Of a DNA stretch of 33,638 nt, positions 1 through 33,638 are shown piece after piece. The notes under the pieces were generated by a model that searched no databases, was not told where the DNA came from, and saw nothing but the letters and a program-made list of their open reading frames with translations. The stretch's first letter is position 1, and the number at the start of each line of letters is the position of its first letter. Source of the stretch: a virus; the IMG/VR virus record IMGVR_UViG_3300043803_001239, positions 1 to 33,638 of that record; one strand, given 5' to 3'. The translations under genes and the position numbers were made by a program.

Positions 1-502
1 GCCGTGTTCCAACCCAGTAGAGCCTTTGTCTGATGTGCGGAGCACCGACGCCCGCAGCGCAGGTATCGACCGCCCCGCTGGCGTATCCCGTTCCTTCCAA
101 GTCAGCTTGTACAAGGTCGAGCCAAGCAAGGCCGTCCTTGCTTGCAACCTGCTCGCCAAGGACGACTGGAGGGCTGCACTGCGAGATGAGCCAATGGAAG
201 GCTGGCCATAGGTGCCGCTCGTCGTCAAACCCGCCGCCTTTGCCTGCCGCGCTGAAAGGCTGGCAAGGGCAGGATCCGGTCCAGACGGGGCGGTCGTCGG
301 ACCAACCGGCGCGACGGAGCGCGTAGCTCCAGACACCGATGCCCGCGAAAAAATGGCACTGAGTGTAAGACCTGAGATCAGTTGGCGTGACATCTTCTAT
401 GCTCCTCTCATCCACATCCCCCGGCGCTATCTGCCCGGCCTTGATCAGTTCGCGCAGCCACGCTGCTGCGAACGGGTCAAACTCATTGTAGTATGCTGGC
501 AT
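1..502 (-). CDS. DNA C5-cytosine methyltransferase, N-terminal part, cut by window edge
   Basis: The reverse frame is open from the ATG at 502 to base 1, giving 167 residues without a stop, so the C-terminal part and target-recognition region are missing. Seen directly: motif I HFFAGIGVWSYALRRAGW (about residues 50-67), motif IV GSCPCQPFSAAG with the catalytic Cys of PCQ at residue 80, a motif VI-like GEQV at 116-119, and motif VIII RQRLYWVG at 158-165. These identify a Dcm-type enzyme that transfers methyl from SAM to cytosine C5 in DNA. An AGGGAG ribosome site lies 2 bases before the ATG. Solitary phage enzymes of this kind usually protect phage DNA from restriction; no partner endonuclease is visible. 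The spacing between motifs I and IV is short, as in other compact phage enzymes. Confidence 0.9.
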   Translation of the reverse strand, partial: MPAYYNEFDPFAAAWLRELIKAGQIAPGDVDERSIEDVTPTDLRSYTQCHFFAGIGVWSYALRRAGWSDDRPVWTGSCPCQPFSAAGKGGGFDDERHLWPAFHWLISQCSPPVVLGEQVASKDGLAWLDLVQADLEGTGYASGAVDTCAAGVGAPHIRQRLYWVGTR

Positions 503-689
503 GCTCCCTATCCAAATTCCATGCGAATGAAAGGTGCCGGTCGCGGCGCGCAGGAGACGCGCCCACCGGCTGACGGGGTTATGGCTCACTCACCGTCTAA
601 CAGCCCTGCTGCAAACCGGCACACGCAGGATGGTCCAACGCACGCCGACACCATGACCCCCAGCAGGCGGGGAGCACGAAATACTGGGA

Positions 690-759
690 GCGCGTCCGGT
701 GACCACGTTCTGCGTACACCGGACGCGCATTAGGTCGAGAGGGAGGGTCCGACCTAATG
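690..759. repeat. two consecutive perfect inverted repeats in the intergenic gap
   Basis: The gap 503-798 holds no convincing gene. It contains a 12-bp perfect inverted repeat, GCGCGTCCGGTG (690-701) with CACCGGACGCGC (717-728), whose loop has a further ACG/CGT pairing. A 10-bp perfect repeat follows, CATTAGGTCG (728-737) with CGACCTAATG (750-759). With the terminator stem at 766-790 this makes three hairpins in 100 bases. Neither of the first two is followed by a T-run, so they do not look like ordinary terminators. An RNA element or protein-binding site is possible. Confidence 0.65.
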
Positions 760-760
760 G

Positions 761-790
761 AAAAACGCCCGGGCTCTCCAGCACCGGGCG
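761..790 (-). terminator. leftward Rho-independent terminator
   Basis: On the minus strand a CGCCCGG / CCGGGCG stem (790-784 with 772-766, 11-nt loop) is followed directly by TTTTT (765-761). It lies 9 bases past the stop of the 799-1113 gene and should end that transcript before the methyltransferase. Confidence 0.75.
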
Positions 791-798
791 CTCGCAGG

Positions 799-1113
799 TT
801 AGGCCCGCTTTGCGAGGGCCGCCTTGATGACGTTGACGGTCAGCACGACCGACGCGGTAGACTTGCTGTTAGCAGCGATCCAGTCGGCGCCAAGCTCAGC
901 CTCGACGGCCTTCTTGTCGAGGGTCTTGGTCTCGCGCAGGGCGAAGTTGACGTAGAAGGTCTCGCCGTCGATGCGGTCAGCGTCGGCGTTGCGGGCCTCG
1001 AACTCGGCACGCACGGCGGCCTTGGCCTCGGTCAGCGCCTTGATCTGCACGTCGATGTCGCCGTAGAGGTCGGCAAGCTGGGCGAGCGAGTGGTTGTGAA
1101 ACTTGTTGGTCAT
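799..1113 (-). CDS. small phage protein, paralogue of the 14923-15216 product
   Basis: This encodes 104 residues from an ATG preceded by AGGATG. The function is not recognised. The N-terminal half is predicted helical and charged (about residues 8-45, LAQLADLYGDIDVQIKAL); the rest looks like a small alpha/beta unit. By eye it aligns along most of its length with the 97-residue product of 14923-15216: shared LADL-x-G, a helical EF segment, then LD-x-K-x-V-x-x-x-LG. One copy therefore sits in the recombination operon and one stands alone here. It is transcribed leftward with its own terminator, divergently from the 1178 gene. Its partner's location suggests a link to DNA metabolism, but that is inference only. 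Confidence 0.75.
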   Translation of the reverse strand: MTNKFHNHSLAQLADLYGDIDVQIKALTEAKAAVRAEFEARNADADRIDGETFYVNFALRETKTLDKKAVEAELGADWIAANSKSTASVVLTVNVIKAALAKRA

Positions 1114-1177
1114 GGTGGCATCCTATTCGCGTTGGGGCACTTGATTGCGCCTATGGGTTTGTTCTAGAGGATAGCTC

Positions 1178-1405
1178 ATGACAACGCAAGCGAATAATTC
1201 GAGAAAAAAACAAGGCCGCCCGGGCCGCCCCGCAATCGGTATCGGCGTGCAAGTCAACGTCATGGTGCGCCCCGGATTGGGCGATGCCATCGACCAGTAC
1301 GCTGCTCAGACGGGGCTCAAGCGGACCGACGCCGTGCGGCGCCTGATCAAGCTCGGCCTCGCGGCGTACAACACCAGCCTGCTAGGCCTGCAGGACGAAC
1401 CCTGA
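1178..1405 (+). CDS. ribbon-helix-helix DNA-binding protein
   Basis: This encodes 75 residues; an AGAGGATAG ribosome site precedes the ATG. After a basic N-terminus (RKKQGRPGRPA) comes a beta strand (VQVNVMVRP) and two helices (GLGDAIDQYAAQTGLKRTDAVRRLIKLGL), the Arc/CopG/MetJ ribbon-helix-helix arrangement. Such proteins bind short operators as dimers and often repress their own promoter. It is one of the few rightward genes on the left arm. It diverges from the 799-1113 gene over 64 bases, so it could control both, and its 3' end overlaps the end of the convergent nuclease gene by 24 bases. No toxin gene follows, which argues against an antitoxin role. Confidence 0.75.
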   Translation: MTTQANNSRKKQGRPGRPAIGIGVQVNVMVRPGLGDAIDQYAAQTGLKRTDAVRRLIKLGLAAYNTSLLGLQDEP

Positions 1406-1822
1406 CATCGGAATCAGGCAGCATGGCTCAACGTCGTGCTCATCCCCTCGATCAGTGCGTCCTCCCAAAATCAGAGGGTACACGGGCCAAGCGTCGTCCG
1501 GCGTAATGGTCAGCGTGAACAATCCATCGGGCAGATCGAGCGCCAGCACAAACGCCATCTTGTGGACGCTATGCCACTGCGCCGCGTTCGCCCACTTGTG
1601 AGCGCTCAGGATTAGCCCGCCCATGCCATCCAGCTGCTGGCTGGTGTAGGTGCGGCACTTGATCTCCATCACGCCCCGCATCCTGCCCTCGGTGAAGACC
1701 GCGTAGTCCACCCCGTAGTACGGCTTCAGCTTGAATACCTGACACGCCCACCGGTCCGACAGGTACTGACCCACCCGAGCCTCTCGGGCCCTATCCTGCT
1801 CAGTTTCGTACGTCGGCCTCAT
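1382..1822 (-). CDS. PD-(D/E)XK-like nuclease, coupled to terminase small subunit
   Basis: This encodes 146 residues. The segment YGVDYAVFTEGRMRGVMEIK carries a PD-(D/E)XK signature: Asp39, then Glu53-x-Lys55 about 14 residues later on a predicted beta strand, with an upstream acidic residue (Glu8) that could complete the metal site. The rest (HKWANAAQW, FVLALDLPDGLF) fits the strand-helix pattern of small restriction-like folds. The ATG overlaps the terminase small subunit stop (ATGA, 1819-1822), so the two are translationally coupled. That suggests a packaging-related or end-processing job, but a Holliday-junction, repair or restriction-like role is equally compatible. No HNH motif is present. 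Substrate unknown. Confidence 0.65.
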   Translation of the reverse strand: MRPTYETEQDRAREARVGQYLSDRWACQVFKLKPYYGVDYAVFTEGRMRGVMEIKCRTYTSQQLDGMGGLILSAHKWANAAQWHSVHKMAFVLALDLPDGLFTLTITPDDAWPVYPLILGGRTDRGDEHDVEPCCLIPMSGFVLQA

Positions 1823-2334
1823 TGCAGGCTACCCCCCTCATCATCGTCGTCTTCCTCCACCTCGTCGATCTCTTCGCCCGCAGCGATGATCTCCAGCGCC
1901 TCCTCGAGGGCCTCCAGCGCACGCGTCGACAGCTGGTCGATGTTCAGCGTCGTGGTCACGTCCATCTCGATGGGCGCGCCATCCTTACCGCTGAGTTCCA
2001 CGTTTTTGTTCTCGCGCCACGACCTAGGAAAACGGGCAGCCATCGAGCGGGACCAAACCGACGAATTGAAGCCCGGCGTCCACAAAGCTTTCTTGCCTTG
2101 CTCTGCCCACCAGACCTCAGCTTTCTGCTCGGCACGTTCCATCGCGCGTAGAAAATCTGGATACTGCGCCATCCAATTGTAAATAGTTTTTACAGTGGTG
2201 TTGAGCGCATCGGCGATGTCGACCTTTGACGCGCCATTCTGGCCCATCGCAATGGCCGTCTCGCAAAACTCGGGCCTGTAGTCCGACGGTCGCCCGAGTG
2301 GCAGGCGATCTTCCGGCTTCTTCCGTGGGGTCAT
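1819..2334 (-). CDS. terS: terminase small subunit
   Basis: This encodes 171 residues. The start is the ATG at 2334, 7 bases after a perfect AAGGAGG site; upstream in-frame codons lack such a site. The N-terminus has GRPSDYRPEFCETAIAM, then an HTH (about residues 30-57, GASKVDIADALNTTVKTIYN) of the kind seen in phage DNA-packaging small subunits. The segment WWAEQGKKALW...FPRSWRE matches the conserved middle of these proteins. The C-terminus ends in a long acidic tail (EEIDEVEEDDDDEGG). The protein would recognise phage DNA and recruit the large ATPase/nuclease subunit. Unusually, the next gene is not the large subunit but a small nuclease, and no large subunit lies anywhere in this window. 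Confidence 0.8.
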   Translation of the reverse strand: MTPRKKPEDRLPLGRPSDYRPEFCETAIAMGQNGASKVDIADALNTTVKTIYNWMAQYPDFLRAMERAEQKAEVWWAEQGKKALWTPGFNSSVWSRSMAARFPRSWRENKNVELSGKDGAPIEMDVTTTLNIDQLSTRALEALEEALEIIAAGEEIDEVEEDDDDEGGSLQ

Positions 2335-2426
2335 AATCGGCCTCCTTTGTTGCCCCGAATATAGCGCGCCGGGCCACCCAATGCACCCCCCTCTCGCCGT
2401 GCCCCGCACCACCCCCTTTTTGGCGA

Positions 2427-2670
2427 GATCGATGTTAGCAATGTAGGCGCTGTTAGCCCCTCTCTTCTACGGCCCCTATTAAAACACTTATATTAGAGAA
2501 CATAGAGATAGAGTAAACATTGATAACAATGATATATCATCATATATATATATCTTATTTTACAAGGGTTTAGGCCTTCCAGCGGTGTTAGCCGACCCCC
2601 ATGAAACTTTGATCAATGTTATCACCAACATTGGCGTTTTTGGCTTTTCTGCCCTCTGCTAACATCGATC
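2427..2670. repeat. 14-bp inverted repeat bracketing the AT-rich region
   Basis: GATCGATGTTAGCA (2427-2440) and TGCTAACATCGATC (2657-2670) are exact reverse complements 216 bases apart. Each contains a copy of the TGTTAGC element. The distance is too long for a simple hairpin, so paired protein-binding sites are more likely. Confidence 0.7.
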
Positions 2671-2693
2671 CCGAGGTCAGTGCCCGAAAAACG

Positions 2694-2718
2694 TAAAAAA
2701 GGGGCCAAATGGCCCCTG
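2694..2718 (-). terminator. strong leftward terminator of the accessory operon
   Basis: A GGGGCC-AAAT-GGCCCC hairpin (2701-2716, plus an outer A-T pair) is followed on the minus strand by TTTTTT (2700-2695). It lies about 45 bases past the stop of the 2762-3013 gene, as expected for the end of the long leftward operon. On the plus strand the stem is followed by TGATTTTC, so weak rightward activity is also possible. Confidence 0.85.
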
Positions 2719-2761
2719 ATTTTCAGGTCGAATAGCTCGTTTTCGGGCTATCAAAAAGCTC

Positions 2762-3013
2762 TCAGGTCGACGTCGTAACCGTGCCCGTAGACGCTGTTTT
2801 GGACCATGGTTTTCGCTTCATGATGAGCGCCCCGCAGGCGAGATCCGTCCTGCAGTCGGCGCCACGCTTTTTCATCAGCCAGAACCCCTGCCGGGTGATC
2901 CCAAGCAGGGCGGGGAGGTCTGCCTCCCTCTGCACGATGCCCTTTTCGACCATAGCCAGCGCCCACGCCCTGAAGTCGTCTGCGCTCATGGTTGTCTTGG
3001 GAGACTTGCTCAT
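2762..3013 (-). CDS. small putative HTH DNA-binding protein
   Basis: This encodes 83 residues and is the last gene of the leftward accessory operon. The stretch ADDFRAWALAMVEKGIVQ then ADLPALLGITRQGFWLMKKR reads as two to three helices, with a turn at LLGITRQGF like the recognition part of Cro/YdaS-type helix-turn-helix proteins; RTDLACGAL follows. The C-terminus (TASTGTVTTST) is low in complexity. The start codon overlaps the preceding stop in an ATGA arrangement. A regulator of phage transcription is plausible; no exact family is recognised. Confidence 0.65.
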   Translation of the reverse strand: MSKSPKTTMSADDFRAWALAMVEKGIVQREADLPALLGITRQGFWLMKKRGADCRTDLACGALIMKRKPWSKTASTGTVTTST

Positions 3014-3243
3014 TCGTCCTGTGCCTTCGCCTTGTCGCCGTATTGGGACTGGATCTTCCGCATCAGAGCGTCGATCTCCTTTGCCGTGGCTAGCTGCATC
3101 CCGTCCATGTCAGAGACACTGCAGGGGATCTTAAGCTGCCACAGCTTGCGCGAGAGACGGAGCGCGGGGATCGGCCTCATGACAAGAGAGCAGGGATCCA
3201 TGCCGGGTTCTGTGTACTCAACGACGCGTATGTTAGATGTCAT
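3010..3243 (-). CDS. hypothetical phage protein
   Basis: This encodes 77 residues of unknown function. It starts at the ATG at 3243, with only a weak purine-rich ribosome site (AGAAAAGAAA) before it. The first half (VVEYTEPGMDPCSLVMRPIP) looks like short strands, and the second half (DGMQLATAKEIDALMRKIQSQYGDKAKAQDE) is a charged helix. Its stop overlaps the start of the next gene (ATGA), and the tiny 3276-3356 membrane gene precedes it. The coupled position supports it as a real gene. Confidence 0.65.
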   Translation of the reverse strand: MTSNIRVVEYTEPGMDPCSLVMRPIPALRLSRKLWQLKIPCSVSDMDGMQLATAKEIDALMRKIQSQYGDKAKAQDE

Positions 3244-3275
3244 GTTTTTCTTTTCTAGAAGTTTTGAGGTTTAGC

Positions 3276-3356
3276 CTAGAGACTAACGAGTAAGTAGGCG
3301 AGCAAAACCGTACCCAGAGCGGCGAGGAGAGCCCAAATTGCGTTGCGTTCAGCCAT
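3276..3356 (-). CDS. 26-residue single-pass membrane peptide
   Basis: The reverse frame from the ATG at 3356 to the TAG at 3276 gives 26 residues: MAERNAIW followed by an uninterrupted hydrophobic stretch (ALLAALGTVLLAYLLVSL), long enough to span the inner membrane once. The start lies 5 bases after the stop of the 3361-4059 gene, so reinitiation is likely; the ribosome site itself is weak. Candidate roles are a small membrane modulator or part of lysis or superinfection control. Length and context alone cannot decide. Confidence 0.55.
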   Translation of the reverse strand: MAERNAIWALLAALGTVLLAYLLVSL

Positions 3357-3360
3357 TATT

Positions 3361-4059
3361 TTAGCGCCCCGTGATCTTCTTCAACTCTGCCCGCAGGGTC
3401 TGGACCTGCGTAAGGATAGTGCTGGCACGCGTGTTGAGGGTGGCTGCTTCGGTCACCATGTCGGCAACTTTTTTGTTGAATTCCGCTGTGTCCGTGGCAA
3501 TTTTGTTGACCATAATTACGGCGCCGTCGATCTCATCGAGCAGGACCAGCACCTGCGGGTTGAGGGCGGCGTGCGCCGGACCAAAATTCTCATCGCGGAT
3601 GGTCTCGACCCACTTTCGGGGGCAACTGAGATCCTTGGCCACGCGTTCGTCGTTCCAGTCCTTGATGTAGCCGGTGGTCTCATCGAGGTACACTTCCTCG
3701 ATCTTGGCAAAGACGATGCGCCGATCCTCGCGGGTCATTTCGCGGGGCGGCAGTTCGCTGATGCCGTTGAGCTTCGGCTTGATCTCGACAACCTTGGTGT
3801 CATGAGGCACGGACGTCTCCTTCATTGCGGTCTTGCGGACAGAACCGAAAGCAGCGGTTGAGGTACAGGCCGGGCAGAGATCCTTGCGGGGCGTGCTGCC
3901 GACGGTCCAGCCCTTGTTGCGTAAGAACTTAGTGATGGCTTCAGGCGGCAGGTTCTTGCCCTGCCTAGAGGCTCTCCCGGCCTGCTCCACGGCACTACAC
4001 GCAGAGCAGGCGATGTGCGGGGCGCCGTCCTTGTTTATCTCAAAGAACCGGTCAGCCAA
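3361..4059 (-). CDS. phage protein with N-terminal zinc-finger-like motif
   Basis: This encodes 232 residues and appears to start with TTG at 4059, overlapping the end of the preceding gene by 8 bases. The N-terminus has CSAC (about residues 18-21) and, after a helical insert, CPAC (62-65), together a plausible zinc-binding module. A middle block, REDRRIVFAKIEEVYLDE then DERVAKDLSCPRKWVETIRD (about 110-155), resembles a helix-turn-helix. The last 70 residues are a probable coiled coil (VADMVTEAATLNTRASTILT onward). It may be a DNA-binding regulator or scaffold of a nucleoprotein complex. No exact family is recognised. Confidence 0.7.
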   Translation of the reverse strand: MADRFFEINKDGAPHIACSACSAVEQAGRASRQGKNLPPEAITKFLRNKGWTVGSTPRKDLCPACTSTAAFGSVRKTAMKETSVPHDTKVVEIKPKLNGISELPPREMTREDRRIVFAKIEEVYLDETTGYIKDWNDERVAKDLSCPRKWVETIRDENFGPAHAALNPQVLVLLDEIDGAVIMVNKIATDTAEFNKKVADMVTEAATLNTRASTILTQVQTLRAELKKITGR

Positions 4060-4273
4060 AATGCACCCAATTAGATCCGACCTTGACGCTGACCGAGTTC
4101 ATCTCGACCCCCGCCGTGCGGAGCTTGTCTAGCAGGCTGACCAGCGTAACGTTGAGCAACTCAGCCTCCTCGACGGTGACCGTGCGGTTGGGGGCGGATG
4201 GCCACGCTCTCACAAGCAGGTCGACCACATCCATGGCGCTCTTCTGCTGCTGGCCGGTTGGCATGTCGTTCAT
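4052..4273 (-). CDS. hypothetical small phage protein
   Basis: This encodes 73 residues from the ATG at 4273, which follows an AAAGGATCC ribosome site. In-frame codons upstream to 4429 lie inside the previous HTH gene and were not used. The middle (TVTVEEAELLNVTLVSLLDKLRTAGVEMNS) is one long amphipathic helix pair, and the end (VSVKVGSNWVHFG) is a beta strand. Its start overlaps the stop of the upstream HTH gene (ATGA). Function is not recognised. Confidence 0.65.
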   Translation of the reverse strand: MNDMPTGQQQKSAMDVVDLLVRAWPSAPNRTVTVEEAELLNVTLVSLLDKLRTAGVEMNSVSVKVGSNWVHFG

Positions 4274-4521
4274 CTTAATGGATCCTTTATGGGTCTGATG
4301 GTGACCTCGAGCCCCAGCACGTTGAGGCAGGCCTCGAGGTCGTCGATGCGTGGCACGGCCTTGGTGCGCCACGACCGGAAAGTATTCTTGTTGATGCCGG
4401 ATCGCTCCGACATCGTGGCTTGCGAGCACTGCTGCTCGTTCATTTCGTCGAACATCTGGCGCACCAGAGGGTGGGCCCGATCAGCTGGTGCGTGGGGGCG
4501 AAAGCGGTCGAGGGCTGGCAC
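4270..4521 (-). CDS. XRE-type HTH regulator, paralogue 1
   Basis: This encodes 83 residues, starting at GTG (4521) 4 bases after the stop of its paralogue at 4525-4782. PLVRQMFDEMNEQQCSQATM is followed by SERSGINKNTFRSWRTK, a Cro/XRE helix-turn-helix, then a C-terminal strand (NVLGLEVTIRPI). It shares this plan with the products of 4525-4782 and 6106-6375: a PLLRQIF-like first helix, SG-x(5)-T in the recognition helix, and a closing helix ending in a short strand. Such proteins bind operator DNA as dimers. Confidence 0.75.
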   Translation of the reverse strand: MPALDRFRPHAPADRAHPLVRQMFDEMNEQQCSQATMSERSGINKNTFRSWRTKAVPRIDDLEACLNVLGLEVTIRPIKDPLR

Positions 4522-4524
4522 TGG

Positions 4525-4782
4525 TCAACGCTTTCGCATGCGGTCGGGGAATTCGAAGTCGAGGGCCTCGGCCAGTCGCCTGACTTGGTGCAGAACGGCG
4601 TGCTTGCCCTTGTCTATTGAGGGGTGGCGCAGATCCTCGATGGTGCTCGCCGGAAGCCCCGATATGCTGGCCAGTTGCCGCGTCGACACGTTGAGCCGCT
4701 CCTGCTCGGCGAAGATCTGCCGGAGCAGCGGGTCGTAGGCGGTGTTGGGCTTGAGAGGCTTGCCTTCTCGACGACCGGTCAT
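4525..4782 (-). CDS. XRE-type HTH regulator, paralogue 2
   Basis: This encodes 85 residues from the ATG at 4782, overlapping the upstream stop (ATGA). YDPLLRQIFAEQERLNVSTR is followed by LASISGLPASTIEDLRHP, the HTH, and LHQVRRLAEALDFEFPDR. It is adjacent to and clearly related to the 4270-4521 product, and more distantly to 6106-6375, so tandem duplication followed by divergence is the simple explanation. The recognition helices differ, suggesting different operators. Confidence 0.75.
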   Translation of the reverse strand: MTGRREGKPLKPNTAYDPLLRQIFAEQERLNVSTRQLASISGLPASTIEDLRHPSIDKGKHAVLHQVRRLAEALDFEFPDRMRKR

Positions 4783-5648
4783 TTCCCGCCCTCCCGGTCT
4801 TTCTCGGATTGGAGAGCGGAGCGGGCTGGCACAGCCTCCCCCGCTTTGATGGGAGGGGAGTCAAGGGCGGCGAAAATAGCGGCGGCAAAATGGGATTGGG
4901 CTGCCGCCTTCGCGCCGTCGCTCGACGGATACTTCCCCGTTAGCGGTTGCCCGTTGACCGACACATAGAAGTCCCCCCCCTTGTCAGGGTTGACGATGTA
5001 CTTCAGAACCGTGATGCCGGGCGAGGAAGCACGCCACCTGCCACCGTAAGCCTCCCACTGCAACGCCTTGACCGTCACCCTCCCCATAGAAGCAGATGGG
5101 GCTGGGGAGGGGTGGGCAACATCGTACTTATCGGCAATACGCCGCGTGTCCACCCTCGCCTCCTCCAGTTCTCGCTCAAGGGAGGAGATGCGGGCCTCGG
5201 CGGCTTGGGATTGAGCCAGAATGTCAGCCGTTACCGTTGAAGCGTTGTCGATTTGGGTCAATACGCCAATTAGGTCAGGAAGCGGTGCCCACTCTGGCAC
5301 AGGGTCGCAATACTGGTTGACGTAGGAGGTCAGGAGATGTGTTGCGTATCGCAGGGCCTCCTCCAGTTCTCGCTCAAGGGAGGAGATGCGGTCGGCGGCT
5401 TCGTGCATCGTCTGAGCAGCCTCCTCGACATCGAAGAGTTCGTATTCGCCGTCTTCTGTGTCGCCAGTGCGGATCGGGCCTTCCCGTAGTCTCTCCACCA
5501 GTGATCTATCCACCGGCACAGGAGGGGAGAGGGCAGCGAGTATGGCTTCAGCCAGTTCGCCGGCACCAAGCGAGTGGTTGCCATCGACGCGGCGGATGAT
5601 TTGCGCGAGTTCGTCAACTGCGGGCAGATTCACCCCATCAGTTACCAT
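4779..5648 (-). CDS. modular accessory protein with duplicated coiled-coil segments
   Basis: This encodes 289 residues from an ATG after a CAGGAGA site. Its N-terminal unit ends in AEAILAALSP. Two coiled-coil segments follow, each containing RISSLERELEEA (about residues 86-97 and 152-163) and encoded by an exact 36-bp DNA repeat. The C-terminal unit (about 195-265) reads VKALQWEAYGGRWRASSPGI ... AKAAAQSHFAAAIFAAL. This module (KPLVWE-like opening, AKAAAQ-like closing helix) recurs in accessory proteins of alphaproteobacterial phages; its function is not known to me. The protein looks assembled from exchangeable modules. Confidence 0.7.
   Translation of the reverse strand: MVTDGVNLPAVDELAQIIRRVDGNHSLGAGELAEAILAALSPPVPVDRSLVERLREGPIRTGDTEDGEYELFDVEEAAQTMHEAADRISSLERELEEALRYATHLLTSYVNQYCDPVPEWAPLPDLIGVLTQIDNASTVTADILAQSQAAEARISSLERELEEARVDTRRIADKYDVAHPSPAPSASMGRVTVKALQWEAYGGRWRASSPGITVLKYIVNPDKGGDFYVSVNGQPLTGKYPSSDGAKAAAQSHFAAAIFAALDSPPIKAGEAVPARSALQSEKDREGGK
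5158..5391. repeat. 36-bp exact direct repeat, two copies 198 bp apart
   Basis: Bases 5158-5193 and 5356-5391 are identical (starting GCCTCCTCCAG, ending GAGATGCGG). Both encode the RISSLERELEEA heptads of the 4779-5648 protein. Such exact identity between coding repeats implies recent duplication or gene conversion, and gives a substrate for in-frame deletion of 198 bp (66 codons). Confidence 0.9.
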
Positions 5649-5715
5649 TGGAAGTCTCCTGTGTGAGGGCGGTGAGAAGGGCGATTGCTCGTTCGCGCGT
5701 TTCGGCGGCGCTCAA
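5638..5715 (-). CDS. possible 25-residue coupled peptide
   Basis: Between the genes at 5712-6056 and 4779-5648, a TTG at 5715 overlaps the upstream TGA (TTGA) after an AGGGGAA site and opens a 25-residue frame (SAAETRERAIALLTALTQET). The frame ends inside the first codons of the next gene. The peptide is helical and hydrophilic. The geometry matches other coupled genes here, but the rare start codon and short length leave it doubtful. Confidence 0.3.
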   Translation of the reverse strand: MSAAETRERAIALLTALTQETSNGN

Positions 5716-6056
5716 TTCCCCTGCCCCCGCTCGGTCAACTGCGGCGCCGGGCGAGTGGGCGTCGTATTGAGCGCCGTTTCGACGCGGATGACGATTGCCA
5801 TCAGGTCTTGGCGGCGGTCGAGGCGGGCGTCGATCTCGGTCTGGAGGCGTGAGATCTCGGCGTCGACATCCTCGATCTCGCGCATGGCGGCGGACCGCTT
5901 GGAGTAGAGGAACGCATCGAACTCAGAACTCTCGAGGATGTAGGGGCGGACGCTCAAGGGCATGGGAGTGGTTTGCACGTCGGTCGAGTGCTCGACGAAC
6001 TCGGTGACGCCGGTAGTCGTCTTGCTGATCGTGGTGGTCGGCTTCTTGGTGTTCAT
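5712..6056 (-). CDS. hypothetical coiled-coil protein
   Basis: This encodes 114 residues from an ATG preceded by AAAAGGAAAAAAG. The first 30 residues are Thr-rich and probably disordered. The centre (about residues 48-90, AAMREIEDVDAEISRLQTEI then DARLDRRQDLMAIVIRVE) has clear heptads of a coiled coil. The tail is Pro/Gln-rich. It is likely an oligomerising protein; function is not recognised. Its start overlaps the stop of an 18-codon frame (6053-6109). Confidence 0.65.
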   Translation of the reverse strand: MNTKKPTTTISKTTTGVTEFVEHSTDVQTTPMPLSVRPYILESSEFDAFLYSKRSAAMREIEDVDAEISRLQTEIDARLDRRQDLMAIVIRVETALNTTPTRPAPQLTERGQGN

Positions 6057-6109
6057 GTCTTTTTTCCTTTTCGGTTGGCCTCATCGCTGCCGGGGTTGGG
6101 GTGGGTCAT
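6053..6109 (-). CDS. 18-residue relay peptide between two coupled genes
   Basis: An ATG at 6109 overlaps the stop of the HTH gene (ATGA), follows GGGAAGAAAC, and opens an 18-residue frame (MTHPNPGSDEANRKGKKT). Its TGA in turn overlaps the ATG of the next gene (ATGA). The peptide is polar and basic at its end and may have no function of its own; the double overlap suggests it mainly passes ribosomes on to the 5712-6056 gene. Confidence 0.5.
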   Translation of the reverse strand: MTHPNPGSDEANRKGKKT

Positions 6110-6375
6110 GTTTCTTCCCTGATTGGAACCGCGACAATCTTCAGCCCGACGGCCTCAGCCATGTCTGTGATCATTCGCAGCGATGGGTTCAGGCCGCTGC
6201 CATTCGCTCGCCGCACCTGTGGTCGGCGCATGTTCCGTACAGTGTCTAGGCTGTAGCCCGACCGCTTGGAAACGTCCTCCACGGACATTCCCAGCCGCTC
6301 GGCTTTGGCAAAGATCGTTTGAACCGCGGGGAACGGGCTTGAGCATGGGGTGCGATATAGCGGGGGCGTGGTCAT
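6106..6375 (-). CDS. XRE-type HTH regulator, paralogue 3
   Basis: This encodes 89 residues from the ATG at 6375, which overlaps the stop of the small membrane gene upstream (ATGA); codons further upstream lie within that gene in another frame. AVQTIFAKAERLGMSVEDVS is followed by KRSGYSLDTVRNMRRPQVRR, the HTH, and then a closing helix and strand (MITDMAEAVGLKIVAVPI). It has the same plan as the 4270-4521 and 4525-4782 products and is probably a DNA-binding repressor or activator within this operon. Confidence 0.75.
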   Translation of the reverse strand: MTTPPLYRTPCSSPFPAVQTIFAKAERLGMSVEDVSKRSGYSLDTVRNMRRPQVRRANGSGLNPSLRMITDMAEAVGLKIVAVPIREET

Positions 6376-6476
6376 GCTGCCACTCCGATAGCCAGCAGGA
6401 CCGCGCCAACGCAGGCCATGCCGATGAGGTAAAGGGCGAGGTCGGTCATGTCGCCGTTGCGGAAGAAGGGGTTCAT
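6372..6476 (-). CDS. 34-residue single-pass membrane peptide
   Basis: The reverse frame runs from the ATG at 6476 to the TGA at 6372, after an ideal GGGAGG site 5 bases upstream. A short polar N-terminus (MNPFFRNGDMTD) is followed by one hydrophobic span (LALYLIGMACVGAVLLAIGV). Its stop overlaps the start of the HTH gene (ATGA). The strong ribosome site and the overlap make it a convincing gene. A role cannot be assigned; small membrane-active early phage proteins often modulate host envelope or exclusion functions. Confidence 0.7.
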   Translation of the reverse strand: MNPFFRNGDMTDLALYLIGMACVGAVLLAIGVAA

Positions 6477-6488
6477 ACTGTCCTCCCT

Positions 6489-6797
6489 TCAAACAGCCGC
6501 ACAGGCGGCGTCGATCAACCGGAGCGCTTCAGCCGGGGACACTCTGTCGTCCTCGACGCAGGTCGCCACGAAATCAGCGATGGCTTCCTCACGGGTAGCG
6601 CCGTAGCCGTAGTTGCCTGCCTCCTCTTCGCCGTCGAAGTAGGCGCACCAGTCGCGAGTGCGGATAGGAATGGGCGGGTAATCGTGGGTGGTGACAATCT
6701 TCGGAAGAGGCGGCATGTTCGCCAGCGTGGCGTCTAGGCGGTCCAGACCGGCCAGAGCCTCGCGCTTCAGTTGTTCGATAGAGTTTGCGGTGTTCAT
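6489..6797 (-). CDS. hypothetical small phage protein
   Basis: This encodes 102 residues. The start is the ATG at 6797, after TCTGGAGACCAACT; the in-frame extension to 6923 would lie in the upstream gene. A helical N-terminus (SIEQLKREALAGLDRLDATL) precedes a compact domain, IRTRDWCAYFDGEEEAGNYG, then GATREEAIADFVATCVED. The WCAYFDG...YGYGATREEAIADF pattern (strand, strand, then a helix starting at a Thr-x-Glu-Glu-Ala) is common in small accessory proteins of phages and plasmids. No function is recognised. Confidence 0.7.
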   Translation of the reverse strand: MNTANSIEQLKREALAGLDRLDATLANMPPLPKIVTTHDYPPIPIRTRDWCAYFDGEEEAGNYGYGATREEAIADFVATCVEDDRVSPAEALRLIDAACAAV

Positions 6798-7121
6798 AGT
6801 TGGTCTCCAGAATTGAAGGTCAGATGCTGTCGGGACCTTCGCCCCGGTAAATGCTGGCGACATAGCCGTCATTGTCCCAGAGCAGGTCGCCGCCGCGCTC
6901 ATAGATAGCGTCGAGCAACTCATACGAGGCGGGGCGGACGTAGAAGAACTCGAACCACGTTTCGTCGTCTACGGGGTTCCCCTCAACGTCGAGCGGGCGG
7001 TCGAGGTCGGCCTTAACGTAGTGCCATGCCTCGTCAACCGATGCCCCCGCGCCGTGGATGACGTGGTTGTTGTCGTGGATGATGTAACCGGCAGTTGCGA
7101 TGTTCATAGTTGGTCTCCAGA
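6791..7121 (-). repeat. repeated 21-base ribosome-binding leader
   Basis: The minus-strand sequence TCTGGAGACCAACTATGAAC plus a final A occurs exactly at both 6811-6791 and 7121-7101. It contains the ribosome site GGAG and the start codons of two neighbouring, unrelated genes. The CTGGAGA core recurs before the genes starting at 8695, 11336 and 16172. Confidence 0.8.
6820..7107 (-). CDS. hypothetical acidic phage protein
   Basis: This encodes 95 residues from the ATG at 7107, sharing a 21-base leader (ribosome site plus start) with the 6489-6797 gene. The sequence is acidic and rich in aromatic residues (YIIHDNNHVIHGAGASVDEAW, FEFFYVRPASYELLDAIYERG). The repeated leader and the upstream promoter/palindrome make expression likely. 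It may be a small anti-host factor of the acidic, DNA-mimic-like kind, but that is speculation. Confidence 0.65.
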   Translation of the reverse strand: MNIATAGYIIHDNNHVIHGAGASVDEAWHYVKADLDRPLDVEGNPVDDETWFEFFYVRPASYELLDAIYERGGDLLWDNDGYVASIYRGEGPDSI

Positions 7122-7126
7122 GGTTG

Positions 7127-7181
7127 GGCGGAACCGTTCCGCCGATGAAGTGACCCTATAGGATCGCTTCCATGATGTAAA
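7127..7181 (-). promoter_or_regulatory. leftward promoter with 17-bp palindromic operator
   Basis: TTTACA (7181-7176) and TATAGG (7160-7155) are 15 bases apart on the minus strand, a tight but usable sigma-70 arrangement. A perfect palindrome, GGCGGAAC-C-GTTCCGCC (7127-7143), covers the predicted start of the transcript. The site lies at the 5' end of the 6820-7107 gene. The palindrome could be a repressor operator (several HTH proteins are encoded nearby) or a 5' mRNA hairpin. Confidence 0.55.
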
Positions 7182-7182
7182 G

Positions 7183-7395
7183 TCATTTTACACGAGATGC
7201 ATACTCGATCAGCGCCTTTCCCTCTTCGATCCAGAGTTCGAGGCTCGCGTCGTTCAAGTTCATGACATAGATCGAACTGCTCGCGTGTACGTTTAGGTCG
7301 AGGTCGTCATAGATGAAGTACCAGTAGCCTTTGCCCTTATAGAGGTTCAGGATCGGGCACCCGATGGCCTTCAGGATTTTGTGCGTAGTGATCAC
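7183..7395 (-). CDS. small conserved phage protein of GYWYF type
   Basis: This encodes 70 residues, starting at GTG (7395) that overlaps the preceding TGA (GTGA); a start at 7680 would run through other genes. The sequence HKILKAIGCPILNLYKGKGY then WYFIYDD, a VYVM-like strand and SLELWIEEGK resembles a family of small proteins in rhizobial and other alphaproteobacterial phages with a YKGxGYWYF...LxxWIEEG pattern; its function is unknown to me. The last codons (Val-Lys-stop) lie inside the TGTAAAATGACT element described under findings. Confidence 0.65.
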   Translation of the reverse strand: MITTHKILKAIGCPILNLYKGKGYWYFIYDDLDLNVHASSSIYVMNLNDASLELWIEEGKALIEYASRVK

Positions 7396-7544
7396 TTGCG
7401 GCCCACCTGTGCGCGCCATTCGGCTAGGATGCGCCGCACCTCGGCAGTGACCTCGGCGTCCGTGGGAGCCCGGCCAAGCTTCGCAACAAGCCGGTTCCAT
7501 ACGGTGTCGGGGTTGTCGTTGCGCCATGTCGTGGTGATGTTCAT
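7392..7544 (-). CDS. hypothetical 50-residue protein
   Basis: The reverse frame from the ATG at 7544 to the TGA at 7392 encodes 50 residues: MNITTTWRNDNPDTVWNRLV followed by helices AKLGRAPTDAEVTAEVRRIL and AEWRAQVGRK. The composition is that of a small helical, possibly DNA-contacting, protein. The ribosome site is AGGGC, about 10 bases upstream. Its stop overlaps the GTG of the next gene, which supports both. Confidence 0.6.
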   Translation of the reverse strand: MNITTTWRNDNPDTVWNRLVAKLGRAPTDAEVTAEVRRILAEWRAQVGRK

Positions 7545-7561
7545 GGAAAAGCCCTTGCAGG

Positions 7562-7900
7562 TTAGCGGTTGATGACGGGCGCGGCGTCGATTGTCGCCAG
7601 CACCTTGTCGATGCCGATAGAGAACACAGCGTCGGCAATCGCTGCCTCGGCAAGCTCGCGCGGAGAGGGTCGGCGGGCATAGGTGCCGTGCTGAACGAGG
7701 AACGACACAGCGTAGTGGTTCAGGCTGCGCGTAAAAGCGAAACCAGAGGCGTAGTGCGTCAGCGATCCGAGCGAGCCGTCCTCTTTGCGCTCGATCAAAA
7801 AACGGACCTTGCGGTCACCGATGGGCAGGATCGCAACGGTGCCGGTCATTTCGCGGGTTTCGCCCTTGCAGGGGATGGAGATGGTTTTTAGCTTGGTCAT
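7562..7900 (-). CDS. hypothetical phage protein
   Basis: This encodes 112 residues from an ATG with a good AGGAGA site. The first half is beta-rich (LKTISIPCKGETREMTGTVA, then RKVRFLIERKEDGS); the second half is helical, ending in LAEAAIADAVFSIGIDKVLA. No known domain is recognised. It is one of a run of single small genes between internal promoters in this accessory operon. Confidence 0.65.
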   Translation of the reverse strand: MTKLKTISIPCKGETREMTGTVAILPIGDRKVRFLIERKEDGSLGSLTHYASGFAFTRSLNHYAVSFLVQHGTYARRPSPRELAEAAIADAVFSIGIDKVLATIDAAPVINR

Positions 7901-7936
7901 GGTAGGTTCTCCTGTGGTTGAGTGGAGTGGGGCGGC

Positions 7937-8161
7937 TTATGCCACCGCCCCATCGATGTATGCGTTGATCTCAGCAGCGAGTTTGGCGCGAATTTTTGAA
8001 ATTTTGTGATGGTGAACGCGAGTGTTCAAGTGCGCCCACCCTGTGTTGGTGCGGTGGACGGAGTACATGAACCCTACGCGGCCGTTCAATGTGTACCCGT
8101 AAACCTTGTACTGCTCGCCAGCGATTGTGCATTCGATGTTGAGGTAATGCTTGTTGGTCAT
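7937..8161 (-). CDS. hypothetical small basic phage protein
   Basis: This encodes 74 residues from an ATG after AGGGAGAACGCAA. Beta strands (YLNIECTIAGEQYKVYGYTL, VGFMYSVHR) precede a basic, His-rich turn and a helix (SKIRAKLAAEINAYIDGAVA). It is preceded by its own promoter (8189-8217). Function is not recognised. Confidence 0.65.
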   Translation of the reverse strand: MTNKHYLNIECTIAGEQYKVYGYTLNGRVGFMYSVHRTNTGWAHLNTRVHHHKISKIRAKLAAEINAYIDGAVA

Positions 8162-8188
8162 TTGCGTTCTCCCTGCTTCGATGCACCC

Positions 8189-8217
8189 GTTGTATGTTAA
8201 ATTATTTTACAGGTCAA
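8189..8217 (-). promoter_or_regulatory. leftward sigma-70-like promoter
   Basis: TTGACC (8217-8212) and TACAAC (8194-8189) are spaced by exactly 17 bases on the minus strand, upstream of the 7937-8161 gene. The spacer contains one exact copy of TGTAAAATAATT (8211-8200), and a second copy covers the end of the upstream gene (8240-8229). Confidence 0.5.
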
Positions 8218-8230
8218 TGCCTCGGTCTAA

Positions 8231-8434
8231 TTATTTTACACCCTCTGCGATCTGGTCATCGATATCGGCCTTGGCGTCGATCAGGCTGTAGGACCACCCC
8301 CGGCGCTGGTCGTGTTCAGCCTCAGCGTCGTCATGCTGCCAGAACCAAACCCTATCGGTAGAAGGAAAATACCCCTCTCGGATCACGTATCCCTTGTAGG
8401 CTACGACGCTGTTTTTCTTCTTGAACCCAAACAT
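8231..8434 (-). CDS. small protein of GYVI type, paralogue of the 8777-8995 product
   Basis: This encodes 67 residues: VVAYKGYVIREGYF, an aromatic-acidic middle (VWFWQHDDAEAEHD), then SLIDAKADIDDQIAEGVK. It aligns with the 8777-8995 product at Y-x-GYVI in the N-terminal strand and at the closing AK-x-x-ID helix. This strand-strand-helix plan is frequent in tiny phage accessory proteins. The function is unknown. Its Val-Lys-stop codons form part of an exact TGTAAAATAATT element. Confidence 0.65.
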   Translation of the reverse strand: MFGFKKKNSVVAYKGYVIREGYFPSTDRVWFWQHDDAEAEHDQRRGWSYSLIDAKADIDDQIAEGVK

Positions 8435-8464
8435 GTTTCTCTCTTCCCAAAAGGCGAGGGCCGC

Positions 8465-8695
8465 TTACGCGGCCCACTCCGGACGTTCGAACTCGATTTC
8501 GGCGGCTGCGCGGGAGGCCCCGGTCTTAGCCGCAAACTCGCCGATCAGATCGCCATCGACGTAGCACTCGATTCCTTCAATGCGCTTGTGCTCGCAGTAG
8601 ATAATGCACTTGCCAAAAGACCAATCGAGGGGGAATGGCGCGCTCACCCAGACGCGGTCGATGTGGTTCCAGACGTTGATGGAATGATTTGCCAT
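8465..8695 (-). CDS. hypothetical small phage protein
   Basis: This encodes 76 residues, starting at the ATG at 8695 after CTGGAGAGACACC; the frame is open further upstream, but that part covers the promoter and leader hairpin. The sequence reads MANHSINVWNHIDRVWVSAP, then CIIYCEHKRIEGIECYVDGD, and ends in a helix (SRAAAEIEFERPEWAA). No family is recognised. It has the best promoter of the whole operon (8747-8775). Confidence 0.65.
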   Translation of the reverse strand: MANHSINVWNHIDRVWVSAPFPLDWSFGKCIIYCEHKRIEGIECYVDGDLIGEFAAKTGASRAAAEIEFERPEWAA

Positions 8696-8715
8696 GGTGT
8701 CTCTCCAGACGTTAA

Positions 8716-8747
8716 GGGGGGGCCACAGCGGCACCGCCATGACCCCC
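8716..8747 (-). other. nested leader hairpin
   Basis: In the leader of the 8465-8695 gene, GGGGG and CCCCC arms enclose an inner GCGG-TG-CCGC stem (8728-8737). The hairpin begins at the end of the -10 hexamer, so it would form near the 5' end of the mRNA. It may stabilise the transcript or serve as a regulator site; like the palindrome at 7127-7143 it carries a GGCGG half-site. Confidence 0.5.
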
Positions 8748-8775
8748 TTATAGAGCGACCCGTCATCCGTGTCAA
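8747..8775 (-). promoter_or_regulatory. strong leftward sigma-70 promoter
   Basis: TTGACA (8775-8770) and TATAAG (8752-8747) are separated by exactly 17 bases. The -35 is a perfect consensus and the -10 matches at five of six positions. TGTAAAATAATT (8786-8775) abuts the -35 and shares its first T. It drives the 8465-8695 gene and probably those further left. Confidence 0.75.
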
Positions 8776-8776
8776 A

Positions 8777-8995
8777 TTATTTTACATCATAATCCCAGAA
8801 AAGATCCCATTTAACCTCAACGTCAATTTTGACTTTTGCCTCTAAGGCGGAAGATGCGGGATAGCCAAATGTCACGGGCTTCCCGGTGAGCTTGTAATAG
8901 GCAAAAATCCCCCCATTGATCTCATAAGGTAGCTTTTCAATCACATATCCGCTGTAGATCGTGAAGCGGGGCTCAATCTCTTCGCTGTTATCCAT
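8777..8995 (-). CDS. small protein of GYVI type, paralogue of the 8231-8434 product
   Basis: This encodes 72 residues from an ATG after AGGATGG, starting 2 bases after the primase stop. RFTIYSGYVIEKLPYEINGG is followed by an aromatic middle and SSALEAKVKIDVEVKWDLFW. It shares the Y-x-GYVI strand and the AK-x-x-ID helix with the 8231-8434 product, and both end in Val-Lys-stop within identical TGTAAAATAATT DNA. Function unknown; duplicated together with the flanking DNA element or converged on it. Confidence 0.65.
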   Translation of the reverse strand: MDNSEEIEPRFTIYSGYVIEKLPYEINGGIFAYYKLTGKPVTFGYPASSALEAKVKIDVEVKWDLFWDYDVK

Positions 8996-8996
8996 T

Positions 8997-11336
8997 TCAA
9001 ACCATCCTGTACACTACGCTCGGCTTTCCGCCCTGAGCGGGGATTTTCTTGGTTTCCTCAATCACGCCGCTGTCGATGGCGCCCTTCAGAAGCTCCTCCA
9101 GATCTCGAACTTTCACTGCGCCGCGCAATTTCTGCAGCAGTAGTCGGCGGTGCAGGCTCTTGTTTGGAGCCGTCTCGATCATCCGGATGACCCGGTTATA
9201 CGTTTTTTGGTTCTCGTTTTCGGCCATGTATCCAGCGGCGGCGTTCTCCATGTTCCGTGCCGACCACATGGCTAATTCGCGCCCCCACTGCATGTCCTCC
9301 TTGTGGACCTCGAGCCGACCGCACCCCATCGCGCAGATGGTCGCCAGACGCACCGCCATCTCCCCGGTACGGGCGAAGAAAGGGTCTCGGCTGTTATTCT
9401 CACGAATCTTCTTGACCTCTGCTGATAGGTCGTTCCAAGGGCCCCTCCCCCCGTTCCAGACCAATTTCTTGGCTGATCGAGGTGCCCCGATAGGCGACGT
9501 CAAATCAGACGGGCTCAGCTGCATGGCCATGTTCCTGAGCGTTGCCAGCTTCAAAGCCAGATCATCGGGAACGTCTCTCCCGTGCTGTGGGTCTTGATCG
9601 TCCGCTGTTTTGCTGGTCGAAAAAATGAGGAAGCGGTTCAGGAAGCCGTTGCGGATGTCTCCGCCTTCCAGACCCTCATAAAATTCCTCGATGGTGCTCA
9701 CCCCATATAGGCTGAGCGCAGGGTTCTGAACTTCCGTGCTGGCCCGCTGAGCCCACTCCGGAGTTAGGTAGCTCTCAAAGCTGATGCCCCAGATGGTGCG
9801 GAGGATCTTGCTGATCGATGCCTCATAGCCCGAAGCATTCTTGTTGCTCAGGCGCTTGAGCCACGCCCCGATTTCGTCCATCGCGCAGATCGACAGCGGC
9901 TGACGCTGGAGAAAATTGACCACGGACGGCATGCTGATGAATTCGGACGGACCAAGCAAGTGCTTCAGATTTGCCGCGCCCATCAGCCTCTTGATGCACT
10001 GCAACGGGTAGTCCTTGCCCGCCCCCGACGGAGCCAGCCCGATGATGTAGGTGTGGGTCGCGCTATCAGTCGGCCCGGTCACGCCATTGCCCACGAGCGT
10101 ACCCACCACGCCGATGGCCGGACCAAGCGCCAGCGCACGAGAGGGGCGGCGTGAGCCCCCAACAATCCAGTCCATGATCTCGCCCAGCAGCCCGCTTGGG
10201 TGGAGCAGGTGGGCGGGGATCTCGTCGAACGAATTCAGATCTAGAGCGATGGGGGCCGCGCTCACAGCCTCATCGAAGACTTCGCCGGTTACGGGGTCGA
10301 ATGCGACCTCCTCGGAACTCACCGGAATTTCCGGATAGGCTGACTGCTCGAACTGCAGGGCGGGCACGTCAAACCTCTCAACCCCCATGCCAAGCCGCGA
10401 AGTCAAAAATTTCACGGCGTCATCGAGCGGCAGATCGAGGGCCTTCATGGTCAGATCGATGGCCGTGTAGCTGTCGCCGGTCCCAAAATCTCGAGCGCCC
10501 TGCCCCGGCATGATTGAGAGGTTGGCACTTCTCTCCGACAACGACCGGCCCGTGCTCGATGCCCGCCAATGCGCCACAGCCTTGTAGCTGCCGGTCGACG
10601 TGCGCGAGCACGTGTGCAGGTTCAGATCCGGCACCCAGCGATCAAGATTAGAGTAGGCCGTGTTGTTGAGAACACGCCAGAATTTCTGCTCGTCGTCGGG
10701 AAGCTGGATCAGCTGCGCCTGATGAGGGGGCGAAGATACCGGCTTTTTGGTCAGCACCTCGACCTGCTCGATGAAGCGCTCGATGTCGTCATCAGTGAGA
10801 ACCGGCAAACTGTGTGCGGGGGTGGTGAGCAGGGTGCTCGGACCCATCCACGTGTATGGCTGGCCAGTGTCGGGGTGGACGCTGGGCGGGATCACTGTCT
10901 GTCGAGTGTCTGTCAGAAGCTCGACAATGGCCGTGCGGAAACCCTTGGTGCGAAGCGGCACAAGGTAGAAGGCAGTGTAGCCGCGACGGCCCTTCTTCTT
11001 GACGGGAGAGGCTGGCAGGGCGCTCTCAAGGTCCGCTAGGACGTCAGGGTCATCGGTATCGTAATCCACCGCCGCAACCATGTGCGTGGCCGTGGCCTTG
11101 GTGCCGGTGAGAATGCCAATGTTGCAGTCCGGCCAAGCTGCCCACATTTTGGCGACGAACGGCTTCGCCGGATCGTTTCGAAACTGTTCCCACTTTTTCA
11201 TGGGATACCAATGCCCCGCCCGGTACTCGGACGGAGCCTTGCTGTTTGGTGCGACTGGCAGAACTGAGTAGCCGTTAGCTGCCAGCTGCTGCCAAGCTGC
11301 GTCGAAAGGCGAGCGAGGCTCTGTCGCTGCTAACAT
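8997..11336 (-). CDS. primase-polymerase / ATPase (helicase-like) replication protein
   Basis: This encodes 779 residues; the start is the ATG at 11336 behind CTGGAGAGATCGTC rather than ATGs at 11357 or 11363. The N-terminal 200 residues match the bifunctional primase/polymerase (AEP) domain: GYSVLPVAPNSKAP, the catalytic AAVDYDTDD (Asp91, Asp93) and RQTVIPPSVHPDTGQPYTW. A second block carries Walker A GLAPSGAGKD (about 433-442) and Walker B ICAMDEIG (about 480), as in DUF3987-like phage replication ATPases. The C-terminus (HRRLLLQKLRGAVKVRDLEE) looks like a winged helix. The protein probably primes and helps unwind phage DNA. No DNA polymerase gene is visible, so host polymerase is presumably recruited. 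Confidence 0.85.
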   Translation of the reverse strand: MLAATEPRSPFDAAWQQLAANGYSVLPVAPNSKAPSEYRAGHWYPMKKWEQFRNDPAKPFVAKMWAAWPDCNIGILTGTKATATHMVAAVDYDTDDPDVLADLESALPASPVKKKGRRGYTAFYLVPLRTKGFRTAIVELLTDTRQTVIPPSVHPDTGQPYTWMGPSTLLTTPAHSLPVLTDDDIERFIEQVEVLTKKPVSSPPHQAQLIQLPDDEQKFWRVLNNTAYSNLDRWVPDLNLHTCSRTSTGSYKAVAHWRASSTGRSLSERSANLSIMPGQGARDFGTGDSYTAIDLTMKALDLPLDDAVKFLTSRLGMGVERFDVPALQFEQSAYPEIPVSSEEVAFDPVTGEVFDEAVSAAPIALDLNSFDEIPAHLLHPSGLLGEIMDWIVGGSRRPSRALALGPAIGVVGTLVGNGVTGPTDSATHTYIIGLAPSGAGKDYPLQCIKRLMGAANLKHLLGPSEFISMPSVVNFLQRQPLSICAMDEIGAWLKRLSNKNASGYEASISKILRTIWGISFESYLTPEWAQRASTEVQNPALSLYGVSTIEEFYEGLEGGDIRNGFLNRFLIFSTSKTADDQDPQHGRDVPDDLALKLATLRNMAMQLSPSDLTSPIGAPRSAKKLVWNGGRGPWNDLSAEVKKIRENNSRDPFFARTGEMAVRLATICAMGCGRLEVHKEDMQWGRELAMWSARNMENAAAGYMAENENQKTYNRVIRMIETAPNKSLHRRLLLQKLRGAVKVRDLEELLKGAIDSGVIEETKKIPAQGGKPSVVYRMV

Positions 11337-11359
11337 GACGATCTCTCCAGAGCGCATAA

Positions 11360-11800
11360 TCAAAAAGGAACGTCATCGGGCTTTTCGACCGTCAGGTTGA
11401 GACGCATTTTGTTGCTGTAGCTGACCAGCGTGTTAACCAATGCGTTCTTGAAGTCGCCGCCTTCGTAAATCTTCTCTACCATGGGCGCGAAACGCTCCGC
11501 CGTAATGGCGTCGAGATCCCTGATGTCGTTTTCCCACAGCGTAGCCATGACCGCAGCCACAATGTCCTGCATGTGCTCGCGAATCGCTTCGTCGAGGGCC
11601 TTGGCTTCATTCTCTTCCAGACGGATCGGGCTCATATTGTGGGCCACCTTCATTGCTAGTTTGATTGAGCAAAGCCCACACATCCACATGGGCTGCAGTT
11701 TTTTTGAGCGGCCAGAAATGCATAGCGTGATCGCCTCTCGAGCGCACACGCCGCAGATCGTGGGGTCTTTCGACCGGCGCCCGACTAGAACGCCAGCCAT
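11360..11800 (-). CDS. zinc-finger phage protein
   Basis: This encodes 146 residues. CGVC (about residues 17-20) and CGLC (41-44) make a four-cysteine zinc ribbon at the N-terminus, with the rest mostly helical (ENEAKALDEAIREHMQDIVA). It sits between the primase and the GcrA-like gene, with 3 bases to the GcrA stop, and its end overlaps the region used to start the primase. It could load or regulate the primase; similar Cys-rich proteins often lie next to phage primases. Function is not established from sequence. Confidence 0.65.
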   Translation of the reverse strand: MAGVLVGRRSKDPTICGVCAREAITLCISGRSKKLQPMWMCGLCSIKLAMKVAHNMSPIRLEENEAKALDEAIREHMQDIVAAVMATLWENDIRDLDAITAERFAPMVEKIYEGGDFKNALVNTLVSYSNKMRLNLTVEKPDDVPF

Positions 11801-11803
11801 TTC

Positions 11804-12343
11804 TTACGCTTTCCGAATTTTAACCGGAGCCGTCGGGAGGTAGCACATTGCGTGGTGATCTGGGCAGTAGGACGAGCCGTCCTGCTTTTCATCGTTGCAA
11901 AACACGTGCAGGTTTTTAGCGTTTACACCAATGGAATAGAGGCACCCGCTCACGTCTTCCAGCAGACCCGGCCCGGTCTTTTTCTCTTTCATCTGAAAGG
12001 CAATGACGTTTCCCTTGATGGGCACTGTCGGAGCGACCTTTACCGGGGCCGTCTGCCTCGCCACCGGAGCAGTGGCGGCGACCTGATCCTGCACCTTGGG
12101 CCGACGCGGGCGGCTCGTTCGATCCTTGGCCTCCTGTGGCCGACTGTTTCCACGAGCGAGCATGACGCCAGCGTGGACCAGCCGGTGAATTTTGCCAATA
12201 ATGGCATTTCGGGTAATTTTCAGCCCAAACATTCTACTCATCTCCTGAGCTACGACCGTGGCGCTTTTGCCCTCGTGCCACAGCTTTTTTAGTTCATCGA
12301 CCTGCTCTGGCCGCCACTCCGTCTGCCCCCTGTTACGCTCCAC
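11804..12343 (-). CDS. GcrA-like cell cycle regulator
   Basis: This encodes 179 residues from the GTG at 12343, which overlaps the upstream HTH gene by 11 bases and follows GGATCC. The N-terminus, EWRPEQVDELKKLWHEG then SATVVAQEM and TRNAIIGKIHRL (about residues 9-55), is the DNA-binding HTH of GcrA. The C-terminus, GCLYSIG, FCNDEKQDGSSYCPDHHAMC, matches the GcrA Cys/His end that contacts sigma factor. GcrA activates sigma-70 promoters in alphaproteobacteria, dependent on GANTC methylation by CcrM. A long basic Pro/Ala linker separates the ends. The phage copy may redirect host transcription or drive phage promoters, and it strongly indicates an alphaproteobacterial host. Confidence 0.8.
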   Translation of the reverse strand: MERNRGQTEWRPEQVDELKKLWHEGKSATVVAQEMSRMFGLKITRNAIIGKIHRLVHAGVMLARGNSRPQEAKDRTSRPRRPKVQDQVAATAPVARQTAPVKVAPTVPIKGNVIAFQMKEKKTGPGLLEDVSGCLYSIGVNAKNLHVFCNDEKQDGSSYCPDHHAMCYLPTAPVKIRKA

Positions 12344-12542
12344 GGTCCGGATCCTCGTAAATGTCCGGCCTAAGTTCCCAGCGCGGGATTCCGGTAATTT
12401 CGGATATCGCAACCGCGCGCCAAAAAGGCACCACGCCACGTTTCTGCCAGTGAGAGATGGTGCTGGGGCTCAACCCCAGCAGGGCGGCAAGCATGGAGCG
12501 CCTACCGCGCTCAACCTGAAACCATTTGTAAAGTTCGTTCAT
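12333..12542 (-). CDS. Cro/YdaS-type HTH repressor
   Basis: This encodes 69 residues, the first gene of the leftward operon, with a good GAGGAG site before its ATG. MNELYKWFQVERGRRSMLAA then LLGLSPSTISHWQKRG and VPFWRAVAISEITGIPRWEL is the classic arrangement of the Cro/YdaS family. Its position at the divergent control region, next to the rightward promoter, suggests a Cro-like switch protein. The 2762-3013 product has a related plan. Confidence 0.75.
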   Translation of the reverse strand: MNELYKWFQVERGRRSMLAALLGLSPSTISHWQKRGVVPFWRAVAISEITGIPRWELRPDIYEDPDRGA

Positions 12543-12729
12543 GATCTCCTCATGTAAAAAAAGTGCCCTCCCATCATGGCTCGGAGCCTAGCCCGACGTC
12601 CACCTTCTTTTTTACATTTTCTGAAAAAATAATGTTGACGGGTTCTGAATGGCCTCCTAAACCGATGTGGTCAGCCCGAGATGCGGGCACAACTTACTTA
12701 CCCAACGAACCAACGAACGAGCTTCTGAA
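12543..12729. promoter_or_regulatory. divergent control region between leftward and rightward operons
   Basis: These 187 bases separate the Cro-like gene from the recombination operon. On the plus strand TTGACG (12635-12640), 17 bases, then TAAACC (12658-12663) makes a candidate promoter for the rightward operon; it is preceded by AAAAAATAATG, similar to the TGTAAAATAATT element. Further T/A-rich TGTAAAA-like stretches occur in both orientations (12554-12562 and 12610-12617). Likely operators for the HTH proteins lie here; exact sites cannot be fixed. Confidence 0.55.
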
Positions 12730-12993
12730 ATGCACAATTTGCCTGACACTGCGCCCAGCTACGCTTTCGACGCGTACCTTGGATACGGCGAGCGTACCCA
12801 GAGCGAAGACATCGACAATTGGGCGACTGCCGCTCTGCCCGAGTTTGCGGACCTGATCGAACGGTCCTTTCGCAACAAATTCCCACACATCGTCACGCAT
12901 GCAAAATTTGGTCGCGCCGCGCTCATTGCTCACCTGTGCGATGCGCTGACCGATGCCGTCTATGACATCCAAAAAGATCTGGAGAACGAGTAA
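12730..12993 (+). CDS. hypothetical first gene of recombination operon
   Basis: This encodes 87 residues from the ATG at 12730, followed by a TAATG overlap with the Sak4-like gene. The ribosome site is weak, and a GTG start at 12667 remains possible but would overlap the candidate promoter's start point. The sequence DAYLGYGERTQSEDIDNWAT then ADLIERSFRNKFPHIVTHAK is helical and mildly acidic. No domain is recognised. Its coupling to the ATPase suggests a helper role in recombination. Confidence 0.6.
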   Translation: MHNLPDTAPSYAFDAYLGYGERTQSEDIDNWATAALPEFADLIERSFRNKFPHIVTHAKFGRAALIAHLCDALTDAVYDIQKDLENE

Positions 12994-13769
12994 TGGCAAT
13001 CTCATTGGAGAGCCTCAAAAGGTCCAGCAATACGCTGGAACCCATGCTGCTGGTCTATGGCACTGCGGGCATGGGCAAGACCTCTCTGGCGCTGGAGGCG
13101 CCGGACCCGGTCTACATTCAGATCGCGCCTGAACGCCCCCCGGTAGGCATTGAAACCACGGGCTTTGGTGAAATCACGTCGTGGGATCAGTTGCTGCAGG
13201 CGCTGGAGGCCCTGAACAGCGACAAGAACCAGTTTAAGACGCTGGTTCTAGACAGCCTCGACGCCCTCGAGCCGATGATCTGGCGCGACGTTTGCGTGGC
13301 CAATCAGTGGGCCAGCATCGAGACGCCGGGGTATGGCAAGGGCTACATCATTGCCGATGCACACTGGCAGCAGCTGATCGAGATCTGTGACTTCTTGCGT
13401 CGTGAGCGGCGGATGACGATCATCTGGCTTGCTCTCGCGCTTGCCAGTAACCACGAGGAACCCGGCTCTCAGCCCTACAAGCGGTATGACCTGAAGCTGC
13501 ACAAGCGGGCTGAGGGTTTGACGACACAGGCCGCAGACGGCGTGTTTTTCATCAACACCAAGGTGGTGATCAAAGAGGCCGAAAGCGGGTTTGGCAAGAA
13601 AGCCATTCACGCCGAAGGTGGCGGCACCCGCTGGCTGTTTGCCGATGGCCGCCCGGCTTTTGTTGCGAAACACCGGTTTCTCAAGATGCCGGATGCCTTC
13701 ATGTTGCCCAAGGGCAAGGCGTGGGCTGAGATTTCCAAGTACCTCCACACCAACGAAGCAAACTCCTAA
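12993..13769 (+). CDS. Sak4-like RecA-superfamily ATPase
   Basis: This encodes 258 residues. Walker A GTAGMGKT (residues 23-30) and Walker B TLVLDSLDAL (about 83-92) are followed by a compact core (YGKGYIIADAHWQQLIEICD, MTIIWLALAL) of the AAA_24/Sak4 type found in phages. Sak4-type proteins are short RecA-like ATPases that pair single strands with help from a phage SSB. The next gene encodes such an SSB, and the downstream nuclease, helicase and resolvase complete the set. Coupled to the preceding gene by TAATG. Confidence 0.8.
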   Translation: MAISLESLKRSSNTLEPMLLVYGTAGMGKTSLALEAPDPVYIQIAPERPPVGIETTGFGEITSWDQLLQALEALNSDKNQFKTLVLDSLDALEPMIWRDVCVANQWASIETPGYGKGYIIADAHWQQLIEICDFLRRERRMTIIWLALALASNHEEPGSQPYKRYDLKLHKRAEGLTTQAADGVFFINTKVVIKEAESGFGKKAIHAEGGGTRWLFADGRPAFVAKHRFLKMPDAFMLPKGKAWAEISKYLHTNEANS

Positions 13770-13781
13770 AAGGAAAATAAA

Positions 13782-14381
13782 ATGGCACGTCTTTATGATC
13801 TCTACGAAGCTGGTTTTGACCCGAATTCCGTCGAAGCCCAAGCCTCTCGCGATCCGCTCCCCGAGGGCGAGTACCCGCTGGAGGTCGAGAACACTGAACT
13901 GGTTGCCAATCGAAGCAATACCGGATCCCGCCTCGACGTGACCTTCAACGTCCTCGAGGGCAGCGAGCACGCGGGCCGCAAGATCTTCATGAGCTATAAC
14001 GTGCAGCACACGAACGAGCAGGCCCGCCAGATCGGCATGTCCCAGCTTCGCGCTCTGATCGACGCCACCGGGCTCAATTCCGATGCCGTCTACGACGATA
14101 GCGACGCTTTGCTTCGCATGCCGTTCATTGGCAATGTCGTGCTCCGTCAGGACACCGTGAAGAACGCCTTCGGGCAGCGCGAGGTGAAAATCAACCCGGA
14201 GACGGGCCTGCCCTATCCCCCGCGCAACAGCATCTCGAGCTACAGGCCGTACGAGAATAGCGTTGTGCCCCCGGTGCGTGTTCAGCCGCCGTCTACTGCG
14301 CAGGCCCGTCCGACCGCCCCGGTGGCCGCCACTGGTCGCCCTGCTACGCCGCAGGCTGGCAACCCCTTCGCTCGCCGTTAA
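13782..14381 (+). CDS. ssDNA-binding protein of DUF669 type
   Basis: This encodes 199 residues after an AAAAGGAAAAT site. The core (about residues 20-140) reads LPEGEYPLEVENTELVANRS, then TGSRLDVTFNVLEGSEHAGR and KIFMSYNVQHTNEQAR, as in the DUF669 family of phage ssDNA-binding proteins that accompany Sak4. The C-terminal 50 residues are Pro/Ala/Thr-rich and disordered, ending in NPFARR. It would coat ssDNA and promote strand annealing by the Sak4 protein. Confidence 0.8.
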   Translation: MARLYDLYEAGFDPNSVEAQASRDPLPEGEYPLEVENTELVANRSNTGSRLDVTFNVLEGSEHAGRKIFMSYNVQHTNEQARQIGMSQLRALIDATGLNSDAVYDDSDALLRMPFIGNVVLRQDTVKNAFGQREVKINPETGLPYPPRNSISSYRPYENSVVPPVRVQPPSTAQARPTAPVAATGRPATPQAGNPFARR

Positions 14382-14432
14382 CAAACAGGCGGGGGCTACG
14401 GCCCCTGTCTCCCCAAACCAATGGAGAAATAA

Positions 14433-14747
14433 ATGACGTTTTTGAGGGACGCGTTTTTGGCGATGCCTTTTCTGGGAGTGAAGATGGTCATTATGCCGAT
14501 TTATCCCACGACCATCATTGATGACCCAGACGGATTGATAGTTTCCGGAAGGGTTCGCCCGGAGGATGAGGTTTTTATGATTTCCATACTCACCCAGCAA
14601 AGCCGTAAGCAGCTTAGGAAAATCGCTCTTGCAGCCAAGGGCAATGGGGTTATGGCGACAGGGAAGTGGTCAGACACCGAATTCACCGGTAACTCGGGCG
14701 AAGTGTATCGCCCATTTATCGGAACGATTTCCCTGATGATGAAGTAA
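14433..14747 (+). CDS. hypothetical protein in recombination operon
   Basis: This encodes 104 residues from an ATG after GGAGAAATAA. The N-terminus is hydrophobic (FLRDAFLAMPFLGVKMVIMP), possibly a membrane or hydrophobic core segment; an internal ATG at 14484 (MVIMPIYP) is an alternative start. The rest is mixed (DPDGLIVSGRVRPEDEVFMI; AAKGNGVMATGKWSDTEFTG). It lies between the SSB gene and a helical small gene. Function not recognised. Confidence 0.55.
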   Translation: MTFLRDAFLAMPFLGVKMVIMPIYPTTIIDDPDGLIVSGRVRPEDEVFMISILTQQSRKQLRKIALAAKGNGVMATGKWSDTEFTGNSGEVYRPFIGTISLMMK

Positions 14748-14752
14748 CCATA

Positions 14753-14926
14753 ATGGCCGAAAAGAAACCCGACATCACCGAGAAGCTTGAGGACATCATC
14801 CGCGACTGGGACTGGCTGCATGAGGTGGATGGGCCGACCGTACGAGAGGTCTGTCTCGAAGCCCTGCACGTCATCCTGCGCCGGGACAACCAGCTTCGCA
14901 TCATCAAGAAGAAGTACGAAAAATGA
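14753..14926 (+). CDS. 57-residue helical protein
   Basis: The frame from the ATG at 14753 to the TGA at 14926 overlaps the next start by 4 bases (ATGA). The product (MAEKKPDITEKLEDIIRDWD, then LHEVDGPTVREVCLEALHVI, ending IIKKKYEK) is entirely helical and highly charged. It lies in a coupled chain with its neighbours, so it is very probably expressed. Function not recognised. Confidence 0.7.
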   Translation: MAEKKPDITEKLEDIIRDWDWLHEVDGPTVREVCLEALHVILRRDNQLRIIKKKYEK

Positions 14927-15216
14927 GCTTTGAAAACATATCGGACCTCGATCTGGCCGACCTAATTGGGCAGATGAATTTCAAGCTTAAGGCCGATGAG
15001 GCGGAGCTTGACCGGCACAAGGACGAGTTCAAGCGGCGCGGTCTGTCGATTACCCGTGGCTACAATTGGATCGTCAGCGCGTCCACCAGCGAAAGCAGGC
15101 GCCTCGACACCAAGAAGGTGAAGGAGGTTCTCGGCGATGCCTTGGACGATAGCTTCTTCATCGTCTCCTCCTCCACTCGCGTATCCACGAAGCCCGTCCC
15201 CGTAGAGTTTGATTGA
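14923..15216 (+). CDS. small protein, paralogue of the 799-1113 product
   Basis: This encodes 97 residues with a helical, charged first half (DLADLIGQMNFKLKADEAEL, DRHKDEFKRRG) and a second half of strands (YNWIVSASTSESRRLDTKKV, KEVLGDALDDSFFIVSSST). The same order of features appears in the 799-1113 product. It lies directly upstream of the nuclease gene, whose ATG overlaps its TGA by one base, so a nuclease partner or DNA-end factor is a reasonable guess. Not a recognised family. Confidence 0.7.
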   Translation: MSFENISDLDLADLIGQMNFKLKADEAELDRHKDEFKRRGLSITRGYNWIVSASTSESRRLDTKKVKEVLGDALDDSFFIVSSSTRVSTKPVPVEFD

Positions 15217-16157
15217 TGGCGTCCATAACCCGTACCGCCGCCCAGACCATGGTCGACCTGATCTACGATGACTACGCCAAGGCCAATAATGAGCCGCCTC
15301 GGGGGTACCTCGGCATGTCCGGGTTTGCCACCGATTGCGACCGGGCGCTGTGGTACGGGTTTCGGTGGGCCGTCGATAAAGAGAAATTCTCGGGGCGGTT
15401 GCTGCGCCTGTTCCAGACCGGGCACCGCGAGGAAGCCCGCATGATCGAGGATCTCAAGCGCATTGGGATCGAGATTGAGGAGCGGGATCCGGCGACCGGC
15501 GAGCAGTGGGCCCTGCGCGATAGCACGGGGCACATGCGGGGGCACATGGACGGTGTCGCCGTAGATATCCCCGGCGTCGGCAGGGCCGTACTGGAGTTCA
15601 AGACGCACAACGAAACCAGTTTCAAATCGCTGGTAACCGGCGGCGTGAAGGCGTCCAAGCCGGGGCACCTGCGGCAGCTGATGCTCTACATGCACTTCTC
15701 GGGCATCCATAAAGGCTTCTACCTCGCCCACAGCAAGAACAGTGACGAGCTTTACGGGGAGATCATCGACTACGACCCGGCTGTGGGGCAGGCGCTCGAG
15801 CGTCGTGGACAGCGCGTCATTCAGGCGCAGAACCCCCCGGCGCGGCTGTTCGAGGATCCGACCAGCAAGGCGGCTTACGTCTGCAAGATGTGCAACGCTT
15901 TCTCGGTCTGCCACAAAGGCCAGTTTGCCAAGCGCAATTGTCGAACCTGTCTGCATTCGACCCCCATCGCTGAAGGGGAGTTTCATTGCGCCAAGTTTGA
16001 CGAAAAACCCAGCCGGGAGTTTCAGGCAGAGGGCTGCGTTGCCCACCGGTACATCCCGAGCCTCGTCCCCGGCAAACTGAAATCTGCGACTAACGAATTC
16101 AAAATTACCTACGAGCTAACGAGCGGCGGCACCTTCATTGATGGCCCGCATGACTAA
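15216..16157 (+). CDS. RecB/Cas4-like PD-(D/E)XK exonuclease with Fe-S cysteines
   Basis: This encodes 313 residues. The start is the ATG at 15216, overlapping the upstream TGA; a TTG at 15213 is less likely. The active site has His70 (TGHREEARM), Asp112 in RGHMDGVAV, and Glu127-x-Lys129 in AVLEFKTHN. One N-terminal cysteine (Cys41, DCDRALWYG) and three C-terminal ones (Cys223, Cys226, Cys232; CKMCNAFSVC) fit the 4Fe-4S fold of Cas4/AddB-type nucleases; a further Cys cluster (NCRTCLH...FHC) follows. It probably resects ends to give 3' ssDNA for the Sak4/SSB pair. Confidence 0.85.
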   Translation: MASITRTAAQTMVDLIYDDYAKANNEPPRGYLGMSGFATDCDRALWYGFRWAVDKEKFSGRLLRLFQTGHREEARMIEDLKRIGIEIEERDPATGEQWALRDSTGHMRGHMDGVAVDIPGVGRAVLEFKTHNETSFKSLVTGGVKASKPGHLRQLMLYMHFSGIHKGFYLAHSKNSDELYGEIIDYDPAVGQALERRGQRVIQAQNPPARLFEDPTSKAAYVCKMCNAFSVCHKGQFAKRNCRTCLHSTPIAEGEFHCAKFDEKPSREFQAEGCVAHRYIPSLVPGKLKSATNEFKITYELTSGGTFIDGPHD

Positions 16158-16171
16158 CTGGAGAGAACTAA

Positions 16172-17815
16172 ATGCTGACCCTGCGTCCCTATCAGAGAGA
16201 AAGTATCAATAGCACGTACGCCCACTGGTTTGATGGCGGCGGCGATGGCCTGATCGTCATCCCGACCGGCGGCGGCAAGTCCCTGATCATCGCCCAATTC
16301 CTGCAGGAACTCCTGCACGACTATCCGCTGATGCGGGTATGCGTGATCACGCACAGCAAGGAACTGATCGAGCAGAACCACGCCGAACTGCTGAACATCT
16401 GGCCGGAGGCACCGGCAGGCATTTTCTCGGCCAGCGTCGGTCGGCGGGACACCACGAACCCGATCATTTTTTGCGGCATCCAGTCTGTTTACGACAAGGT
16501 CGAGAAGCTGGGGAAATTCGATTTAACGCTCATAGACGAGGCGCACCTTATTTCGAGGAAGGCATCGAGCATGTACGGCAAGTTTTTTGCCGATCTGCGG
16601 AATGTCTACCCCGACATGCGCCTGCTTGGGCTGACAGCTACCCCGCACCGCCTCGATAGCGGTCGCCTCGACACTGGCGAAGACGCCATGTTTGAGAAGA
16701 TTATCTACGAGGCCGACGTCGCAGATCTGATCGAGCAGGGGTATCTGTCGCCACTGGTATCGAAGGCCACCGAGGCGGAGATCAACACCAAGGGCGTGCA
16801 CAGGCGCGGCGGCGAGTTTATCGCTGGCGAGCTAGAGCGCGCAGCCATGGCTGACGATTTGGTGAAGCGCGCCGCTGCTGAGATTGTGGCGCGTGGCGCC
16901 AACCGGCGAGCGTGGCTCTGCTTTTGCTCCGGGGTCGATCACGCCATTGCCGTGCGTGATGCCCTGCGTGACCTTGGCATCTCCGCCGAGGAGATAGACG
17001 GTAATACCCCGAAGAAGGAGCGCGAGCGCCTGATCGCCAATTTTCGCGCTGGTGCCATCAAAGCCCTGACCTCGGTCAATGTGCTGTCCATCGGCTTCAA
17101 CGTCCCACACGTTGATCTGATCGCCCTACTGAGGCCTACGGAGAGCCCGGGCCTCTACATCCAGCAAGTTGGGCGCGGGTTTCGTAAGGCGCCGGGCAAA
17201 AGGGACTGCCTGATCCTCGATTTTGCCGGGAATGTCATGCGGCATGGCCCTGTCGACATGGTGGAGACCAAGGACAAGAAGAAAGCAGTGGAGCCCGGGG
17301 AGCCCCCAGTAAAGGTGTGCCCGGCGTGTCAGGCATACGTCCACATCAGTCTGATGGAGTGTCCGCATTGTGGGCACGCATGGGAGCGCGACATGGAGCC
17401 GAAACACGACGACCGGCCCATGAATGTGGACATCCTGTCAAATAGCAAGGCGCGAAAGATGCTCACCCCGGCCATGATCGCCACCGGGTGGGATGTCGTG
17501 CGATATGTAACGCCGTCCATTCACTTCAAGATCGGGAAACCGCCAACGCTGAAGCTGACATACACATTGGGCAATAACCGGCGGAAAGTCAGCCAGTGGA
17601 TCTGCTTCTCTCATCCTATGGGCTCGTTCCCTCGCACCAACGCCGAGCGGTTCTGGCTGCGGGCAGGTGGCGGCAGGTACATTCCCGAGAACAGCCAGCA
17701 TGCGCTGGACCGCTTCGACGAACTGAAGAAGCCTGCCATCATCAAGGTGGGAGAGGAAAATGGGTTCACGGTCGTTCAGGCCGTTGAGTACGAAAAAGAA
17801 GGGGTTCCAGCATGA
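16172..17815 (+). CDS. RadD-like superfamily 2 DEAD/DEAH helicase
   Basis: This encodes 547 residues from an ATG after CTGGAGAGAACTAA. Helicase motifs in order: Q-like RPYQRESI, Walker A PTGGGKS (31-37), DEAH (LTLIDEAHLI, about 114-123), TATPHR, SIGFNVPHVD, and QQVGRGFR. A zinc ribbon follows (CPAC, CPHC; about residues 388-410), then a C-terminal domain (VVRYVTPSIHFKIG), as in RadD-type proteins. RadD helps RecA-mediated recombination and remodels DNA. Its place after the nuclease and before RusA fits branch migration or D-loop processing. Confidence 0.85.
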   Translation: MLTLRPYQRESINSTYAHWFDGGGDGLIVIPTGGGKSLIIAQFLQELLHDYPLMRVCVITHSKELIEQNHAELLNIWPEAPAGIFSASVGRRDTTNPIIFCGIQSVYDKVEKLGKFDLTLIDEAHLISRKASSMYGKFFADLRNVYPDMRLLGLTATPHRLDSGRLDTGEDAMFEKIIYEADVADLIEQGYLSPLVSKATEAEINTKGVHRRGGEFIAGELERAAMADDLVKRAAAEIVARGANRRAWLCFCSGVDHAIAVRDALRDLGISAEEIDGNTPKKERERLIANFRAGAIKALTSVNVLSIGFNVPHVDLIALLRPTESPGLYIQQVGRGFRKAPGKRDCLILDFAGNVMRHGPVDMVETKDKKKAVEPGEPPVKVCPACQAYVHISLMECPHCGHAWERDMEPKHDDRPMNVDILSNSKARKMLTPAMIATGWDVVRYVTPSIHFKIGKPPTLKLTYTLGNNRRKVSQWICFSHPMGSFPRTNAERFWLRAGGGRYIPENSQHALDRFDELKKPAIIKVGEENGFTVVQAVEYEKEGVPA

Positions 17816-18216
17816 CCCGCAGCATCATTTTTACCATCCCCGGAATCCCGACGGCATGGGCCCGCGCCCGCACCCATGGGAAGATCCATTTCACCCCGGG
17901 TAAACAGCGGCAGGCCATGTCGGTCATCCAGACCATCGCCTATGATGCAATGAGCGGCACGGCCCCCTTCGATAAGCCGGTCCGCATGGTAATCCACGCC
18001 TACTGGCCCTATCCCAAGACGATGAGCCAGAAGAAGCGCGCAGAGGCCCACTACAGGGCCAGCAGGCCCGACTGGGACAACGTCGCGAAGCTGGTGGGGG
18101 ATAGCCTCAACGGCATCGTCTACGTGGACGACGCGCTTGTTGTGGATGGCCGGGTGCTGAAAATGTATGACGGTGAGAGCGCTGCCCGCACCGTCGTCCA
18201 GATCGAGGAGATTTAA
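17812..18216 (+). CDS. rusA: RusA-like Holliday junction resolvase
   Basis: This encodes 134 residues, overlapping the helicase stop by 4 bases (ATGA). The N-terminal strand IIFTIPGIPTAWARAR and the catalytic block RPDWDNVAKLVGDSLNGIVY followed by VDDALVV carry the aspartates that bind metal in RusA dimers. It cuts four-way junctions, here probably resolving concatemers or recombination intermediates before packaging. It is the last gene of the rightward operon and faces the leftward late operon 21 bases away. Confidence 0.85.
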   Translation: MTRSIIFTIPGIPTAWARARTHGKIHFTPGKQRQAMSVIQTIAYDAMSGTAPFDKPVRMVIHAYWPYPKTMSQKKRAEAHYRASRPDWDNVAKLVGDSLNGIVYVDDALVVDGRVLKMYDGESAARTVVQIEEI

Positions 18217-18222
18217 GGGTTT

Positions 18223-18244
18223 TCAGTAAAATATTGGTTACTGA
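18223..18244. terminator. possible convergent terminator hairpin
   Basis: TCAGTAA-AATATTGG-TTACTGA (18223-18229 with 18238-18244) is a perfect 7-bp inverted repeat at the junction of the convergent operons. The stem is AT-rich and neither side has a good T-run, so termination would be weak. The fibre gene's stop codon lies within it. Confidence 0.3.
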
Positions 18245-19986
18245 GTTTGGCCTCGTGTATCGAACCAACCAAACGTCTGCAGCGACAGCGTGGCGGAGCT
18301 TCCCGACCGACGATATCTAACTTGCGCTGAAGTATCGGTCAGCACCAGAACCGTTGCGGCGCTGCCGTACCCTCGGTTATCGCCTGCTGTTCGCACTGCA
18401 ACCTGATAGATCGATGCCGGGTCAGTATCAGCCTGTGCAAGGGCGGTGACGAGCACCTTGCTGTCGATACTGGCGCTAATTGTCCCAAGCTGAAGCGACA
18501 ACTGCGCCGTTACCACTACCCCGGTCGGAAGCGTAAGCGCCAGCGTCGTCGCGCTGGTGGCTGGGGTGCCGTTGAAGTCTTCTGTGGGCACGCTCCAGAG
18601 AAAATTATCCCCGTACTGGATGAACGCGCGGATGGCGCCGCTGGCGCGCACGACCGACCCGATGCGCCGCGCGTTGGTATACAGCGAGCCTCCGGCTTCG
18701 GCCTGAATATGAGACAAAACCGTAGATCGAACCGCGCTGGGATCAAGATAGATGTCTCCGCCAGATCCGTCCGTCTGCGCTACAGCCCACACATGGTAGG
18801 TGGTGTTGGCAATAGCCGCTCCAGAGTATCGCCCCCCGTTGTTGTTCCCGGGGGCCCAATTTGCATCAAGCCTTTTCGTGATGGCGCTTACGCTGATCTT
18901 CGCCATGGTGGTGTTGTCTACCGTAACGCCGACTGAAGCGTCGATATCGTTGGTTGCGTCCGTAGAATTATTTGAAAGAACAAGACCAAACAAATAGCCC
19001 GGCGTGGGTGCAAACGTGTTTACGAGGCTCGCCGCCATCGCACTTGTAACATTTGCGTAGGTGATCTTCTTCAGGCCGGGGTTCAGTATGTAGACCGGCG
19101 AGCCCGTGACGGCTGCGTTAGATGTCGCCGTATACGTAAACTGGGTTGTACTGGTGACCGTGATTGTGAACACGCCGTTGACCGACGTGTTGCCTGTGGC
19201 TCCGGAGATCGTCAGGGAATCGCCATTGCTCAACCCATGAGATGCAGCGGTCGTTGCCGTAGCCGTGTAGGTCGGGCCACCGCCGGTCATTGTGATAGTT
19301 GAAATGGCGACGACAGCGGCGCTGTCATAGATTGAAAACTCATCAGCGTTTGCCAGAGTGGTTTTCGCAGACAGGTCATTGATCACGCTCGGAAGGAGCT
19401 TGGTGTTGGTGATCGAGTAGTTGTTGAGCTTGGCCGTAGTGACCGCGCTGTCCGCGATTTTGGCAGTAGTGACCGCGCTGTCCGCAATCTTGGCCGTGGT
19501 GATCGAGCCATCGGTGATCGTGCCGATATAAAAGCCACCGCCGCTCACTGCGATCAAGCTAACCGTGTATGGGAGCCCGTCCTGCGGCACAGCAAAGGTG
19601 GCGCTCGCCCCGGCGGTCAGGCTCGACAGCGTAATGGTAAAACTGCCGGTCGTGCTGTTTCGGACGACCCATGTGCCACCTACACCGGACGGGATCGTGT
19701 AGATCACGTTGGCGGTCAGCGTTCCGGTGAACAGCAGGGCCATGGGCTGATATTTGTCAGCAGTGAGCGCCACAGTGCCGGACGCGCCAGTCACGGAAAC
19801 CGTAGCCGTGCCGCCCAGCACCACATCGAGCGCTGCCGCGTTGTAATTCTCCGGCACATCCCACGTGGTGTAGGCGGTTCCAGAGGTCAGCCCAGAGGTC
19901 AAAACTGCGCTGGTCGGCAGGGTGCCATCAGCCGTGTTGTACGTCTGGATAACGAGGTTTTTGTTGGCGGTGATGCTATTGCTCAT
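18238..19986 (-). CDS. tail fibre / receptor-binding protein
   Basis: This encodes 582 residues, the last gene of the late operon. The N-terminus (about 1-150) is beta-rich (YTTWDVPENYNAAALDVVLG). Then come collagen-like fibre repeats at about 156-195 (SITTAKIADSAVTTAK, repeated). A beta domain of FCCH type follows (SHGLSNGDSLTISGATGNTS, then VFTITVTSTTQFTYTATS; about 245-300). The C-terminus (about 340-582) has the strand-rich pattern of a receptor-binding head. It is coupled to the upstream ejection protein (TGATG). Host range is likely set here; the C-terminal domain is the part most likely to differ between relatives. Confidence 0.75.
   Translation of the reverse strand: MSNSITANKNLVIQTYNTADGTLPTSAVLTSGLTSGTAYTTWDVPENYNAAALDVVLGGTATVSVTGASGTVALTADKYQPMALLFTGTLTANVIYTIPSGVGGTWVVRNSTTGSFTITLSSLTAGASATFAVPQDGLPYTVSLIAVSGGGFYIGTITDGSITTAKIADSAVTTAKIADSAVTTAKLNNYSITNTKLLPSVINDLSAKTTLANADEFSIYDSAAVVAISTITMTGGGPTYTATATTAASHGLSNGDSLTISGATGNTSVNGVFTITVTSTTQFTYTATSNAAVTGSPVYILNPGLKKITYANVTSAMAASLVNTFAPTPGYLFGLVLSNNSTDATNDIDASVGVTVDNTTMAKISVSAITKRLDANWAPGNNNGGRYSGAAIANTTYHVWAVAQTDGSGGDIYLDPSAVRSTVLSHIQAEAGGSLYTNARRIGSVVRASGAIRAFIQYGDNFLWSVPTEDFNGTPATSATTLALTLPTGVVVTAQLSLQLGTISASIDSKVLVTALAQADTDPASIYQVAVRTAGDNRGYGSAATVLVLTDTSAQVRYRRSGSSATLSLQTFGWFDTRGQTQ
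19430..19519 (-). repeat. three 30-bp tandem repeats in the fibre gene
   Basis: Units 19430-19459 and 19460-19489 are nearly identical (TGACCGCGCTGTCCGC core); 19490-19519 is more diverged. Each encodes 10 residues of the TTAKIADSAV type. Unit number could change by slippage and alter shaft length. Confidence 0.8.
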
Positions 19987-21868
19987 CAGATCTTCTCATT
20001 CGCAATTGCGAGGGCCTTGGTGATGGCCTCATCTGGAACGTTCAGCAGCGGGCTGGTCCCGTCACTATGCCTGTTTTTCGCCTGCTCTGCAGCCCTAATA
20101 AGCTTTTCCGCAACAGACCCCGGATTGCCGACGCGGCCACCGCTTTGGCGCCCAACGCGACCACCTGCAAACCTGCTGCCGCTGTAGGGATCCTCGACGG
20201 GGGCGGCCTCGGTCTTGATGATCGGGTTTTCCTCGTTGCCGACTTGGCTAAGAATGTTGGTGACGGGAGGTGCCAGAGCGCCGCCCGCGACGTCACCAGC
20301 GCGGCGTGCCAGCCCATATCCGTATGTGAGGTGACCGGCCACTTTGGGAGACGTCCCCGCCAGCGCCAGCGCGGCGTGAGGAACACCAAAGCCCAAAGAC
20401 GTACCCGCAATGCCGCTAAGCGCAAGGTTCTGAATTTTATTTGCCCAGTCGGGCAGCACCTCGCGCACGGTCGCGCCCGCGATAATCTCGGGTAGGTACT
20501 TGCCCGAAGGCGTGTTCCTGAGAAGGCCGAATAGGTGCTGGTTCTTGTCCTTCTGGATCGAGCGCACCAGCTTCGACATCTTGGCAGAGGTTGAGCTACG
20601 CGAGCTTCCAAATTCAGCGGCAAGATCTTTCGCGTCTTTGCGGTACTGCTGCCACATATCCATCATTTTTGCATATTCAGGCTGGGCATCCGCGATGGTC
20701 TTTCGGACTGACTCAGGAACCTTCCCCATGGCCCCCTTCGCACGCGAGTGCATCAATCCGTCCATAAGATCGCTGTAGCCGACCTTCATGTTGTGCAGGC
20801 CCGCAGCCGACATGTCGCGCCGATTGTAAAGCCGCCGCTCCATTTCGTTGAGGATGTCGGCCTCGCGCGGGAAATCGTCGCTAGTCCACTCGCCCGAAGG
20901 CTTCCTGTACGCCTGAAGCTCGTTTGCTGCGTTCCCAATGGAAAGCTCAATGCCGCTTGGGTCCAGCTGCTGCGTCGTCAGGCCCGCCCTTCTGCGTGCA
21001 AAGTCATCGCTGATGCCCTTGCCCATCTCGTTGACGCTATCTTCCAGCATCTGGGGGAGGGCAGTATTCAGGCTTTCATCTCCCCACGCCCCCTTAAAAA
21101 AGGCAGCGTTTGCGCCAGCATCGCCCTTGCGCGCCGTGCTCTCAATAAGGTCAAGAGCAGCCTTTGAGGAGCCAGAGGTGCCGCCAAGAATTCCCTTAGA
21201 CAGACCGCCTCCAAAGTCAGTGACCTTGCTTGCTGCACTCATGGCCAATTGCGTCGGATCGAGCACCGAAAGCGCAGTCTCTGCCAGCTTCCCGGCCTTT
21301 GAGAGGCCTGCGGCGCGACCAGCCACACCTACAACGGGGGCGACTGAGGCAACATCCATACCGACGGCGAACGGGTCAGTGGCCAGCGTCTTCTTCAGCC
21401 CGGCGGCACCGTCAAACAGGTCTCCATAGCGCTGACCATACTCTTCGCGCAGCGCATTGAAAGATGCCTCGTCCTTGGCCTTCTGATCCTTGTCCTGCTT
21501 CATGAAGTAGCCAGCACCGGCAGAGATAGCGCCCTTCCCAAGCTCGCCGAGAGCGCCAACCGTTTCAACCGGGTTCATGATGGCTTCGCCAACATCGCCG
21601 ATGGTTTTAACAAAACTGCCCGGGGCTGCGGCGAGCATTCGCCCTCCGACTTCACCCCAGCCCATTTTGCCGTAATCAGGCTCCGCCTCTGCCGTTACCG
21701 GAGGAGCGTCCGGGGCAGTCGGCGCAGCCGTAGGGGTAGTTTCTTTTTTCTCCAGAAGATAGCCAGCGGGTTTTGAAAAAATATCAGGATATTTTTCCCT
21801 GATATCCTGAGTAATTTCACCCTCACCCGGTTTGCGGTCTTCGTATACGGAACTCCAATCGGCGGGCA

Positions 21869-21869
<1 letters not shown>
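19986..21869 (-). CDS. internal virion / DNA ejection protein, second
   Basis: This encodes 627 residues, overlapping the upstream gene (TAATG). The N-terminus is polar (MPADWSSVYEDRKPGEGEIT). Gly/Ala-rich amphipathic helices occupy about 80-250 (GFGVPHAALALA-like stretches also near 490-520), typical of proteins that cross the envelope during ejection. The C-terminus SRFAGGRVGRQSGGRVG, AEKLIRAAEQAKNRHSDGTS, PDEAITKALAIANEKI is a motif common at the end of ejection proteins of marine and alphaproteobacterial phages. No enzymatic domain is seen. It probably forms the ejection conduit with the 1359-residue protein upstream. Confidence 0.7.
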
Positions 21870-25947
<4,078 letters not shown>

Positions 25948-25948
<1 letters not shown>

Positions 25949-26454
25949 TATGGGATCTCGCTAGAAGGTTCACTGAGGCCGGTCTTGGCCCCATAGAGAA
26001 AATAAACGCCCGCAGGCTGCCCAAACATCCGCTCATACAAGCGGATCTTCGCTTCAGTCCGACTGTTTGAAAGCACCCCGATGGATAGCGGAATAGCAAG
26101 CTCTTCGGATGCCGTTTTCGCAAACTCACACAGCTTGCGAGCCCGTCCACCCTTCGCGTTGCGATATTCTGGCGCCACAAACACCGCTCGTTCTTCCAGT
26201 ACAGGTTCATTACTGTACCATAGCTCTCCAAAAACCAAAAGGATGGCACCCTCAAAAGCCTCACCCGGCTTTCCAATAATCCCCACGATGCCGTTCTGCC
26301 TAGTTAGAGCGCCCCACATGGTTTTGAGGAGCTTGGAGACGTCCGGAGAGATGAATGCGTTTTCCTGCGTGGCGTCGAGCGCCAGATGCATCATGCCGTC
26401 GAGATCTGCGGGGGTTCCTACTCGAACTGCGGGGGCGTCTGCGGCGTCTGTCAT
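25948..26454 (-). CDS. GNAT-family acetyltransferase
   Basis: This encodes 168 residues from an ATG after AAAGGAAAAAGC. The GNAT fold is read from VRVGTPADLDGMMHLALDAT, the substrate strands GAILLVFGELWYSNEPVL, and the acetyl-CoA loop FVAPEYRNAKGGRARKLCEFA (about residues 92-112), then IPLSIGVLSNSRTEAKIRLY and the tail motif. It lies in the middle of the late operon, between an internal protein gene and the giant ejection gene (TAATG overlap). Phage GNAT genes in this position are common; targets could be a virion or host protein. Unknown substrate. Confidence 0.8.
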
Positions 26455-26464
26455 GCTTTTTCCT

Positions 26465-27055
26465 TTAATCGACTTTTGGACCCGGTAGCTTTTGCAGGGT
26501 CTTGATGGTCTTTGCCCGATACTTTTTTACGAACTCATCCAGAATCCGATGCCCATGATCGAGGTCTCCTTCCCCGATCTTCACGACATCCTCCGGAGGA
26601 ATAACGTACTCTCCACCAGCGGCGACGATGGGTACCGTGTCCACCTCGCCACCACCCGCCTTTGCGACGGCGGGCGCGTCGTAAGGCATCCCTGCCCCAA
26701 TCTCTGGAGCCCCATAGGGCATTTTGCTGAAGATGCTGTTGGCAATCTTGAACCCGGCCATGCTGTTGCCTTCGCCCATGGCCGAGATGATATCCGCCGG
26801 GATCACGTAAGATCCGGACTTCACGTGCATCGGCAGGTGGTCGGTGCGCCCCGCCACGTTGCTGTGGATCGGCCCAACATGAACCTTCCCCATGGCGCCG
26901 CCCTTGGGCCGTGCGACCTGAGATCCTCGAGCATGTGCCTCGCGCGCCGTGCTCAGCGCAGCCGCGACAGCCTGCCCCTGCGGGCGCCCGGCGTGCATCA
27001 TCTCGCTGATGTTGCCGCTTATCGTTTCTTGCGAATTTCCGCGCTTAAGGGGCAT
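26465..27055 (-). CDS. phage protein with duplicated YVIP motif
   Basis: This encodes 196 residues. The N-terminus GRPQGQAVAAALSTARE belongs to a motif frequent in marine phage proteins. Two related segments follow: SGSYVIPADIISAMGEG (about 80-96) and GGEYVIPPEDVVKIGEG (148-164), each followed by a helix. The Gly-Gly-x-Tyr-Val-Ile-Pro-x-(D/E) pattern also resembles the GG...P/DGG linkers in the giant ejection protein two genes later. It is coupled tightly in the late operon (gap of 1 base upstream). Probably a virion assembly protein; precise role unknown. Confidence 0.65.
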   Translation of the reverse strand: MPLKRGNSQETISGNISEMMHAGRPQGQAVAAALSTAREAHARGSQVARPKGGAMGKVHVGPIHSNVAGRTDHLPMHVKSGSYVIPADIISAMGEGNSMAGFKIANSIFSKMPYGAPEIGAGMPYDAPAVAKAGGGEVDTVPIVAAGGEYVIPPEDVVKIGEGDLDHGHRILDEFVKKYRAKTIKTLQKLPGPKVD

Positions 27056-27056
27056 G

Positions 27057-28337
27057 TCACACCGTTAGGTTGTAGAAGGCGATATTGCCGACGGCTACGC
27101 CCGTGCTGCCGGGGGCGGCTGTTCCTTGAACCGTGCGGGCCGCAAGCGTGTAAGTGTCGCTCACGTTAGCCAACGAGACGCCAAGCTGCAAATCCCAGTT
27201 ATATCCAGTCGCGATATCGGCACGGGTCGTCGACTGGGAAGACGAGGCCGCAAAGCTCTGTTGCACGATCTGATCCGTGGAGGCAATTGTCATCGCCGTG
27301 GCAGCCGTGTCCACGTCCACCTGCCCGGCGGCGAGCGTCGTGGCCCATGAGGCGCTGGTCAATCCGGTGGCATTCTTAACCAAGGCAAACTCATAATTTC
27401 CATTAACCAGCGGGAACCCAGTGATGTCAGACGGGATCACGATTGCGCCCAGAAAGCTTGAATTCAACCGTATGGAGATCAGGGGCACAAAGGTGGTCGT
27501 AAGGGTTGACGCGTAGGCCGTCGTCACCCGAGCGTTATATACCTGCGACGTTTGCTCGTAGCCGCCCTCAGAGATGACGCTGGAGCAGATTTGCTGCAGG
27601 ACAGGCGTGCCAGTGGGGATCGACGTGGTCGTGATTTCGAAGCGCAGCGGCAGGATGGCCGTGGTCATGTAGACGAACGACTGGACGTTGGCATTATTGA
27701 AGACGTGGGCCACGTACAGCACGCCATTAACGACGAACCCGCAACGAACGGAACCGACGCCAAGCCACTCGATGTCGATGAAGAAGATCTGTGTCTTGGT
27801 CAGATCGAGCGTTACGCCGCTGGGGCCGGTGCCGTCGAATTTATCAACGTTCCATGCGCTCTTCAGCGCCTGCTGATTTCCAGAGCCGCTGGCGCTTCTG
27901 ATGTTGAGTGAAACGCCGGTCGGCAGAGACGTGCCGGCCTGCTCCAGATAGATGCCGTTGGCGGTGTTGAATAGCCCGACGCGCTGCGTCAGCCCCGTCT
28001 GCTGCGCCGCCAGAGTGAAGGTCTGAAGCGTTAGCAGGCTCTTCCCGGGCTGGTACGGAAACGACCGGAACGACTGGGCTACGGCGCTGCCTGCAGAACT
28101 AGTGCCGGGATAGAGGTTTACCGACGATTTATCGGTCTGCCATGTCGTCGTCGCGCCCGTCCCAGACGTCGAATAGCTATACGCCGGGTCAGCGGCAAAG
28201 CGCGACTGGCTGTCGAACAGCGTGTACGGCTGAGACACCCGGAGGCGCCCGAAAGCGTCAACGGTCGTGCCGCCAAACGCGACATAACTGGGTTTTGTGC
28301 TGGAGGATCCATACGGCGGATAAACGGTGATGGCCAT
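27057..28337 (-). CDS. virion structural protein with DAFGRLRVS motif
   Basis: This encodes 426 residues; the start is the ATG at 28337, overlapping the upstream TGA (ATGA), rather than the longer frame to 28433. FGGTTVDAFGRLRVSQPYTL (residues about 22-41) is a hallmark of a structural protein family in many marine and soil phages. The rest is almost all beta (LLTLQTFTLAAQQ, VRCGFVVNGVLYVAHVFN), consistent with a jelly-roll or lectin-like capsid/tail decoration. Its gene sits between the nozzle-type gene set and the YVIP protein. Function in the particle not established. Confidence 0.7.
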   Translation of the reverse strand: MAITVYPPYGSSSTKPSYVAFGGTTVDAFGRLRVSQPYTLFDSQSRFAADPAYSYSTSGTGATTTWQTDKSSVNLYPGTSSAGSAVAQSFRSFPYQPGKSLLTLQTFTLAAQQTGLTQRVGLFNTANGIYLEQAGTSLPTGVSLNIRSASGSGNQQALKSAWNVDKFDGTGPSGVTLDLTKTQIFFIDIEWLGVGSVRCGFVVNGVLYVAHVFNNANVQSFVYMTTAILPLRFEITTTSIPTGTPVLQQICSSVISEGGYEQTSQVYNARVTTAYASTLTTTFVPLISIRLNSSFLGAIVIPSDITGFPLVNGNYEFALVKNATGLTSASWATTLAAGQVDVDTAATAMTIASTDQIVQQSFAASSSQSTTRADIATGYNWDLQLGVSLANVSDTYTLAARTVQGTAAPGSTGVAVGNIAFYNLTV

Positions 28338-28750
28338 CAGCCCTGCCCTCCGTTGAACATGACGGTCACGGTCGTTGCCGAAGCCGAGGCTTGGATCGTT
28401 CCACCAGCGCTCAATACCTGATTGCCCGTCCACTGAACGGTCGTGTTGCCCGGAATTGGGGCGCTAAAGAACAGCGCATTGCCCGCGCTCGCGCTCCCTC
28501 CAGCTGGCACCAGATAGATCGTAAAGGTCGCAGGGGCAGCCGACGTGTTGCAGATCTCGATGTCGTTCACGGTGAACTGCAGGCCCGGGTTCACGGTGTA
28601 GAGGATCGTCGTTCCGGTCGTCATCGGAACCCGCGACAGGCTGCTGCCCTTCGTGAAGGTCAGTATGTTGTTGACGTAGTTGCCCAGCGTGTTGATCGCC
28701 ACCACGCCGTTTTTCTGGGTTGTGAGGATATCGTCGAGACTGGCGGGCAT
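28337..28750 (-). CDS. small virion protein, beta-rich
   Basis: This encodes 137 residues, overlapping the nozzle gene stop (ATGA) and the next start (ATGA). The product is rich in Thr, Ala and Gly with alternating strands (TTILYTVNPGLQFTVNDIEI, ATFTIYLVPAGGSASAGNAL, TVQWTGNQVLSAGGTI), which fits an Ig-like or jelly-roll decoration. The N-terminal helix (MPASLDDILTTQKNGVVAIN) is typical of small tail or head proteins found beside nozzle genes. It is likely a minor structural component. Confidence 0.65.
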   Translation of the reverse strand: MPASLDDILTTQKNGVVAINTLGNYVNNILTFTKGSSLSRVPMTTGTTILYTVNPGLQFTVNDIEICNTSAAPATFTIYLVPAGGSASAGNALFFSAPIPGNTTVQWTGNQVLSAGGTIQASASATTVTVMFNGGQG

Positions 28751-31074
28751 CAGAACTTCCCATCGGGTTGCAGGCGGTACCTTATCCCACCGAGGCGCCA
28801 GAAGGTATTCAGGTCATTGCTCGAGATCTCGATGGACACGAGGCGCCCACGGAAGCGCGGCGTGATGTAGGTTGTGGCCTCTGTCAGGTTGTACGGGCCG
28901 TAGCTCGAGACCTGCCCGTCGGGGTAATCCGCCACATGGAAGGTGATGCCCACGTTGGCGTTTTGGGCCCCGTTGTAATAGCCCCACTTCATGTCGGGCC
29001 AGACCTGATCCACGAACATCTTCAACTCGGCTTCAGACATCTGAAAGAAGCCCGTGCGGAAACTCGACGCCATCGGCTGATCGTCGGCGTTGAGCGACAC
29101 TTCGTGCTGGTAAATGTACCCCGTGGGCGAGGCGCCAATCGGCTGACCGAGAACACTCTGGTCAAGCCAAGCGGACCGATCCAGCGTGCCGTAATCCCAC
29201 TGGTTGATGAGCACGTTCAGCTTCACGTAGCTGTCGTTCTCGCCGTTCACGCTATCGTTCGACGGGTAGTACCACGCAATCTCATGGAAGCTGGAATTCA
29301 CCGCAACGCGGATGTTGTCTGCGTAGTCCATATTCAGGTTCTGGAACACCACATCCCAGACCGGGCAATTCACCGGCTCGACGCCGCTGCCAGCGAGCTT
29401 GAAGAACTGCTTCAGGCCCATCCAGTAAACGTCGCCGTTGATGGCGCCTGCGGCCTTCTCCGCGACCATCCCGCACCCAGCGCCGATCTCGTTGAACTGG
29501 TAGATGTAGGGCTGGCTGACGTACTGCATGGCCCAGACGCCGAGGTCGGTCCAGATCAGGCCCTGCTGCGGACCTTGGATGCCGCCGACAATGCGTGACC
29601 CCTTGGGGATGATATAAGAGCCCGCCTGATTTGTGACTTGAGGGGACCAGACATTGAAGTTGCCGATGTCGCACCAGCGCACCAGCAGCGGCTGCTGGAT
29701 GCCATTATAGGTCGACCCGTAGGCGACGATCTGGCGCTGCGGCATGGCGATAAACATGCCTTGATTGACAATAGGCGCCGTGGGGATCAGGGCGGAGCTT
29801 TCGGAGCCTAGCTGCGGATCCCACTGGTAGATGCCGTTGTCGCGGGGGCAGGAGATCAGCGTCTCGCCCCAATTGCCCAAGGACCAATCCGTGGCGCTGC
29901 CTGTGGCGTAGCTGGTGAAGGTGAGCGTGCCACCCGAGGTGTACGCGCCTGTTTCGGTTGATGCGATTACGAGCGTGCTGGTGTTGCCCGAGAGGCTCCC
30001 CCGCGTCGACGAAACCACGCTGAACGGGTTGATGCTGTTGTAATTTGAGGGGGTCACGCCTGAAGCCGTGAACTCGGACCCGGCGGGCACTTCAATCAGT
30101 GCGCGATTGCCTGCAGTGCCGATGGTGTAAGTCACGAACCCGGCAGACGGCGTGGATGGCTGCACGTTGACGATGGCGTATTGACGGCCAACCGATGGGA
30201 TGGTGCCGATACCAAAAGTGCCGATGCCAAACTCGCCTGTACCAAACCCGGAAGCCGACGGTGCAACGGTATTCCCGAGGTAATACTCGTACTGAGCAAG
30301 GCCGCTGTTAAGCGAGGCAGAGCTAGCCGCCGTGGCGCTGTTGGATGCGTTGATGGTGAAGGTGTTGGCTCCCGTCACGGACTGGATGACGTAATTGCCC
30401 GACAGAGTGACGCCGTTAAAAGTCGTGGGGACCAAGACCGGGAAAAACTGGTTTACCTGATAGTCGTGGCTAGCCAGCGTTACCGTAACAATATTGCTAC
30501 CGTTCACCGTGGTGAATTGCGGGACGGCGCCGCCGTTGGATACGGTCGATGTAGCAAAAACGGGATACCCCGCAGCGTCGACAACCTCGATCCTATACGT
30601 GTCAGGGTCGACGTACGTGCATTGGTAATTCCCAAACAGGACAAGGCCGCCCACGGCAATCTGCGTCTTGATGAAAACCGTGTCACCGCTCAGGATGTTG
30701 GCCTCATCATCCACGATGGAGACGGTCGCCGACCCTGCCGTGGTCGACACCGAAACGGGCTTGTTGACCGTGTAGTACTGCCCGCTGATGCCCAGAAGGG
30801 CGCCGCCGCTGTCGACCGCATACAGGCCGGTTGTCGAGCCAATTGCCAGATACGGATCCGCATAAGCGTCCTGCCACGCCCACAGGTTTCTGGGGACGCC
30901 CGGGACGATGCCGTTGTAAAACTTGGTCCATCCGCCAAGCTTCTGCGGCAACGCCATGCCCTGCCGATCTGGCTGGAACCGGATCAGATTGCACGACGAG
31001 ATCGCAGCCTCATTCAGCGTTGGCGTCCGGTTTTGATCGACGCCCGGCACGAGCCGCATCGTTGCGTGGGGCAT
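28750..31074 (-). CDS. tail hub/nozzle-type protein
   Basis: This encodes 774 residues. The N-terminus MRLVPGVDQNRTPTLNEAAI, NLIRFQPDRQGMALPQKLGG, WTKFYNGIVPGVPRNLWAWQ belongs to a widespread podovirus tail protein family. Blade-like repeats (WCDIGNFNVWSPQ, IIPKGSRIVGGI, GAINGDVYWMGLKQFFKLAG) suggest a beta-propeller, as in P22 gp10-like hubs and SU10-type nozzles. Two strand-rich inserts (SATVSIVDDEANILSGDTVF; VTVTLASHDYQVNQFFPVLV) resemble the beta domain in the tail fibre. The protein would close the tail channel and hold the DNA until ejection. Coupled downstream by ATGA. Confidence 0.75.
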   Translation of the reverse strand: MPHATMRLVPGVDQNRTPTLNEAAISSCNLIRFQPDRQGMALPQKLGGWTKFYNGIVPGVPRNLWAWQDAYADPYLAIGSTTGLYAVDSGGALLGISGQYYTVNKPVSVSTTAGSATVSIVDDEANILSGDTVFIKTQIAVGGLVLFGNYQCTYVDPDTYRIEVVDAAGYPVFATSTVSNGGAVPQFTTVNGSNIVTVTLASHDYQVNQFFPVLVPTTFNGVTLSGNYVIQSVTGANTFTINASNSATAASSASLNSGLAQYEYYLGNTVAPSASGFGTGEFGIGTFGIGTIPSVGRQYAIVNVQPSTPSAGFVTYTIGTAGNRALIEVPAGSEFTASGVTPSNYNSINPFSVVSSTRGSLSGNTSTLVIASTETGAYTSGGTLTFTSYATGSATDWSLGNWGETLISCPRDNGIYQWDPQLGSESSALIPTAPIVNQGMFIAMPQRQIVAYGSTYNGIQQPLLVRWCDIGNFNVWSPQVTNQAGSYIIPKGSRIVGGIQGPQQGLIWTDLGVWAMQYVSQPYIYQFNEIGAGCGMVAEKAAGAINGDVYWMGLKQFFKLAGSGVEPVNCPVWDVVFQNLNMDYADNIRVAVNSSFHEIAWYYPSNDSVNGENDSYVKLNVLINQWDYGTLDRSAWLDQSVLGQPIGASPTGYIYQHEVSLNADDQPMASSFRTGFFQMSEAELKMFVDQVWPDMKWGYYNGAQNANVGITFHVADYPDGQVSSYGPYNLTEATTYITPRFRGRLVSIEISSNDLNTFWRLGGIRYRLQPDGKF

Positions 31075-31077
31075 GTT

Positions 31078-31827
31078 TTAGCCTCGGGTCGGAGAGGCGA
31101 CGACAGCCGGGGACTGAGAGGTCCACCCGGCAGATTCAAACTTCTTGCGGGCTTCCTCCACCGTCGCCCCCTTGAGCAGCGTCTGGTACTGCGTTTCGTA
31201 GGTGACGGGCATCTGCGGGTCATTGCCGCCAGCCGACGAGAAATTGCGCTGGTAGGCCGAGACATAGATCATGGACGCCATGATGAAGAGGTCTGGCAGG
31301 TACAGGCTGATGAACGTACTGAGGTTCGTGGCCGACATGCTGGCGGGGCGCTCAGTCCCTACAATCTCGACCGTGTAAGCTGCGTCAGGGGCCGGGCCCA
31401 GATAGAAGAGATTGTCGTTGAACGGCGCGAAGTACTGCGGCACGCCTCGGTTCGCCACGGCAGACGATCCATAGACCGCGTCGAGGAATTCCTTCGTGAC
31501 GGGCAGGCACGGGCTCCGCGTGGCCGCCACCCCGTCCGGGTCAATCTGACCGGCAGGAGTGATGATGTTAATCTGCTCGGTCACCACGAAGGGATACCCA
31601 GCAAGCTGCAGCCTCCTGTCCCCGATAGTCAGAGTGGCCACTTCTGAGGCGCTGGTAACGAGAAAATCAAGATCACGATACATCCGATTTTCGGCGTATG
31701 TGATCGCCTGCGGAAGTGTGACCAGAAATTCGGGGTTGGTGGGGTCCACTACGGCCATGTTGGCAATCTGGGCCACGTAGCTGGTCGTTCCAGCAACGGT
31801 GCCGTCATAGCTCAAGCCGGTGGTCAT
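31078..31827 (-). CDS. head-tail adaptor protein
   Basis: This encodes 249 residues. The first 70 (PEFLVTLPQAITYAENRMYR) form helices around a conserved DLDFL segment; strands follow (VATLTIGDRRLQLAGYPFVV) and then a helical end (NLSTFISLYLPDLFIMASMI, YETQYQTLLKGATVEEARKK). The helix-strand-helix plan and its place directly before the nozzle gene match the SU10-type phage adaptor family. The protein would join portal and nozzle. It is separated from the nozzle gene by 3 bases. Confidence 0.75.
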   Translation of the reverse strand: MTTGLSYDGTVAGTTSYVAQIANMAVVDPTNPEFLVTLPQAITYAENRMYRDLDFLVTSASEVATLTIGDRRLQLAGYPFVVTEQINIITPAGQIDPDGVAATRSPCLPVTKEFLDAVYGSSAVANRGVPQYFAPFNDNLFYLGPAPDAAYTVEIVGTERPASMSATNLSTFISLYLPDLFIMASMIYVSAYQRNFSSAGGNDPQMPVTYETQYQTLLKGATVEEARKKFESAGWTSQSPAVVASPTRG

Positions 31828-31922
31828 GGCCTTACCCCTTTACGGTGGAAACGATCTTTTCGAGTGTTCTGCCGCCAATATAGCCGCCCAAGCACAATTT
31901 TACCAAGTCTATGAATTCTCAT
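31824..31922 (-). other. possible micro-ORFs between two late genes
   Basis: The 100-base gap upstream of the adaptor gene has two overlapping open frames on the minus strand. One runs from an ATG at 31922 to a TGA at 31824 that overlaps the adaptor start (ATGA), encoding 32 basic residues (MRIHRLGKIVLGRLYWRQNT). The other (TTG at 31906 to 31832) encodes a more protein-like 24-residue peptide (LCLGGYIGGRTLEKIVSTVK). The ribosome sites are weak. At most one is real, and both may be chance. Confidence 0.25.
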
Positions 31923-31927
31923 GGCGC

Positions 31928-32242
31928 TTAATCGTCAGGCGGCACGCTCAGGAACACGCTCTGAACGCTAGGCGCAGACGCCGCCACAAAGTCCTGCGTA
32001 CGCGGATTTGCGATTGGCACAGGATCCGCAGGGAGGACGATTGCCCGAAGCTGTGGCTGCGCCTTGTCGTAACAGGTATTGCACACCAGCAGACGAATGT
32101 TGGCCAGAGAGGCACCGCGCCAGTCGTACTGCCAGCGCAGGCTAGAGTGCTGATGAACAAATCCGCACCTGTCGCATATGCCCGCCGCAGTCGGCGCTGC
32201 CGGGTTAGTATATGCGCGGCCTTGTTTTGACGCGTACGACAT
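31928..32242 (-). CDS. zinc-ribbon protein of the connector gene cluster
   Basis: This encodes 104 residues from an ATG after AGGAGGGG. CDRCG (about residues 23-27) and CNTCYD (54-59) form a zinc ribbon. The framework GFVHQHSSLRWQYDWRG, LANIRLLVCNTCYDKAQPQL and RAIVLPADPVPIANPR is common in this position of podovirus genomes, between two adaptor genes. It may be a small structural or assembly factor; the function is not established. The Pro-rich end looks disordered. Confidence 0.7.
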   Translation of the reverse strand: MSYASKQGRAYTNPAAPTAAGICDRCGFVHQHSSLRWQYDWRGASLANIRLLVCNTCYDKAQPQLRAIVLPADPVPIANPRTQDFVAASAPSVQSVFLSVPPDD

Positions 32243-32254
32243 GATCCCCTCCTA

Positions 32255-33001
32255 TCAGGCCCGGAAGTAGCCAGAGAGTTGCGGGGAGATAAAATAATTT
32301 GCCGTTTCTACGTTTTGAGCCGCCGCTATCTGGTAGGCCTCATCAGCTGCTGCCTTCAGGCCAACGGCCATCTGGGGGTTCCAGATCTTAGCGAGCCGGT
32401 AGGCGAGGCCATCAGCGAACGCCTCCATCCACAAGAACGGGATGTCAGCCGTCTGGCCGTTAGCGTAGTTTGAGGTCTGCGACTGCACGAGCCGGTAGTA
32501 CTTGAGGTACTGCGCGCTACTGCCGTCAGGCACGGGCCACAGCGTCACCTGCGGGCCGGACACGGCGGGGACTTCGCTATCACCCGGGCCGACCATATCC
32601 GTGGGGCTGGTCAGGCGGTCAAACCAATAGGCCGTCGTAAAGCCCTGCTGACGCTTGTTGGCGTAGCTCGAGTATTCCGTGCGGCTGACGGGCAAGATTA
32701 TGCGGTCAATCGGCGCGCCTGCCCCGTTGTCGATGGTCACGTAGGCATCGAGGATGACCACCGTGCTAGGGTCCACGGCATAGGTCGAGACATCCTGAAC
32801 CAGCGGAACCGTGACCAGATCAACTTTCCACAGGTTAACGCCCTGATTGCTCCAGCTAGAGAGCATCATGTTGGTCGCCATCCGCGCCGCGGTGAGGTGT
32901 TCCTGAACGATGCTGGTATTACGTATGCCAATCTGGTTATACGCGTATAAAACTAGCTCTCCCAAGCCGGGGTTAAAATTGTAGCTGCCGCTCGTTGTCA
33001 T
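32255..33001 (-). CDS. P22 gp4-like DNA-stabilising connector protein
   Basis: This encodes 248 residues from an ATG after AAGGGGA. The N-terminus, LGELVLYAYNQIGIRNTSIV, AARMATNMMLSSWSNQGVNL, WKVDLVTVPLVQDVSTY, matches the P22 tail accessory factor gp4 family, with three helices and then strands. The C-terminus (WMEAFADGLAYRLAKIWNPQ) is helical. It would bind beneath the portal and keep packaged DNA in the head. The gene order gp4-like, zinc-ribbon, adaptor, nozzle fits that role. Confidence 0.75.
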   Translation of the reverse strand: MTTSGSYNFNPGLGELVLYAYNQIGIRNTSIVQEHLTAARMATNMMLSSWSNQGVNLWKVDLVTVPLVQDVSTYAVDPSTVVILDAYVTIDNGAGAPIDRIILPVSRTEYSSYANKRQQGFTTAYWFDRLTSPTDMVGPGDSEVPAVSGPQVTLWPVPDGSSAQYLKYYRLVQSQTSNYANGQTADIPFLWMEAFADGLAYRLAKIWNPQMAVGLKAAADEAYQIAAAQNVETANYFISPQLSGYFRA

Positions 33002-33021
33002 TGTGTCCCCTTAAGGCAGCG

Positions 33022-33312
33022 TTACTTCTGCCCGCTCCTGATCTGATCGATAGCTTCTCTCAAATAGCGCATATCTGTGCGAAGCTCCGTCAGCAGCGCC
33101 GTCTCATTGATCCGGTTGGTTTGCAGTTCTGACATTAGCGTGTCCATCCTGCCGTCTTGATCGCTGACCCTAGTGTCAAGTTTTACAATATCGTTTGCAT
33201 TGGTCTGCACGCCCGATGCTAGCGTTTGCCAACCGATGGTCAGGCCGATAATCACCGACCCGATGGTCAGGATATTGCCGAGTGAGATTTTCAGGTCGAT
33301 CCACTCGGGCAT
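33022..33312 (-). CDS. membrane protein with coiled-coil tail, lysis-region candidate
   Basis: This encodes 96 residues. A short amphipathic start (MPEWIDLKISL) leads into one membrane span (ILTIGSVIIGLTIGWQTLA, about residues 14-32), then a long coiled coil (TNANDIVKLDTRVSDQDGRM, LRTDMRYLREAIDQIRSG). The topology suits a spanin-like or holin-regulating protein, or a small envelope anchor. It adjoins two further small membrane genes, which suggests a lysis block. The start overlaps nothing; the upstream stop is immediately adjacent. Confidence 0.65.
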   Translation of the reverse strand: MPEWIDLKISLGNILTIGSVIIGLTIGWQTLASGVQTNANDIVKLDTRVSDQDGRMDTLMSELQTNRINETALLTELRTDMRYLREAIDQIRSGQK

Positions 33313-33519
33313 TTAGAAAAACCGCCTCTTCTTCTTGGGCTGGATGGGCGCGTCGGTCTTAACTGACCGACGGCCAAGCACGAAGCCAACGGCTGCGGCA
33401 AACGTCGCAAGCCCCGGCGCCCCAGCAATGCGCCATGCAAGACCGGCACCAGCAACGATTAGCGCCAAAGGCCAGTATGGGACAAGCGGCAAAAGCCAGT
33501 CGGGAATGAGGTGGTTCAC
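33313..33519 (-). CDS. holin-like small membrane protein
   Basis: This encodes 68 residues, starting at GTG (33519) overlapping the previous TGA (GTGA); a TTG at 33555 would extend it by 12 residues but lacks a ribosome site. Two hydrophobic spans (WLLPLVPYWPLALIVAGAGL; GAPGLATFAAAVGFVLG) are followed by a basic cytoplasmic tail (RRSVKTDAPIQPKKKRRFF). Size, spans and charged end fit class II holins. No endolysin is seen next to it in this window. Confidence 0.6.
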   Translation of the reverse strand: MNHLIPDWLLPLVPYWPLALIVAGAGLAWRIAGAPGLATFAAAVGFVLGRRSVKTDAPIQPKKKRRFF

Positions 33520-33638
33520 TTCGCCCACCCCATGCGCCGGGCGATAACGTACCAAGCCTCTGTTGCAGCGCCGATGGCAAAGCCTAGCGCCACCTCCACA
33601 ACATTGAGAACGTCTGGATCGGTGGCGATGCCGCTATC
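33516..33638 (-). CDS. small membrane protein, C-terminal part, cut by window edge
   Basis: The minus strand is open from the right edge to a TGA at 33516, giving 40 residues: DSGIATDPDVLNVVEVALGF, then AIGAATEAWYVIARRMGWAK. One hydrophobic helix is visible. Its stop overlaps the GTG start of the holin-like gene. The start lies outside the window. Confidence 0.55.
   Translation of the reverse strand, partial: DSGIATDPDVLNVVEVALGFAIGAATEAWYVIARRMGWAK

Follow-up and report, generated by a model that had tools for sequence, protein, structure and literature searches.

The largest gap between gene calls in the window, a 33,638-bp IMG/VR virus record that is itself a fragment, raises the question of what its repeats and AT-rich tract serve. 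Flanked by the terminator that closes a leftward early operon and by the leftward gene for the terminase small subunit (TerS), the gap covers 427 bp, and the first-pass annotation had proposed either an origin or a master control site there. For most environmental phages, to our knowledge, no replication origin is known. The elements of the gap and the neighbouring genes are listed below.

1178-1405, plus strand: gene for a 75-aa ribbon-helix-helix-like repressor (phrog_4738), a rival binder
1819-2334, minus strand: terminase small subunit gene (terS, phrog_309), the neighbour of the array and a rival binder
2335-2761, no strand: intergenic region with the putative origin
2427-2440, plus strand: left arm of the 14-bp perfect inverted repeat, containing an iteron
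2431-2457, minus strand: three iterons at 9-bp spacing, GCTAACAGC (2449-2457), decayed GCCTACATT (2440-2448) and GCTAACATC (2431-2439)
2475-2585, no strand: AT-rich tract, putative unwinding element
2583-2592, minus strand: iteron GCTAACACCG
2611-2634, no strand: decayed head-to-head pair of GATAACATTG (2614-2623, minus strand) and the half-site CAATGTTGG
2657-2670, minus strand: right arm of the inverted repeat, with iteron GCTAACATCG on the plus strand at 2658-2667
2700-2717, minus strand: intrinsic terminator closing the leftward early operon, with a T run after its stem (2717-2700)
2762-3013, minus strand: 83-aa small ORF with a helix-turn-helix recognised by eye only, a rival binder

The layout first described, with a terminator that is real in form on one side of the largest non-coding gap and terS on the other, was recovered. 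Four exact TGTTAGC copies, three direct (2433, 2451 and 2586, plus strand) and one inverted (2658, minus strand), lay within 2427-2670, together with the 14-bp inverted repeat and about 110 bases of AT-rich DNA (71% AT over 2475-2585). With two further copies at 867 and 11329, the window held six TGTTAGC in total, a number reached in none of 100 whole-window shuffles. When 1670 overlapping 244-bp stretches were scanned at 20-bp steps, any 7-mer occurred four times only in the array and at one other place (CGCTGTC near 19.3 kb, within a gene). Among perfect inverted repeats of the window with spacers of up to 300 bp, this one was the longest, and the 100-bp AT maximum of the window (76%) fell in the gap. 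Rfam gave no match in 2300-2800, and a plain DNA search of phage records returned a single 61-bp match. DnaA boxes were not enriched (1 against 1.8 expected), and a DnaA origin was rejected for this reason. No IHF site was found in the window; across arrays, IHF sites were weakly enriched (3 exact against 0.4 expected, p 0.02).

The earlier repeat count was correct for exact copies and incomplete, as relatives have more copies and the window has degenerate ones. Judged from sequence, the true repeat unit is a 9-10-bp iteron, GCTAACAYYG (minus strand in the window), occurring in both orientations, of which relatives carried up to seven exact or one-mismatch copies per 240 bp; some copies in the window have apparently decayed. 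The region was retained in the near relatives L004 and L005, and in L006-L009 at 91% TerS identity. The iterons of L005 comprised three at 9-bp spacing, one head-to-head pair and two further singles; each of the three iterons of 2431-2457 was intact there, as was the pair of 2611-2634 (AATGTTAGT-GCTAACATCG), and most copies of L006-L009 had ACC in place of the ATC of the L005 iterons. In G001, a 55,613-bp near-complete relative whose two ends come within about 20 bp of each other when mapped to the window, the homologous 427-bp gap was the largest (by gene calls made here) and held the 100-bp AT peak. Seven copies with at most one mismatch lay within 300 bp in G001, against at most two in 20 simulated genomes. 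Six of its seven exact GCTAACAYYG were in the array, and so an even spread of the motif, named at first as an argument against the site, was not found. Additionally, the CTAACA core upstream of terS was retained in G005, G013 and G014 at 41-44% TerS identity (PrimPol identity of G005 and G013, 56%), and the degenerate array of G012 kept a single exact CTAACA.

Arrays of at least four copies were present upstream of terS in six of seven distinct PrimPol-clade regions, whereas none of 24 non-PrimPol TerS relatives had more than three copies there; these counts omit L021 and L075, whose extracted stretch overran the start and gave void values, L010 and L098, with less than 300 bp of upstream sequence, and duplicate entries. 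With the PrimPol alignment as query, 45 loci were collected, of which 40 were testable after omission of L157, L164, L171, L173 and L176 (under 600 bp 3' of PrimPol). PrimPol relatives at 34-57% identity carried arrays of different sequence, mostly just 3' of PrimPol, where the AT peak was bracketed by many different motifs: ATAACCGTC in L145 and L147, GTGACAACC in L153 (iteron given as GTGACAACCG), GGGACAACC in L151, AACCTGT in L152 and L163, CCTAAAA in L158 and L165, and ten CGTGACA in L161. A 7-mer array at this AT peak was significant in 16 of the 40 loci by rank against their own background (p<0.05; the other 24 were not significant) and in 23 of 40 by shuffling (p<0.05), in a test that overlooks arrays located elsewhere. 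On bacterial genome contigs, 10 of 23 PrimPol loci had an array at the AT peak by rank (p<0.05) and 13 did not, the weak matches L242-L244 being left out. These counts are comparative, like all the evidence here, and come from mutually related loci and possibly incomplete metagenome contigs. The contrast between the PrimPol-clade and other TerS regions, together with the PrimPol-side arrays, indicates that the array tracks the PrimPol module and not the terminase. The position of the array in the window, adjoining terS and 6.3 kb from the PrimPol gene, counts against an origin served by PrimPol. GANTC was found 22 times in 24 PrimPol-locus array regions against 43.6 in shuffles, about half, perhaps reflecting avoidance of CcrM-type methylation at origins.

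A TerL query revealed phages with other replication genes and analogous mixed-orientation arrays, of other sequence and kilobases from terS (the first five below).

L081, 1181-1370: array directly after a Toprim/RepA-like helicase gene (Pfam AAA_25)
L123, 1479-1617: array directly after a gene of the same kind (Pfam AAA_25)
L089, 389-604: array after a Toprim/RepA-like helicase gene (similar gene end, read by eye)
L062, 828-1006: array after a Toprim/RepA-like helicase gene (similar gene end, read by eye)
L096, 1984-2301: array after a PriCT-2/DUF5906 gene
L065, 1787-2113: further analogous array, in a phage with another replication gene

Several of these six arrays hold a strong hairpin, for example CTGCACCCCCC...GGGGGGCAG, which is perhaps a priming site.

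The PrimPol of the window has three parts.

8997-11363, minus strand: PrimPol, 788 aa, the proposed initiator, with Prim-Pol (PF09250), DUF3987/MCM-like AAA+ and C-terminal winged-helix domains
9264-10316: DUF3987 domain (PrimPol residues 350-700), predicted MCM AAA+ ring-like fold
9000-9221, minus strand: part encoding the winged helix (PrimPol residues 715-788), the proposed iteron reader

The Prim-Pol domain matched PF09250 with an E value of 1.3e-18. DUF3987 was matched by the fragment at 27.8 bits (cut-off 27) and in 24 of 26 members, and the whole protein scored 24.9 bits, under the cut-off. The predicted fold of the AAA+ domain resembled MCM helicases (3f8t: Z 18.8, rmsd 3.5, 245 residues), and in the model, DUF3987 followed by the winged helix appears to mimic the MCM domain order. 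The winged helix was predicted by AF2 at a pLDDT of 81.7, with Z about 10 to wHTH proteins and PadR-type regulators. A profile search of A4 against solved structures gave no significant match.

Iteron sequence and winged helix covaried. In 29 array-bearing loci (selected at rank p<0.05 or shuffle p 0.005 among PrimPol loci, and at rank p<0.05 among bacterial contigs), similarity of automatically derived iteron profiles correlated with winged-helix identity (r 0.474); because all 29 were chosen for having an array, the test is silent on array-less loci. When relatives sharing more than 80% helicase identity were removed, leaving 23 loci, the partial correlation given helicase identity was 0.360 (p 0.0003), and that of the helicase given the winged helix was -0.194. 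The winged helix ranked first (0.359) among nine segments from residue 360 on, and the N-terminal domain gave an r of 0.012. An earlier version with hand-read consensus sequences was in agreement (partial r 0.38, n=18).

A GC-skew minimum had been expected at the site. This expectation failed in the window, a fragment with its minimum at 27040, away from the array, and was borne out in G001 (minimum 10770-10776, array 11219-11444), where the whole-genome skew walk was weak (block-permutation p 0.02 to 0.24). The 12 array-bearing contigs that reach 20 kb were scored for the circular distance from the detrended cumulative minimum to the array, a set that omits G043 (no array, no chosen site) and the shorter G005 and G009, which were scored outside the 12. 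The minimum was near the array (p<0.1 each) in nine contigs (G001, G031, G032, G012, G013, G002, G026, G022 and G021) and not in G034, G023 and the window itself. The Fisher p was 1.3e-5 over the full 12, and 7.6e-5 when nine non-redundant contigs were used. In G031, whose ends overlap, the skew maximum lay 0.44 of the circle from the array. In G039, G040, G041 and G044, which have an AT peak without a clear array, the skew minimum did not coincide with the peak.

Comparison with relatives thus favours the origin over the master control site. Given the computed evidence, namely a conserved array linked to PrimPol, a skew minimum nearby, the predicted winged-helix fold and the iteron/winged-helix covariation, the gap is very probably a phage replication origin, built as iterons, AT-rich tract and iterons and bound by the phage PrimPol. 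By analogy with SaPI/PICI Rep, P4 alpha and pRN1 ORF904, the C-terminal winged helix would bind GCTAACAYYG iterons in opposed orientations on either side of the AT-rich tract, the MCM-like AAA+ ring would assemble at the iterons and melt the tract, the N-terminal primase-polymerase would prime, and forks would depart bidirectionally.

It is quite unlikely that the array is instead an operator or centromere, for late genes or partition, bound by the ribbon-helix-helix protein or by the product of the 83-aa ORF. Tandem 9-bp repeats fit ribbon-helix-helix dimers, the array is upstream of terS, and the protein in question is a phrog_4738 repressor whose Q-N-M strand residues are retained in G005, G012, G013 and G014. 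However, the promoter gap of its own gene was free of GCTAACA (by eye), and such a site predicts neither the covariation nor the skew minimum. The 83-aa ORF was dropped as a binder, as it was not found in these same four distant array-keeping relatives (tblastn 1e-4).

A cosB/pac-like packaging site, at which the small terminase would bind repeats upstream of its own gene and the AT tract would act as a bend, is very unlikely. The array directly adjoins terS in PrimPol-clade relatives wherever terS was seen, which made packaging an early candidate, and it resembles lambda cosB, where mixed-orientation repeats surround a bendable tract beside the small terminase gene. Unlike those of lambda cosB/pac, the repeats do not track TerS across relatives, and packaging was dropped after the PrimPol-side arrays and the 0/24 result for the other TerS loci. 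Moreover, the TerS helix-turn-helix differs between the window and G005, G012 and G013, yet the CTAACA core is retained, and eight records with PrimPol-side arrays have no detectable TerL of the window's type, on contigs that are perhaps incomplete. A conserved promoter or regulatory region serving the late operon, in which the repeats and the AT richness are incidental, would suit a gap upstream of terS with a TATATT hexamer conserved before the start in four aligned sequences, but is very unlikely, as 2300-2800 contains no sigma-70-like site and the analogous arrays sit 3' of replication genes and not upstream of late genes.

The origin proposed here has parallels in known systems. In PMC6092414 and PMC7581432, the PICI/SaPI pri-rep origin consists of two sets of short iterons flanking an AT-rich tract, served by an initiator helicase with a C-terminal origin-binding domain. 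The window likewise has iterons on both sides of an AT tract and an initiator with a proposed C-terminal binding domain, but it belongs to a phage that itself encodes terminase and portal and has an AEP PrimPol with MCM-like DUF3987; near-complete G001 carries its own TerL and portal and is not a helper-dependent island. The PICI/SaPI siting directly 3' of the initiator gene is seen in many PrimPol relatives and not in the window. P4 alpha, as described in PMC4234260, is a multifunctional primase-helicase, a single protein whose winged helix binds repeats. The PrimPol would be alike in being one protein of this kind, and differs in that the P4 primase is of the Toprim type and that of the window an AEP Prim-Pol. 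The iterons of P4 also differ in sequence from those of the window.

Also in PMC4234260, pRN1 ORF904 combines an AEP primase-polymerase, a helicase and a C-terminal winged helix, and its origin, an iteron-free stem-loop of roughly 100 nt, lies 3' of the gene. The PrimPol shares this make-up, whereas the array has iterons and does not follow the PrimPol gene directly on its 3' side. The domain order AEP-DUF3987-WH is that of PrimQH-type proteins, for which the available part of PMC5862659 suggests the winged helix as a possible origin recogniser and gives no cognate origin. The window protein falls in this class by its Prim-Pol match, the DUF3987 match of the fragment and the predicted fold of its winged helix, and the arrays are candidate targets of the winged helix in such proteins. 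In search listings of open-licence papers, none was found to describe phage iterons with PrimPol or DUF3987.

The chances seem evenly balanced that alphaproteobacterial phages with a PrimPol-MCM-like AAA+-winged helix protein generally use modular, fast-diverging iteron-AT-iteron origins that co-evolve with the winged helix, the opposed iterons loading two MCM-like rings head to head. If so, an arrangement described as exclusive to PICIs would represent a general way of pairing initiator and origin, whatever the primase type, and the origin could move kilobases away from the initiator gene. From the sequences at hand one can propose a cis-acting site, the domain that likely reads it and a naturally occurring set of matched pairs, which opens origin specificity to domain swaps.

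Several minor observations concern the surrounding DNA. A 69-aa Cro-like ORF (12333-12542) lies beside the gap from which the primase and Sak4 operons diverge (12543-12666), which contains no TGTTAGC. Long head-to-tail repeats with regular 12-bp, 15-bp or multiple-of-6 spacing were found in L145 (3123-3315), L146 (3308-3593) and L038 (12234-12590), probably in coding sequence. Within a part of G001 that does not align to the window, its second AT peak holds a 111-aa low-GC ORF (L030 12771-13106; G001 52771-53106) that looks like a recent insertion. The early operon of the phage encodes a GcrA-type cell-cycle regulator (PF07750, 11804-12439), a pointer to an alphaproteobacterial host. Finally, the window (690-728) and G001 (L028 13155-13193) carry, in opposite orientations, a 39-bp segment that has inverted arms of 12 bp, as if its loop had been inverted between the arms.
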